DNA from: Candidatus Kapaibacterium sp.
GTDB lineage: Bacteria > Bacteroidota > Ignavibacteria > Kapaibacteriales > WFXC01
NCBI GenBank assembly: GCA_015490805.1
Contig: WFXC01000014.1
Span: forward strand, 1 to 64,000
Length of the DNA: 64,000 nucleotides
Direction of reading: 5' to 3'
Positions 1 to 64,000 of this stretch are shown piece after piece; within the stretch, counting starts at the first letter, position 1, and each line of letters begins with the position of its first letter. Made by a program: the position numbers and the translations under genes. Under the pieces are notes generated by a model. The model saw nothing but the letters and a program-made list of their open reading frames with translations, did not search any database and was not told the origin of the DNA.

Positions 1-4
1 GACA

Positions 5-700
5 TCACTTCTGCAACCACTCTTCCAAGGTCCTCCTTTCCATCGCATTCCCGGCAATCAGCACCACCACCTTATCCTTCCGCTCTTTGTACCGCTCCCA
101 CCCGCCACGAATCACCCGCCGCAAAACTGCTTTGATCGTCTCAAAATCCATCGGCTCCCCACTTGCTGCCTGCTCGGCAAGATACCCGGATTCGACAAAC
201 AACACGACCGTCTTTCCCGGTTGTTTCAACGCCGAATCAAGATGCCCTTTTACTGCTCTCTGCAAATTCTGTGTCCCTTTGATTATCTGCTTAATCTCCA
301 GAATCTCCTTAATCCTGCCACCCTCTTCCCGCCACCCATCTGCGTGCTTAAACGGCAAATACACCCCCGGCTCTCGCAGCACAATGTGCCAGTCAGTTAT
401 GCGCGCGATCTCCTTTGCCGCCTCCAGCTCTGGCATTAACTTCTTCTCCCACAACCGCCGTCGCATCTTCTCTGCCTGCTCCTGCGCATCCTGCCGGATC
501 ACCTTCTCAAGAAGCGCCTGCTTCATCGCTTCAATCCTTTCCGGCGTCATCTCCGCTTCCCGCGCTAACTGCTCCGCCCGCTCCGCTACCTGCTCCAGCA
601 GCAAGCGGATTTCGTCGCGCACATTCCGCGCCCCTCTGCCAAACTTCTGCGCCTCGGACTGGTACACCTCCACTCGCCCGCCGTTCGGGCATTCTGGCAC
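5..700 (-). CDS. Hypothetical protein with C-terminal CdiA-CT/BECR-like nuclease-type region
   Basis: 231-aa ORF. Coiled, charged N-terminus followed by 'EILEIKQIIKGTQNLQRAVKGHLDSALKQPGKTVVLFVESG', which resembles the ExK...N.ra...A...a..vvl pattern of contact-dependent toxin nuclease domains. Family call by eye. Confidence 0.5.
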   Translation of the reverse strand: MPECPNGGRVEVYQSEAQKFGRGARNVRDEIRLLLEQVAERAEQLAREAEMTPERIEAMKQALLEKVIRQDAQEQAEKMRRRLWEKKLMPELEAAKEIARITDWHIVLREPGVYLPFKHADGWREEGGRIKEILEIKQIIKGTQNLQRAVKGHLDSALKQPGKTVVLFVESGYLAEQAASGEPMDFETIKAVLRRVIRGGWERYKERKDKVVVLIAGNAMERRTLEEWLQK

Positions 701-709
701 TACATTCTA

Positions 710-940
710 CTGGGAGCGCCCCCTTTAGGGTGCAACGTTGCCGACTAAAGTCGGCGCTCCCAGTCAGCACAACCCTGCGTGGTTGCCCGTTATCCACGCA
801 CAGCCGTAGGGGCGACCGGCGGGTCGTCCACCGGGGAGCGCACACTTCAGTGTGCATTTTTGCCGACTAAAGCCGGCGCTCCCAGTTTACTTCAGTGTGC
901 ATCTTTTTATTCTTTGCCGACCGAAGTCGGTGCTCCCGGC
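710..940. repeat. Cluster of diverged short palindromic intergenic repeats (GCCGACTAAAGTCGGC / CTGGGAGCGCC...GGCGCTCCCAG / GCACACTTCAGTGTGC types)
   Basis: Copies at 710-763, about 833-885 and about 886-940. Inverted repeat 710-720/753-763, perfect 16-nt palindrome at 740-755, and near copies at 862-877 and 916-931. A separate GTAGGGGCGACCGGCGGGTCGTCC element lies at 806-829. Confidence 0.8.
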
Positions 941-1026
941 ACCACTGGATGGCTCCAACCGTGAGCCTTCCGTTTCTCCTATTCCCGCGCTGAGGAAAAG
1001 ATTGCTCGAATAACAGCGGCTATGCC

Positions 1027-2175
1027 TTAAGGAAGGAGGAGCAGCAATACCACAATGGCGGCAATGCTAGAGCGAGCAAGGCGGTACAGCGAGAGGGAGC
1101 GATGCTGCACATAGGTAATTCCCCAACTGGTGGCAAAGCACAGCGCTATGATTCCTGCTGCCATTGCAACTCCCTGCTCCAGTGACAACGAATGCGGGAA
1201 GCGGCGCGCCGGTCCATCCCACCACGCCGTACCGTAGAGCAGAATCAGATGGAAAATATACTGGAAAAACGCCTTCGAACTCAGCCGTGAAGCCTGTGGA
1301 TACCAGCGGAGCTTCTGCGGCAACAACCACCCACTCACCGCAACAAGTCCCAGAACGCTGGTGAAGCGGAAGAGAAAAAGGGACCACGAATTAGGATGCG
1401 ATCCGAGCCACGGGGTCAGCCAGGTAATTGAAGAATGGAACGTCGCAATACCCGCCACTGCACAGATCGCAAAGAGTGGTACGACCATCCTGCGATAATA
1501 CTGCGGGTGATGGTGCTGCGGCACAGACCAGAGCCAGGCACCAAACCATCCCCCCAGCAGCATATAGGCGGCATACGGAAACACGGGAAAGAATGATCCA
1601 TACGCAAAGCTGCAATACTGAGCGATGGGCATCGGGAGCCACTGGTGAACCGGCAGTATCGCCATTATCGGCGTTACGCCAACAATAGCAGAACCAGCGA
1701 TGAACGCCCATCGCCGATACTGCCTCACACTGGCAGTTGCAGCGAATATCAGAGTATTGAGTATCAAAGCTACGCCGATCAACTGCAAAATGTTCACCTT
1801 CCAGAACGACTGCCACACTGATGCCGACACATACGGCAAATGGTGCAGTGATCGCGCAGGTAGTACCAGCAGATACCCGATGAGGATTAAGGCGACTGCC
1901 CATCGGAAACGACGCCAGAGAATTGCAGGAAGCACTTTGCCGTGAGCATCCCGCTTGTTTGCATAGACCTGCACTACCCCGGATACCATCAGAAAAAGTG
2001 GCGCTGTGAAACCGCGGAATTCCTGCCATAGTGTCCACGGAAATGCCGCAAGCTGGTGGGGTGCCACCATCGACGTTACCGTATGCCCGAAGATCATCTC
2101 CACGATGGCGAACAGGCGCAGCAAATCAAACAGATACAACCGCTGCTGGGACCGTTGTACCACTGAAACGCTCAC
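1027..2175 (-). CDS. Multi-pass membrane acyltransferase-like protein (DUF1624 / heparan-alpha-glucosaminide N-acetyltransferase-like)
   Basis: N-terminal 'RLYLFDLLRLFAIVEMIFGHT' and many TM segments. A GTG start at 2175 overlaps the coaBC stop (GTGA), so the upstream ATG at 2235 is less likely. Confidence 0.65.
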   Translation of the reverse strand: MSVSVVQRSQQRLYLFDLLRLFAIVEMIFGHTVTSMVAPHQLAAFPWTLWQEFRGFTAPLFLMVSGVVQVYANKRDAHGKVLPAILWRRFRWAVALILIGYLLVLPARSLHHLPYVSASVWQSFWKVNILQLIGVALILNTLIFAATASVRQYRRWAFIAGSAIVGVTPIMAILPVHQWLPMPIAQYCSFAYGSFFPVFPYAAYMLLGGWFGAWLWSVPQHHHPQYYRRMVVPLFAICAVAGIATFHSSITWLTPWLGSHPNSWSLFLFRFTSVLGLVAVSGWLLPQKLRWYPQASRLSSKAFFQYIFHLILLYGTAWWDGPARRFPHSLSLEQGVAMAAGIIALCFATSWGITYVQHRSLSLYRLARSSIAAIVVLLLLLP

Positions 2176-3569
2176 TGCTCCTGCGCGTGTTGCCGTACGA
2201 TTTGCTCCACCTGATTGAGAATTACCTGAGCGCATTCCTGTTTGCTCATCGGCGGATATGATTGCACCCGCTCAGGCATCACGATGGTAATGGTATTTTT
2301 TCCCTCTCCGAATCCACTGTCTGGACGGTTGGCATAATTGAGGACTACGAAGTCGCAATTCTTTTTCTTCAGCTTTTCCTTTGCCGCCTCTACGCCGTCA
2401 TCCGTTTCCAGTGCAAAACCAACAACTACCTGATGCTGTCGCTTCGACTTTCCAACGGCTTCCAGAATATCCGGTGTTCGCTTCAACCGGAGTATCAGCT
2501 CCGATTTTCCCTCCTTCTTAAGTTTGGTTTCCGCTGATTCCACGGGAGTAAAATCAGCTACCGCTGCGGCGCCGATAAATACATCTGCTGTATCCCAATG
2601 CTGGAGCACAACCTGATACATTTCATCCGCTGTTTGTACTCGTACGACTTGCACACCATCCGGAGGCACCTGATGGGTTGGCCCGGACACCAGAATCACC
2701 TTTGCCCCTCGCCTCACCGCTTCTGCTGCCAGCGCATAGCCCATTGTCCCTGTCGCTGGATTGCCGATAAACCGAACAGGATCAATGGGTTCGTACGTCG
2801 GTCCGGCGGTGATCACAATCGTCTTCCCCCTCAAAACAGAATGGCGCCGCTGGAATTCTGTCCACTCCAGCTCTGTTTCGAATTGCCGCTGTTCCACCCT
2901 TTCCTCCAGCGTTTCCGTCGGCTGTTCCAGAAGGGTTTCAAGTGAACTTTTCTCCTGTTGTGCTGCTGGCTGCTCTCGCTGCTGCTGAAGATCACTTCCG
3001 GACAGGTGATGTACGCCCGAACGTTGCTGGAGTAACTGCTCTGCGAATGCAACAATAGCCTCAATTTGGGGCAAGCGTCCAACACCTTCCAGACCACTGG
3101 CTAAAGCCCCTTCTTCTGGCATCAAGAAGTGCACTCCCCATTGCTGCAAAGTAGCAACTTTATGGCGGGTAACAGGATGTTTCCACATTTCCACATCCAT
3201 CGCTGGCACGCATCCCAGCGGCGTTGTAGCAGGCAGGGACAGAGCTGTCAGAGTCACAGGCGTATCAGCAATACCCCCGACCAGCTTCCCCAGGGTCGTC
3301 AAAGAAACTGGAGCGATGATCATCACATCTGCCCATTGTGCCCAGTGAACATGCCACGAAGCTGCCGGTTGCAGCCGGGGGTCAAAAGAATCCACCGGGA
3401 CCAGCGTATGCGTCAAATTCTCCAGCACCAGCGGAGACACAAACCGGGCAGCCGTTGGCGTCAACACGACCCGCACCTGCCAGTCTGCCCGCTGTAAATC
3501 TCGAACCAGCCAGGGAACTTTGTATGCGGCAATGCTCCCACTGACCCCTAAAAGGATGCGTTTGCTCAT
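2172..3569 (-). CDS. coaBC: Bifunctional phosphopantothenoylcysteine decarboxylase / phosphopantothenate-cysteine ligase
   Basis: 'MSKRILLGVSGSIAAYK' flavoprotein motif; 'VITAGPTYEPIDPVRFIGNPATGTMGYALA' CoaB motif. Start chosen at the internal ATG. Confidence 0.95.
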   Translation of the reverse strand: MSKRILLGVSGSIAAYKVPWLVRDLQRADWQVRVVLTPTAARFVSPLVLENLTHTLVPVDSFDPRLQPAASWHVHWAQWADVMIIAPVSLTTLGKLVGGIADTPVTLTALSLPATTPLGCVPAMDVEMWKHPVTRHKVATLQQWGVHFLMPEEGALASGLEGVGRLPQIEAIVAFAEQLLQQRSGVHHLSGSDLQQQREQPAAQQEKSSLETLLEQPTETLEERVEQRQFETELEWTEFQRRHSVLRGKTIVITAGPTYEPIDPVRFIGNPATGTMGYALAAEAVRRGAKVILVSGPTHQVPPDGVQVVRVQTADEMYQVVLQHWDTADVFIGAAAVADFTPVESAETKLKKEGKSELILRLKRTPDILEAVGKSKRQHQVVVGFALETDDGVEAAKEKLKKKNCDFVVLNYANRPDSGFGEGKNTITIVMPERVQSYPPMSKQECAQVILNQVEQIVRQHAQEQ

Positions 3570-3763
3570 CCACACTCCCCTTCCTGCCAAACTGCTTTGC
3601 CTGTCTCAATCCAGACACAGGCAGCAGACAGGACGAGCATTGCTGCTGCCTCGTTTATCGACAGAGCTCCCATAATAACTTCGCGCTCTCGGATCGTCCT
3701 TACTTTCCATCTGTCTCCCTTGTGCAAGTACGACCCAATTTCTGCCGGCACTTGTGTTCGCAC
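3566..3763 (-). CDS. Small hypothetical protein possibly coupled to coaBC
   Basis: 65-aa ORF whose TGA overlaps the coaBC ATG (ATGA). No recognised family; may be spurious. Confidence 0.25.
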   Translation of the reverse strand: MRTQVPAEIGSYLHKGDRWKVRTIREREVIMGALSINEAAAMLVLSAACVWIETGKAVWQEGECG

Positions 3764-3943
3764 TGCGCTGGCTCTCCATTCTGCGGATACGATCGACGGT
3801 GCTGGGGAGCGATCTTGCTCGCATTGGTACTATGCTGGTTCCCCATCCTCCTTTTTCCTCTCTGCCAGCCAATGGCACAGTTTCTGTCTCTTCTTTCCCT
3901 GAACTGATAATCGTCGCTAACCAGCTCTGAATTTCTCAAAAAC

Positions 3944-3972
3944 AAAAAAGCACCAGCAATTCACTGGTGCTT
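3944..3972 (-). terminator. Rho-independent terminator downstream of rpoZ
   Basis: On the minus strand: AAGCACCAG-TGAATTG-CTGGTGCTT followed by T-rich TTTTGTTTTTG. Confidence 0.8.
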
Positions 3973-4009
3973 TGCACAACCGCTGCAAAAACGAAAGCTT
4001 CGCCTGATT

Positions 4010-4381
4010 TCACCGGCGATACCGACGCCGTCCTCGCCGACGGCCACGACGAATACGTCGACGTTGCGGCTCTTCCTTCTCTTCGATGCGGAACTTCAAT
4101 CTGTCTTCCAGGAATTCCTTCATTGCCAGGATGGTCGGCTTGGGAATGGTATCAAATTCTTTGGAGATTTCTAATTGTTCGTGATCAATCGTATCATCTT
4201 CGTCATCGGAATTCTCTCCACCAAGTTCCAGGTAGGGTGCCAACTTAGCATAAATATGCTCCTTAATTTCCGCCATAATGCCGTTGGCACGTTTGGAAAT
4301 CGCCACCAGCGAAGCATAAACACCGTGTTCCTGAGCGGCTTTGCGACGAACTTCAATTGGATTGACACTATAACCCCGCAT
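4010..4381 (-). CDS. rpoZ: RNA polymerase omega subunit with Arg-rich C-terminal tail
   Basis: 'GVYASLVAISKRANGIMAEIKEHIYAKLAPYL' and 'EQLEISKEFDTIPKPTILAMKEFLEDRLKFR' match Bacteroidetes-type RpoZ. ATG at 4381 preceded by GGAGAGG. Ends RRRIRRGRRRGRRRYRR. Confidence 0.85.
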   Translation of the reverse strand: MRGYSVNPIEVRRKAAQEHGVYASLVAISKRANGIMAEIKEHIYAKLAPYLELGGENSDDEDDTIDHEQLEISKEFDTIPKPTILAMKEFLEDRLKFRIEEKEEPQRRRIRRGRRRGRRRYRR

Positions 4382-4597
4382 GGCCTCTCCGTTTTTATAC
4401 TCCAAAACGCGGTCTTTGACGATCGGTATTAGAAATTGTTGAAATGCAAGCAAACCAGCAATGCTTCCCACTATGCTTTGCTATCCGTGACCCACTCCAC
4501 ACTTTTACGCCCTTCTGCTCTCCTCTGCCAGTGACAATTTCAGGGAGCAAACAGCACTGTTACCACAACGACACCAACTTCTCAACAGCTTCTCTTG

Positions 4598-6034
4598 CTA
4601 CAGCGTCAGACGCAAAACTGGAGATAGCATAAAAAAGTTCTTTACCTCAAACGGATAAGCATCACGCAGTGGTGTGGCGTATTTGCCCTCCAGATAGAGC
4701 CAGCGTCCAACAATGGGTAAATACCCGTGCACCAGCAGGATCTGGTTAGAAAATTGAACGCTAACGCCGAACGGATACGAAGATTGATGCCGATACTCTA
4801 AGCGAGCATAGAGCCAATCCAGAAATTCATCCGGATGATAGGTTCGCAGCCCGGCGATGCCGGAGCGCTGCAAACGGACAACACCGCTGGTATCACGAAC
4901 CACTGCCATTTCCTGAATTTCAGCGTAGCTAACGCCCAAATCCAGACGGAAGAAGTTTTCCGGTGCAGCTGGATTGATCCACCAGTGATAAAACAATGCT
5001 ACCTGCCCCGTACTCCGCAGCAATGGGGCAATACCGGTAATGCGCCGGGCAGGATCACCTCCCCGAATAAACTGCACGCCAGAACGCTGGTAGTTTGCAT
5101 ACGTTGTTGGGTTGATCTGTTGTCCATCTGCGCTTTGCAACGGAATTTCGATGTTCGTCCGGACACCAAAGGCAGGATGGAGCGGCAGAAAGAACTCAAA
5201 GCCCCCGACAATTTTGCCACCCGGTCCAGCATTGAGCCGGCGAGCAGGAACAAATTCAAACAGTGTATTCTTAGGATTCAAACCGCTGGTTAAGCGGTAT
5301 CCACCACCCAAATAAGCATTGAGCAGAAACGGAATCGCCTTGTGGGTTTGCATATCCGTATTCACAATCAGGGGACGTTTCAGCAAAATCTTTGCTTCGC
5401 CTGCCGACCAGAAGTGATACCCCACTTCATCGGTCCCCAATTTTGCTCGCAACCAGAACCCGGAATCTCCAATTTTCAATCCCTGTTCAAAAACGGACAG
5501 CGTAAAGGCGTGATCCACATCAGTTGGTTCCAGGAAATTGATAATCGCTTCCGCCTGTGCTTCGGTAGGCGGAATTTCCGGTGGAATATCTTCGTAGCAA
5601 TACGTTCGTTTACCATCTGCCGGTTCCCCTTTGTAAGGACCGGAATACACAACATCACCACTAATAATTGCTGCCAGCCGCTCCATATAAGCATCGATTT
5701 CCGATGCGACCATCTTTTCACTGCCACACTCCACCAGCAGCAGTGTATAGGGCATTCCCGGCTCCACTTTCGGAGCGGCGGTGATGATAATGTTGTTCAT
5801 ATCCAGATTTTCTTTGGGATAACCAAAAAGCAGAAAGGTCTGGTAAATCTGGATCTGCAAATCCCGCTCGCAAATTCGCCAGCGAGGGAAATATTTGACA
5901 ATATTCGTGTCGATCGTTTTTAATGCTGCAACAAGCTCTTTGCGATCTACCACCTGGGCAGAGAGCGACGAAAGCATAGCAATTGCAAACAAACCGATCC
6001 CGAGGAATACTACCAATACTTTCTGCATCTTCAT
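4598..6034 (-). CDS. Secreted/outer-membrane hypothetical protein (paralogue of next gene)
   Basis: Signal peptide 'KVLVVFLGIGLFAIAMLSSLSAQ', aromatic-rich beta-strand C-terminal half ending '...SPVLRLTL'. Confidence 0.6.
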   Translation of the reverse strand: MKMQKVLVVFLGIGLFAIAMLSSLSAQVVDRKELVAALKTIDTNIVKYFPRWRICERDLQIQIYQTFLLFGYPKENLDMNNIIITAAPKVEPGMPYTLLLVECGSEKMVASEIDAYMERLAAIISGDVVYSGPYKGEPADGKRTYCYEDIPPEIPPTEAQAEAIINFLEPTDVDHAFTLSVFEQGLKIGDSGFWLRAKLGTDEVGYHFWSAGEAKILLKRPLIVNTDMQTHKAIPFLLNAYLGGGYRLTSGLNPKNTLFEFVPARRLNAGPGGKIVGGFEFFLPLHPAFGVRTNIEIPLQSADGQQINPTTYANYQRSGVQFIRGGDPARRITGIAPLLRSTGQVALFYHWWINPAAPENFFRLDLGVSYAEIQEMAVVRDTSGVVRLQRSGIAGLRTYHPDEFLDWLYARLEYRHQSSYPFGVSVQFSNQILLVHGYLPIVGRWLYLEGKYATPLRDAYPFEVKNFFMLSPVLRLTL

Positions 6035-6048
6035 TGCTCACGACCCTT

Positions 6049-7731
6049 TTAAAAGTTCAACACAAAGCTCAATGAGGGAATAAACACGCTTTTGTTCTCC
6101 CACGGATGGGGATCCCGGAAAGCAACGATGTACGCCTTTGCATCCAGGCGCACCGCAACTTGAGCAATAATAGGAACCTGGAGCCAGGCACCGAAAGACA
6201 ATGCTTCGTCAAAGTACTGTATGCTGCCACCAAAAGGCGTGGGGAATTTTCGCGCCATATACTCCAGCCGTCCGGAAATACCACCAATCGTTTCGGTCTT
6301 CGCACGCCGGAACACCACCTTGACATCCTCACGTGGATCCTCAGGCTGCTTGAGCTGATACCGCCAGTACTCCAGTGCATAGACAGTTGCTCCAAGACCC
6401 AGACGCAGTAAGTGATCTTCATCAATGGTCATCCCAAAGGTGTAATGCAATTGCCCGTGCGCGCGGATCAGGTAATCATTATCAGCAGGATCTTCGCGGA
6501 ACGTCAAGGGATCGGTATTCCGATTTTTGTAAGGACTGGGCTGTGCGTCATCGAAAACATAACTAAATCCCAGATGGAAAACACCACTGCGAGGAATCAG
6601 GCGAATGGGGAAATCAAACATCCCCTGCACGCCCCAGCCAGCATACGTCAGCTTTCGCTCCTGTCCCAGCGTGGATGCCAGCGATGCCCAACCGGAAGTT
6701 GGCAGCACTACGCCCAACTGAACATTTTGCCACATTGCCATCACTGCCAGGCGTTCACTCCACAGCGAAGGATAATTGATTTCCTCCAGTCCATAGCGAA
6801 CAGCCAGTCCATATTCGGGCAGGGTTTCATTAAACACAAACAAGCCTTCAGCTAAGGTTGCTGAATCCAGATCTTCCGGAACCGGATAACGTCGATAGCT
6901 AATGACATCGTAACTCAGCCGCACTTCCTGGGGTCGGGCATAGTCCAGTGCCTGCCCTTCCGATACCCGCATATATCGTTGAATATCAACATCAGATGGA
7001 TCGTCTGGCGAGATTTCCAGCGGCTCGCTGACTCCATACACCTTTGGCGCAAAGTTCGTGAAGATATCGCCGATACCCTGCGCTTCCGCCGTTACATTCC
7101 GCACTGCCCCCTGCACAATCGCATTTTCCAGATACTCGTACAGGGTACTGGCACCATACGACGTATCCAGCGTCATACTCCGCAACTCATCGATGGTATA
7201 GATGTCATCCTCCTGGACAGCACGCAAATTATCCTCTACATACGCTTTGCCGCGGGAAGACACAATCATTGCAATGATGACGGGCGGAAAGTTTTCCTTT
7301 GATTCCCTGGTCGTAACAATATACACATTTTCAATCCGCTTACTTGGTCCCTGCAACCGCCGGATTGCTTCCTCTAAAGCTGCATCCACCGCCGGTGTCA
7401 GGTCTACCCCCTGATTCATCAATTGCTGAATCGCTCGACTTTTCACGCCACCACTCAGCCGTGCTGCTCGCTCTACAGCAGTGCGCAAAGCAGGATCGAG
7501 CGTATCCAGCGCTGCTGTATTCCCACCGCCTCCTGCTTCCTGTATTAGTAATTTTCGCACATTTGACAGCGTTGGATTACGCAAATCGTACAGCGAAATC
7601 ATCCCATACCGCCAGTTCTTAAAATACTTCAGGATCGACTTCAGCTCATTCTGTGCTGGCAATTCCGCCACATTCATCATCAACAAAGCACACAGCAGCG
7701 TCAAAAAAGCGCTCCGTTGAAAAATTCTCAT
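6049..7731 (-). CDS. Secreted/outer-membrane hypothetical protein (paralogue of previous gene)
   Basis: Signal peptide 'FLTLLCALLMMNVAELPAQ'; barrel-like C-terminus '...SVFIPSLSFVLNF'. Shares the 'KYFxxWR' N-terminal layout with 4598-6034. Confidence 0.6.
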   Translation of the reverse strand: MRIFQRSAFLTLLCALLMMNVAELPAQNELKSILKYFKNWRYGMISLYDLRNPTLSNVRKLLIQEAGGGGNTAALDTLDPALRTAVERAARLSGGVKSRAIQQLMNQGVDLTPAVDAALEEAIRRLQGPSKRIENVYIVTTRESKENFPPVIIAMIVSSRGKAYVEDNLRAVQEDDIYTIDELRSMTLDTSYGASTLYEYLENAIVQGAVRNVTAEAQGIGDIFTNFAPKVYGVSEPLEISPDDPSDVDIQRYMRVSEGQALDYARPQEVRLSYDVISYRRYPVPEDLDSATLAEGLFVFNETLPEYGLAVRYGLEEINYPSLWSERLAVMAMWQNVQLGVVLPTSGWASLASTLGQERKLTYAGWGVQGMFDFPIRLIPRSGVFHLGFSYVFDDAQPSPYKNRNTDPLTFREDPADNDYLIRAHGQLHYTFGMTIDEDHLLRLGLGATVYALEYWRYQLKQPEDPREDVKVVFRRAKTETIGGISGRLEYMARKFPTPFGGSIQYFDEALSFGAWLQVPIIAQVAVRLDAKAYIVAFRDPHPWENKSVFIPSLSFVLNF

Positions 7732-7795
7732 TGTCCTCTGCCCTTCTTTATGTTGCTTTCCCCGTGTATCATTGCTTGCTACGAATCCACGTTAA

Positions 7796-10042
7796 TTAGC
7801 GCCGACGACGACGGCGGCGTTGCTGTTCCAATTCCACAGGAATATTGATACTTGCCATTCCAAGTTCAGAAACCTTTCCGTTGATCGGATTGCGAACCCT
7901 TGCACCAATAGTAACGCTAACATTCCCACTGACCGATCGCTGACCTGCCGGGATCTTGCCCTTGAGGAACACATCCAACTTTACTTTACCTTCCCCTTGC
8001 TCTTCAATACTCACTTCATCGACCTCAAATCCAGCAACTTCTGACTGCACATTCTGCACACCCAGATCCTGCACATCCTTCATCGTTGCCACCTTCCCAG
8101 CCGTATCAATATATGGCAAGATAAGATCGATATCTCGCACTGTGAGCCGCACTTTCCCACCAGACAACCACTCCGGTTGTGATATCCCCATATTCTGGAG
8201 CTGGAAGTACGGTGGTTCCTGCTTGATTTCACGCGTGACTTCTGGAAGAATTTCCACCTCATCGCCAGTATATGGATGCTCCCAGACTAATTTAAGTGAC
8301 AGATTGTTCGCTTTCGCCGGCAGCGGGATTTTTGCATCCAGTCCTCGAATCGGTGGGGTTTGCGGATCGTGATCAAACCGTGCATAGATTTTGAACTGCT
8401 TGGCCGGGATCTTTCCACCAGAGGTCGGCTTGAGATTGAGCAATAATGCATTCCCATAGTACATATTCCGCAACCGAAATTCTAAATCCTTCCGATTTTG
8501 CTCTTCCAGCCCTGTTTCAAACACTTCCAGCGGCGTCTTACCCACCGTCGATTTCCCCATATTTGTCTGCGTAATGCGCACCTCATAGGTGCCCGGCGGA
8601 ATTGGTTCCGTGGTTCGTGCTTGATAAAAGCGCTTACCGCCTTTCGCTGCTCCCGGCGTTGTTGGCTGCGTTGTCGCCTGTTGATCGATTGGCTGAATGA
8701 TTAAAGGATATGCCTGCAACGTAGCAGGATCGACCACTTCGCCGGTCGGGAAGTTATTGCCTTGAAATGGACCGGAAGCGAAGTTAAAGATGATGGGCAC
8801 CGCATCAAACGTATAAATGGCTTCTGGAAGCTCCACATACGGCTCTGCAATGGTAATTGGCGGCTTCACTACCCGGATGTCAATCTGGTAACTCTGGCGG
8901 TTCTGCTCAAAATACTGTGAAGCATTGGGTGTGAGCAACTTGACGATATAACTATACAAATCCAACTTGTTGATCACCGCCGTTGGTTCCATATCCAGGT
9001 TAACTTCACCCTTCAGCACTTTTTGCTTTGCCTCATTCAACAATCGACCAAAATCTTCAACAGTAAGCTTTCCTTGTACCAGATCTTCAGCAGCCGGTAG
9101 ATTCAGGGCACCCAGAGAACGTTGCAGTTCCTTCTGCACCACGCGTAGATCTTTGATCTTGAGCTTGACCGTTCCAATATTGACCGTAAAATCGGGCGGT
9201 AACTCTTCGGGTGATACAACATCACCGGTAACACCCAGAATCCGATTCGTGCGCGAAACAAAACGCAACTTATACCATCCCGGTTTATTCGGTGGCTGGA
9301 AATACACTAAGAAAGCCCGCTTCCGGATTCGCCCTCCTTCCAGTTGTGCTAACCGCTGCGTTTCCTGCTCTGAGTACACAAATATACTGTCTTTTTTCAC
9401 AGCGAAGTCCGGCGCAAAGTCTCTGGCTGAGCCCAACTCCTTGACGTAGTATTTATACACCGGATGTTGCCAGTCCTTGGTCTTTTCAAGATCTAATTTT
9501 AGCTTACGCAGAAAAACCAGCCGCCACTGTCCACGATCCACTACCGGGCCAACTGGCTGGTTCAATTGGTTAAACTCCACGTGCCTTAAACTATCATCGG
9601 GAGGAAAATACGGTGGCTCAGCCGAATTACTGGGATGGTAAAAAATCTGGTATTCCAGCTCTTCCACGTTACCTAACCGAATCAGTTTTCGGAGTTCCTC
9701 TTCATAGTTCTCTGATTCCGGATCTAATTGCGCCGCTGCTGCAGCAACATCAGTAACACCAACTTCAATAAAATACTTCCGCCACTGCTTAATTTCCGGA
9801 CCCTCAGAAATCTTTACCTCCTGCAAAGTAATTTCATCTTGCGGACGCGTGCTAATGCCTTCGGTCCCGGCGCCAATTTGTAACTGCGCCAGGATACTTT
9901 CCACAATCCGCATTGTCTCCTTTTGGCGACGGATCAGGTTCTCTTCCGCTTCATCGCGCTCCACAATGATAATCAACAGTTCCAGGATCACCGCAAGATA
10001 TAACACAAAATAAACCTTCCCGGCACCACCACCTTTTGCCAT
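7796..10042 (-). CDS. GldM/PorM-like single-TM periplasmic protein (tentative)
   Basis: 748 aa: 'MAKGGGAGKVYFVLYLAVILELLIIIVE' (one N-terminal TM), then a long beta-rich region with repeated Ig-like segments; ends 'EQQRRRRRRR'. Topology matches GldM but sequence similarity is not clear by eye. Confidence 0.45.
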   Translation of the reverse strand: MAKGGGAGKVYFVLYLAVILELLIIIVERDEAEENLIRRQKETMRIVESILAQLQIGAGTEGISTRPQDEITLQEVKISEGPEIKQWRKYFIEVGVTDVAAAAAQLDPESENYEEELRKLIRLGNVEELEYQIFYHPSNSAEPPYFPPDDSLRHVEFNQLNQPVGPVVDRGQWRLVFLRKLKLDLEKTKDWQHPVYKYYVKELGSARDFAPDFAVKKDSIFVYSEQETQRLAQLEGGRIRKRAFLVYFQPPNKPGWYKLRFVSRTNRILGVTGDVVSPEELPPDFTVNIGTVKLKIKDLRVVQKELQRSLGALNLPAAEDLVQGKLTVEDFGRLLNEAKQKVLKGEVNLDMEPTAVINKLDLYSYIVKLLTPNASQYFEQNRQSYQIDIRVVKPPITIAEPYVELPEAIYTFDAVPIIFNFASGPFQGNNFPTGEVVDPATLQAYPLIIQPIDQQATTQPTTPGAAKGGKRFYQARTTEPIPPGTYEVRITQTNMGKSTVGKTPLEVFETGLEEQNRKDLEFRLRNMYYGNALLLNLKPTSGGKIPAKQFKIYARFDHDPQTPPIRGLDAKIPLPAKANNLSLKLVWEHPYTGDEVEILPEVTREIKQEPPYFQLQNMGISQPEWLSGGKVRLTVRDIDLILPYIDTAGKVATMKDVQDLGVQNVQSEVAGFEVDEVSIEEQGEGKVKLDVFLKGKIPAGQRSVSGNVSVTIGARVRNPINGKVSELGMASINIPVELEQQRRRRRRR

Positions 10043-10151
10043 TCCGGTTGCTCCTGCTTAAACAAACGAAAAAATTTTATGCCATACTTACACCGTTAAC
10101 AAGTTTTCAATTATACAAAAAATTCCAGACTTAGCCGGACACTCTGGACAT

Positions 10152-11462
10152 CTAATGCTTTGAACGAAAGCTGAGTCGCAAAGGAACTCCCTCGAAAGCA
10201 AAGTTTTCCCGCAAAGATCGCTCCAGATATCGCTTATAAAAATCCGGGATCCATCGAGGATGATTGGAGAAAAACACAAAATGTGGTGGGGCTGTTTCAA
10301 CTTGCGTTGCGTAGTTTAATTTAACTTCCTTCCCATTCCTGGAAGGGGGAGGGGTTTTGCGAACCCACTGCTGCAACATCTCGTTCAACTTTGCTGTTGC
10401 GACCCGCATTTGCCGTTTTTGATATACCTGCAACGCTGTTTTCAAAAGTGCGGGGACCCGTTGCTTCGTACGCGCGGAAACGAACACCACCGGCAGATAT
10501 TCTACGACAGGCATTGCTTCTGCTAAGCTCCTGCGCCAGTGATCTGCTTTTTTTTGCTCAGAAGGCACTGCATCCCACTTATTAACGGCTATCACAACCC
10601 CTTTCCCTTCCTGAAAAGCTTCATCAATCATCTGTTTTTCCTGCTTATGAAATCCCTCCAGGGCATCTACCACGATAATAACAACATCGGAACGCCGAAT
10701 AGCAGTTCGGGTGCGCACGGTGCTAAAAAATTCGATACGATCCCGAATACGACTTTTGCGTCGCAATCCAGCCGTATCAATGAGCAGAAGTTCTTTGCCG
10801 TAGAACCGAATGCGCGTATCCAGCGCATCCCGTGTTGTCCCTGCAATGGGCGTCACAATGCTACGCTCTTTACCAACAAGAGCGTTCAACAAACTTGACT
10901 TTCCCACGTTGGGTCTGCCAATAATGGCAATGCGAGGAATATCCGCTTCTTCCTCTGGTACCGATGCCTGCTGCAAAAAAGGTAAAGCCGTTTCCAGAAG
11001 CGAGTCGATATTACGTCCGTGCAAAGCAGAGCAGGGAACGATAGTTTCGCTGATGCCCAGCGCTGCGCATGCATACGCTTCAACATCGTGCTTTGGATCG
11101 TCGCATTTATTGGCAACAAGAATAACGGGTTTCTGCAACGGGCGTATCTGATCTGCAAGATGCATATCAGCAGCAGTGAGTTCCGAGCGGGCATCGCACA
11201 CGAAGAATATCACGTCTGCCTCTCTTAGTACACGCTCAACCTGCTGGTGTATAGCCTGTGCTATCGGCTCCTGAGGATCCGGAATAACACCACCAGTGTC
11301 AATGATGCGAATTTTCAAATTCTGCCACTCCAGGTATCCAACCAGGTAATCACGAGTTACCCCCGGCTGTTCCTCCACAATCGCGATCCGCTTTCCAACC
11401 AATCGATTGAACAACGTCGATTTCCCGACGTTCGGACGCCCAACTATAACGATTGTACGCAT
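10152..11462 (-). CDS. der: Ribosome biogenesis GTPase Der (EngA)
   Basis: Tandem G domains: 'GRPNVGKSTLFNRLVGKR' and 'GRPNVGKSSLLNALVGKERSIVTPIAGTTRD', plus C-terminal KH-like domain. Confidence 0.97.
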   Translation of the reverse strand: MRTIVIVGRPNVGKSTLFNRLVGKRIAIVEEQPGVTRDYLVGYLEWQNLKIRIIDTGGVIPDPQEPIAQAIHQQVERVLREADVIFFVCDARSELTAADMHLADQIRPLQKPVILVANKCDDPKHDVEAYACAALGISETIVPCSALHGRNIDSLLETALPFLQQASVPEEEADIPRIAIIGRPNVGKSSLLNALVGKERSIVTPIAGTTRDALDTRIRFYGKELLLIDTAGLRRKSRIRDRIEFFSTVRTRTAIRRSDVVIIVVDALEGFHKQEKQMIDEAFQEGKGVVIAVNKWDAVPSEQKKADHWRRSLAEAMPVVEYLPVVFVSARTKQRVPALLKTALQVYQKRQMRVATAKLNEMLQQWVRKTPPPSRNGKEVKLNYATQVETAPPHFVFFSNHPRWIPDFYKRYLERSLRENFAFEGVPLRLSFRSKH

Positions 11463-11574
11463 TCCATTGCCTCCTCAATCCATTTGTCAATGTCGCAAAG
11501 GGACGAACCCGTAGGCTTTGAAATGTAATTATTCGTCTCACGCCATAATTGTCAAACGATACTCTGTGCACGAA

Positions 11575-12720
11575 ATGCTGGTAAATGGGAAACCATACCG
11601 ATCCTTATGGGAAAGTAAAGATGGGGCAAGCGTTTTCATTATTGACCAGCGATGGCTTCCCCACCGGTTCGTCATTGAAGAAATCCGCACAGTTGAACAA
11701 ATGGCAACGGCAATCCGGGAAATGCACGTTCGTGGCGCTGTACTGATCGGTGCGGCTGCCGCTTACGGAATGGTCTTAGCTGCCCGGCAGGCGCTATCTC
11801 TCCCGCCTTCCGAATTCCACTCTGCGTTGCAAAAAGCGGCACAACAACTCCTCCAGACACGTCCAACCGCCATTAACCTCCAGTGGGCAATCGAGCAACA
11901 GTTGGCCCATCTCCAGGAAAATTCAGATCCTGCTACTACCCTGGCAGCGTTTCTGGCAACTGCCCGGAAAATTGTGGATGAGGACCTGCACCGTTGTGCT
12001 TCCATCGGGCAATATGGATTTGCTATCCTCGAACAGCTCATCAAAAAGAAAAGTGGTCAACCACTCAATATTCTCACTCACTGCAATGCCGGATGGTTGG
12101 GCTGCATTGACTACGGCACTGCAACGGCGCCGATCTACCACGCTGCGGAGCACAGACTGCCACTCCACGTATGGGTGGATGAAACGCGCCCATGGAATCA
12201 GGGGGCACGACTGACAGCGTGGGAACTGGCTCAGCAGGGTATTCCCCACACGGTCATTGCTGATAATGCCGCTGCTCATTTGATGCAGCGGGGAATGGTG
12301 GATGTTGTCATCATTGGCGCAGATCGCGTCACTCGCACTGGCGATGTAGCAAACAAAATCGGTTCCCTTGAAAAAGCGGTGTGTGCCCATTACTTCAACG
12401 TTCCCTTTTACGTTGCCCTGCCAACTTCCTCCATCCATTGGGAACTCTCCGATGGTGTTGCAGATATCCCGATCGAGGAACGCTCTGCTGACGAAGTGCA
12501 TTATGTTTCTGGATGGAATGCCAGTGCGCAGGAACTATGTACTGTCCGAATCACTCCCCGGCAATCTCCGGCGCGCAACTGGGCATTCGATGTTACGCCG
12601 GCAACCTTTATTACGGGATTCATCACCGAATTTGGCGTGTTTGCCCCTTCGGAACTGGATACCCTTCGCAGTAAGATAGCACCATCAGTTGAAACACCCT
12701 ATGATACAACCCAACCATAG
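11575..12720 (+). CDS. mtnA: S-methyl-5-thioribose-1-phosphate isomerase
   Basis: 'IREMHVRGAVLIGAAAAYGM', 'LTHCNAGWLGCIDYGTATAPIY', 'VWVDETRPWNQGARLTAWEL', 'GADRVTRTGDVANKIGS'. Confidence 0.95.
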   Translation: MLVNGKPYRSLWESKDGASVFIIDQRWLPHRFVIEEIRTVEQMATAIREMHVRGAVLIGAAAAYGMVLAARQALSLPPSEFHSALQKAAQQLLQTRPTAINLQWAIEQQLAHLQENSDPATTLAAFLATARKIVDEDLHRCASIGQYGFAILEQLIKKKSGQPLNILTHCNAGWLGCIDYGTATAPIYHAAEHRLPLHVWVDETRPWNQGARLTAWELAQQGIPHTVIADNAAAHLMQRGMVDVVIIGADRVTRTGDVANKIGSLEKAVCAHYFNVPFYVALPTSSIHWELSDGVADIPIEERSADEVHYVSGWNASAQELCTVRITPRQSPARNWAFDVTPATFITGFITEFGVFAPSELDTLRSKIAPSVETPYDTTQP

Positions 12721-13378
12721 CTCAGTTGCGAGCAACCAACGCAGCATCCATCCACGGCTCCGACAGACGCTTCAGCGGCATCTTAACGCTCCCTATCAGC
12801 GTCCCTTTCCTCCTTTTAGCTCCGATGTCTTTGAAGCACTGGAACATATTTTGAACAATCACTCAGAGTTGCTCATCCTCGACGCAGGATGTGGCACAGG
12901 GATGAGCACTGTTCGTCTGGCGCTGCATTTCCCCCAAGCTACTGTTATCGGCATTGATAAATCTGCAGTCAAGCTATCGAAGAATCCCTGGAAGCGTTCA
13001 GGCAAATTGCCCCGCAATTGTTTCCTGCTGCGCGGCACCATTGAAGATGTCTGGCGATGGCTGGTCCAGCAAAAGATTCTCATCCATTACCATCTCCTCT
13101 GGTACCCCAATCCCTGGCCCAAGTCCCGTCATATCAAACGCCGGTGGTATGGGCATCCCGCTTTCCCTTTCCTTTTCCAGTGCTCTCTGTGCGTCGAATT
13201 GCGTACTAACTGGAAGATCTATGCTCAGGAATTTGCGCTGGCAGCAACGGACATCACCGGCAGCACACCTGAAATTACAGCGTTCTCTCCGGTAACTCCT
13301 CTTACCCCTTTTGAGCACAAATATGCCCGGCGCGGCGAATCGCTGTATAAAGTACGATGGTACGCCACTGACTGCTAA
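12701..13378 (+). CDS. TrmB-like tRNA (guanine-N7)-methyltransferase family protein
   Basis: SAM motif 'LILDAGCGTGMSTVRLALHFPQATVIGID'; 'WYPNPWPKSRHIKRRWYGHPAF' and 'PLTPFEHKYARRGESLYKVRW' match TrmB. Overlaps the 3' end of mtnA. Confidence 0.8.
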   Translation: MIQPNHSSVASNQRSIHPRLRQTLQRHLNAPYQRPFPPFSSDVFEALEHILNNHSELLILDAGCGTGMSTVRLALHFPQATVIGIDKSAVKLSKNPWKRSGKLPRNCFLLRGTIEDVWRWLVQQKILIHYHLLWYPNPWPKSRHIKRRWYGHPAFPFLFQCSLCVELRTNWKIYAQEFALAATDITGSTPEITAFSPVTPLTPFEHKYARRGESLYKVRWYATDC

Positions 13379-13610
13379 TATCCTTCCGGAATCCAGTTCG
13401 AATGACGTGTTGATCTTCCACAAAAAGGTCAAAGTTCGCATTCGAATTTCCTGAGGAAAAAATTTTTGCTTCTCGATTCTTCTTACTTCTCCCACCAGGA
13501 TCGTACTGGAATACGCAGAGAGAATCCCTCAAGAGCTAAACCAGGTAGTTGGATCGATGGAAAAAACCAGCAACCAAGGAGAGGAAGCTAAACGAAACAC
13601 CAACATCAAA

Positions 13611-13641
13611 CAAAAAACCGGATCCCCGCAGGGATCCGGTT
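13611..13641 (-). terminator. Rho-independent terminator downstream of the 2042-aa gene
   Basis: Perfect 11-bp stem AACCGGATCCC-(4-nt loop)-GGGATCCGGTT followed on the minus strand by TTTTTG. Confidence 0.85.
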
Positions 13642-13685
13642 CTGGTTCCGACAAACCCTTGTTACCTTCGATGAATAGCGAACAC

Positions 13686-16600
13686 TTAGCGGACAATGAC
13701 GACACGCTGGTAATATCGCTTATTGCCAGCCTGAAGTTCCAGCGTATAGCTCCCTGCCGGCAACATACTGACATCCAGTGTGATCCGATGTGTACCTGCG
13801 GTACTCAGTTCTCGAGTTGCTACCTTTGCCACCTGGCGTCCGACAACATTCAGCAATCGGATCACCACAGGAACTGGCTCTGGCAACTCATACCGCACTA
13901 CAAGCTGATCGTGTGCCGGCTGCGGATGCGGCTGATACAATGTTATATCTCCATAATGCTGTGCTTCTGGTACATTGGTGGTTCCTTGAATGATAAATGG
14001 ATCCGTTCGATCATATTCCAGCGCAGGTTCGCCCGGATAGATAGCGCGAAGAATAACGGTTTTGGTACCTTCCATTGGCGGCACGACCCAGTCAACGTAA
14101 CGGCGGCTGGCATCCACATTCGCCATTACGGTTGTCCAGGTTTCGCCATTGTCAGTACTAAGCTGGATATCGACGTATTCCACTGCGTTTTGAATCGTCC
14201 ACCGCACTCGAGCAACCTGCCCAACCTTCAGGCTGACATCCTTTCGCGGGTAGGTAAAGGTAAAGCGTCCTGCCAGAACTCGGAACTCTTCGGACACTGC
14301 CATTACTTCCCGAGATCCATCAGGTAACACTTCGACCATCCGAATCTGGGCGTGACGCGTATTGACAAATGGCACGCGCCAGTAAGCATTCTTTGCCGAA
14401 GCGCTTAAGATCGAGGTATTGACTTCCCAGGTCTTCCCAGCATCTGGTGAGAAGTCGAACTGTACCTGATCCAGCCCTTTGGCTTCCCAGAGGATCTGAG
14501 CAGTGGAGCCGCCGAAGTATACAGGATCATCGGCCGAAGGCTTCAGAATCCGCGCATAGGCACTCACGATGCTGAAATAGTCATCACTCCGATCTAACTC
14601 GATTCCTGTAAAGTCATCCAGGATACGCACCAGGCAGCGATTCGACTCGATTCCGGCTGGCACTGTCCACAACAGTTCTCCAGTTGCAGGATCCAGTGCC
14701 TGATCCACCACGTTGTACCACGTCTCGCCACCATCGACGGAATATTGCAACCGAATGCTCTCTTCCCCAGTATGGATCCACTTCACCCGATACGGACGAT
14801 TTGGTCGCCATTGCTCACCACCGTTGGGAACAACGACTTCAGCCGTGAAGAAGAAGATCGGCTTAATAGTCTCAAAGATACCCTGATCAGTGACATTTGC
14901 CCCATCTGTTGTATGCACCACCGTGCTTTCGTACCACTCGAAGGTGATAATGCCAGATCGCTCTTTGATCAAGAATCGCAGCGTACCCAGCAAGGTTGGC
15001 GAATCAGGAACCAATGATCCAGGACGGCGAGCATACTGGTCATAATCAATTTCAATCGTTCGCACATTCGGCAGCGGTTTATCTGCTCCAGGTTTAGGCG
15101 CCGAGTACGTTTGCGCATACCCTCGTTGCGGCTTATTGTGGAAGGGAGACCCATTGGTATTGTATAGGTTCATGAACTGCAACTTCGTCGGATCATATTG
15201 CAACGCAAAGGTTGCATTACCTAATGCAAACGGCTCCCCTTCATTCTGGATATACACATCGACCTCAACATAATTACCGACAAGCCTTGGGACTGCCAGT
15301 ACTCGATATTCAATCCCGCCACCACTCAGGACGTAATTTCCTAAGCGAATTCCTTTGCGCACAGGTCCAACCTCTTGGGTTAATACCGCGCTGGCAAACC
15401 GCTGATAGTTGGCATTAAACCACTCCGAACGCCAAGGATCCTCTCGTGCTATAACTGTCAGTGGGTCGTAGTCAGCAGGTCGAATCCCTGTGGGGAAGGT
15501 TACGTCATAAATTGACGACACTTTACCAAAGTTACGATCAACGATGGTACGATCCGTTGCATTAACCTGTCCGTCCCCGGTGACATCTGAACGGACCAAG
15601 TTTGTCCCTGCATCCAACCGTACCCGTACGCGGTCTGCTGCGTTTATTTGACCATCTCGCTCCACATCACCAGCAACCATCGAAGCAATAGCATCCACAG
15701 CACCAATGACTCCAGTTCGTCCATTGTTATAAATCAGACCTGTATTGGAATAGTAAGTCGCGGTGGGTGAAGTTTCTGCTGGACCATATGCCGTGTAATA
15801 GCCAGCCGTTTGCCATGCACTGGACGGCACCGTAGTAATGGTAATATTCGCCCACGTACTGGGCAGCACATTGCCGGCTGTTCCGTTCCACGTCTGGAAG
15901 TCCCAGCCAGATTCAATATCCCACGTAGCTTCATTATCTCCGCTAATACGGAACGGTGCTGGAAGACGGGACATCACTGGCAGGTGGTTGATATGGTCAA
16001 CAACTGCCCAGTAGTTTCCTTCCGGTATCGTTGTAAAGAGCACCGGAACATTGGCATACTTGTTATTACCAGCATTCCGATTAGCAGGATTCAAATCGGA
16101 ATATCCATTGACTGAGAGTGCAGAATCCATAAACTGTCCCGGCGATCCAGCATTATCTTTGTACAGCTTAATCACCAAACCACCACTTTCAAAAGTGGAA
16201 GCAAGATTAGCTTGAATGTTGGCTCCAGTTCCAATGTGATATCCTTCCAGTAATACCCGCACGGTGAAGTTACCACGCGGAACGACAGTAAACAACGGAC
16301 TTTCTGCTCGCACTGTGTCGATCACTGTTGCTGTTGTAACGCTTAGGCGCAATCGAGCATTGGTCAAGGCAGCTGCTATTGGCCCTTGATCTGTGTAAAC
16401 CCCATCATCATTCAGATCAGGATCGGTCAATCCTGCATCTAAGCTTCCGGCAAACTGAACCGGTGCCCCTGTACCGTTAAATTGATACTCGCTGGTGGAA
16501 GGCAGCGTAAATGCAATCGTCTGGGTTGTATGCCAATATGTGCTTCCGACATATTGATAGGGTTGGATCAACATTCCACCGCCTCCTCGAATGGAAAATT

Positions 16601-19600
16601 CCAGCGATGGGGGTACCCCTGGAGATCCACTGGTCACCCCTGTTGCTCCCGTATAATGGAATCCAACCCATCGAACTCGGACCGTAGAACCAGTCGTGTT
16701 CACCACTTGTTGCTTAAACACTGGCTCCACTACTTTAATGTATGGCTCATTTGCCACGAATTTCAACGAGTCCACGCCATAGAATCGAGCAATGACTTTA
16801 TTGTTGCTGGAAGCAAAGGATCGGTTAAAGTTCCGATTGACAGAGTTATTAATGAAAGATCCACCGTTGAAATCAAATGCTGCGACCAAATTGGCATTAT
16901 AGGACGACGTTAAGTCCTTAGCATAGACCGCTTGAGCTCCCCAAACAAATTTAGTCATCGATGTTGGTTCCGCTCCAGCAGTGCTTTCAGAATTCGGAGC
17001 CCCTTTCCAGAATCGAATTTCCCGAATTTCTCCAATAAACCCAGCATCAACTGTATCAGCACCAGTTCCCAGCTTGGGCTCATAACCGATGTAGAAATCC
17101 GAGGTATCGCTAATATCCACGTACAGATTGCTTCCTAACTGATTCGTGATCGTAGTATCAGCGCTTTGCGGCACACCATCGATATAGAATCGAATGTCCG
17201 ACTGCCCACCGTTCCCCAGATTGACATAAACACCGACGTGCGTCCAGGCGGAGTCTGTGCTTACGGTCAATGGTTTCTCCAGCGGCTTTGTAGAATCGCT
17301 CCTTGCAATACGTTCTACGCCCGCCGTATCGGTAATTCGGAACTCCAACTGCCCAGTTGACAAAAGACGCAGTGAATAGTAGCGATACTTCCGTGCGGTA
17401 TCCACTTTACTTACGATTGGGAAATATCCCTCCGCAGCCGTCGGGAAACGATACGGTCGAATCCAGGCTTCGATAAAGAAATCATTGCCAGTAATGGCAA
17501 AAGGACCGCCATCTTCGACCACAACAATGTCAGATTTGTTTTTGTAAAGTGAGAAGTATGGCGCTACCGTTGCTGGATCTGAGGTGAAGACCACATTGGT
17601 ATCCCCACCAACGGCACCCCGAATCCGCACCCAGATAGGTGCAGAATAGGCTCCCCCAGCTAAATTGCGAAGATCTGCGCTCTCATAGGGCTCCCACGTT
17701 GTTCTACCATTGCCTAAGAGAACGCTGTTGAGCGGTGTACCAGTCGCCGATGAAGCATAGCTCCACGTAGAATTATCCAGTGAGTACTCAATTTGCACGG
17801 TGGCATTAGTTCCATTATTCAAACCATAACCAACCCACCGTACTTCGAACGTTATATTTTGCCGGTTAGAGATCCCTTCTCCTCCAGTCGGAGCTGTCAA
17901 TCGCAAGTGCGGAAGGTCTGGCCGAAACCGAATCGTATTATCACTCCGACTACCTGCCAAGTAGTGAATCAAAGTATCCGAACCATTTTGATAGTAAGAT
18001 TCACTGGCTAAATCGACATTGCTTCCCTCCAGAGTAAAGTACAGTTCCAAGGACTTCAGAATATTTGCTGTCCCGCTGGTATTGGTTGGATTATCAATTC
18101 CTGCTACCCGCTGCCGAATCTCCTCTTGAGTCAAGGCTGCCCGCCAAATTCGAATTCCTTTGATACCCCCATGGAAATAGTTTTCCGCAGGAATTGTAGC
18201 ACTGGTCGTATTATTTGGATCAACTCCTACCCAGATTGGATGATCTGTCGGTAATGGTCGGATATCAGCAGCGTTTGTATTCACGTATTCTACCGCTATT
18301 TCGCCATCCAGAAACAGCCGAACGGTATCATTTTTGACCACTGCCGCCAGATGACGCCAGTTAGCCGCATGACTGTTTCCTAAGGGGATAGCATCACTGA
18401 CCGCAATCAAAGAATCATACGCCACGACATCTGCTAAATACCCATTTGCTCCTCTTCCTAGCACCTCCCGAACTCGGAAAGCCGGAAACTTTCCATTTTT
18501 CAAGTACAAAATCCAGCTCCCCTCTTCGGGCGCTCCAGGACCAGGACTTGAGGCAATAATCCCTGGATTTCCACTGACAACTTCATTTAAGTTCACCCAT
18601 GCCTCGACCGTAAATTCTGTTGGCGTGCTAAAGGTTTTAGTTGTTTTAAAGTACTCCTGACTGCTACTTCCAGCAATTTGAAGGAAGAAAATTCGACCAT
18701 AAACAAAATCTGCATCGCTAATATCAAATGGCGTTAACCGCCCTCTGGTAACAATGTTGCTATTATACCCCGTTTCATCCAGTTGCGTAATACGAAGCCG
18801 CGCCTGTTCCGATCGTGCTACTAACGTTGGATTAGTTGCCCATACGACTCGTAATGGCTGACGATAAGTAGAAGCAGACAAGGTAAGCGGTGCTCCTGTA
18901 TACGTGCTAATGATATGAGTTGAAGCTGTTGTCGAAATTTCTCCCGACACGTGATTTGCTAATACCCCTCCCGATACCAAGGAAGCGGTAGACGAGGTCG
19001 TTTCCGCTACCCTTCCAACCTCTGTCCACGAATTGCCACCATCAAGAGACAGTTCAATCACATACGCAGTAGCGTTCGTCGCATAGCTAACCTGATCTTC
19101 TGCAAAGCCACTTCGTTCAAAATAGATCGGATATCCCACCAACGTGTTGTTCAAATAAGAAGCATCTCGATCCACTACCTCAGAGGGTCCATTAGGATTG
19201 AGAATGGTAATACCAACGATTCGGAAACTGCCAGGATTGATAAATTGCACCTGGCTCTCAATGTCGTTTCCATCGACATCAAAGATTCGAATATCCCCCA
19301 GAGTCGTCAAAGTATTCCACTGAAAATTTGCATCCTGCGTTGTATCCGGCGTATTGATGATATCAAAAATCAATTTTCCGACGAAACTTCCGCGTCCAGT
19401 TGACGACGGCTGTACCCCTCCAGATCCAAGGGTAGCCAATCGAACTTCCAGGGAATACAGTCCATCGGTGGGCGCTCCATAAGCCTGAGTTGCCAGATTG
19501 TTATATCCATTAACCCCGTGAAACTGGGAAGTAATCGTTACGATGGGGTTTGCTTGTGTCACATTGTAATGGACCGAATCGGTCGAAGATGGCGCCTGGG

Positions 19601-19814
19601 TTGTCGCAGGCTGCAAATAAGAACTGTTATAACGAACCACCAAGGATGCATCTCCCAGTTTGGGAGCCGAGCTGGTCAACGACTTGATCCAGATTTCTAC
19701 GTACAATTGATCTGCTGCCCGCCGCGGGCGCATCGTAACCTGATAGACTTGCGAAAGAGCTGTAGTGAACATCACAAGGAAGGTCATCCAGACAAGAATG
19801 GAACGCGTTTTCAT
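13686..19814 (-). CDS. Giant secreted surface protein: cohesin-like, two LamG-like, dockerin-like and T9SS type A sorting regions
   Basis: 2042 aa with signal peptide. LamG-like 'FTVEAWVNL...GGIKGIRIWRAALTQEEI' and 'FFIEAWIRP...GEIREIRFWKGAP'. Dockerin-like 'GDVERDGQINAADRVRVRLDAG...DVTGDGQVNATDRTIVDRNFG'. C-terminus 'LYQPHPQPAHDQLVVRYELPEPVPVVIRLLNVVGRQV...LPAGSYTLELQAGNKRYYQRVVIVR'. Confidence 0.85.
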   Translation of the reverse strand: MKTRSILVWMTFLVMFTTALSQVYQVTMRPRRAADQLYVEIWIKSLTSSAPKLGDASLVVRYNSSYLQPATTQAPSSTDSVHYNVTQANPIVTITSQFHGVNGYNNLATQAYGAPTDGLYSLEVRLATLGSGGVQPSSTGRGSFVGKLIFDIINTPDTTQDANFQWNTLTTLGDIRIFDVDGNDIESQVQFINPGSFRIVGITILNPNGPSEVVDRDASYLNNTLVGYPIYFERSGFAEDQVSYATNATAYVIELSLDGGNSWTEVGRVAETTSSTASLVSGGVLANHVSGEISTTASTHIISTYTGAPLTLSASTYRQPLRVVWATNPTLVARSEQARLRITQLDETGYNSNIVTRGRLTPFDISDADFVYGRIFFLQIAGSSSQEYFKTTKTFSTPTEFTVEAWVNLNEVVSGNPGIIASSPGPGAPEEGSWILYLKNGKFPAFRVREVLGRGANGYLADVVAYDSLIAVSDAIPLGNSHAANWRHLAAVVKNDTVRLFLDGEIAVEYVNTNAADIRPLPTDHPIWVGVDPNNTTSATIPAENYFHGGIKGIRIWRAALTQEEIRQRVAGIDNPTNTSGTANILKSLELYFTLEGSNVDLASESYYQNGSDTLIHYLAGSRSDNTIRFRPDLPHLRLTAPTGGEGISNRQNITFEVRWVGYGLNNGTNATVQIEYSLDNSTWSYASSATGTPLNSVLLGNGRTTWEPYESADLRNLAGGAYSAPIWVRIRGAVGGDTNVVFTSDPATVAPYFSLYKNKSDIVVVEDGGPFAITGNDFFIEAWIRPYRFPTAAEGYFPIVSKVDTARKYRYYSLRLLSTGQLEFRITDTAGVERIARSDSTKPLEKPLTVSTDSAWTHVGVYVNLGNGGQSDIRFYIDGVPQSADTTITNQLGSNLYVDISDTSDFYIGYEPKLGTGADTVDAGFIGEIREIRFWKGAPNSESTAGAEPTSMTKFVWGAQAVYAKDLTSSYNANLVAAFDFNGGSFINNSVNRNFNRSFASSNNKVIARFYGVDSLKFVANEPYIKVVEPVFKQQVVNTTGSTVRVRWVGFHYTGATGVTSGSPGVPPSLEFSIRGGGGMLIQPYQYVGSTYWHTTQTIAFTLPSTSEYQFNGTGAPVQFAGSLDAGLTDPDLNDDGVYTDQGPIAAALTNARLRLSVTTATVIDTVRAESPLFTVVPRGNFTVRVLLEGYHIGTGANIQANLASTFESGGLVIKLYKDNAGSPGQFMDSALSVNGYSDLNPANRNAGNNKYANVPVLFTTIPEGNYWAVVDHINHLPVMSRLPAPFRISGDNEATWDIESGWDFQTWNGTAGNVLPSTWANITITTVPSSAWQTAGYYTAYGPAETSPTATYYSNTGLIYNNGRTGVIGAVDAIASMVAGDVERDGQINAADRVRVRLDAGTNLVRSDVTGDGQVNATDRTIVDRNFGKVSSIYDVTFPTGIRPADYDPLTVIAREDPWRSEWFNANYQRFASAVLTQEVGPVRKGIRLGNYVLSGGGIEYRVLAVPRLVGNYVEVDVYIQNEGEPFALGNATFALQYDPTKLQFMNLYNTNGSPFHNKPQRGYAQTYSAPKPGADKPLPNVRTIEIDYDQYARRPGSLVPDSPTLLGTLRFLIKERSGIITFEWYESTVVHTTDGANVTDQGIFETIKPIFFFTAEVVVPNGGEQWRPNRPYRVKWIHTGEESIRLQYSVDGGETWYNVVDQALDPATGELLWTVPAGIESNRCLVRILDDFTGIELDRSDDYFSIVSAYARILKPSADDPVYFGGSTAQILWEAKGLDQVQFDFSPDAGKTWEVNTSILSASAKNAYWRVPFVNTRHAQIRMVEVLPDGSREVMAVSEEFRVLAGRFTFTYPRKDVSLKVGQVARVRWTIQNAVEYVDIQLSTDNGETWTTVMANVDASRRYVDWVVPPMEGTKTVILRAIYPGEPALEYDRTDPFIIQGTTNVPEAQHYGDITLYQPHPQPAHDQLVVRYELPEPVPVVIRLLNVVGRQVAKVATRELSTAGTHRITLDVSMLPAGSYTLELQAGNKRYYQRVVIVR

Positions 19815-20026
19815 CGGACATCCTGCCCTCTTTTATCCAACAAATTTCCCGTGTACCGTCCTGGACACTTTTCTTCCTAAAAGACTTCAACCGCTATTAT
19901 CGTCACGCTTTCCTCATTCCTTAAATTTATCAGGATAATTGCTCCCACCTCCTTCCCATTTCGCACTCGCACCTTGCCATAACATCGAAAAATTTTACAG
20001 AAACTTAACATTTCCCCGAAAATTTT

Positions 20027-20034
20027 TAAATTTG
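20027..20034 (+). promoter_or_regulatory. Possible Bacteroidetes-type -7 element (TAAATTTG) upstream of the Lrp-like gene
   Basis: Matches TAnnTTTG 31 nt before the ATG at 20065; no good -33 TTTG partner. Confidence 0.3.
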
Positions 20035-20064
20035 TACTTTGAAAAATCAGAAATTTTGCAACTT

Positions 20065-20523
20065 ATGGATGCTATCGACAGAAAGATTTGCCAACTCCTT
20101 CAGCAGAACAGTCGCGCTCACTTGAACGCTATCGCCGAAGCAGCAGGCGTATCGATCGCAACGGTGAGCGAGCGATTGCGAAAGCTGGAAGAGAAAGGAA
20201 TTATTCAGCAATACACCACCTACGTCGATCCCAAACAGTGGGGATGCGACATTACAGCTTTTATCTTTGTAACCGTTGAAGGGAGCCAGCATTATCCGCA
20301 CTTCATTGAACGTTGTCAGCAACATCCGGAAATCTTAGAGTGTCACGCTATTACTGGAGAAGCATCACACTTATTGAAAATCCGGACAACGAATACCGCC
20401 ACCTTAGAGCGTCTGCTGGCAACCATTCAAAAATGGAAAGGGGTGAAGCGGACATTTACTTCGCTGGTGCTTTCAACGCATAAAGAGCAATTATTACTGC
20501 CGATGACGGCTGATGACTCATAA
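20065..20523 (+). CDS. Lrp/AsnC family transcriptional regulator
   Basis: 'MDAIDRKICQLLQQNSRAHLNAIAEAAGVSIATVSERLRKLEEKGIIQQY' HTH plus RAM-like domain. Confidence 0.92.
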   Translation: MDAIDRKICQLLQQNSRAHLNAIAEAAGVSIATVSERLRKLEEKGIIQQYTTYVDPKQWGCDITAFIFVTVEGSQHYPHFIERCQQHPEILECHAITGEASHLLKIRTTNTATLERLLATIQKWKGVKRTFTSLVLSTHKEQLLLPMTADDS

Positions 20524-22738
20524 AAAATCTGTCGGAATGTATGTATCACGAAACATGGGACACAAACCAATGAGCTTTTCTTCGGCTTCTTTGCAAACGA
20601 CTGCGGGGCACAACGGGATTGCGCAATCGGATGAGCAGTTTCCTGCTGACATCAATGCTATCTTTGGAATTCAAACCTTCTCGCTGGAAGCAATGCGAGC
20701 CTACCTCCCCGATGATGTCTTTGCCTCACTGGCAAAAACGATGCAGCAGGGAGAACCTTTAGATCCCAATATTGCTGATGTCGTGGCTTTAGCAATGAAA
20801 GAGTGGGCAATCGAGCACGGAGCGACCCACTTCACCCACTGGTTTCAGCCCCTGACCGGTGGAACGGCTGAAAAACACGAAAGCTTCGTTACACCGAATG
20901 TTGGTGGCGGCGCTGTAGCTAAATTCTCCGGGAAAGATCTGATCCAGGGTGAACCGGACGCTTCCTCTTTTCCCAGTGGAGGATTGCGTGCTACTTTTGA
21001 AGCTCGAGGATACACTGCGTGGGATCCCAGCTCTCCAGCCTTCGTAATGCGCATTGGCAATACGGCTACGTTGTGTATCCCTACTGCTTTTGCTTCCTGG
21101 AGCGGTGAAGCCTTAGATTACAAAATTCCCTTGCTCCGTTCGATCGAAGCACTGAACAAGCAAGCCCTGGAAGCGCTCCGACTTTTAGGCGAGGAAAAAG
21201 TCCAGAAATGCTTCGCCACCGCAGGCTCGGAACAAGAATTTTTCCTCATCCATCAACAATTCTACAATCGCCGACCTGATTTAGTTGTGACTGGCAGAAC
21301 GCTCATTGGGGCTCGTCCTGCCAAATCCCAAGAACTGGCGGATCATTATTTCGGCTCCATCCCAGAAAAAGTATTGGCATACATGCGGGAAGTCGAATAT
21401 CGGCTCTACCGCCTGGGTGTTCCCATTAAAACTCGCCACAACGAGGTTGCGCCCAGCCAGTATGAAATTGCTCCCCTGTACGAACACGCCAACATCTCAG
21501 CAGACCACCAGCAACTTATTATGAACATCCTCCGTTCCACTGCTCCCAAATACGATATGGTTTGCTTGCTGCACGAAAAACCTTTTGAAGGAATTAACGG
21601 CAGTGGCAAGCATCTCAACTGGTCTATTGCAACTGACACCGGATTGAATCTCCTGGACCCCGGCAAAACCCCACACGAAAATTTGATCTTTCTCTACTTT
21701 GCTGCTGCGGTTATCAAAGCAGTTGATCAATATCAGGGCTTGCTTCGAGCTTCCATTGCCTCTGCGGGAAATGACCATCGCCTTGGGGGACACGAAGCAC
21801 CGCCAGCCATTATGTCGATCTTCTTAGGAGATGAGCTCAGCAATATCTTCGAACGCATTGTCGAAGGACAGGAACACAAGCAACTGGAAGGTGGACTGCT
21901 GGGTTTAGGAGCCCCCATTTTGCCCTCGTTGCCACGTCACTCCACGGATCGGAATCGTACTTCTCCTCTGGCTTTTACAGGCAACAAGTTTGAATTTCGA
22001 GCTGTTGGCGCCAGTCAAACCATTTCCTGGCCCCTCACCATTCTCAACACTATCGTTGCTGATGCCTTAGCGAGTATGAATGAACGTTTGAAGGCGCTGC
22101 TGAATGGAGGTTCTTCCTTAGAATCTGCCCTGCGATCCCTGCTCGCGGAGGTATACCAGCAGCATCGCCGTATCGTTTTCAACGGTGATGGTTATTCGCC
22201 TGAGTGGCGAACAGAGGCGCAGCGGCGGGGGTTGCTGGAGCTTCCCGACTCAGTTACAGCACTTCAGCAGCTTCACGATCCTGCGATTATCCAACTCTTC
22301 GAGCGTCACGGTGTCTTATCTCAAAAGGAGCTGGCAGCCCGGGAGGAAATTTTCCTGGACCAGTATACCAAAACTCGCATCATCGAATCGCTCACACTGT
22401 TATCCCTGGTTCGTAAATTCGTACTACCGGCCGCCTTTCACTACGGTCGACAATTGCGAGAAACAGCAAACATTTTCAATTCCAATATTCCTCTGGAAGT
22501 CTACACCGATCACTTCGCACTCCTGATCGAGCAACTACTGCAAAAAACGCAAGCGCTGGATCAAGAAGTCGTGCGAATTGAACAATTGCCAGACACGCAA
22601 CAACGAGCTCAGGAAGCTGTAACCGTGCTGGTACCGCTTTTAGCTGAAATCCGTACCCTATGCGATAACTTAGAAACCTTTATTCCAGCAGAGTTATGGT
22701 ACTTACCAACATACCAGGAGATGCTTTTTCTTAAATAA
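20513..22738 (+). CDS. glnN: Glutamine synthetase type III
   Basis: 741 aa; 'GSEQEFFLI', 'RHNEVAPSQYEIAPLYE', 'EKPFEGINGSGKHLNWSIATDTGLNLL', 'ASAGNDHRLGGHEAPPAIMSIFLG'. Start overlaps the Lrp-like stop. Confidence 0.95.
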   Translation: MTHKKSVGMYVSRNMGHKPMSFSSASLQTTAGHNGIAQSDEQFPADINAIFGIQTFSLEAMRAYLPDDVFASLAKTMQQGEPLDPNIADVVALAMKEWAIEHGATHFTHWFQPLTGGTAEKHESFVTPNVGGGAVAKFSGKDLIQGEPDASSFPSGGLRATFEARGYTAWDPSSPAFVMRIGNTATLCIPTAFASWSGEALDYKIPLLRSIEALNKQALEALRLLGEEKVQKCFATAGSEQEFFLIHQQFYNRRPDLVVTGRTLIGARPAKSQELADHYFGSIPEKVLAYMREVEYRLYRLGVPIKTRHNEVAPSQYEIAPLYEHANISADHQQLIMNILRSTAPKYDMVCLLHEKPFEGINGSGKHLNWSIATDTGLNLLDPGKTPHENLIFLYFAAAVIKAVDQYQGLLRASIASAGNDHRLGGHEAPPAIMSIFLGDELSNIFERIVEGQEHKQLEGGLLGLGAPILPSLPRHSTDRNRTSPLAFTGNKFEFRAVGASQTISWPLTILNTIVADALASMNERLKALLNGGSSLESALRSLLAEVYQQHRRIVFNGDGYSPEWRTEAQRRGLLELPDSVTALQQLHDPAIIQLFERHGVLSQKELAAREEIFLDQYTKTRIIESLTLLSLVRKFVLPAAFHYGRQLRETANIFNSNIPLEVYTDHFALLIEQLLQKTQALDQEVVRIEQLPDTQQRAQEAVTVLVPLLAEIRTLCDNLETFIPAELWYLPTYQEMLFLK

Positions 22739-22780
22739 CACTCAACCAAAAGTGAGACATTGTGCTCTCGAGCTGAAAGC

Positions 22781-24997
22781 TTAAAAGGCTTCGCCAATAG
22801 CAATTTGCCATCGAAACGGTAGTTGGGCTAATCGTTGAACAAACCACAACTGCCGGTGCGGATCGTACACTGGGAACGCTACATCGATCCGTACCGGTGG
22901 TGCCGTTTCAACGCCCAACCGAATACCAACGCCAGCATCCAAGGCGATATTGGGGATAATCTTATCCCTGTTGTATTGCTGCGGGCCTGCCAGGAAGCTA
23001 TTGAACATATTGCCCCAGTCTACAAAAAACGTCCATCCCAGCACTTTCTCAATCAAGGATTCCAGGAAGGTTACCGGCTCAGTCCGATGGCGAAAGCGAA
23101 AGCGAAACTCTATACTCCCTTCCAGGACGGAACCGCCTCCAATAATATCGGTCCATCGAGCTAACTCCGCATCGTCAGCTATGGGATATGCAGACAATGT
23201 CCGAGTCGCCCACGCCCGCAAACTGTTACTGCCACCTGCAAAAAAATGCTTCTCCAGCGGTACATAAGAAGAGCGATCAATCCAGACAATATGTCCCACT
23301 CGCTGCTTCAGAGCAAAAACCCAGCGCCGCCCCAAAGGGAAGAAAAAACTACCATAAGCTTGAATGCGTACATATCGCGAATTGCCCCGTAGAACCGCCG
23401 GTAAAATGCCAGCAGCTTCAACGCCTAACGCCACAAAATGCCCCCGTGATGGAAAAAACGGATGATTCCGCGTATCCCCACTGATTTGCCATTCCAGCAG
23501 GGAAGTTGTAAAGAATGACTTTTCAAGATTCATAACAGTATCCAGCACAGCGTATAAAAACAATCGGCGGCGGATGCGTAATGAATCCTTTTCCGACAAT
23601 GCCCTCTGTAGGGCTTCAGCATAAGCAGAAGCAAAATTCAAAGGCTTCACCCGCTGCATATTGATACCAAACTGCATCGAGTTGAAAAAATTCTGTTTCG
23701 GCAAATAAACCGGCAACGCAACTCCAAATTGAAAAAGCTGAAGCTGCAACTGCTGGGTTACAAATTGCTGTGCTGCGAGAATGTCACCACGCGCTGCGAC
23801 CGGATATCCAAATACTTTCATCAAATACGGCTGCTGGAGCGACATCCCTACTTGTAACTCATAAAAAGGCGCAATACTTCCGGTGAAAACGCCGACCGGA
23901 TCTCGAAGTGCGCCCCGAAAGTACAAACGCAATCGCTGGGCTGCCCCGAAAGCATTCAAATGTTGATATTCCCCAATTCCTCCAAAATCCCACGAGGTTA
24001 CCAAAGGATACTTTGCATAAAACAGACTGGCTTCAACAGATTCAGTTTTCCGCATCCGTAGCCGTATTCGTAATCCCACAAGCGAATCACGTTCCCATTG
24101 CGCCTTCGCAATAGTATCAATTTCCACGTACTCAAACACATTTCCCAGGCGCCGCAGTTGTTTCTCGGTCTCAATCACTCGGTATCGCTGATACCATTCT
24201 CCTTTCTGGATAGCAATCTGCTCCCGAATCAATCTTTGCGATACTGGCTGCTGCCCTCTGGTGTCTAACTGTATTTGCACAGTAGCAATCCGATAGCGTT
24301 TCCCCGGTGAAAAAAGCAAAGTTACACTGTCCGATTTCGTCGCGGTATTATAGGACACCACCGGAGGATCTACCTTTGCAGCAAAATACCCTGAATCCTG
24401 CAGCAGTGTCACCGCCTGCTGTGCGATACCGTTGAGCCGGTGAATAACAACAGGCTGATGACGAAGCGGCTCGAAAAGGCGCTGAATCTGCTGCCGCATC
24501 GCTATCTGGACTTTGTCCAGCCCACGAAGCACGATCGTATCGAATTTTGCTCGCTGTCCCTCCCAGATTTCAAAGAGCACCGTATTCAAATGATAGGTCG
24601 TATCGCTCACAAAGCGCACCGTAACATCCGCATCGTGGAATCCGTAAGCATTGTAAAGCTGCAGTAATAACTGGCGATCGCTTTCCGCAACAGTTGGATT
24701 GTAAAAACTCCGACGCGCCTGACGGATTTCTTCTTCTACTTTCCAGCTTATGCTGCGAAGCCACTTCGGCGCCTGGGGCGTTCGCAGAACCAGATGGGCA
24801 AAGCTCAGGAGAAACTGATCTGCTATCCCATACTCTGTCGGCTTCAGATGAACGACTGCCAAGAGTTGGTCATCCGTAAAAAATTCGTTCCCAACAAACA
24901 CAACTCGATGGATCTCCCACTTCCCAGACGCGAAAGCAATAAATGGGAATATCCACAGGACCCAAAGGACAAACCGCAACCTCCCTGATTGCCACAC
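22781..24997 (-). CDS. BamA/TamA-family outer-membrane protein (POTRA + Omp85-type barrel)
   Basis: POTRA-like N-terminus ('VVFVGNEFFTDDQLLAVVHLKP'), 'FFAGGSNSLRAWATRTL', 'LEGSIEFRFRF', barrel end 'RWQIAIGEAF'. Confidence 0.8.
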   Translation of the reverse strand: MWQSGRLRFVLWVLWIFPFIAFASGKWEIHRVVFVGNEFFTDDQLLAVVHLKPTEYGIADQFLLSFAHLVLRTPQAPKWLRSISWKVEEEIRQARRSFYNPTVAESDRQLLLQLYNAYGFHDADVTVRFVSDTTYHLNTVLFEIWEGQRAKFDTIVLRGLDKVQIAMRQQIQRLFEPLRHQPVVIHRLNGIAQQAVTLLQDSGYFAAKVDPPVVSYNTATKSDSVTLLFSPGKRYRIATVQIQLDTRGQQPVSQRLIREQIAIQKGEWYQRYRVIETEKQLRRLGNVFEYVEIDTIAKAQWERDSLVGLRIRLRMRKTESVEASLFYAKYPLVTSWDFGGIGEYQHLNAFGAAQRLRLYFRGALRDPVGVFTGSIAPFYELQVGMSLQQPYLMKVFGYPVAARGDILAAQQFVTQQLQLQLFQFGVALPVYLPKQNFFNSMQFGINMQRVKPLNFASAYAEALQRALSEKDSLRIRRRLFLYAVLDTVMNLEKSFFTTSLLEWQISGDTRNHPFFPSRGHFVALGVEAAGILPAVLRGNSRYVRIQAYGSFFFPLGRRWVFALKQRVGHIVWIDRSSYVPLEKHFFAGGSNSLRAWATRTLSAYPIADDAELARWTDIIGGGSVLEGSIEFRFRFRHRTEPVTFLESLIEKVLGWTFFVDWGNMFNSFLAGPQQYNRDKIIPNIALDAGVGIRLGVETAPPVRIDVAFPVYDPHRQLWFVQRLAQLPFRWQIAIGEAF

Positions 24998-25036
24998 CTT
25001 CTCCTCCTATTGCCCCGCTTGTTACCGGGTTATCGA

Positions 25037-25267
25037 TTATTCAAATTCTTCTTCTTCGTCCTCACCAAACAAAAACAAATCCTGATCTGCATACTCGGGC
25101 CAGATGTCCTCCAGGCTTTCATAAATCAGTTCATCATCCAGCTCCTGTAAATTCTCAATCACCTGCAATGGAGCGCCAATTCGTTCTGCGTAATCCAACA
25201 ACTCTTCCTTCGTTGCCGGGAAAGGGGCATCTTCCAGAAATGAGATAAGCTCAGGCGTCCAGATCAT
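25037..25267 (-). CDS. DUF2795-like small acidic protein
   Basis: 76 aa; 'FLEDAPFPATKEELLDYAERIGAPLQVIENLQEL' resembles DUF2795. Confidence 0.65.
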   Translation of the reverse strand: MIWTPELISFLEDAPFPATKEELLDYAERIGAPLQVIENLQELDDELIYESLEDIWPEYADQDLFLFGEDEEEEFE

Positions 25268-25366
25268 TGCTCCATACCTTCAATATTGTTAAACAAACTT
25301 TTTCTATCAATCTTGCTACCCATTTTGCGCTTATAACGAGCAATGCCGGTTATATTGTATTCTCCC

Positions 25367-26920
25367 TTACGCATTCCAGTACTGTCGGTCTAAGCTTCGG
25401 TACTGGATTGCCTCTGCAAGGTGATGCGCAGCAATTTTTTCTGCGCCATCCAGATCGGCAATCGTTCGAGCTACTTTTAAAATACGATCAAAGGCTCTGG
25501 CTGAAAGTCCCAATTGGCGCATTGCCATCCGCATCATCGCTTCACCCTCGCTATCAATTTGACAGAAGCGACGAACATCTGCTGATTGCATATCAGCATT
25601 TTTATAGACAGCCGGCATCGCTGAAAATCGCCGCTGCTGTATTTCCCGCGCCTTCACCACTCGCTCTCGCACCGCTACCGATCGTTCCCCTTCTGCTTTT
25701 GTTGCCAACTGCTCATAAGGTACCACCGGAACTTCAACGTGAATGTCGATGCGGTCTAATAAGGGTCCGGATATTTTCGATACATATCGCTGAATCTGGC
25801 GTGGCGTACAATGGCATACCTGCCGAGGATTTCCCAGATTGCCACAAGGACACGGATTCATTGAGCAAACCAGCATAAAATTAGCTGGATACTCGACTGT
25901 CATCCGGGATCGAGAAATAGTAATTTTCTTTTCCTCCAGTGGCTGTCGCAGCACTTCTAAGACATTCCGTGGAAACTCTGGCAATTCATCCAGAAAGAGC
26001 ACTCCGTGGTGTGCTAAGGAAATTTCTCCCGGACGGATTACGGTCATTCCACCGCCAACTAAAGCAGCATTCGAAATGGTATGATGCGGAGCACGAAAAG
26101 GTCGAGTTACCACCAGCGCCTCTCCTTGCGGTAGCAAGCCCGCTACAGAATGAATTTTTGTGGTCTCAATGGCTTCTTCAAATGACAGCGGCGGCAAAAT
26201 AGTTGGCAAGCGTTTTGCCAGCATCGTTTTACCTGATCCCGGTGGTCCAATCATAATCAGATTGTGTCCTCCAGCCGCTGCTACCTCCATTGCTCTTTTC
26301 ACGTGTTCCTGTCCTTTCACATCCGCAAAATCTACATCGTACTGATCCTTGCGGTCCTCAAAAATAGCCCGGCGATCAACCGACGCTGGCGGAATATCCA
26401 GTGCTCCATTGAACCAATCCACTGCTTCTTGCAGCGTGTGTACTGGAATAACCTGCAACTGCTCCACCATTGCTGCTTCAAAGGCATTGGCAGCCGGCAG
26501 TAAGAATGTGCGAATTTCCGAATGTTCTGCTGCACAAAGGGCAATAGGCAGGCCACCGCGGATCGCTCGAATTTCCCCATCCAGTGCCAATTCCCCTAAC
26601 GCCAGTGTTGTCCGCCACCGCTCACTGTCCGCATTGATAACCCCAGCAGAAGCCAGAATTCCCAGTGCCATCGGAAGATCAAACCCACTGCCTTCTTTTT
26701 TCACGTCCGCTGGTGCCAGGTTAATTGTAATCCGTTTTTGTGGAAAAGCATAACCAGAATTCTTCAGTGCTGCTGGAATCCGTTCTCGTGCTTCCTTTAC
26801 GGCAGAATCAGGTAGTCCAACTACCGTAAAATTGGGCAATCCATTTTCCAGATGCGTCTCGATTTCCACCACAAAAGCGGTAATACCAAAGGTGGAGGCA
26901 GCAAAAATTCGGGTGAACAT
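25367..26920 (-). CDS. comM: YifB/ComM family Mg chelatase-like AAA ATPase
   Basis: 'FTVVGLPDSAVKEARERIPAALKNSGYAFPQKRITINLAPADVKKEGSGFDLPMAL' and Walker A 'GPPGSGKTMLAKRLPTILPPL'. Confidence 0.95.
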   Translation of the reverse strand: MFTRIFAASTFGITAFVVEIETHLENGLPNFTVVGLPDSAVKEARERIPAALKNSGYAFPQKRITINLAPADVKKEGSGFDLPMALGILASAGVINADSERWRTTLALGELALDGEIRAIRGGLPIALCAAEHSEIRTFLLPAANAFEAAMVEQLQVIPVHTLQEAVDWFNGALDIPPASVDRRAIFEDRKDQYDVDFADVKGQEHVKRAMEVAAAGGHNLIMIGPPGSGKTMLAKRLPTILPPLSFEEAIETTKIHSVAGLLPQGEALVVTRPFRAPHHTISNAALVGGGMTVIRPGEISLAHHGVLFLDELPEFPRNVLEVLRQPLEEKKITISRSRMTVEYPANFMLVCSMNPCPCGNLGNPRQVCHCTPRQIQRYVSKISGPLLDRIDIHVEVPVVPYEQLATKAEGERSVAVRERVVKAREIQQRRFSAMPAVYKNADMQSADVRRFCQIDSEGEAMMRMAMRQLGLSARAFDRILKVARTIADLDGAEKIAAHHLAEAIQYRSLDRQYWNA

Positions 26921-26951
26921 TGCGTTGCTCCTGTATCTTTTGAAGGAAATC

Positions 26952-28412
26952 TTAGCCTTTGATTACAGCAACGGGGCGTAGTTGTGCAACTTTGCGGGCA
27001 ATACCCGCACGATCGACCACATCTACCACGGAGTGCACATCCTTATAGGCAATCGGTGCTTCTTCTGCCAGCCCGCGCATTGAGCCCGCCTGAGCATAAA
27101 TACCCTCTGACTCCAACTCCTTGAGCAACTCTGCTGCTCGAACTGCCTTCAATGCTTTGCGACGCGACATTTTTCGTCCGGCGCCGTGGCAGGTTGATCC
27201 GAAGCTCCGCTTCATACTCCCCGGCGCCCCCACTAACACATACGAAGCAGTTCCCATACTCCCGGGAATCAGAATCGGTTGCCCCACCGATCGATACTGT
27301 TCAATCACCTCCGGATGTCCCGGCGGAAAGGCGCGGGTTGCTCCCTTTCGGTGCACAACAACTTTTTTCCGCTCTCCTTCAACATCGTGCTCCTCAACCT
27401 TCGCAATGTTATGCGCCACATCATAGCAAATCCGAATCTTGACATCCGAGCCAAACAACACCCGGAAGGCTTCTCGAACCTCTGCCGTAACCACCTGACG
27501 ATTCGCCCACGCAAAATTCGCTGCTGCTGCCATTGCGCGCAGATACCGCTGTCCTTCCTCCGACTGAATCGGAGCGCACGCCAGCTCCCGATCCCGCAAG
27601 CGAATCCCATAGCGATCCATCGAGTGCAACATCGCTTTAATGTAATCAGTGGCAACTTGATGTCCCAGTCCTCGAGATCCCGTGTGGATCAAAACAACGA
27701 TCTGGCCGTGAAACAGTCCCAGCGCTTTTGCCGCTGCGTGGTCGTAAAGGAGTTCCACTCGATCTACTTCTACAAAGTGATTGCCACTGCCGATCGTTCC
27801 AAGCTGATTTTTGCCACGTTCCTTGGCACGGGCAGAAACTGCCCCAGCATCGGCAAAGTCGATGCATCCAAAAGATTCCAGATATTGAATGTCTGTTTCT
27901 GTCCCAAAACCCATTTTAACAACGGCTGGTGCTCCTCCATTCAACACAGCATCCAGCTCTTTAATTGACAACTTAAGCTTACCTCCTTTGCCCATTCCAG
28001 AAGGAACTTTTCGGAACAATTCTTTTGCCAGTTGTGGATACCACTTGTTAACCTCTGCATCGTGCAGATCTGTCAGCAACAAACGCACACCACAATTGAT
28101 ATCGTATCCAATACCACCCGGAGAAACGACGCCCGTCTCATAGTCCATTGCAGCAACCCCGCCAATAGGGAAACCATAGCCTTCGTGAACATCAGGCATT
28201 GCAATGGCAGCTCCCTGTATACCCGGAAGAGTAGCGACATTCACCAGTTGGAGCAATGCCCGATCCTGAATGATTTCCTCCAGCATTCGCGCAGTTGCAA
28301 AGACTCGGGCAGGAACCCGCATTGCCGGATCAAAACTTTGTGGGATCTCCCACAAATAAGGTTCGATGCGGCGAAGTGCTGCTTTGATCGATCCGGTGGC
28401 AACTTCTGGCAT
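26952..28412 (-). CDS. rtcB: RNA-splicing ligase RtcB
   Basis: 'PDVHEGYGFPIGGVAA', 'GGIGYDINCGVRLL', 'HTGSRGLGHQVATDY', 'YDVAHNIAKVEEH', 'GSMGTASYVLVG', 'TCHGAGRKMSRRKA'. Confidence 0.97.
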   Translation of the reverse strand: MPEVATGSIKAALRRIEPYLWEIPQSFDPAMRVPARVFATARMLEEIIQDRALLQLVNVATLPGIQGAAIAMPDVHEGYGFPIGGVAAMDYETGVVSPGGIGYDINCGVRLLLTDLHDAEVNKWYPQLAKELFRKVPSGMGKGGKLKLSIKELDAVLNGGAPAVVKMGFGTETDIQYLESFGCIDFADAGAVSARAKERGKNQLGTIGSGNHFVEVDRVELLYDHAAAKALGLFHGQIVVLIHTGSRGLGHQVATDYIKAMLHSMDRYGIRLRDRELACAPIQSEEGQRYLRAMAAAANFAWANRQVVTAEVREAFRVLFGSDVKIRICYDVAHNIAKVEEHDVEGERKKVVVHRKGATRAFPPGHPEVIEQYRSVGQPILIPGSMGTASYVLVGAPGSMKRSFGSTCHGAGRKMSRRKALKAVRAAELLKELESEGIYAQAGSMRGLAEEAPIAYKDVHSVVDVVDRAGIARKVAQLRPVAVIKG

Positions 28413-28423
28413 CTCGATCTCTC

Positions 28424-28846
28424 TTAAATATCAAACACGACCACAGTCTCCCATCGCCCGCTGGGATTTTGACGAATAAAGCTTTCGTGATATGTTACCG
28501 CTTTAATGTCCTCTTCAAACGCCTGTTCTACCTCACATCCCTCAATTCTCGCTTGAAGGGAAACCTTATCTAACTGCTGGAACTGTACAGCGCAAAAAAC
28601 AGCGTGCTGAACCTGAGACCAGTACAACACTTCTGATAAGAAATCGATGAGCAATGCACTCTGGTCCACGCTCTGCACCCTAACATCTTGCTCTACAAGG
28701 CGGCAGTGAGGAAATGTCTGGGTACAAAATCCAGGCAGCACAATTTCCATCATACCGCGCATTGCTTCAGCAAACAGCTCTACTACCGACGAAGCCTCCA
28801 CGCGAAGGCGTACATCAGCAGTATGGGGCAAAATCCAGAATGGCAT
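28424..28846 (-). CDS. Archease
   Basis: 'LPHTADVRLRVEASSVVELFAEAMRGMMEIV', 'LLIDFLSEVLYW', 'EEDIKAVTYHE'; immediately upstream of rtcB. Confidence 0.93.
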   Translation of the reverse strand: MPFWILPHTADVRLRVEASSVVELFAEAMRGMMEIVLPGFCTQTFPHCRLVEQDVRVQSVDQSALLIDFLSEVLYWSQVQHAVFCAVQFQQLDKVSLQARIEGCEVEQAFEEDIKAVTYHESFIRQNPSGRWETVVVFDI

Positions 28847-28850
28847 CCCG

Positions 28851-29936
28851 TCAGTATTTCCAGTAAAAAGTCAGGCGCAATACCACATCTGCTGGTGTTG
28901 TTGGTACACCTCCCAAAGCGCGATAGCTATTGATCCACACATTAGGCATTAGCATAACTTTTGGGGTAACCTCCCACCGAACTCCTGTAACCACAAAGAA
29001 TTCCGTATACTTCTGCCCAGCCTGTACATCGGGATCATAATAATCCGCTCGCAACAGATACTCCAGTGTTGAGGCAATAGCATAACGTACAAAAGCACTA
29101 AGTACTATCGATGACTTCTCCGTTGCCTCTCCTTTCAACCGCTGATATGCCGCTTCAAATCCAACCTTTGCTGCCCCAAGATCTGCCCCAGCAAACACTT
29201 TCCAATGAGTCAGTGCACCAATAACCGTTCGATCTTCTTCCTCCACTGGCATATTTTCATAGTCACCATAGAGCTGATACCAAAGCTTTTTCGATAGCAC
29301 CTTCCCCTGCAAGGAAACATAGAGCCTTTTATACTTGTTATTCTCCGGTTTTCCGTTCCGTCCATTGCCGACCATAATCTCGTAATTCACGGCCCCCTCC
29401 TGATCAAAGCTTCCATACACTTTGATTCCAGCATCGTTCGAAGACCCAAACTTTCGCATATCAAATGGCGTTCGCTCCAGAAATCGATAGCCATAAAACT
29501 TCTCTGAAAAGCGCCACGAAGGTGTATAAATAGCCCCAATCTCCAATCCTCGCACAAAAGGTAGCGGTATGACATCTCGCAGATCGACATACGCATACTT
29601 CACATATACGCTACGCGAGCCACGGCTATTCAAAATGGCATCGTTCCCTTCAATGATGATTTTGCCCAAAATGTGCGGCGTGAAACGATACTGGTATCCT
29701 AAGTAGACTCGCCGAATCAAGAATGCCTGAAAATCTTTTGGCTCATCACTGAAAACAGCTTTACTATACGCATGCTCTTCTCCAGAGACTTTATAGAAAT
29801 AGTCTCCAAACAGGGTTAAAATTGGTTTACCGGAAGGCTGAAACTCTGAGGTCTGTGCCCATCCAGCAGCAAGACTACCGATCAGCAATGCCAATACCCA
29901 TCGTGTCATCCTGTGTTTTCCTGCTATTGCACTCAT
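28851..29936 (-). CDS. Predicted porin-like outer-membrane protein
   Basis: Signal peptide 'RWVLALLIGSLAAGWAQ', alternating beta-strand pattern, terminal 'RLTFYWKY'. Confidence 0.6.
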   Translation of the reverse strand: MSAIAGKHRMTRWVLALLIGSLAAGWAQTSEFQPSGKPILTLFGDYFYKVSGEEHAYSKAVFSDEPKDFQAFLIRRVYLGYQYRFTPHILGKIIIEGNDAILNSRGSRSVYVKYAYVDLRDVIPLPFVRGLEIGAIYTPSWRFSEKFYGYRFLERTPFDMRKFGSSNDAGIKVYGSFDQEGAVNYEIMVGNGRNGKPENNKYKRLYVSLQGKVLSKKLWYQLYGDYENMPVEEEDRTVIGALTHWKVFAGADLGAAKVGFEAAYQRLKGEATEKSSIVLSAFVRYAIASTLEYLLRADYYDPDVQAGQKYTEFFVVTGVRWEVTPKVMLMPNVWINSYRALGGVPTTPADVVLRLTFYWKY

Positions 29937-30121
29937 CACATTTATCAGCCTGCAAATATCGCAAAACTCAAACAATTACCTCTCAATCGAACGGTTCTTT
30001 TTGTCTTCATTTACCGGACTTTTACCTATATGAACCTTTCTCGATTGCTGGATTCTGTAGCCATTTCCTATCAAAAATTGTCGTGCAGCACGATTTTTCG
30101 AGGATTCTGGGTACAAAGTTC

Positions 30122-30152
30122 TTGCACAATTCCAAAAAAAACCATATATTTG
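30122..30152 (+). promoter_or_regulatory. Bacteroidetes-type promoter upstream of HU (TTG-N20-TATATTTG)
   Basis: TTG at 30122-30124 and TATATTTG at 30145-30152, ending 41 nt before the HU ATG. Confidence 0.55.
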
Positions 30153-30193
30153 CGATGCGTTAAAAGTTTTTATAAACAAAACGGAGTAGTGTG

Positions 30194-30580
30194 ATGAACA
30201 AAACGCAACTGATCGAAGCCATTGCTAAGGACGCTGGTCTCTCCAAGAAGGCGGCTGAAGCAGCCTTGAACGCTTTTATCGCGAATGTTCAAAAGTCCCT
30301 GAAGAAGGGTGAGCCGGTGCAACTTATTGGCTTCGGGACCTTCACCGTTGTTAAGCGTGGCCGTCGCAAGGGTCGAAATCCGAAAACGGGCGAACCAATG
30401 GTGATTCCCGCCCGCAAGGTTCCAAAGTTCAATCCGGGGCAAGCGCTCAAAGACTTAGTGGCAAAGAAGAAGTCCAGTTCCTCCAGTAAGAAGGCGGCTA
30501 CGAAGAAAACTGCAACCAAGAAAACAACGAAAAAAGCAACTAAGAAAACAGCTTCAACAAAGAAGAGCAAAAAGAAATAA
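30194..30580 (+). CDS. HU family DNA-binding protein with histone-like Lys-rich tail
   Basis: 'MNKTQLIEAIAKDAGLSKKAAEAALNAF...GFGTFTVVKRGRRKGRNPKTGEPMVIPARKVPKFNPG' plus 38-aa K/T/S/A tail. Confidence 0.96.
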   Translation: MNKTQLIEAIAKDAGLSKKAAEAALNAFIANVQKSLKKGEPVQLIGFGTFTVVKRGRRKGRNPKTGEPMVIPARKVPKFNPGQALKDLVAKKKSSSSSKKAATKKTATKKTTKKATKKTASTKKSKKK

Positions 30581-30604
30581 GCAAGCGACTACAAACAAGC
30601 ATTG

Positions 30605-30640
30605 AAGGCACATTTCCCGATAGGGGGATGTGCCTTTTTT
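30605..30640 (+). terminator. Rho-independent terminator downstream of HU
   Basis: AAGGCACAT...ATGTGCCTT stem followed by TTTT. Confidence 0.85.
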
Positions 30641-30657
30641 GCATCTACTTATCCTGA

Positions 30658-31575
30658 ATGATGAAACACACCAGACATTTGTTGTCAACTGAACATCTGT
30701 CTGCACAAGATGTGCTGGCTCTGTTCCGCAGAGCCCAATTTTACCTCTCCCGATTGCAAACCCATCAGGAATTTCCTTCATTATTATCGGGCAAAGTAAT
30801 TCTGTTCGCTTTCTTTGAACGCTCTACTCGAACCCGTTTGTCTTTTGAACTGGCAGCGAAGAAACTCGGTGCTACGGTACTGCAATTCCATACGGAAAGC
30901 AGCAGCTTAGGCAAAGGTGAAACGTTTCTCGACACCTTTCGAACGCTTAACGCAATGTACATCGACGCTATCGTTCTTCGCCACGCCCTGTCGGGCGGTG
31001 CTGCTTTCCTTGCGCAGACCGTGGATACAATCGTCATCAACGCTGGCGATGGCGCGCATCAACATCCAACACAGGCATTGCTGGATGCTTTTACACTATG
31101 GGATCAATTGCCTCAGCTTGCAGGTAAGCGACTGTGCTATGTGGGGGACATTACCCATAGCCGGGTTGTTCGCTCCGGCATTGCCCTCTATCGCACGCTC
31201 AATGTCGACGTTGCTGTTTGTGGACCTCCCACGCTTATTCCACCGATGATAGCGGAGGCGTTCAACATTCCGGTGTTCTATCGTTTAGAAGAAGCTCTCC
31301 AGTGGGCTGACATTGTCAATCCGTTGCGCATTCAGCAGGAACGGATTGCAGAAGGTCTGATTCCCGATCTGAAAGCCTATTTCAAACACTATGGGATTCA
31401 ACTGCACCACCTGGAACAACATCCCGATGCTCTCATTCTCCATCCGGGACCGGTAAACTGGGGGATCGAATTAGCACCCGAAATCCAGCAGATTCCGCAA
31501 AACCTTATTCTTTCCCAGGTAACGCACGGCGTTGCTATTCGTGCCGCTTTGCTGGAGTGGTTGCTCTCGCAGTAA
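30658..31575 (+). CDS. pyrB: Aspartate carbamoyltransferase catalytic subunit
   Basis: 'FFERSTRTRLSFELAAKKLGA', 'INAGDGAHQHPTQALLDAFTL', 'ILHPGPVNWGIEL'. Confidence 0.95.
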   Translation: MMKHTRHLLSTEHLSAQDVLALFRRAQFYLSRLQTHQEFPSLLSGKVILFAFFERSTRTRLSFELAAKKLGATVLQFHTESSSLGKGETFLDTFRTLNAMYIDAIVLRHALSGGAAFLAQTVDTIVINAGDGAHQHPTQALLDAFTLWDQLPQLAGKRLCYVGDITHSRVVRSGIALYRTLNVDVAVCGPPTLIPPMIAEAFNIPVFYRLEEALQWADIVNPLRIQQERIAEGLIPDLKAYFKHYGIQLHHLEQHPDALILHPGPVNWGIELAPEIQQIPQNLILSQVTHGVAIRAALLEWLLSQ

Positions 31576-31661
31576 ACGAGCAGGCCACGTTCGTACTGCT
31601 ATCTACTTTCCGAAAACTGGTAGAGTCGTTGCACTCTTGCAGTCCCAGGTATCTGATCTGC

Positions 31662-32585
31662 CTACTTATCCCAAAGCACCACGCGTTTGATGCGAAACTG
31701 CTTCCTCAAGAATCGAAATCCACCGTACCGCACTACTGTGTCATCTTCAACAGAAAAATCCCACCGACTCACCGGTGCAACCAACTGTCGCAAGACCGTT
31801 ACTTCTACCGCTGTCCCCGGCTTTCCCCCTAGCAACTGCTTCACCTTCGACCACGGCTGATTTTCTACACTTACACCGTCAATGGCAACGATGATATCCT
31901 CCTCGTTCAGCACTTTCCTCGCCGGAGACCCTTTCGGAAATCCTGTTACCACTGGGAAATATCGGTTACCATCCAGGGTAAGGATACGAGCGTAAATTCC
32001 TATTTCTCCCTGCGGATTAGAACCTGAGGTTTTAACCCACGGGATGTACCGGAGAAGTTCCAGAAACAAAAGCTGCGTATAAATTCGGACATCGCTACCA
32101 AACAGCCGCCGTCCTCCGAGAACTCCCGTCCATAAAATCTCCGTCCTGGACGAATCCCAGATGTCCAATCGTGCCCAAAAACCGTCTTTCATCTCCGCTT
32201 TAGCGGACACCCAGAAATCCGGCTGCTGTGGCGGTTCAACATACCGATATCCCTTCTGCTCCAACCGACATCGAACAAAAAATGCCACGTGTTTCGCTGC
32301 GATGGGATGCATAGATTGGCTCAGCCTCATCCCAAAGGTTTTTGCATCTGCCAATCTTTCCCACAGGCTGAAATCTTTCAGAATATAAGGCGATGAAGGT
32401 ATGGATACCGTAATGGCACTCCACCAAGTGGGTCTTTGATACTGATACCCTCCAGTACATCCTACAATCCCTATTCCCCCAATCAACAGCAACACGATTT
32501 TCCCCAACTGCCAACATATTCGTTGCTTCCACAGGAACAGAGCACCACAACCTGTGCTTGTCGATCGGTTCCGAAATTCTTCCAT
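31662..32585 (-). CDS. PDZ-domain lipoprotein
   Basis: Lipobox 'LLLIGGIGIVGC'; PDZ-like 'VVTGFPKGSPARKVLNEEDIIVAIDGVSVENQPWSKVKQLLGGKPGTAVEVTVLR'. Start uncertain. Confidence 0.7.
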   Translation of the reverse strand: MEEFRNRSTSTGCGALFLWKQRICWQLGKIVLLLIGGIGIVGCTGGYQYQRPTWWSAITVSIPSSPYILKDFSLWERLADAKTFGMRLSQSMHPIAAKHVAFFVRCRLEQKGYRYVEPPQQPDFWVSAKAEMKDGFWARLDIWDSSRTEILWTGVLGGRRLFGSDVRIYTQLLFLELLRYIPWVKTSGSNPQGEIGIYARILTLDGNRYFPVVTGFPKGSPARKVLNEEDIIVAIDGVSVENQPWSKVKQLLGGKPGTAVEVTVLRQLVAPVSRWDFSVEDDTVVRYGGFRFLRKQFRIKRVVLWDK

Positions 32586-32767
32586 TCTGGGCCCCACCCT
32601 TTGCTTTGTTATACTTCCACCACCCTTAAAGAAACGAGATTTGCCGCTGCCTGCTGCTACTGCTTTCATTTTTGAGAAGCTTCCCATCCCTGACAACGGC
32701 GATTCACAATAACCACCACTGTTGAGTGTTATATTGCCGGGCAGTGCGAGAAACAAAATAAAAAATT

Positions 32768-35700
32768 ATGCCGAAGCGGACAGACCTCGAATCGATCCTT
32801 GTCGTCGGATCTGGACCCATCGTGATTGGTCAAGCCTGCGAATTTGACTACAGCGGGACCCAGGCGTGCAAGGCACTCAAAGAAGAAGGGTATCGTGTTA
32901 TCTTGGTAAACTCCAATCCAGCAACCATTATGACCGATCCCGAATTTGCTGATGCCACCTATATTGAACCGCTGACCGCAGATTTTATCGAACGCATCAT
33001 TGCGAAAGAACGCCCGGACGCACTTCTGCCAACGGTGGGGGGACAAACCGCTTTGAATCTTGCTGTCGAATTAGCAACCAGCGGCGTTTTAGACCGATAT
33101 CAGGTCCAGCTTATCGGATCCTCACTGGAAGCCATTCGTAAGGCTGAAGACCGACAGCTTTTCGCAGATGCGATGCAGCGCTGCGGACTGGAAATTCCCC
33201 GTGGCGGCTACGTTACCAGCATAGAGGAAGGAGTCGCATTAGCACGTTCCATTGGTTTTCCCATCATTCTGCGCCCATCATTTACGCTGGGCGGAACCGG
33301 AGGCGGTATTGCCTACAATCTGGAAGAATTCAAGGAAAAACTTTCTCTGGCGCTCAAAGCCAGTCCGATTCATCGAGTCTTAGTTGAGGAGTCAGTCATT
33401 GGATGGAAAGAATACGAACTGGAGGTAATGCGCGATCGCGCAGATAACGTCGTCATTGTTTGCTCCATTGAAAATATGGATCCGATGGGGGTTCACACTG
33501 GCGACTCCATCACTGTTGCACCCGCACAAACGTTGACAGACCGGGAATATCAGCAGATGCGGGATGCAGCTCTCAAAGTAATCCGGGAAATCGGGGTCGA
33601 TACCGGAGGATCGAACATCCAGTTTGCTGTGCATCCCGAGACCGGGCGAATGGTAGTTATTGAAATGAATCCTCGAGTCTCCCGAAGCTCCGCTTTAGCC
33701 TCTAAAGCTACAGGTTTTCCCATTGCGAAAATTGCCGCGAAGTTAGCGGTTGGATACACGCTCGATGAAATCCCCAATGACATTACGCAGCAAACACCTG
33801 CTTCATTTGAACCCAGTATCGACTACGTCGTCACGAAAATTCCACGGTGGGACTTTGAAAAGTTCGAAGGAGTTCCTGATGAACTCACGGTGCAAATGCG
33901 CTCGATCGGCGAAGCAATGGGCATTGGAAGAACATTTAAAGAATCGCTACAGAAAGCGATCCGAAGCATTGAGAAAAAACGTTATGGCTTTGGCTTCGAC
34001 CGTCCTGAGTATCTCCATAACGGTACGCTATCCCCTGAAGACCAGGAAAATCTTCGCAATCGGCTCCGGAAACGCACTTCCCAGTCACTGTTCGACCTTT
34101 GTGATGCGTTGCGCTACGGCTTCTCTACCGAAGAGATCCACCACCTGACTGGCTACGATCCGTGGTTCATCGAACAATGTCGCGAAATTGTTCAATTTGC
34201 TCAGCATTTAATTGAACAACGCCGTCGCTTTGCTTTTGCCGAAGAGTTTCTCCAGTCTCTGACTTCCGAAGATTGGCAAACAATCAAAGCGATGGGCTTT
34301 TCGGATGAACAAATTGCCACCATTGCGCAAACGTCAGTAGAGAAGGTCTACGCTATCCGGCTGCAACAGCAGGCAACGCCGGTTTTTAAAGTCGTCGATA
34401 CCTGTGCAGCAGAATTTGCCTCTTCCACCCCGTACCTCTACTCCACGTACGAACAGGAAAACGAAGCGCCACCGCCAGCATCGAAAAGCATCGTTGTGTT
34501 AGGCGGAGGACCGAATCGCATTGGGCAGGGGATCGAATTTGATTACTGCTGCGTTCAAGCAGTGTTTGCACTGCGAGAAGAGGGGTACGAAAGCATTATG
34601 ATCAATTGCAATCCGGAAACGGTTTCAACAGACTATGACACAGCGTCACGCCTGTATTTCGAGCCACTGACGCTGGAAGATGTTTCCCACGTCCTGCTCC
34701 ACGAACGTCCATCAGGTATTATTCTGACGTTTGGGGGACAGACACCGCTCAAATTAGCCAGCGGCTTAGAAGACCGAGGTTTTCCAATCCTTGGAACTTC
34801 TCCTGAGGGAATCGACTTAGCGGAAGATCGGGAACGATTTGCCCAATTGCTCAATACCCTCCACATCCCCTGTCCACAATGGGGTATTGCCCACAGCGAA
34901 GAAGAAGCCGTTTCCATTGCCCGCAGCATTGGCTATCCTGTGCTAGTTCGCCCCTCCTATGTCCTGGGCGGACGGGCGATGCACCTGTGCTATCGCGAAG
35001 AAACACTCCGGAAATACGTTCGAGAAGCGCTGTTTGAATCTCCCAATGCCCACGTGCTGATCGATCAGTTTCTGGAAGATGCTTACGAATTTGACATCGA
35101 CGCCATCTACGACGGTGCAAATCTCCTGGTTGGCGGTATCTTGCAGCACATTGAGGAAGCCGGGATCCATTCCGGGGATTCTTCCTGTGTATTGCCACCA
35201 TATAGCATTACACAGGAGCAACAAGATCTGCTGATCCGCTATACCCATCAGTTAGCCGAAGCGTTGCAGGTCATCGGTCCTTTGAACATCCAGTTTGCGC
35301 TGCACAAATCCAGTGGGACGGTCTATGTGCTGGAAGCAAATCCACGTGCCTCCCGGACAATTCCCTTCATCTCAAAAGCTACTGGCATTCCTTTAGCCCG
35401 CATAGCAACCAAAGTGATGCTGGGATATACGCTTCCCGAACTTGGCTACCATCGAGAGATTTTTCTGCCGCGCAATCGAGTAGCGGTCAAAGAATCAGTT
35501 TTTCCTTTCAACAAATTCCCCAAAACCAACCATTTTTTAGGTCCCGAAATGCGCTCCACAGGCGAAGTGATGGGCATTGATCGAGATTTCGGACGCGCTA
35601 TTCTGAAGGCTCGATTGGCAGCAGGCAATCAATTACCGACCTCCGGACGGATTTTCTTCTCTATCAGCGATCTGGACAAGACGCCTCGTGCCGTTCAAAT

Positions 35701-36055
35701 TGCGCGAGGTTTCTACCAACTGGGCTTTGAAATCTGGGCAACGAAAGGTACAGCAACATTTTTGCAAAAACACGGGATCCCCGCTAAGCCAATCAAAAAG
35801 CACTACGAAGGACGTCCCAGTATTGTCGACTACATCAAAAACCGGGATATCGATATGCTCATCAACACACCACTGGGAGAGTTTGCTCGCTACGATGAAT
35901 TTGTGATGGGTCGATTAGCGATGGAATATGGCATCCCATTCTTCACAACCTTAGCTGCGGCGGCTGCATCGCTCAGCGCCATCGAAGCCCTTCGCAAAAA
36001 GGAGCCCACAGTGCAATCCCTGCAGGAGTACTATGCAGAAGAATCGTTCCAGTAA
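32768..36055 (+). CDS. carB: Carbamoyl-phosphate synthase large subunit
   Basis: 1095 aa; duplicated ATP-grasp halves ('[24 protein letters not shown]', '[24 protein letters not shown]') and MGS-like C-terminus. Confidence 0.97.
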
Positions 36056-36974
36056 AACAGCGTCCGACGTGTGGACTATTGGCGATCTTCTCCGCTGGGG
36101 AGCAGCGTACTTTGCTGACCAGGGCGAGCCGTATCCACAACGGACAATCGAACAGCTACTGCGCATCGCCCTGGATATGTCCCGGATGCAACTTTACCTG
36201 AACTTCGATAAACCTCTTTCGATCCAGGAGCGCCAGACCCTGCGACAGCTTATCCGCCGCTACCAGCACGGAGTTCCTCTTGCCTACCTGGCGGAAAGGG
36301 TGGAATTTTACGGACTCGACCTGCACATTACCCCGGCTGCTCTTATTCCCCGTCCGGAATCTGAACTCCTTGTAGATTTCACTCGCTATGCTGCACCGCT
36401 TTTCAGCCGCACACTTTCGGTCTTAGACATCGGCACGGGATCGGGATGCCTGGCTATTTCGATTAAAAAGTTTTTGCCACACGCTATGGTCACTGCCATA
36501 GATATTTCCGCCGATGCTCTGGACCTTGCAATGCGCAATGCTCACCGCCACCAATGCGACATCCAATGGGTACAATTGGACATCCTCTCCCATCTCCCTC
36601 CCAATGCTCCTTTTGACATCATTGTGTCCAACCCTCCGTACATCAGCGAAACAGAATTTGCCTCGCTTCCCCGATCAGTCCGGGATCACGAACCCCGACA
36701 AGCACTCATTGCTTCATCAGAAGGATTGCAGTTCTATCACCGATTTGCTGAGATTTTCTCCGCTGTATTGTCCTCTGGTGGATTTTTCTTCGTGGAAATC
36801 GCGCCAACGATTGCTTCCCGGATCCCCTCGATTTTTGCATCGTGGCACATTGCTATTTTTGAGGATTTCCAGCGTCACCCCCGCATCCTGGCAGGAACGA
36901 CCACTGAGAATCAACTCCATGCTTTGCTTGATACGCTGCCGGGCTATTATCGTCGATGGCAACCGAACACCTGA
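36033..36974 (+). CDS. prmC: Peptide chain release factor N5-glutamine methyltransferase
   Basis: '[29 protein letters not shown]' and '[42 protein letters not shown]'. Overlaps the carB end. Confidence 0.95.
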
Positions 36975-37028
36975 GATGCTGCTTGCCGCCTGCCACAACG
37001 GTTCACCACAGCACAGCCCTGTACCGCC

Positions 37029-39227
37029 TTATTTGCGAAGAATTTCCAGCCGTGCATACTCTGGGACCAGCGACTTAATGCCCTGACGACGAAAACTCAC
37101 GACCAGAATCTCCCGATCGCCAGCATACCGTTTGCCAAGAATTGTCCCCACCCCGAACACAGGATGTTTAACCTTCATCCCCGTGCGATACGGTGAACGA
37201 TCTGGTGGCGGTGAAGATTTCCGTTCCGACCCGAAACGCCGGGCGGTTGCCGTCTGCCGATCACTCTGGAACTGCACCAGATGTTCCGGTATTTCCTGCA
37301 AAAATGGGGAGGGCAGCGTGGGCAACCGCTGTCCTCGCTGAAAGCGATAGCGAGCATACGAAAGGTACAGCTTGTGCTTTGCCCTGGTGATTCCTACGTA
37401 GAACAAACGGCGTTCTTCTTCCAGCTCCTTTGGCTCCTGATAGGAACGCGGCAATGGGAAAATACTCTTTTCCATCGCAACGATACACACGACCGGAAAC
37501 TCCAGTCCCTTCGCAGCGTGCAGTGTCAGCATATTGACTCGATCAGCCTCCATATCAGCTTCATCCAGGGACTCAACCAGTGCCATTTCCTGGAGATATT
37601 CTTCCAGCGTTGCTTCCGGATGCTGTTGCGCATATTCAGCGATGTGATCCAAAACTCGCTGGATATTCTGCTCTCGCTCATACGCTTCTTCGCTTCCCTT
37701 ACTCTGGTAGTAAGCCAGCAATCCCGTCGCCTCAATATAACGTCGGGCAACCTCCGGCAAAGCAGTTTGTTGCAACTGTTGCTGGTAGAATCGAACCATA
37801 TCCACAAAGTTTGCAATCGCTCTCTTTGCCCGGCTTCCCAGAGCATCAATCGTTGCTCCCTCTGCAAGTACCGTAAAGAGCGGTTGCCGCCGCTGTGCTG
37901 CGATCTGACGCACCACCTCCAGCGTCTTGCGCCCAATACCCCGATTCGGTTCATTGATAATCCGCAAAAGGCTACTCTGGTCCTGGGGATTGACCAGCAG
38001 CCGAAGATATGCCAGGGTGTCTTTCACTTCCTTACGGCGATAAAAAGACAGGCCGCTAACGATCTGGTAGGGAATACCCCGACGGCGGAAGCTTTCTTCT
38101 AAAACCTGCGACAGAGCGTTGATCCGATACAACACAGCGATTTCCTGATATTGCCGTCCCTTTCGCACCTCATCTTCGATAAACCCGATAATTTTTTCCG
38201 CCTCATCCCGCTCGTCATACGCTTCCAGCACCGTTATCGGTTCCCCCTGCTGGTGTTCTGTCCACAACTTTTTCTTCAATTGATGTCGATTGTGCTGGAT
38301 CACGGCATTAGCGGCATCCAGGATGGTCTGGGTCGAGCGATAATTCTGCTCCAATCGAATAACAGTAGCGTCGGGAAAGTGCTTCTGAAACTCCAGGATA
38401 TTGGTAATGTCTGCTCCCCGCCAGCCGTAGATGCTTTGCGCGTCATCTCCGACAACACACAAATTGCGGTGTGACTGTGCCAATAACGACAGCACCCGAA
38501 ACTGTGCGGCATTGGTATCCTGATATTCGTCAACCAGGATATACTGAAACTGCTGCTGATAATGCTGAAGCACGTCGGGAAAGTGTTCCAGCAAATGGAT
38601 CATATTGAGCAGCAAATCATCAAAGTCCATCGCATTGTTCTGCCGCAACCGTTGCTCATACAACTGATACACCTGCGCAGCTACTTCCTCCACTGGATTG
38701 CGAACCTTCCGGGCAAATTCCTGCCAGGAAATCATCGCATTTTTCGCCCGGGAAATCAAAGCTGCTATACGTTCGGGTGAATACTCTTTCGGCGAAATGC
38801 GCAAGTGATCCAGTATTTCCCGTACAACCGACCGACTATCCTGCTCATCATAGATGGTAAAGGCACTGGTATAGCCTAACTTCTCAGCCTGCTGTCGCAG
38901 CAGTCGTGCAAAGATGGAGTGGAATGTACCAATCCACGGCAAGCGGATGGCAGCGGACAACAGTTGCTCCACCCGCTCTCGCATTTCCCCTGCTGCTTTG
39001 TTGGTAAAAGTTAATGCTAAGATGTGCTGCGGCGCAACGCCCTGTGCAATCAAATAGGCAATACGATAAGTCAACACCCGCGTTTTGCCACTTCCCGCTC
39101 CTGCCAACACCAGAAGGGGACCTTCGGTGCATACCACTGCTTGCCGCTGTTGAGGGTTCAATTGCACCAGCAATTGCTCAGGATCAATCGCATATTGCCC
39201 TCTTTGATCTGCTTTTTGAAGCTTCAT
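37029..39227 (-). CDS. UvrD/PcrA-type superfamily 1 DNA helicase
   Basis: 'LNPQQRQAVVCTEGPLLVLAGAGSGKTRVLTYRIAYLI', 'VDEYQDTNAAQFRVL', 'QNYRSTQTIL', 'LTLHAAKGLEFPVVCIVAMEKSIFP', Tudor-like C-terminus. Confidence 0.95.
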   Translation of the reverse strand: MKLQKADQRGQYAIDPEQLLVQLNPQQRQAVVCTEGPLLVLAGAGSGKTRVLTYRIAYLIAQGVAPQHILALTFTNKAAGEMRERVEQLLSAAIRLPWIGTFHSIFARLLRQQAEKLGYTSAFTIYDEQDSRSVVREILDHLRISPKEYSPERIAALISRAKNAMISWQEFARKVRNPVEEVAAQVYQLYEQRLRQNNAMDFDDLLLNMIHLLEHFPDVLQHYQQQFQYILVDEYQDTNAAQFRVLSLLAQSHRNLCVVGDDAQSIYGWRGADITNILEFQKHFPDATVIRLEQNYRSTQTILDAANAVIQHNRHQLKKKLWTEHQQGEPITVLEAYDERDEAEKIIGFIEDEVRKGRQYQEIAVLYRINALSQVLEESFRRRGIPYQIVSGLSFYRRKEVKDTLAYLRLLVNPQDQSSLLRIINEPNRGIGRKTLEVVRQIAAQRRQPLFTVLAEGATIDALGSRAKRAIANFVDMVRFYQQQLQQTALPEVARRYIEATGLLAYYQSKGSEEAYEREQNIQRVLDHIAEYAQQHPEATLEEYLQEMALVESLDEADMEADRVNMLTLHAAKGLEFPVVCIVAMEKSIFPLPRSYQEPKELEEERRLFYVGITRAKHKLYLSYARYRFQRGQRLPTLPSPFLQEIPEHLVQFQSDRQTATARRFGSERKSSPPPDRSPYRTGMKVKHPVFGVGTILGKRYAGDREILVVSFRRQGIKSLVPEYARLEILRK

Positions 39228-39408
39228 CCTGTTATGTTTATCCTGAAATGATCGATCCAATACTCGCAGACACTTTGTGCCCTTTCCGATCAGGGAATTC
39301 TGAGCGTGCACTGCTTCCCCTTCATTTCTGCTGGTATCGGCGGTCAATCGTGCGATTGTTCCCCGCCGACCCTTTATGCTTGATTCTCCACCCTGAGAGC
39401 AACAGAGA

Positions 39409-40575
39409 TCAATACCGCAAAATTGCTGCCATCGGTAAATTATCCGGCACCTCGGAAGGCTCTACCGCATAAACAATTGCTCGATTGAGCAGGGCATAAA
39501 TGGCAACGTCATTTGCAAGGTCCCAATCACCCGGCTGATATTCTTTGTGAACATCGAGCACAACCAGCCCATTGCGTATTTCATAAGTTCCCCAATACTG
39601 CACGCCGGTGCCTACGAACAGTGTATCAATGCGTCCCTGAATCGCCGCTGGTAACAAATCCTGAATGGTATTGGCAGTTTTTCCCACTCCTTTGAGCTCA
39701 TAATACCGATCTTTTGCCGCCGCAATCTGCTGTCGGATATACGGTTCTACGACCTGCCACGCTTTTTGATGGAGCTCTTCCAGCGTAATTTTTTCCGGGT
39801 TCCCTTCCAGTTCCAGCACGTGTTCGTACTTGCAGTGTCGAAGAAACATTTTCACAATGTAATCCACGCCGGCCACCACCAAGGGAACCTGCACTTCTGT
39901 CACCATTTTGGTCACCCGCTTTGCAACCTCAGCGACATACTGATCCACCACAACCTTTTCCTGACGACCGGGATCATAATACCCGTGCGTTGGTGCAGGC
40001 GTTCCTTCTCCTTCTCCCTCGATATGAATCGGTCGATACTGGAGTTGCCGCTCGTGCTCTTCAAATTGAAGCAACTCATCCAGACCGTGAGGAAGATCTT
40101 CTGCCGGAATCAGCGCTAAGGTCTCTCGGGATCCCTGATATAACGCGGTCTCCTTTTTGCTGAGCTGGAGCAGATAAAAGCGCGTATCGTGCGTGAAGAA
40201 ATACAGCAGAGGTTTAAGATGAAATCGATTGGCAACAATCACCAGATCAGAAACTCGAATGGGCAGGCGGAAGTAGCGGAAAAGATTCGGCGAACAAAAT
40301 AGCGCTAAAGCGTCGCTCTGATACCGCCAGAATCGATCATCATCCAGCAGTGCAAAGGCGGGTTCCAACATCTTGCGAGCCTCTACATTCCGCATTCCTT
40401 CCTTGACCAGCAATTCCTGCGCCTTATTCAGTAAATTCTTCAATCGAATTGGATCCTGCCGAATTTCTCTTCCCGCCCGATGCGTTGGCAAGTAGATGGA
40501 TACAGCATACGGTGATCGTTCTTCGACCAGCATTTGAATATCTTCTTTGCGCAAGACATCGATCGCTCCATTCAT
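39409..40575 (-). CDS. baeRF-family (bacterial/archaeal eRF1-related) protein
   Basis: 'YAVSIYLPTHRAGREIRQDPIRLKNLLNKAQELL' and an eRF1/Pelota-like domain 2-3 layout ('VVDQYVAEVAKRVTKMV...PLVVAGVDYIVKMF...IDTLFVGTGVQYWG'). Confidence 0.75.
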   Translation of the reverse strand: MNGAIDVLRKEDIQMLVEERSPYAVSIYLPTHRAGREIRQDPIRLKNLLNKAQELLVKEGMRNVEARKMLEPAFALLDDDRFWRYQSDALALFCSPNLFRYFRLPIRVSDLVIVANRFHLKPLLYFFTHDTRFYLLQLSKKETALYQGSRETLALIPAEDLPHGLDELLQFEEHERQLQYRPIHIEGEGEGTPAPTHGYYDPGRQEKVVVDQYVAEVAKRVTKMVTEVQVPLVVAGVDYIVKMFLRHCKYEHVLELEGNPEKITLEELHQKAWQVVEPYIRQQIAAAKDRYYELKGVGKTANTIQDLLPAAIQGRIDTLFVGTGVQYWGTYEIRNGLVVLDVHKEYQPGDWDLANDVAIYALLNRAIVYAVEPSEVPDNLPMAAILRY

Positions 40576-40588
40576 TTGCCAGGCTCCC

Positions 40589-41398
40589 TTATTCTGTGAA
40601 ACTTCCAGATGTTTCCTCTTTCCGCCATACGTACACACCACGTTGAGACGAACGAATGAAACGAATGCAGTGCTCAATCTCCGGCGAGAGGGGAAAGTGT
40701 TGCTGGTAAAATTCCAGCGCTTCGGAGATGGTCATTCCCTGCTGAAACAGCACTTTGTAAAACCGCATAATCTCGTCGATTTTCTGCGGTGCAAATCCCT
40801 TGCGACGTAACCCAACGCGATTGAGCCCATAGATTTTTGCCATATTGCCATTGACCAACAAAAAAGGCGCAACATCCTTCGTAATTTTTGTTCCTGCTCC
40901 CGTCATTGCCAGCCGCCCAATGCGGCAGAATTGATGGATCAGAGTTGCGCCCCCCAGGACAACATCATCTTCTACTGTTACGTGTCCTCCCAGTTGCGTT
41001 GCATTTGCCATAATCACCCGATCACCGATGACGCAGTCATGGGCAATATGGCAATACGCCATAATCAGGCAATGGGCACCCACAACGGTCCGTCCCGAAG
41101 CTTTCGTCCCGCGATGAATCGTTGCACATTCCCGAATAACCGTATAATCGGCAATCTCAGCCGTCGTTTCTTCCCCAGCATATTTTAAATCCTGCGGCGG
41201 CGTCGCAATCACTGCTCCAGGATAGACCGTACAGTACCTGCCGATACGGGCACCACGGGCAACATATACCGACGCCATTAACCGTGTACCGGCCTGGATC
41301 TCAACGTCATCTTCTACCACACAGAAAGGACCAATCACTACATCATCAGCGATTCGCGCGCGTTCCGAAATCACTGCCGAAGGATGGATATGTGGCAT
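40589..41398 (-). CDS. lpxA: Acyl-ACP--UDP-N-acetylglucosamine O-acyltransferase
   Basis: Hexapeptide repeats, 'IHPSAVISERARIADDVVIGPFCVVEDDVEI', 'MAYCHIAHDCVIGD', 'GLNRVGLRRKGF'. Confidence 0.95.
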   Translation of the reverse strand: MPHIHPSAVISERARIADDVVIGPFCVVEDDVEIQAGTRLMASVYVARGARIGRYCTVYPGAVIATPPQDLKYAGEETTAEIADYTVIRECATIHRGTKASGRTVVGAHCLIMAYCHIAHDCVIGDRVIMANATQLGGHVTVEDDVVLGGATLIHQFCRIGRLAMTGAGTKITKDVAPFLLVNGNMAKIYGLNRVGLRRKGFAPQKIDEIMRFYKVLFQQGMTISEALEFYQQHFPLSPEIEHCIRFIRSSQRGVYVWRKEETSGSFTE

Positions 41399-41401
41399 AG
41401 G

Positions 41402-42817
41402 TTACAAGTCCTCAGGATTGACAACTGCTGCACGAAGCTCTGCCTGCGCAACGACGTGCTGATCAACAATGGCTTTCGCATCCAGGACAAATGTATTGAA
41501 CCGCTTTCCGATCAATCGAACGTCCAGGAAAAGCTGATCGCCCGGTACCACGGGTTTTCGGAACTTCGCTTTATCGATGCCGGTGAATACTACCAGCCTC
41601 CCTTCCTGAAAACCATCGGAATGGAGAATCAACAGCCCGCTTGCTTGCGCCATTGCCTCAATAATCAGCACTCCCGGCATAATGGGCTTATTGGGAAAAT
41701 GCCCCTGGAAAAAAGGCTCGTTGAACGTAACGTTTTTGTATCCAATGACTCTCTGCTCTTCCTGATCAAACTGCACGATTCGATCGACCAGCAGAAAAGG
41801 ATAGCGGTGCGGCATAATTTTTAAAATTCCGGAAATGTCCAGTTCCGCGTTCTTCGCTTTCTTTGCCTGGTATTTTCGTACCAGCTTCTGCTTTAAATAC
41901 AGTTGGCGGAGTTTCCGTGCAAATTCAACGTTATGCGCATGCCCCGGACGGGCTGCTAATATTTGCGCTTTGATTGGAGCTCCCACCAATGCCAGATCAC
42001 CCAACAGATCTAACAGCTTGTGCCGCGCTGGTTCATTTTTAAACCGCAGCGGCTTATCATTCAACGTTCCATTATCCCCCAAAAACACAGACTCCTGCAA
42101 ACCCAGGCGTTCTGCAAGCTGCTGCAACTCCTCCCTTGTTAACTCTTTGTCCACAATGACAATAGCATTTTCCAGATTTCCACCTTTAATCAATCCCTGC
42201 TCTCGCAGTTGTTCAATTTCTGTCAGGAATGCAAAGGTACGGGCAGGCGCAAAACTATCGACGAACTCTTTCTCCAGATCAAACAACCCGGTATGCTGAC
42301 TGCCCAAAGCGGGATTATGGTACTCAATCATTACGGTAACCCGGAAGTCATCCAGCGGAAGTGCTACCAGATCCACTCCTTTTGCTTCATTCGAGTAATG
42401 GACGGTTTGATCCACGATCAGGAAATCCCGCGCTCTGGTCTGTTCTTCAATCCCCGCTTTTTGTAAGACTTCTACAAACGGCAAAGCACTTCCATCACCG
42501 ATGGGGGGTTCATTCGCTGTTAATTCAATGCGACAATTATCAATCTGCAATCCGACCAGGGCGGCCAGAACATGCTCAACCGTGTGCACCCGAACTTCAT
42601 CAATCCCAAGAACAGTCCACCGCTGTGTATCCACCACGTGATCGACAATTGCCGGAATCTCCGGCGAACCCGGTAAATCGGCACGAACAAATCGATAGCC
42701 GTAATCTTCGGGAGCAGGATAAAAAGTAACAGTCGAAGGATTTCCTGTATGCAATCCAACACCAGAAAACGAGACAGGCTCTCGAATGGTTCGCTGCACT
42801 TCCTTCAATGGCATCAC
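41402..42817 (-). CDS. LpxC-FabZ fusion (UDP-3-O-acyl-GlcNAc deacetylase / 3-hydroxyacyl-ACP dehydratase)
   Basis: 'VGLHTGNPSTVTFYPA...VHTVEHVLAAL', 'HKLLDLLGDLAL', then FabZ 'MPHRYPFLLVDRI...GHFPNKPIMPGVLIIEAMAQASG'. Confidence 0.96.
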   Translation of the reverse strand: MMPLKEVQRTIREPVSFSGVGLHTGNPSTVTFYPAPEDYGYRFVRADLPGSPEIPAIVDHVVDTQRWTVLGIDEVRVHTVEHVLAALVGLQIDNCRIELTANEPPIGDGSALPFVEVLQKAGIEEQTRARDFLIVDQTVHYSNEAKGVDLVALPLDDFRVTVMIEYHNPALGSQHTGLFDLEKEFVDSFAPARTFAFLTEIEQLREQGLIKGGNLENAIVIVDKELTREELQQLAERLGLQESVFLGDNGTLNDKPLRFKNEPARHKLLDLLGDLALVGAPIKAQILAARPGHAHNVEFARKLRQLYLKQKLVRKYQAKKAKNAELDISGILKIMPHRYPFLLVDRIVQFDQEEQRVIGYKNVTFNEPFFQGHFPNKPIMPGVLIIEAMAQASGLLILHSDGFQEGRLVVFTGIDKAKFRKPVVPGDQLFLDVRLIGKRFNTFVLDAKAIVDQHVVAQAELRAAVVNPEDL

Positions 42818-43887
42818 CGACTTCCCTGCTGTTGTTTGCCCTGTGATTGCTCCATTAGCTGCTGCACTTGCTGCTTCAACTCTCGAAACTCTCTCAAAAT
42901 TTCGGGTAACTGGCGTAATGCCCCTTCCATTTTCAGCGCCTGCAAATGCGGCTTTGCCGGCGACCCAAAATACGCGCCCGGCTGCCGAAGCGTTTTTGAC
43001 ACTCCCGATTGAGCCTCCACAATGACATCATCAGCAGTCGTAATATGTCCCACCACGCCTGCCTGCCCACCAAACCGGTTCCGCTTTCCAATTGCTGTAC
43101 TGCCGGCAATCCCGGTTTGGGCTGCTAACGCTGAATGTTCTCCGATAGAGACATTGTGAGCAATATGCACCAAGTTATCAATTTTGGTACCCCGTCCGAT
43201 AACAGTCGAACCGACCGTTGCTCGATCAATAGTCGTATTGGCGCCAATTTCCACATCATCTTCGATAACCACATTGCCAATCTGTGGAATCTTTTCAAAA
43301 GAGCCATCCGAGTTCTCAATATATCCAAACCCATCGGCTCCTAAAACAACACCAGCGTGGATAATGCATCGGCGCCCAATCTGAGTATCAGGATAACACA
43401 CAACTCCGGGATGCAGAATGGTTTTCTCTCCAATTTTCACTTTTGCTCCAATCGTGATGTGGGCAACCAGCACGGCATCCTCGTCAATTATCGCTTCCTG
43501 TCCAATGACAACGTACGGGCCAATGTATGCAGACTCAGCAATGGTCGCTGTCGGATCAATTACCGCCGTATGATGGCGGAAACCTGGCAGATACTCTGGT
43601 GGCGATGCATACAGAGACAGAACTTTGGCAAACGCTCGATAAGCATCGGGAACGACGATAAAAATCTTATCGAGGTCCGCCGGGATTGTGAAGTGTTCGG
43701 AAATAACAATGACGGAGGCTGCCGTAGTCGCCAAGTATCGCACATATTGTGAATGAGCAATAAAGCTCAAATCTCCTTCCTGTGCATCCTCGATTCGGCT
43801 CAGCCCTCGAACGACAAAATCAGGATTACCGATAATTTTTCCTCCTACTGCTGCCGCTATTTCTTTCACTGTCCGTTCCACCATCAT
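42814..43887 (-). CDS. lpxD: UDP-3-O-acylglucosamine N-acyltransferase
   Basis: 'GVVLGADGFGYIENSDGSFEKIPQIGNVVIEDDVEIGANTTIDRATVGSTVIGRGTKIDNLVHIAHNVSIGEHSALAAQTGIAGS'. Confidence 0.96.
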   Translation of the reverse strand: MMVERTVKEIAAAVGGKIIGNPDFVVRGLSRIEDAQEGDLSFIAHSQYVRYLATTAASVIVISEHFTIPADLDKIFIVVPDAYRAFAKVLSLYASPPEYLPGFRHHTAVIDPTATIAESAYIGPYVVIGQEAIIDEDAVLVAHITIGAKVKIGEKTILHPGVVCYPDTQIGRRCIIHAGVVLGADGFGYIENSDGSFEKIPQIGNVVIEDDVEIGANTTIDRATVGSTVIGRGTKIDNLVHIAHNVSIGEHSALAAQTGIAGSTAIGKRNRFGGQAGVVGHITTADDVIVEAQSGVSKTLRQPGAYFGSPAKPHLQALKMEGALRQLPEILREFRELKQQVQQLMEQSQGKQQQGSR

Positions 43888-44618
43888 TTTCTCTTGTTGT
43901 CCGGTGTTTTTGGCTCAGTCATTGAATCCTTTTCTCGCTGAATCTGACGTCTTTCCATCTCTTTTTTTAATCGCTCCTCTTTCGTTGGCGGGCGTCGGGG
44001 ACGTACAGACCGAGGACGCTCTTTTTTCAGCGGCGCTTTTTCCAGCAGTTTCTCAAATTCCGCTTTCAAGTCTTCGACGTTAATACCCAATCTTTCCATC
44101 ACCTCGATCGTGATATCATACCGAGGATTAGTATAAAGCAACGGTTGTTGGCTCTTATCCCAGATAATGTCGTAACCCCGGGCTTCTGCTGCCTCTTTAA
44201 TTGCGGCAGCGATCTTTTCTTCCACCGGCTTCATCAACTTTTTCACTAACTGATCGAACTCGCCACCAGCACCAAATTTCCGCTCAATCTCTTGCTCCAA
44301 TGCCTGTTTCTTCTTTGCCAATTCCTGTTCTTTTTGCTTGCGTTCAGTAGCACTCCAGATCAACCGATTCTTTTGAATTTCCTCCTCCAATGACTGGATC
44401 TCCTGCCGCTGCTGCTCAATCTGATACCTCCACTCCTTTGCAATTTGCATAATCCGCTGATCCACTTTCTGTGCTTCTGGAAACCGCTGGCGAATCAAAT
44501 CAGTGGCAACATATCCCACTTTCTGCGCCCACAAAGAGACGCTGCTAAGAGCAAACAGTACCAAATATCGCCCCCATCGCCACTGAAGTCGCCAAATGTT
44601 CACTTGCCCCTTGTACAC
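43884..44618 (-). CDS. OmpH/Skp family periplasmic chaperone
   Basis: 'KVGYVATDLIRQRFPEAQKVDQRIMQIAKEW...' and long coiled coil. Confidence 0.85.
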   Translation of the reverse strand: MYKGQVNIWRLQWRWGRYLVLFALSSVSLWAQKVGYVATDLIRQRFPEAQKVDQRIMQIAKEWRYQIEQQRQEIQSLEEEIQKNRLIWSATERKQKEQELAKKKQALEQEIERKFGAGGEFDQLVKKLMKPVEEKIAAAIKEAAEARGYDIIWDKSQQPLLYTNPRYDITIEVMERLGINVEDLKAEFEKLLEKAPLKKERPRSVRPRRPPTKEERLKKEMERRQIQREKDSMTEPKTPDNKRK

Positions 44619-44631
44619 AACACCACCGTTT

Positions 44632-45150
44632 TTACTTTGACCGTTGCAAGTAATCCAGTACCTTATAAGTCAAGTTGTACTTATTTTCAAAATACAGCAG
44701 GGCAGGTGCCGCCTTATCAAAAACGAAATTCACCTTTTCTGCTTTGGCTACTGCTTCAATTGCCTGCAGAATCTTTTCCCGAATGGGCTGTAACAATTCC
44801 TGCTGTTTTTGAGCAATTTCACCAGTAACTCCAAACTTTTCTTGTTGAAAAGCCAGATACTGCTCGCGCAGCGCCAGGATCCGTTGCTCCATTTGCTGCC
44901 GCGCCTGTTCTGTCATCATTCCTTTTTGCTTTTCATACTTTTGCATCTCAGCAATATATTGCTGCTCAATCTTTTGCAAAGAATCTCGGTATTTTCTCTC
45001 CAGCTCTTTCAAAATTTGATCTGCTCTTTTTGCCTCATCCAATTGTTGCAAAATAACTTCAGAGTCCACCACCCCAATTTTCACCTGCGCCGGCAAAGAA
45101 ACGACACAGAAGAAGGCGACAACTACACCAGCGAGAACTCGGATACGCAT
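44632..45150 (-). CDS. OmpH/Skp family periplasmic chaperone (second copy)
   Basis: 'VKIGVVDSEVILQQLDEAKRADQILKELERKYRDSLQ...VAKAEKVNFVFDKAAPALLYFE'. Confidence 0.88.
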   Translation of the reverse strand: MRIRVLAGVVVAFFCVVSLPAQVKIGVVDSEVILQQLDEAKRADQILKELERKYRDSLQKIEQQYIAEMQKYEKQKGMMTEQARQQMEQRILALREQYLAFQQEKFGVTGEIAQKQQELLQPIREKILQAIEAVAKAEKVNFVFDKAAPALLYFENKYNLTYKVLDYLQRSK

Positions 45151-45216
45151 CGCATTAGCTCCACAATTGATTCAACTCTACTTTTTATCCGCAGCAGAAA
45201 CGAACAGTAGAAAAAT

Positions 45217-47571
45217 TTAGCGCCCAAACTGAAAATGGAATTTCCAGCCGGAACGAGCACCAACAGTACCGCTGGGCGGATCAAAACCATAACCCCAGTC
45301 AAACCCCATCAAGCCGATGGGATTGATCAATAACCGGATACCCACACCGGCGGAACGTTTCAGGTCAAATGGATCCGTTTCTTCCAAAGATCGCCACACA
45401 TTCCCGGCTTCGGCAAAAGCAAGTAAGTAGATCGGCATCGGATTCAACGTCACAGCAAATCGCAACTCTGCCACATATTTACTGAGTACTTGTCCTCCGA
45501 GAATTCGCCCAACTTCATCGCGAGGACCGATCGAACGATCATCATATCCTCGCAAAGGAGTGATTGAAAATCCAGTCAACCCGCTACCGCCCATAAAGTA
45601 ATATTCGATCGGGGGGATAGTGGTATCCGTCCGCAAACCGGTTACGTATCCCAATTGAGCTCCCAGGTACAGTACCAAACGGCTCTGCCCCTTAATGCGC
45701 AACACAGGAGTATACATATCCAGTTGCAGCTCATTTTTCAGATAATCCGTATTTCCCAATCCCAGCGCACCCATAGCATACTGCGTAGTAAAGGCAAATC
45801 GAGAACCAATGGTCGGGAAAAAGGGATTGTCATAACTGATTCGCGAAAGCGTTTGCCGAACAGTAAACTCGGTCGTTACTCCTGCACGGAAGCCAGCAAA
45901 TTCTCCTCTGGATTCATTCCGCCGAAAGCGTATCATCCAGTCTCCCCGGAAGAAAGGATCCGGCGTGCGAAAACGGCGTCCCACATTCACTGAAATGCCC
46001 GTTTGCCGGAAATCGAATCCATATCGCTGGCGAGTATCGAATAGATTGAAGCCGATGGTAGTAGGTTCATCAAAGAGCCAGGGCTCGGTAAATCCCAGCA
46101 CAAAAGTTCGCAAACTGTTGGTACCCCCGAACTCCCAGGTAAAATTAAAAATTTGTCCTCCACCCCCTTTCAAGGGTTCTTTAAGAGAAAAATTATTCAG
46201 CGAAATACCAATAGAACCAGTGATCCCAATGCCGGGTGCTAAACCAACCGCTGCATTGAAAGTATCGCTGGAGCGTTCCTCAACGACATACGTAATATCC
46301 ACGGATGTTTTGTCAACTGGATGAATCTCCGGTCGCAAAGTCTCAGGGTTGAAATAATTCAACCGATGCAATGCTCGAATGCTCTGGATCAGCTTTGACC
46401 GGTTGAATACATCTCCAGGGTGGGTAAAAAGCTCTCGGCGAATGACCTTGTCATACGTTTTGGTATTCCCAACAATATCAACCCGTCGGATGCGGAAAGG
46501 ATCTCCTTCTCGAACTTTGATGGTGATATCTACTGAATCCTGTCCGACCTTTACAACATCTGGCATCAGTTGGACACCCAAATAGCCATTATCCAGATAA
46601 AGTGAAGCCACCGAATACTCCGGATCTGCCTGCAAATTCTTTTCAAACTTCTCCTGATCGAAAACTTCACCAGGATGCATATCCAGTCGCCGTAACAGAG
46701 TCGAATCGTCCCATACAAGATTTCCATCAAACGCAATATGCCGAACGTAATACTGATGCCCCTCATCGACCCATATCACAATATCCACAGCTTCGTTATC
46801 GGGATCAAACACTATGGTATCACGCACAATCTGGGCATCAATAAAACCATTGCGCTGATAGAACTTGAGCAACAGTTCTTTATCCTTCTCATACTCTTCC
46901 TGCACAAACTCATCAGATCGCCAGAATTGCCACCATTCCTTTGAATGGGTCTCTTCAAACTGATCGATCAACTCTTCATCTGAAAATGCCTCATTACCCT
47001 CGATCGCAATAGAACGGACACTAAACTCAATCCCTTCAGTAATCTTCACATTGACAACGACAAAGAGCGAATCATTTGGATCGGAACGCTCAACCTGTAC
47101 TCGGGTAAAGGGCATTCCCTCCTCTTTATACTTTGCCAAAATCGCTTTGCGAATCCGATACAAATCGTAAGACCGGATGATATCTCCTCGTGTTTTTCCG
47201 ATAGCTGCCAGCAGATCCTCTCTTGAAAATTCCTCATTTCCTTCGATGCGAATACTATCCAGCCGTGGTGCTTCCTTCACTCGAATCGTCAAAAACACCC
47301 CTGCCGGCGTTTGTCGGGTAATAACAATATCGATGTCCTCAAACTGGCGTCGTTGCCACAAATTCGCAATAGCCCGGCGTAACTCATCCGAGTTTGGAGA
47401 AATTTGCTGACCGGGTTGCAACTGGCTAATGGCTAAAATCGTTTGCGGATTGGTATAAACGTTCCCTTCAACATCGATGCCCAAGATTGTCACCGGCTGC
47501 GGCTGCTGAGCAGCCACCGGCAGTCCAAGGCACCAGAGCCAGAGAAGAAGCAGCAGCCGCTTAAGGTTCAT
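45217..47571 (-). CDS. bamA: Outer membrane protein assembly factor BamA
   Basis: Five POTRA-like units, 'GGSGLTGFSITPLRGYDDRSIGP', C-terminal 'GWKFHFQFGR'. ATG at 47571 overlaps the uppS stop. Confidence 0.95.
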   Translation of the reverse strand: MNLKRLLLLLWLWCLGLPVAAQQPQPVTILGIDVEGNVYTNPQTILAISQLQPGQQISPNSDELRRAIANLWQRRQFEDIDIVITRQTPAGVFLTIRVKEAPRLDSIRIEGNEEFSREDLLAAIGKTRGDIIRSYDLYRIRKAILAKYKEEGMPFTRVQVERSDPNDSLFVVVNVKITEGIEFSVRSIAIEGNEAFSDEELIDQFEETHSKEWWQFWRSDEFVQEEYEKDKELLLKFYQRNGFIDAQIVRDTIVFDPDNEAVDIVIWVDEGHQYYVRHIAFDGNLVWDDSTLLRRLDMHPGEVFDQEKFEKNLQADPEYSVASLYLDNGYLGVQLMPDVVKVGQDSVDITIKVREGDPFRIRRVDIVGNTKTYDKVIRRELFTHPGDVFNRSKLIQSIRALHRLNYFNPETLRPEIHPVDKTSVDITYVVEERSSDTFNAAVGLAPGIGITGSIGISLNNFSLKEPLKGGGGQIFNFTWEFGGTNSLRTFVLGFTEPWLFDEPTTIGFNLFDTRQRYGFDFRQTGISVNVGRRFRTPDPFFRGDWMIRFRRNESRGEFAGFRAGVTTEFTVRQTLSRISYDNPFFPTIGSRFAFTTQYAMGALGLGNTDYLKNELQLDMYTPVLRIKGQSRLVLYLGAQLGYVTGLRTDTTIPPIEYYFMGGSGLTGFSITPLRGYDDRSIGPRDEVGRILGGQVLSKYVAELRFAVTLNPMPIYLLAFAEAGNVWRSLEETDPFDLKRSAGVGIRLLINPIGLMGFDWGYGFDPPSGTVGARSGWKFHFQFGR

Positions 47572-48397
47572 CTTGTCGCAAAAGGTATTCCACATTGTCA
47601 AACTGCTGCCGCTGCTGACGGACCTGTTCCGAGGTTAACCCGAACCGCCGCTCCCGGCGCAAATAGTCCACCAACGCCTGGTACAGATCATTGCGCCGAA
47701 AGTCAGGCCAATACTTGTGGGTAATGTAAATCTCTGAATACGCTGTTTCCCATAGCAAGAAATTGCTCAGCCGCATTTCGCCGCTGGTACGAATGACCAG
47801 ATCCGGATCTGGCAAATCCGCAGTCAACAGGTAGGAGGACACCAACTCTTCAGTAATATCCTCTGGCGATAATTTCCCTCGCCGAATATCCAGGGCAATA
47901 AGCTGCATTGCCCGCACCAGATCCCATCGACCGCTGTAGCTCAGCGCCAGGGTCAATGTCAATCCGGTATTGTCCGCTGTTTCGTTAATGGAGCGAAGCA
48001 ACTGTCGGTACACCCGTTTCGGCAATGCATTGAGTTTACCAATCGCCTGCAATCGCACATTATTCGCTTTCAGTTCGGGCGTTTCAACTTTCAGATAGTA
48101 CTGTAGCAACTCCATCAAGACAGAAATTTCCTGTTTTGGACGCTTCCAGTTTTCCATTGAAAAAGCGTACAGCGTCAGGTACTGAATACCCAAGGTTGCG
48201 GATGCTTTGACAATATCCCGAACGCTGTTGATCCCCTCTCGGTGTCCCTCATATCGGGGGAGCCCCCGTTCCTGCGCCCATCGACCGTTGCCATCCATAA
48301 TAATGGCAATGTGCCGGGGAAGCTGTGACGATTGTTTCAGCAATCGTTGAATCTCCAGGTCGGTATCCGTCTGCTCTTGAACCCACTGCTGCGGCAT
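47561..48397 (-). CDS. uppS: Isoprenyl transferase / undecaprenyl diphosphate synthase
   Basis: 'HIAIIMDGNGRWAQERGLPRYEGHREGI', 'LTLYAFSMENWKRP', 'DLVIRTSGEMRLSNFLLWETAYSEIYI'. Confidence 0.96.
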   Translation of the reverse strand: MPQQWVQEQTDTDLEIQRLLKQSSQLPRHIAIIMDGNGRWAQERGLPRYEGHREGINSVRDIVKASATLGIQYLTLYAFSMENWKRPKQEISVLMELLQYYLKVETPELKANNVRLQAIGKLNALPKRVYRQLLRSINETADNTGLTLTLALSYSGRWDLVRAMQLIALDIRRGKLSPEDITEELVSSYLLTADLPDPDLVIRTSGEMRLSNFLLWETAYSEIYITHKYWPDFRRNDLYQALVDYLRRERRFGLTSEQVRQQRQQFDNVEYLLRQDEP

Positions 48398-48546
48398 TCA
48401 GCGGTTTCCTTTCGTTGCTGTTGCGATGGCAAAAACACGAATGACCCTGCCAAATAATGTAGGGAGCGAAAATTGAGGATACTCTGTATGTTGATCCGCA
48501 AGCAACACAACAATATGAATATACGTTTTTCTCGCCGAGTCAAGAA

Positions 48547-49260
48547 TTGAGCACGGCTCTTCTGGAAGGAATGAATACAAAATTGAGCTGGTATGCAATG
48601 GAAAACGTAAAAACAAGACGATGCGAGAGTGGCGAAAAGCTAATGGCTGAAGAAGTGCGATGGCTTGCCGAGCGGTACTATGCGTGGATTTTCGGAGAGG
48701 AATTTTCAAAAGGGGAGGAAAAACGTTTGGAAGAAGCGGAGCGATTTTGTGAGGAAACGGAAAAAGCGCTCTGCTTGCTATCGTGCTGGAAAGAACTTGG
48801 TTTTCTTGACGGAGATACAGCGTACCAGGAATTGTGGGTGAAGCGGTCGTGGCTTTGTGCGATGGCATTAGCGGTATATTCGATCTTTGTCCTCTCGACT
48901 CAGAGGCGGTGGTTGCTGCGATGGTTCGAATGGGTATTTGACTTTGAGATTGATGTATTTGAAGCAGTCGCGCGGCATTATGGAGTTAACTGGTATAAGT
49001 GGCGTTTAAGCTATATGAATCCGCCACCGTGGCAGCGGTCGTTTGACCCTCGGAATTACACACACGAACAGCGGTGGTTCATTTACGGCATCTGGTATTG
49101 TGCGAAGCAAAAAGATTATTGGGGGTGGCGGAAATATGCTGATAAACTTGAAGAAAAACTGGAAATTCACACAGAACCGGGATGGTTTTGTCGCGAGCAT
49201 ATCGAGGCTATTATGTCCGATGGAGCTCCTTTGCATTACCTACCGAAAGTTTTTCAGTGA
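48547..49260 (+). CDS. Orphan hypothetical protein
   Basis: 237-aa ORF (TTG start, or ATG at 48571); Trp/Tyr-rich; no recognised family. Confidence 0.5.
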   Translation: MSTALLEGMNTKLSWYAMENVKTRRCESGEKLMAEEVRWLAERYYAWIFGEEFSKGEEKRLEEAERFCEETEKALCLLSCWKELGFLDGDTAYQELWVKRSWLCAMALAVYSIFVLSTQRRWLLRWFEWVFDFEIDVFEAVARHYGVNWYKWRLSYMNPPPWQRSFDPRNYTHEQRWFIYGIWYCAKQKDYWGWRKYADKLEEKLEIHTEPGWFCREHIEAIMSDGAPLHYLPKVFQ

Positions 49261-49305
49261 TTAAGGAAATCTTCCTGAAAGTAGAGGGCAGCATCAGGAG
49301 TAAAG

Positions 49306-49935
49306 ATGACATCGATGCGAATTTTTGAGATTCGGCACTGCAAGTCAGGGCGCGGCGTGCGGGTGCAACTTTACACGATTCAGAGCATTGGCGAAATGCT
49401 CTATACCATCCAGGTCGGAGAGACCGGGCGTGGCAGGGTGCTCGGAGTGTTGAAGGTAAAGCTATTGCGCGAGCCGGAAATTGGAACTGGTGAGGATGTG
49501 ACTATTTATTATGGGAAGATTGATCCGAAGCAGCGGCTACTTGTAGAAACGGAAGCAGCGGAAGACAATGAGCACGCGATCGTTGTGCTGAAGACACCGA
49601 TTGGATTTCGCGGAAGTAATGATCACCTGGGCGATCTCAAAGGGTACGATGAAAAAGGCGAGCCGATGTTCGAGGAATTTCCCGGTCGGGTTATTGTCAG
49701 CGGCATCATTGCGCAGGGGATAGCAGGAAGGATGGGAAGCGGGGATCAGCTTATTGCGATTGTTCCGCGCGGCAAAGTGTTCACAACGCGGCTCTATGGG
49801 CGAACGTACGGCGAGCCGAAGGTGTGTTATCACGTTTTTGACGGAGAAACGATTCTGAGTGTAACGCATCAAGAGCGTAAGCTCAGCGATGTATTTCCCC
49901 CGTTTCAGTTCACAAAATCGGAGAAAGAGTGGTAG
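49306..49935 (+). CDS. Orphan hypothetical protein
   Basis: 209-aa ORF with AGGAG just upstream of the ATG; no recognised family. Confidence 0.55.
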   Translation: MTSMRIFEIRHCKSGRGVRVQLYTIQSIGEMLYTIQVGETGRGRVLGVLKVKLLREPEIGTGEDVTIYYGKIDPKQRLLVETEAAEDNEHAIVVLKTPIGFRGSNDHLGDLKGYDEKGEPMFEEFPGRVIVSGIIAQGIAGRMGSGDQLIAIVPRGKVFTTRLYGRTYGEPKVCYHVFDGETILSVTHQERKLSDVFPPFQFTKSEKEW

Positions 49936-50116
49936 CACGACAGATGTGAAATATGGTGACCAAATGCGCGTGCAAGCGTAAGCGAAGCGAATGATAATTC
50001 AGAGCATATCTGCATCCTGATTTCGCACTGAACCAGAGAGAAAATCGCTCAATAGAATTTAGAAGCAACTGTCGGTACAATGAGAAATAATAAGGGAAAG
50101 GTCTGCGTGTCTTTCC

Positions 50117-50641
50117 GTGGGTTACCAACCGATTGTTCTTACGGAGAAAATTGGGAGCAGAATTCGACGTAAGTTAGAATATACAGAAGCGAAACAAATG
50201 AGAAGCGTTTTTATCAACTTTACAAAAGACAAGTTAACTTCGGAACAGGTAAAAGCTATCGACGAAGGAGTGCAAATATGTGAGCGCGAGCAGGTTTTCA
50301 GTTCTGAAATTCTGGAAGCGCTGGAGCAGGAATGGCTGGAGCCGCAACAGGCAATAGAAATTGCGGAAGATGCAGAGCGTGAGATATGGGATTTTCTCAC
50401 TGAAGACAGGAATAAAGTGGTGTACTTTCATTTGCCATTTGAGGCGAAGTCTGAGATATTCCAGGCAGCGTGGTATGAAATACTTTACTCTGAAATGGGA
50501 TTTTATCACTGGATAGGAGAGCGGACGATCCGGTTGCTGTTCTCCCGGTGGCGCATAGCAGATGGACGAAAAGTTTTTGACCAATTTGTTGAACTTGAGC
50601 CATCGTTTTGTGCAAACTACTGGAGTAAAGATGGCTGCTGA
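50117..50641 (+). CDS. Orphan hypothetical protein
   Basis: 174-aa ORF (GTG start at 50117 or ATG at 50198: 'MRSVFINFTKDKLTSEQVKAIDEG'); no recognised family. Confidence 0.5.
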   Translation: MGYQPIVLTEKIGSRIRRKLEYTEAKQMRSVFINFTKDKLTSEQVKAIDEGVQICEREQVFSSEILEALEQEWLEPQQAIEIAEDAEREIWDFLTEDRNKVVYFHLPFEAKSEIFQAAWYEILYSEMGFYHWIGERTIRLLFSRWRIADGRKVFDQFVELEPSFCANYWSKDGC

Positions 50642-51049
50642 GCTGCGGGAGATTGTTCGGTAGGTGGGAGGCGCGGGTAACGACTTCAATATACTGGGCA
50701 AATTGAACCGGTTCAGTATTACTTGGGTGTCGGTATTACCTATGTGGTAGTTATAGCTGCTATCTCTGGTTAGATGTCGATGGCAAATTAAAAGGTCTTT
50801 CCAGTAAATCGAAAGAAGCACCTTGGTTCTGAGTTATCAAATACCGTATATTAGCAGTAAAGAAGATAGGATGAGGAAAATAAGTTGTAGCAATTACTGG
50901 AAAAGTTGCGCTATTTTTCGCAAACTGGGCACAAATATACAGCTTATATCCTTTAAGAGAATCTTTTGAGCACCCGAGCACGATAATCACTGCCTATCTT
51001 CACCAAACCCTGTAAATTCGCAGATGGACAAAATGAAGCAGTAAAACTG

Positions 51050-51628
51050 ATGCGTGCACAGCACTCCATTCCGCCAGCACCGCTTTCCCGGAAAGGGAGA
51101 ATGTATGTTGCTTTTATTGCTGTCACTGTCGTACTGATCTGGCTCGCTGCCTTTCGTGCTGCCACGCTGCTTCCTGCGACCATACCGCAACACTTCGACT
51201 TTCAGGGACACCCGACCTCCTATGGCGGGAAGGCCATTATCTGGATTATCGCCACCAGTTTCTCCATCGTCCCTCTCTTCTTTTTAGCTCTCATCCGCTG
51301 GCGATTCGTGCTGCTGGAACGATACCCTTATTTCCTGAGTCTTCCCGCTTTCTTTGTTGAGCTCCAGCGCTTTCCCAAAGATCAATGGGCTTTCTGGATT
51401 AACCGGTATTTCGAGCTGCTGGCAGCACTGGGTCTCTGGATCTCCCTGACATTGCTGGTTATTGAGGTCGAAATTTTCTTCAGTATGGCTGTTGAGTATA
51501 CCCCGCCGTGGCTCTCGCTGGCTACTATCGTTTTCCTGCTGATTTTGATGGGAGTTTTCTTTGTTCAACTCCGGCGGCTGGCAGCGGAAATGCGACAATC
51601 CTTAGAAAAATCAATGCGGGAAAGCTAA
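51050..51628 (+). CDS. DUF1648-type membrane protein
   Basis: 'LLPATIPQHFDFQGHPTSYGGKAIIWIIA' is a DUF1648 hallmark; multiple TMs. Confidence 0.75.
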   Translation: MRAQHSIPPAPLSRKGRMYVAFIAVTVVLIWLAAFRAATLLPATIPQHFDFQGHPTSYGGKAIIWIIATSFSIVPLFFLALIRWRFVLLERYPYFLSLPAFFVELQRFPKDQWAFWINRYFELLAALGLWISLTLLVIEVEIFFSMAVEYTPPWLSLATIVFLLILMGVFFVQLRRLAAEMRQSLEKSMRES

Positions 51629-52521
51629 TGCCTCTGATCCCTATCGGTTTCTGGCGCAAAGAAGCACATACTGACTCCCCAGACATCCCTATCGCCGCTG
51701 CTCTACACTTTGCTTTCTCCAATCTGTTCCGAGCGCCTGGCTGGGCAATTATCGGGGTTCTCTGCGCTTTCTCCCTTGTCGCGTTCCTTGTTCTGGAACT
51801 TCTGAGGCTCATCTTTCCCCTTGCTGATCCTGCTTTTGCTCCGGACACTTTTATGATTCGGGATTCCTTGCATCTCCCCCGCATTTCTTTCCGTGGCATT
51901 GCAGAACATCCAGCCGACATTTTTGTGCTCATCGCTACTGAACTGTTCCTGCTGGGCAGCTTTCTTGTTGCAACGGTTCTTCAATACCGCATTGCGCTCT
52001 CCGCCGTGCGAGCTCTCCCTTTGTCCAGAGCAACTTTTGCCCAGGACTTCCGCTTCTCCCTGATGATGAAATTTGGCATTGCGTGGTTGCTGCAAACGCT
52101 CATTGTCTATTTCGGACTGCTGCTGTTCATCATTCCGGGAATTATCTGGGGGTTGATGTTTTGTATGACTCTGTGGCTGGCAGTCGACTACCAACTGGAT
52201 CCCATCGCTGCCCTCAGTAGTAGCCGATTTCTTACCCGTGGCATTCGCTGGAGACTTCTGCTTTTCTATCTCGCTCTTGCCGGAATTGGGATAGTGCTCA
52301 GCTTCGTGGTCGTAATTGGGCTGGCTATTCTTATCAGCGCAATATTCGAATTTGCAACGGTTGAAGAAATTGCAAATCAGGGGATCGCTCTCCTGCTGAC
52401 ATTGGCGCTGCTGTTTCTTTTCTTTCCCTTTCGCATCCTGGCTGAAGGTTTTGTTTACCACTGGCTTCTTACTGCCAGAGCACAATCCTCCTCAACGACT
52501 ACTGCCTACCCGGAGTCCTAA
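51628..52521 (+). CDS. Multi-pass integral membrane protein
   Basis: ATG at 51628 overlaps the previous stop (TAATG); long hydrophobic segments, 'FIIPGIIWGLMFCMTLWLAVDYQLDPIAALSSSRFLTRG'. Confidence 0.7.
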   Translation: MPLIPIGFWRKEAHTDSPDIPIAAALHFAFSNLFRAPGWAIIGVLCAFSLVAFLVLELLRLIFPLADPAFAPDTFMIRDSLHLPRISFRGIAEHPADIFVLIATELFLLGSFLVATVLQYRIALSAVRALPLSRATFAQDFRFSLMMKFGIAWLLQTLIVYFGLLLFIIPGIIWGLMFCMTLWLAVDYQLDPIAALSSSRFLTRGIRWRLLLFYLALAGIGIVLSFVVVIGLAILISAIFEFATVEEIANQGIALLLTLALLFLFFPFRILAEGFVYHWLLTARAQSSSTTTAYPES

Positions 52522-52569
52522 TGTTCGTTCGTCTTACTGCACTACCCACAGCACAATGATAAGCGAGCG

Positions 52570-54390
52570 ATGAATGAGAAGATAAAGCAAAAAATTGCTG
52601 TTTTACCGACCGATCCGGGTGTTTATCTTTTTAAAGCCAATGATAGCTCCATTCTCTACATCGGCAAGGCGCGCAACCTCCGGCAGCGAGTTCGATCGTA
52701 CTTTCAGACCCACCGACCGCGGGATGCCAAAACGGAAGCGCTGGTCCGCAAAGTAGCAGACATCGAATATATTGTGACCAACTCGGAAATGGAGGCGTTG
52801 ATTCTGGAGAATTCCTTAATCAAAAAACACCGCCCCCGGTACAACATCCAGTTGCGCGACGACAAATCATATCCCTATATTCGCATCACCAATGAGCCTT
52901 TTCCTCGCGTCTTTGCAACCCGCACCATTGTCCGCGACGGCAGCCGATATTTCGGTCCTTACACCGATGCCCGCCAGCTGCGATCATTGCTGAAAACATT
53001 GCGAATGATCTTCCCATTCCGGAGTTGCAAACTGCCGCTTCGAGCAGAGACTATCCAGCAAGGTAAATACAGAGTCTGCCTGGACTATCAGATTCAGCGC
53101 TGTGATGGTCCCTGTGAAGGACTGGTGTCAGCCGAAGAATATCAAGGAATGATTCAGCAGATCATTCAGGTTCTCAAAGGACGCATCGACACGGTAGCCC
53201 GTGAGATGAAGGAGCTTATTGAGCGGCTGGCGCGCGAACAACGTTTTGAGGAAGCTGCCCGCTGGCGCGATCGGTACCAGTTGCTGATGAAATACGCAGA
53301 GCGGCAAACGATCGTGACCACCGAACCGATCGACCGGGACATCTGGGGCATTGCACAGAGTGATACCCTGGCAGCAGCGGCTATTTTAAAAATCCGGGAC
53401 GGACGGCTGATCCATCGTCACCAATTTTTGCTGGAAAACAGCCAGTACCATTCCGCTGGCGACCTCATTCAGGCAGCTTTTGAACAGTTTTACCTCAACA
53501 CCGAAGAAATCCCGGACGAAATTTTCCTGCCCGATGAGCCCACAGACCTCGCTGTTTTAGAATCGTGGCTCAGGGAACGGGCAGCCCGACGGGTTCGGCT
53601 CTTTGTGCCAAAGCGAGGTGACAAATTTGCACTGATCCAGATGGCGCAGACCAATGCAGCGTATCTGTTGCAGGAAATAGAACTCCAAAAACTGAAGCAA
53701 CTACACCGCGTCCCGGATGTATTACTCTCCCTCCAGCGCGACCTTCGGCTTCCCACGCCACCCCGGCGCATCGAATGCTTCGACAATTCGCATTTGCAGG
53801 GAAGCGACTTTGTTTCTGCCCTGATTGTCTTCGTTAACGGCAAACCGCGTAAAGCGGAATATCGCAAATATCACATTCAAACTGCTCAACCTGGTGATGA
53901 CTATCAAGCGATGCGAGAGGTAGTGTACCGGCGATACCGTCGTTTGCTGGAGGAAAACCAGCCGTTACCAGACCTCATTGTGATCGATGGAGGAAAAGGG
54001 CAATTGCACGCAGCGCTGGACAGTCTGCAAGCATTGCAGCTTACCATTCCCATCATTGGACTGGCAAAACGGCTGGAAGAAATCTTCCTTCCGAACCAAT
54101 CAGAAAGTCTGCTGCTGCCTCGAACCTCCAGCAGCTTACGGCTGCTGCAGCAAATCCGCAACGAAGCCCACCGGTTTGCTGTTCAGTTTCACCGAACCGT
54201 TCGCAACCGCCGGATTTTCACTTCCGAACTACTGGATATTGCCGGCGTTGGTCCACGCACTGCGCAGAAACTGCTCCAGGCATTTGGTTCTATTGCGAAC
54301 ATTCAGAACGCTTCGCAGGATGATCTGCAACGCGTGGTGGGCAAGCGCCAGGCAGAACGCATTTACCGGTACTTTCATCCGGATACTTAA
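52570..54390 (+). CDS. uvrC: Excinuclease ABC subunit C
   Basis: 'LPTDPGVYLFKANDSSILYIGKARNLRQRVRSYF', 'RIECFDNSHLQGSDFVSALIVFVNGKP', 'LIVIDGGKGQL', HhH C-terminus. Confidence 0.97.
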   Translation: MNEKIKQKIAVLPTDPGVYLFKANDSSILYIGKARNLRQRVRSYFQTHRPRDAKTEALVRKVADIEYIVTNSEMEALILENSLIKKHRPRYNIQLRDDKSYPYIRITNEPFPRVFATRTIVRDGSRYFGPYTDARQLRSLLKTLRMIFPFRSCKLPLRAETIQQGKYRVCLDYQIQRCDGPCEGLVSAEEYQGMIQQIIQVLKGRIDTVAREMKELIERLAREQRFEEAARWRDRYQLLMKYAERQTIVTTEPIDRDIWGIAQSDTLAAAAILKIRDGRLIHRHQFLLENSQYHSAGDLIQAAFEQFYLNTEEIPDEIFLPDEPTDLAVLESWLRERAARRVRLFVPKRGDKFALIQMAQTNAAYLLQEIELQKLKQLHRVPDVLLSLQRDLRLPTPPRRIECFDNSHLQGSDFVSALIVFVNGKPRKAEYRKYHIQTAQPGDDYQAMREVVYRRYRRLLEENQPLPDLIVIDGGKGQLHAALDSLQALQLTIPIIGLAKRLEEIFLPNQSESLLLPRTSSSLRLLQQIRNEAHRFAVQFHRTVRNRRIFTSELLDIAGVGPRTAQKLLQAFGSIANIQNASQDDLQRVVGKRQAERIYRYFHPDT

Positions 54391-54860
54391 CCTCCACTCT
54401 GGCGATGCCTGTTTTGCCGCCAGAAAGTCCAGCTATACTTCCCTGGCGTGTGGTTGTAAAGATAAAAGCACACGCCCAAGAGACAGAGATTTTTCGCAAA
54501 ATTGCTCCGCTGGAGTACAGTCCATAACCAGGAACTCTCCGGGGTCACGAACGAAGGGGTGACCAGAAGTGCTGGCAGATGCACCGTAACCGTTACCACG
54601 ATCAGGAAAGCGCCCAGAAGAACGGCTGCCTTTCGTAATTGATATCCGATCAAGACCATTGCGCCCCCGGAGATCAGGATGACACCGCACACTATGGAAA
54701 CCAGGCGCTTCGCCGGTACCCACAGCGGCATTAAGCGCTGGAGCAGGTCGTCGGCAAAGAGATGTTCAGCACCAACGCCAAGAAAAATCAGGCTAAAGAA
54801 CAACCGAAACAGCAAATCGCTCCGATCAGGCGTCAGCCATTGCGAAAATCGCTCCATCAT
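54387..54860 (-). CDS. DoxX-like membrane protein
   Basis: 'LLFRLFFSLIFLGVGAEHLFADD...GVILISGGAMVLIGYQLRKAAVLLGAFLIVVTVTVHL'. Start overlaps the upstream SDR stop (ATGA). Confidence 0.65.
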   Translation of the reverse strand: MMERFSQWLTPDRSDLLFRLFFSLIFLGVGAEHLFADDLLQRLMPLWVPAKRLVSIVCGVILISGGAMVLIGYQLRKAAVLLGAFLIVVTVTVHLPALLVTPSFVTPESSWLWTVLQRSNFAKNLCLLGVCFYLYNHTPGKYSWTFWRQNRHRQSGG

Positions 54861-55705
54861 TGTCGATGCCACTGCGGCAATTGATGATACAAAATCCAGT
54901 GGTACAATCGACGAGGCAGCAGGCGGCGGAACAGGATGAAAAACCACGCATCAGGCGTCGCCGGCACCCGCAGTGGTGGCTTACGGGCTCGAATAACGCG
55001 ATAGATCACTCGAGCAACTGAGTGCGGTGTTGCCAGTGCTCGCTCCATCAGGCGATCGATAAACCGCTGCATTGCCTGATATTCCCATCGGTACGGCTGC
55101 TGGGCTTTCTGCTTTGCTTTTTTCGGCAATAGCACCTTGCGAAAAGCTTCGGAGCGCACAAAGCCAGGCTGCACCAGCGTGACAAAAATGTTCCACGGAC
55201 GCACCTCATACCACAAAGCCTCGCTGGCCCCCTCCAGCGCAAATTTCGATGCACTGTAAGGAGACATTGTCGGCATCGCCATCATTCCTCCGACCGAAGA
55301 CACATTGATAATCTTGCCTGATCGCTGCGCCCGCATCAAAGGAAGTACCGCTCGAATTAAGTTCATCGGACCAAAATAATTTACCGCAAACTGCTGATAC
55401 TCTTCTTCCGGCGACATATCTTCCACCACTGCCCGATACGAAATAGCCGCATTGTTGACCAGCACATCAATGCGTCCAAATCGCTGGTGTACTTCCTTGA
55501 TTACTTCGGTATGCGTATCCAATTGGTCAACATCCAGAGAATAGCAGGCAACCTGAGGCATCGTCCGAAATAACTCAACCAGCGTTGCAAACGAAGCCTG
55601 ACGGGTCGTTGCCACCACCTGATACTGTCTGGTTGCTGCTAACAACCGGACCAATGCTGCTCCGATTCCTGAGCTAGCACCTGTCACCAACACAACAGGA
55701 TACAT
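54857..55705 (-). CDS. Short-chain dehydrogenase/reductase
   Basis: 'VVLVTGASSGIGAALVRLLA', 'DVLVNNAAISY', 'YSASKFALEGASEALWYEV'. Confidence 0.93.
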   Translation of the reverse strand: MYPVVLVTGASSGIGAALVRLLAATRQYQVVATTRQASFATLVELFRTMPQVACYSLDVDQLDTHTEVIKEVHQRFGRIDVLVNNAAISYRAVVEDMSPEEEYQQFAVNYFGPMNLIRAVLPLMRAQRSGKIINVSSVGGMMAMPTMSPYSASKFALEGASEALWYEVRPWNIFVTLVQPGFVRSEAFRKVLLPKKAKQKAQQPYRWEYQAMQRFIDRLMERALATPHSVARVIYRVIRARKPPLRVPATPDAWFFILFRRLLPRRLYHWILYHQLPQWHRQ

Positions 55706-55831
55706 TTCACCCTCCTGCTCACCAAACAATGAATTTACGAAATTTTCGTAATTTGCTTAACAAACAGGAGGTGGGAGCACAGCGGCAGGAAAAAGGCGCA
55801 ACGGAACGAAACATTCGAATAAACAAAAAAA

Positions 55832-58800
55832 ATGAAACGACAAAATCTCTTATGTGCAACCATCACCATTGTCGTAACGCTTGCTTTTCTTTTCCATCCG
55901 TTGTTTGGGGCTACGCTGGAACCTCACCTGTTTTCGCAAAATGCTGCTCTACCCTCTGCGTATATCACTGCTCTGGCAACTGATCACGATGGGAGAATTC
56001 TAATCGGAACCATTCGTGGTCTGGCACGATACGACGGCTACGAAATTCAAACCTTTACTGTACGAAATGGTTTAGCCTCCAATGAAATCTCGGCTCTATT
56101 AGTTGATAGCCGCAACCGGATATGGGTTGGTCACAGCAACGGGAAACTCACTCTCTGGCACAACAATGCTTTTCAAATTATTCCACTGTCCAACGCTCCC
56201 AATGCTCCCATTGTTTCACTCTACGAAGATAGCCATAACCAGATATGGATTGGCACCCTCGGAAACGGCGTTTTCATCTTAGGAGAGCAAATTTCGCATC
56301 TCACCAGCAAAAATGGGCTGCCAGGCAATGCAGTATTCGCCGTTCTTGAAGATAGCCGGCAACGAATCTGGATCGGGACAGAAAATGGATTAGCTATCAT
56401 CCCATCAGTATCTGCCCTTTCTACTCCCACCCAATGGGAATACCTGGATCGTTCCAGGGGATTGCCGGATAACTGGGTTCGATGTTTAGCAGAAGACAAT
56501 CAGGGACGGATCTGGATTGGAACCCGTAATGGTGGTATTGCCAGCTATTCCGAAGCCCGCAAACTGCGTGGCAAATCTCCCTGGCAGTATTTTTCGCGTA
56601 AGCAAGGATATCGAATCGCTTCATTCATTACCCGACTTTTAATTGACCCTTCCGGCACTCTCTGGATCGGCACTTACGGTGGTGGCGTTGCGCAGATCCG
56701 AAATGGTAAATACCTGCACCGATATGGCAAAAATGAAGGGATCCCCAACTTAGATGTCTTGGCGCTTACTCAGGACCGGGAAGGGCAAATCTGGGTTGGC
56801 ACATTCGGCGGTGGTATTGTGCTTTTTCGGCCTGCCATCATCACTCGATACACTGCGAAAAACCGTTTGCCCAGCAACAACGTATTAGCAGTCATTGACG
56901 ACCACCAGCAATTCCTCTGGATTGCGACAGACAATGGCTTAGCACAAATTCGGTATCCCACACTTCCCGGACGTCCCTTAGATATCACTGTATATTCACC
57001 AAAAGACACAACAGCTGATCTTATCACCGTACTCTTGCAGGACTCCTCGAAACAATGCTGGGGCATTTCCGCCCGCGGTAAGATCTATTCTCTGCGTCGA
57101 TCTGGAATACAAATACGATTTCGCGCAGCCATTACACAACTCCAAGCTGCTGCTATTGATACCTTGGGCAACTTTTGGCTCTTAGATCGTACTAACAAAC
57201 TCCTGGTATATTCCCCATCTGGACAACTTCAACGATGGCACACTATCCCCGAAAGCGATGGGGCTGTCCGGGGACTATCACTGGATCCCTATTATGGAAC
57301 ATTGATTTTGACTGATAAAGCACTGCTCCAGTTGCACGATGATCAATTCCGTCGCTTTCCATTCAACCTTACGACGCTTTACCCGACCGTATTAGCCGTG
57401 GATCCCACTCATACAATCTGGATTGGCACGAACGGTCAGGGCATCCTACAAATTTCGCCCGAAAATCAACTGCGACGTATGGAAAGTGCACCGCGATTTG
57501 TCTCTGATGTCATCACTGCCTTGTTTGTCGACCTTCACAGTCAGAACCTTTGGATTGGAACCAACCAGGGCTTTGCCCGATTTTCGTTCGCTAATCGCCA
57601 ATTTTATCCGTATGGTCCGAATGAAGGGTTCCCAGCAATTGAAATTAACACCGGTGCTATCAGCCGGGATCGTTATGGAAATATCTGGATGGGCAGCGTT
57701 GATGGAGCGTATTCATATCGGCTCACGGAAGCGGAATCCCAGACTTTTATTCCCGACATCGTCATCAAGCGTGTCAAAATTATGGCTTTGGACAGTGCAA
57801 TTTCCAGCGGCAGCACCATTCCATACGACTATAATTACCTCCTCTTTGAATATGCTGGCATTAGTCTGCATAATCCCAAAGCGATTCGCTACTCTTATAT
57901 GCTGGCGGGATTTGACACAGCCTGGAGCGCCCCTACTGCCAAACGCTCAGTGCTCTATTCGCAACTACCACCGGGTACGTATATTTTCAAGGTCCGGGCA
58001 GGCTATCTGTATGGACAGTGGTCAAAACATCCGGCAACGTTTGAATTCACTATTGCACCTCCCTGGTGGCAAACTCACTGGTTCTACCTTGGTATCGCTC
58101 TGCTGCTGACCTTGCTTACCAGCGGCATTCTGTGGTATCGAAACTACCGGGTTGCGCAACTCAATCAATGGTTAGAAAAAGAAGTTGCACGCCGAACTGC
58201 TGCATTAGTTGCAAAAACGCAGGAGTTAGAACTGGTCATTCAGGAGTTAGAGCAGGCAAAGCAGCGGGCGGAAGCAGCAAATGAAGCGAAAATGAATTTT
58301 TTAGCCAAAGTAACCCATGAACTGCGCACCCCCCTGAACATTATCTTAGGCTTTACCCGTCGCTTGCTCCGTAAGCATCAGATCACCTCTCCCGATGCCC
58401 TGAAAGCATTAGATGCTATCTACCGCAATGCGGAAACTCTATTAGCACACATCAACTCTATTCTGCAGTATGCCCGGATGGAAACGCAAAAAACAGAAAG
58501 CCTCATTACCAAAGTTGATTTGTCCAATCTCCTCTCGCGGTTGGTCGAAGAATTCCGCCCTATCCTCCACAAAGGAGTGCAACTACAATTGCAGATTCAC
58601 TCTCAGGATTTAACTGTCTATGGTAATGCTCAAATGATTGATCAAATCCTGAAAAACCTCTTAAGCAACGCAATCCGGTTTACTGAGCAGGGCTCCATTA
58701 CAATACGTGTATCTACCATCACTGACCATAGTCTTCCCTACTTAGCAATCGACGTTCAGGACACTGGACGCGGCATCGCTAAGGATGATCAACCATCAAT

Positions 58801-59038
58801 CTTTGAACCTTTCCACCAAGGCAAAACTGCGGATTCTACGTCTATCTTTGGTGGTATTGGTTTAGGATTAGCTATTGCAAAACAGTTTGCGATGGAAATG
58901 CAGGGAGATCTTCGACTTCTCTATTCGGAATTAGGCAAGGGAAGTACATTTCGTCTGCTTCTGCCACAGAAACTCATATGGAAAGAAAAAATTTTGCAGA
59001 CATCCAAGAAAATTGAAAAAGTAGAAAATGTTGCCTAA
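55832..59038 (+). CDS. Two-component-propeller sensor histidine kinase (Reg_prop + Y_Y_Y + HisKA + HATPase)
   Basis: Repeated 'IWIGTxxGG' blades; Y_Y_Y region; 'VTHELRTPLNIILGF', 'NLLSNAIRFTEQG', 'VQDTGRGI', 'FGGIGLGLAIAK'. Confidence 0.93.
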   Translation: MKRQNLLCATITIVVTLAFLFHPLFGATLEPHLFSQNAALPSAYITALATDHDGRILIGTIRGLARYDGYEIQTFTVRNGLASNEISALLVDSRNRIWVGHSNGKLTLWHNNAFQIIPLSNAPNAPIVSLYEDSHNQIWIGTLGNGVFILGEQISHLTSKNGLPGNAVFAVLEDSRQRIWIGTENGLAIIPSVSALSTPTQWEYLDRSRGLPDNWVRCLAEDNQGRIWIGTRNGGIASYSEARKLRGKSPWQYFSRKQGYRIASFITRLLIDPSGTLWIGTYGGGVAQIRNGKYLHRYGKNEGIPNLDVLALTQDREGQIWVGTFGGGIVLFRPAIITRYTAKNRLPSNNVLAVIDDHQQFLWIATDNGLAQIRYPTLPGRPLDITVYSPKDTTADLITVLLQDSSKQCWGISARGKIYSLRRSGIQIRFRAAITQLQAAAIDTLGNFWLLDRTNKLLVYSPSGQLQRWHTIPESDGAVRGLSLDPYYGTLILTDKALLQLHDDQFRRFPFNLTTLYPTVLAVDPTHTIWIGTNGQGILQISPENQLRRMESAPRFVSDVITALFVDLHSQNLWIGTNQGFARFSFANRQFYPYGPNEGFPAIEINTGAISRDRYGNIWMGSVDGAYSYRLTEAESQTFIPDIVIKRVKIMALDSAISSGSTIPYDYNYLLFEYAGISLHNPKAIRYSYMLAGFDTAWSAPTAKRSVLYSQLPPGTYIFKVRAGYLYGQWSKHPATFEFTIAPPWWQTHWFYLGIALLLTLLTSGILWYRNYRVAQLNQWLEKEVARRTAALVAKTQELELVIQELEQAKQRAEAANEAKMNFLAKVTHELRTPLNIILGFTRRLLRKHQITSPDALKALDAIYRNAETLLAHINSILQYARMETQKTESLITKVDLSNLLSRLVEEFRPILHKGVQLQLQIHSQDLTVYGNAQMIDQILKNLLSNAIRFTEQGSITIRVSTITDHSLPYLAIDVQDTGRGIAKDDQPSIFEPFHQGKTADSTSIFGGIGLGLAIAKQFAMEMQGDLRLLYSELGKGSTFRLLLPQKLIWKEKILQTSKKIEKVENVA

Positions 59039-60191
59039 CTCTTCTCGGCGGTACTCAATGGCTTCTGAATTCTCCCATATCCATTTGCTCATCATTGAAG
59101 ATCTACCGGACAATATGGAGCTCCTCAAGCTGGACTTACAGGATCAACTACCCGGCGTAAAGATAACCGAAGCCAGTGACGGGGTCGAGGCACTGGAAAA
59201 ACTTCGCGCCCAGGATTTCTCCGTTGTGATCTGCGATGTGCTCTTACCCCGAATGGATGGGTTTGAAGTTCTGCGCCAGACTCGCCAAATCCCTCACCGG
59301 GAAACGATCCCTTTTCTCTTCCTCTCGGCTCTGAATCAGGAAGAAGCAATCAAAAAGGGCTTAGCCTTAGGAGCTGTAGATTACGTTACCAAACCTTACG
59401 ACGAAGAAATTCTTGCTTACAAAGTTCGAAATTTAGCCCAGTTGAAATTTTTACAAGATGAGCTCCGGCAAACCCAGGAAGAATTAGAACGTGCGAATCG
59501 CTTCTTAGCAGAATTGAACGATGAGAAAAACCAGATGCTTCGGCTTCTTTCTCACGACCTTCGATCTCCGCTCAGCGGCATTCGCGGATTAGCCAGGATC
59601 CTGCAAACTGATGAGGCTACCAACCCAGATACGGTCAAAGAATTTGCCCAGCTCATCGAGAATTCTATCACCAATATTCTGCCCATCATTGATGAGCTCA
59701 CCTTTATATCGCACTTCAGTGCTGGACAGTTGACTAAACAACAGTGTGACCTGGCACAAATACTCCAAAACGTATTGAATTTGCTTGATCCACTCATCAG
59801 TAAGAAGAAGATCAAGCTCAGTATGCAGCTTAATGCCTCATCCCTGTTGGCAGATTGTGCGAAGCTACTACAAATGCTCCACAGCCTCATACTTCCAATT
59901 GTCGAAAACGCAAATCCTCATAGTACACTGCGGATTACAACTGATATTCCTTCCGCTGCCGCCATATTGTTGCGTATTGAAAATAATGCTACCGAAATTT
60001 CAGATGCAATGCTGCAGGAACTTCAAGGAGAAGCGGGCAACAACACTCGACCAATGTCTCCCTTGCGAATGAACTTCCGCTTAGCTCGGCTCATCGCCCA
60101 GCTTCATCAAGGATCCTTGGAGATGGCAAAGTCGGGTGATAATGTGGTCATTCGCCTCTCCCTCCCCGTAAACGTCACCAATGAGTCGTGA
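59028..60191 (+). CDS. Response regulator receiver + HisKA protein with degenerate ATPase-like C-terminus
   Basis: REC 'LIIEDLPDNMELL...VVICDVLLPRMDGFEVL'; H-box 'LLSHDLRSPLSGIRGLARIL'; no clear N, G1 or G2 boxes. Overlaps the upstream kinase gene. Confidence 0.82.
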   Translation: MLPNSSRRYSMASEFSHIHLLIIEDLPDNMELLKLDLQDQLPGVKITEASDGVEALEKLRAQDFSVVICDVLLPRMDGFEVLRQTRQIPHRETIPFLFLSALNQEEAIKKGLALGAVDYVTKPYDEEILAYKVRNLAQLKFLQDELRQTQEELERANRFLAELNDEKNQMLRLLSHDLRSPLSGIRGLARILQTDEATNPDTVKEFAQLIENSITNILPIIDELTFISHFSAGQLTKQQCDLAQILQNVLNLLDPLISKKKIKLSMQLNASSLLADCAKLLQMLHSLILPIVENANPHSTLRITTDIPSAAAILLRIENNATEISDAMLQELQGEAGNNTRPMSPLRMNFRLARLIAQLHQGSLEMAKSGDNVVIRLSLPVNVTNES

Positions 60192-62097
60192 TTTGTACTG
60201 TTAGCCATTGTGTATTCTGCCAACACGGAGGGCGCCCTGTCTGGTCTTCGCACTGTAGCATTTGTGAAAGACGGTACTTCCATCGAAACTCAATCCCGAG
60301 CTGAGCAAGCGCTGTCCATCGCAGCACTCCAACTATATCGATGCCATAACGTGCGAGACGGGCAAGATTCCACTGTGCTTGCACCCCTGGCTCCCAGATC
60401 CACAGCTCTGCATTGGAGAGGGCATAGCTACCCACCTGCACTATGAATTGCATATCTTGAAGAAAGCGGGACGCGAATCGTCCCATATTGATCAGTGCTA
60501 TGCCATAACCAGTGGGTCGATTAGAAAGCTGATGCTCAAAGGAAGCAATAAATTGTATTCGCGTCAAAAATGCTGCGCGGCGATTGAAGGCCGCCCGAAA
60601 TTGCAAAATTGCTTGCAAATCGTACTGTGGAACAAGCGCAAATGCTGTCGACTGTCGCTGATCCGTAACCTTCCGCTGTCCTCGTAGTTCAACCCATATA
60701 GGATAACGACCTCGCTGCTGCCGCCATCCCATCCGGACCTCCACGCCAGTAGCCCGATAAAAATGCCCACCTTGTGGCTGCAAAGATTGGAAAAGATCGC
60801 TGTAGAAGTACCAGAGACTATTCCGTAACCGCATTTGTATGCCGGTATACACACCTATTTCGTTTCCCGGTGGCGTCCATTGACCAAAATTTGTTCCCCA
60901 CGGTGATCGATACTGCGATGAAAAGTAGCGAGTAGCTACTGCTACGCGAAGCTGACTTGAAAGTCGTTGCTGATACCCTAACCGAATCCCCTGCTGTCCC
61001 TGTGGCAACAGTGTCAGTTCGCCCCCAATGGTCGCGGTGGTACCCCGCCACTGTGCAAATACAGTTGTTGCCAGCCACTGTTGATACGGGGGACTATACC
61101 GTGATTGGGAGTGAATTGGATGATCATATGCAAAGTATCCTATCGCAGTGCCAACACGCCAGGCTGAATGCCGCAATTCTACCCCCGCCCCTGCAACATA
61201 TTCCTGAAAACTATGACGTCCTCGAATCTCGCTCTGTGTTCGAAATGTTTCGCCAACATTAATCGAGGTAACTACTCCAAGGCTATCTATACTTCCACTG
61301 CGCTTCCGATATGATCCCCACCCCAATAGACAGAGTTGCACTCGAGCACTCGGACGACTTCGATACTCCGCAGCAATCCCGCGAAACCGCATTCCTGCAA
61401 ACGTGGAACGAAATGGATAGATGCCAACTGCAAACCGTAAAACCGGACTAATGACATCTGTGCTTTTCCAGTTTCCTAAACCATACCACAGTAAATTGCC
61501 CAAACCAAGCCGTACACCAAAATCTCCTACGACGACCTTCCACCGATCTCCGACTCTCCAGAAAGTCCCTTGCAGTGCTGCATACTGCAACGGTTCCCCC
61601 GGATCCTTGGCAAACTGGAGAAATCCTTGCCATTCTTTGATGGTGACAGTTAAGCGATGAAGGAAAGTCGTAAGATCCCCTTGAAATGTGCCACGATGAA
61701 TTTGCGAAACTGGGGGAAATCTGGAACCCCAGCGCAGACGATAGACAAAGCTGCGGGACGGTGGTAGCACCTCTAATACAAAAAGCCGTTGAAACAGTTC
61801 GCACTGCCAGGAAGCTGCAAAAAACCGACAAAGATCTTCTAAGCTGTTGATATGTCCCGCTGCCACTTCCTTTAAAATCCGGCGGGCAAGCAGCGGGGAA
61901 ATCCACGGCAAAAACAACAAATCCTCCTCAGTGGCTTCGTAGAGATTGACTGGATTTTGGGTTCGCGACACAAATTCCTCGACCCACTCAGCAAATCCCG
62001 GATCTGTTACCATCCCGTAATCCTGCACCAGCGGTAAGTACTGGGCAACACACGTTATGGGAAATACCAATATAATCCAGAATTTCACCGTGCCCAT
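60175..62097 (-). CDS. Helix-hairpin-helix domain-containing secreted/outer-membrane protein
   Basis: Signal peptide; 'QNPVNLYEATEEDLLFLPWISPLLARRILKEVAAGHINSLEDLCRF' (HhH-like), then beta-rich barrel-like region. Confidence 0.65.
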   Translation of the reverse strand: MGTVKFWIILVFPITCVAQYLPLVQDYGMVTDPGFAEWVEEFVSRTQNPVNLYEATEEDLLFLPWISPLLARRILKEVAAGHINSLEDLCRFFAASWQCELFQRLFVLEVLPPSRSFVYRLRWGSRFPPVSQIHRGTFQGDLTTFLHRLTVTIKEWQGFLQFAKDPGEPLQYAALQGTFWRVGDRWKVVVGDFGVRLGLGNLLWYGLGNWKSTDVISPVLRFAVGIYPFRSTFAGMRFRGIAAEYRSRPSARVQLCLLGWGSYRKRSGSIDSLGVVTSINVGETFRTQSEIRGRHSFQEYVAGAGVELRHSAWRVGTAIGYFAYDHPIHSQSRYSPPYQQWLATTVFAQWRGTTATIGGELTLLPQGQQGIRLGYQQRLSSQLRVAVATRYFSSQYRSPWGTNFGQWTPPGNEIGVYTGIQMRLRNSLWYFYSDLFQSLQPQGGHFYRATGVEVRMGWRQQRGRYPIWVELRGQRKVTDQRQSTAFALVPQYDLQAILQFRAAFNRRAAFLTRIQFIASFEHQLSNRPTGYGIALINMGRFASRFLQDMQFIVQVGSYALSNAELWIWEPGVQAQWNLARLARYGIDIVGVLRWTALAQLGIEFRWKYRLSQMLQCEDQTGRPPCWQNTQWLTVQITTHW

Positions 62098-62942
62098 ATG
62101 TATTCAATGGCAACTTCCACAACTATTCCTAAGATTGGTTGGTAACTAACCACCATCTCGGCTATCGTACTGCCTGCTGGCACCGCTATACTAAACTCGG
62201 CTGTTGCAGGAAAAAGCTGATATCCGATTCGTAGCGGTACACCAATCGCTGCTGTTTCAAACAAACCATACGCCGAAGGCGCTGCAAAGCTCCGAAGCAA
62301 GACCCCTACTTCCATCGAAGCCTCTGGCTGATGCCAGCGCAAACTTGCTGTTACTTCGTAGATTGCTATGGAAGTTTGTGCACGACGGAAATGTGGAAAA
62401 TTCTGGACCGTAGCTGCTACCGACCAGACAGTATCAATGCTAAACAGGACAGCAGTTGACCAGCTCCCATCCAGCCACGTTCGAAGCGATCCAAACTGCT
62501 GATACCGAACTGCCAGCCGCCCTCCAATAAAAAAGGAGGGTAGCTCTGCATACCCAACCGATAGTGCTGTTTGGAGTTCTGTAAATTTCGCTCCTCCAGT
62601 ACCGTGAATGATAACGCTCATCGGTAATCCCTGCACAACGGTTGGTAACAATATCCCAGTTGTTAACCGATTTAATGCTGATAGTCCAAATCGGGACGGC
62701 TGTACTGCGAAAAAAACCCGATTTTGCACTTCAAGGGTATCCTGAAAATATGCCAGAGCAGCAGGATTGCGATCTACAACCCGAAACCAGGATAATAACG
62801 TTCCACAATACGGCGATATCAGAGGAAATCGCTGCTGCGGCAAAGTTTGTCCTTTCCCATCCACGCTGCTACTCAACACTATCAAAAACACAATCCCCAG
62901 AGCAGGAAGTCGTACATTGTTTTTTAAACAGGTGTGTGACAT
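62085..62942 (-). CDS. Hypothetical secreted protein
   Basis: Signal peptide 'LGIVFLIVLSSSVDG'; beta-rich; overlaps the start of the HhH gene. Confidence 0.55.
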   Translation of the reverse strand: MSHTCLKNNVRLPALGIVFLIVLSSSVDGKGQTLPQQRFPLISPYCGTLLSWFRVVDRNPAALAYFQDTLEVQNRVFFAVQPSRFGLSALNRLTTGILLPTVVQGLPMSVIIHGTGGAKFTELQTALSVGYAELPSFFIGGRLAVRYQQFGSLRTWLDGSWSTAVLFSIDTVWSVAATVQNFPHFRRAQTSIAIYEVTASLRWHQPEASMEVGVLLRSFAAPSAYGLFETAAIGVPLRIGYQLFPATAEFSIAVPAGSTIAEMVVSYQPILGIVVEVAIEYIWAR

Positions 62943-62945
62943 TAA

Positions 62946-63863
62946 ATGAGTGATTTCTTTATGCGACAGCGTTCAACTTCGTTACTTGTCCTCACACTGT
63001 CTATGCTGGCCTTCTGGCGTTCAACTGCCCAAGAAATTGAAGCAACTGTTACGCTCAATACGGAATTATTACCACCCGAAGAAGCGTTCAATTTAGAAAC
63101 TTTTCGCTCCGATCTGGAATACTATATTAACAATTCCCAATTTACTGACCAAGAGTGGGAAGGAGCAAAAATTCCTGTCACGATTACGGTTTATTTTACT
63201 GGCGGTAGTGACGGTCGGTACACTGCTCGCTTATCTATTGCGGCTGACCGTTATCTTGGCGGTAGCCTGGAACATCGATCCCCACTCTGCCGCATTGTTG
63301 ATCCCCAGTGGCACTTTTTCTACCGCCCCAATACTGTGTTAACCTATCAGCCAAACCGCTTTGATCCTCTGAGCTCGCTGATTGACTTCTATATGCTGCT
63401 GATCATTGGAATGGACGGAGACAGCTATGCTGAACTGGGAGGCAGTGCTGCCTATCAGGCAGCTTACCGCATCTGGGAACTGGGAAATGCGGCTCAATAC
63501 CCAGGATTTGAACGCTCGACGGAACCCGGAGAATACAGCAAATATCAAGTTATTGCTGAATTAACCTCTGCTGAATTTGAGGATTTTCGCCGCCTGATTT
63601 TCCAGTACTACGCTGACGGTCTGGATATCCTCGCAACCGATCCTACCACAGCTCAACAAACAGTAGATGCTCTCCTGTCAGAAATGGTACGCTGGAAGCA
63701 TCGTCTTGGCAAACCCAGTGTTTTGCTCCGGCTCTTTTTTGACACCAAAGTCAACGAGCTGATCGATCTCTTTCGCAACTATGAAAAGCGCCGGGAAGTT
63801 GTCCAAAAATTGCAATACTTAGATCCTGGGCATAGTCTTGATTATCAACAACTGCTCCGCTGA
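62946..63863 (+). CDS. DUF4835 / PorD-like protein (T9SS-associated family)
   Basis: Signal peptide then 'EIEATVTLNTELL', 'FRSDLEYYINNSQFTDQEWEGAKIPVTITVYF', 'LSSLIDFYMLLIIGMDGDSYAELGG', 'YYADGLDIL', as in the DUF4835 family. Start may be 62961. Confidence 0.85.
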   Translation: MSDFFMRQRSTSLLVLTLSMLAFWRSTAQEIEATVTLNTELLPPEEAFNLETFRSDLEYYINNSQFTDQEWEGAKIPVTITVYFTGGSDGRYTARLSIAADRYLGGSLEHRSPLCRIVDPQWHFFYRPNTVLTYQPNRFDPLSSLIDFYMLLIIGMDGDSYAELGGSAAYQAAYRIWELGNAAQYPGFERSTEPGEYSKYQVIAELTSAEFEDFRRLIFQYYADGLDILATDPTTAQQTVDALLSEMVRWKHRLGKPSVLLRLFFDTKVNELIDLFRNYEKRREVVQKLQYLDPGHSLDYQQLLR

Positions 63864-63875
63864 CCTTCTTGGAGT

Positions 63876-64000
63876 ATGGATATCGACCAATCTCAACACG
63901 CTCGCTGGATGTCCATTGCCTTAGAAGAAGCCCGTTTAGCCGCAGCAGAAGGAGAAATTCCAGTAGGATGTGTTATTGTGCACAATAACACTACTATTGC
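63876..64000 (+). CDS. tadA: tRNA-specific adenosine deaminase, 5' end only (truncated by window)
   Basis: Reads MDIDQSQHARWMSIALEEARLAAAEGEIPVGCVIVHNNTTI; typical TadA N-terminus. Confidence 0.85.
   Translation, partial: MDIDQSQHARWMSIALEEARLAAAEGEIPVGCVIVHNNTTI

What the first reader, a model, noticed from the sequence alone, without database searches (positions are those of the whole stretch)
4598..10042. Three-gene secreted/envelope cluster: GldM-like protein plus two tandem paralogous outer-membrane proteins
Seen: three same-strand genes with 14-64 bp gaps. The first encodes a 748-aa protein with one N-terminal TM and a long beta-rich periplasmic portion, a GldM/PorM-like layout. The next two encode signal-peptide proteins with matching N-terminal layouts (KYFKNWR / KYFPRWR, then a mixed alpha/beta block) and barrel-like C-termini. 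Established: T9SS needs GldM/PorM, and this window contains a T9SS-type sorting domain and a PorD homologue. Inference: this is either a highly divergent T9SS core module or a separate, undescribed trans-envelope system.
Basis: partly seen in the sequence, partly recalled or inferred. Interest (0 to 1): 0.7.

Follow-up and report, generated by a model that had tools for sequence, protein, structure and literature searches.

The report
Candidate ion-driven motor spanning cell envelope
These three genes are the core of a conserved but undescribed cell-envelope machine of Kapabacteria and Ignavibacteria, built around an ion-driven-motor-like membrane pair, and it may stand in for the missing motor of their type IX secretion system.

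Summary
The three genes are real and lie exactly where described. The trio is a strongly conserved operon core: in 60 of 66 related loci the GldM-like gene (M) is followed by the outer-membrane (OM) genes, and in 58 by a VWA-OmpA gene, while flanking genes fall into 30 and 34 unrelated families. Outside the window's order the operon often starts with a two-helix membrane protein (L). The window's genome keeps L and VWA-OmpA orthologues on other contigs. L has an Arg in helix 1 and a Glu in helix 2 (41 and 42 of 43 sequences), as in the GldL motor subunit; M has an invariant intramembrane Glu and predicted tandem Ig-like domains. The genome encodes the T9SS translocon SprA, but no canonical GldL, GldM or GldN passed cut-off in 119 genomes of its class. 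Best reading: a divergent GldLM-type motor with its own OM partners, probably powering T9SS (module shown; motor likely; T9SS link about even). Against: M matches no GldM by sequence or in the top structure hits; the L-GldL link is marginal; two SprA-bearing relatives lack detectable L and M.

The parts
7796..10042 (-). M gene: 748-aa inner-membrane-anchored periplasmic arm (GldM-like layout)
   Evidence: ORF; no Pfam/NCBIfam/PDB sequence match; conserved in 25 of 25 same-order genomes; AF2 pLDDT 85.6
9962..10015 (-). M transmembrane helix, aa 10-27 (within KVYFVLYLAVILELLIIIVERDE), with E21 invariant in 72 homologues; the most conserved part of the protein
   Evidence: Alignments A6 and A8
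9158..9841 (-). M alpha/beta periplasmic block, aa 68-295
   Evidence: AF2 model
7823..8899 (-). M tandem Ig-like domains, aa 382-740
   Evidence: AF2 model; Foldseek matches to multi-Ig proteins, E 5e-8
6049..7731 (-). OM1: signal-peptide protein, inferred outer-membrane barrel, paralogue of OM2
   Evidence: ORF; profile cross-hits; barrel inferred from paralogy, not modelled
4598..6034 (-). OM2: signal-peptide outer-membrane protein
   Evidence: ORF; AF2 pLDDT 85.3; Foldseek AlgE/FapF-type barrels
5585..5908 (-). OM2 N-terminal alpha/beta domain, aa 43-150 (periplasmic by inference)
   Evidence: AF2 model
4601..5509 (-). OM2 beta-barrel, aa 176-478
   Evidence: AF2 model; Foldseek

Best explanation
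The trio is the M-OM1-OM2 core of a class-restricted trans-envelope module whose full set is L-M-OM1-OM2-VWA/OmpA. L is probably a two-helix, GldL-like inner-membrane ring subunit that takes up protons through its TM2 glutamate and TM1 arginine. M is probably the axle: its single TM helix, with invariant E21, sits in L, and its Ig-like arm crosses the periplasm and carries motion to the OM barrels OM1 and OM2. VWA-OmpA would tie the assembly to peptidoglycan. In these bacteria the module most likely replaces the missing GldLM motor and GldKN ring and powers SprA-dependent type IX secretion. Shown: the genes, the conserved operon, co-inheritance with L, the charged TM residues, the OM2 barrel model, SprA present and no canonical GldL/M/N found. 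Inferred: ion-driven rotation, the L-M contact, the M-OM contact, and T9SS as client. My own step estimates: conserved module 0.95; ion-driven L-M motor 0.7; T9SS client 0.5.
For: Operon: 66 eligible loci have OM1 in 60, OM2 in 60, VWA in 58; upstream flanks fall in 30 families (largest 6) and downstream in 34 (largest 8). L directly upstream of M in L177/178/183/185/186/198/212, in L060-L064, and as L-M-OM-OM-VWA in L229, L232 and L236, where an L2-M2 pair precedes it in two. Of the 22 genomes searched with the L profile, 20 have L and the same 2 (G133, G035) lack both L and M. Own genome: L on contigs C17, C33 and C3, an L2-M2 pair on C3, VWA-OmpA on C20 at 54% identity. L core: Arg 41/43, Glu 42/43. 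The published GldL TMH2 E49 is strictly conserved and essential (PMC8986121). L2 vs canonical GldL: BLASTP 4e-6 against 18 sequences, hhalign 61%; L2 vs L 99%. L cores beat most of 332 TM-hairpin decoys, AUC 0.81-0.84. SprA over cut-off in 22 of 22; canonical GldM, GldL, GldN 0 of 119 against 18 of 80 for GldM phylum-wide. L lies 21-72 bp upstream of a PorU-like C25 sortase gene in two genomes.
Against: M has no detectable relationship to GldM (hhalign probability 4.7% or less; weak scores against decoys) and no GldM/PorM in the top 50 Foldseek hits, which are generic Ig proteins. M's first periplasmic block is alpha/beta, whereas GldM D1 is a helical bundle. The L-GldL similarity is marginal. 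G133 and G035 have SprA but no detectable L or M, so SprA can occur without this module, or the profiles fail there; G216 shows a complete but highly diverged operon. In the window's own genome nothing physically links the trio to T9SS genes. No experiment.
Confidence: 0.5

Rival explanations
1. A separate, undescribed ion-driven trans-envelope machine unrelated to T9SS, for example for outer-membrane maintenance (Tol-Pal-like), surface motility, or export of something else through the OM1/OM2 barrels.
For: Partners are OM barrels and a VWA-OmpA peptidoglycan anchor rather than GldK/GldN; two SprA-bearing relatives lack L and M; the trio is not next to T9SS genes in the window's genome.
Against: No canonical GldL/M/N was found in the class although SprA was found in every genome tested, so a T9SS motor is otherwise missing; L sits beside a PorU-like sortase gene in two genomes.
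Confidence: 0.33
2. A true but extremely diverged gldKLMN locus: M is orthologous to GldM, L to GldL, and OM1/OM2 stand in the place of PorP, PorK or PorN.
For: L2-GldL profile match 61% and in-register Glu; M has the single-TM plus Ig-domain layout; a similar operon logic.
Against: M fails TIGR03517, hhalign and the top structural hits; OM2 is a barrel, unlike the published FGE-fold PorK (PMC12421860); no canonical GldN above cut-off.
Confidence: 0.12
3. A non-energised structural or adhesin complex: M is only a periplasmic tether between the inner membrane and the two barrels.
For: M, OM1, OM2 and VWA occur without an adjacent L gene throughout most of the order.
Against: The M TM helix with its acidic residue is the most conserved part of the protein, L is co-inherited with M, and L carries intramembrane Arg and Glu, which a passive anchor would not need.
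Confidence: 0.05

Closest known systems
[quoted passage not shown]
   Same: Two-helix ring candidate with a basic residue late in TM1 and a Glu in TM2 at similar spacing; single-TM partner with a long periplasmic arm of Ig-like domains; genes often adjacent
   Different: No family-model match (TIGR03513, TIGR03517); M has an alpha/beta block rather than the helical D1; extra intramembrane Glu in M; many L proteins carry extra N-terminal domains; partners are OM barrels, not GldK/GldN
PorP/SprF barrel and PorE OmpA-like peptidoglycan anchor of T9SS
   Same: An OM barrel plus an OmpA-domain peptidoglycan-binding protein belong to the same envelope module
   Different: No Pfam or NCBIfam match of OM1/OM2 to any family; the VWA-OmpA protein matches the PorE model only in the OmpA domain, far below cut-off
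MotAB / ExbBD / TolQR 5:2 ion-driven motors
   Same: Membrane ring subunit paired with a single-TM protein, acidic residues in the TM helices, coupling to peptidoglycan or the OM
   Different: No Pfam match of L or M to these families; the peptidoglycan anchor is a separate protein here

Membership tests
T9SS core motor GldL | Match to TIGR03513 over its cut-off | tested here: not met
   0 of 119 class genomes, none in own genome
T9SS core motor GldL | Two TM helices with an essential Glu in TM2 | tested here: met
   L cores: Glu 42/43, Arg in TM1 41/43; essentiality itself not testable here
T9SS core motor GldL | Detectable homology to GldL | tested here: inconclusive
   L2-GldL BLASTP 4e-6 vs 18 sequences, hhalign 61%; L itself 1-3%
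T9SS core motor GldM | Match to TIGR03517 or profile similarity | tested here: not met
   0 of 119 above cut-off; hhalign probability 4.7% or less
T9SS core motor GldM | N-terminal TM plus periplasmic Ig-like domains | tested here: met
   AF2 model and tandem-Ig Foldseek hits
T9SS core motor GldM | Structural match to solved GldM/PorM | tested here: inconclusive
   Not in the 50 listed of 302 hits below E 0.001; generic Ig proteins dominate
T9SS core ring GldK/GldN | GldN (TIGR03523) present | tested here: not met
   0 of 119 above cut-off
T9SS core ring GldK/GldN | GldK (TIGR03525) present | not tested
T9SS overall | SprA/Sov translocon and CTD cargo in the genome | tested here: met
   SprA on G000:C43 over cut-off; sorting domain in the window
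T9SS overall | Module required for type IX secretion | not testable with these tools
   Needs genetics or biochemistry
MotA/ExbB/TolQ and MotB/ExbD/TolR families | Pfam match of L or M | tested here: not met
   No such match

The most novel reading that the evidence does not exclude
A wholly new ion-powered trans-envelope machine, not part of T9SS, in which an L-M rotary pair drives two paired OM barrels anchored through a VWA-OmpA protein, found only in Kapabacteria and Ignavibacteria.
Probability: 0.3. Interest if true: 0.85.

Novelty: new variant of a known kind. Interest (0 to 1): 0.68.

Why it matters
Papers state that T9SS occurs, or may occur, across the wider Bacteroidetes-Chlorobi-Fibrobacteres group (PMC11285876, PMC12421860), while automated T9SS models found none outside Bacteroidetes (PMC4793230). 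I found no paper in the held library that describes a T9SS motor for Ignavibacteria or Kapabacteria. If right, this module answers what drives SprA in a whole class in which no canonical GldLM was found, shows that motor and ring can be swapped while the translocon stays, and adds a new branch of ion-driven motors. If it is not T9SS, it is a new envelope machine. Either way it gives names and testable residues to genes that none of the libraries searched annotates.

Tried and rejected
Sequence searches of M, OM1 and OM2 against Pfam, NCBIfam and PADLOC gave nothing useful; M and OM2 against PDB sequences likewise. Weak canonical GldN/GldM/GldL-type hits in G173, G035, G062, G019 and G039 were followed into their neighbourhoods and look like chance: unrelated genes, no gld cluster. 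M against GldM by hhalign and by decoy-calibrated HMMs was not convincing. Anti-phage defence was considered because of ZorB hits of the VWA protein; these come only from the shared OmpA domain. Conserved chromosomal background as the cause of the synteny was rejected, since flanks vary widely. Local whole-genome scripting was not available. Literature searches for an Ignavibacteria or Kapabacteria T9SS motor found nothing.

Full report
OBSERVATION. The three ORFs are present at the stated coordinates on the minus strand, 748, 560 and 478 aa, with gaps of 64 and 14 bp. None matches a Pfam or NCBIfam family, and M matches no PDB sequence of note. The window is contig C12 of a 2.67-Mb, 97% complete genome. 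Near-identical copies (97%) are in MAGs named Candidatus Kapaibacterium.

CONSERVATION. A search of 298 phylum genomes with M found a relative in all 25 genomes of its order (own included), and shorter relatives elsewhere in the class. Extraction of 18-kb neighbourhoods showed M-OM1-OM2 in the same order and strand nearly everywhere. A scan of 85,462 species genomes gave 80 named loci. Of 66 with enough downstream sequence, 60 have OM1, 60 OM2 and 58 a fourth gene. Median gaps are about 43 bp (M-OM1), 33 bp (OM1-OM2) and 90 bp (OM2-fourth gene). The flanking genes belong to 30 (upstream) and 34 (downstream) different families, the largest holding 6 and 8 loci, so this is selection on a unit rather than background synteny.

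THE MISSING PARTNERS. The fourth gene encodes a VWA domain followed by an OmpA peptidoglycan-binding domain. It is absent beside the window's trio, but the genome keeps a full-length orthologue (54% identity) on contig C20. Outside the order, M is preceded by a two-helix membrane protein, here called L, and inside the order family f6 has L-M pairs. Class families f52 and f57 carry the whole set L-M-OM1-OM2-VWA/OmpA, in two cases preceded by a second pair, L2-M2 (loci L229, L232, L236). The window's genome has three L genes elsewhere, one of them in an L2-M2 pair. Of 22 genomes tested for L, 20 have L, and the two that lack it (G133, G035) also lack M.

MOTOR SIGNATURES. The most conserved part of M is its TM helix, KVYFVLYLAVILELLIIIVERDEAEE. 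E21 inside it is invariant in 72 sequences of the family, and the ERD motif at its end is invariant in the 28-sequence class-wide set. In L, an Arg sits late in TM1 in 41 of 43 sequences and a Glu in TM2 in 42 of 43. In canonical GldL, from the sequences fetched here, a Lys or Arg usually lies at the same distance after a GA(A/S) motif in TM1 and a Glu lies in TM2. GldL E49 is reported as strictly conserved and essential for type IX secretion (PMC8986121). Similarity of L to GldL is at the limit of detection. L cores score above most of 332 two-helix decoys (AUC 0.81-0.84; related sequences inflate this). L2 matches GldL with BLASTP 4e-6 in an 18-sequence set and hhalign 61%, while L2 to L is 99%. 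M shows no such link to GldM.

STRUCTURE. AlphaFold2 models, built from window and scan sequences, have mean pLDDT 85.6 for M and 85.3 for OM2. M is a long N-terminal helix, an alpha/beta block, a helical stretch and about four Ig-like domains; Foldseek returns multi-Ig proteins, with no GldM or PorM among the 50 listed. GldM and PorM are also a TM plus four periplasmic domains, but with a helical D1 (PMC5790014). OM2 is an N-terminal alpha/beta domain followed by an outer-membrane barrel, with AlgE and FapF among the best matches. OM1 is its paralogue and was not modelled.

LINK TO T9SS. SprA, the T9SS translocon, is over cut-off in 22 of 22 genomes tested, including this one. Canonical GldM, GldL and GldN are over cut-off in 0 of 119 class genomes; the GldM model rings in 18 of 80 genomes phylum-wide, so it works. 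A profile of M N-termini finds M only in this class; the single hit outside is weak (E 9e-4). In two genomes L is directly upstream of a PorU-like C25 sortase gene. Against this, G133 and G035 carry SprA without detectable L or M. Detection failure is possible, because G216 has the complete operon in a form only just detectable, but it is not shown.

CONCLUSION. Shown: a conserved, class-restricted module of which the trio is the core. Likely: L-M is an ion-driven motor of the GldLM kind. About even: its client is the T9SS. It is laid out like GldLM with PorP- and PorE-type partners, but it fails the family-model tests for GldL, GldM and GldN and should not be filed as gldKLMN.

Noticed in passing
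4010-4471 (-): 153-aa ORF just downstream of OM2 resembles RNA polymerase omega (Rpb6, E 0.042, below cut-off); in most relatives the VWA-OmpA gene stands at this place instead.
   Followed up: partly
L107:3871-6300 (own genome contig C3): Second L-M pair (L2-M2), conserved as adjacent genes in several genomes; its L2 family is the most GldL-like.
   Followed up: partly
L106, L112, L119, L124: A third type of L gene is followed in four genomes by a conserved AAA/STAND-like ATPase of about 700 aa; function unknown.
   Followed up: no
L108:7301-14227 and L111:7743-14954: L gene directly upstream of a PorU-like C25 peptidase (T9SS sortase family).
   Followed up: partly
L036 and L047 (genome G284); L045 and L046 (genome G276): Two M copies per genome: one paired with L and without OM genes, the other with OM1-OM2-VWA, suggesting duplication and division of labour.
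   Followed up: no
G133 and G035: Same-class genomes with SprA but no detectable canonical GldL/M/N, L or M: what drives their T9SS is open.
   Followed up: partly
L060-L063, L240, L241: In Ignavibacteria M appears split into a 205-aa TM protein plus a separate signal-peptide beta protein, followed by one or two copies of the OM pair.
   Followed up: partly
48001-50000: Local reversal of GC skew (+0.18 against about -0.1 elsewhere).
   Followed up: no
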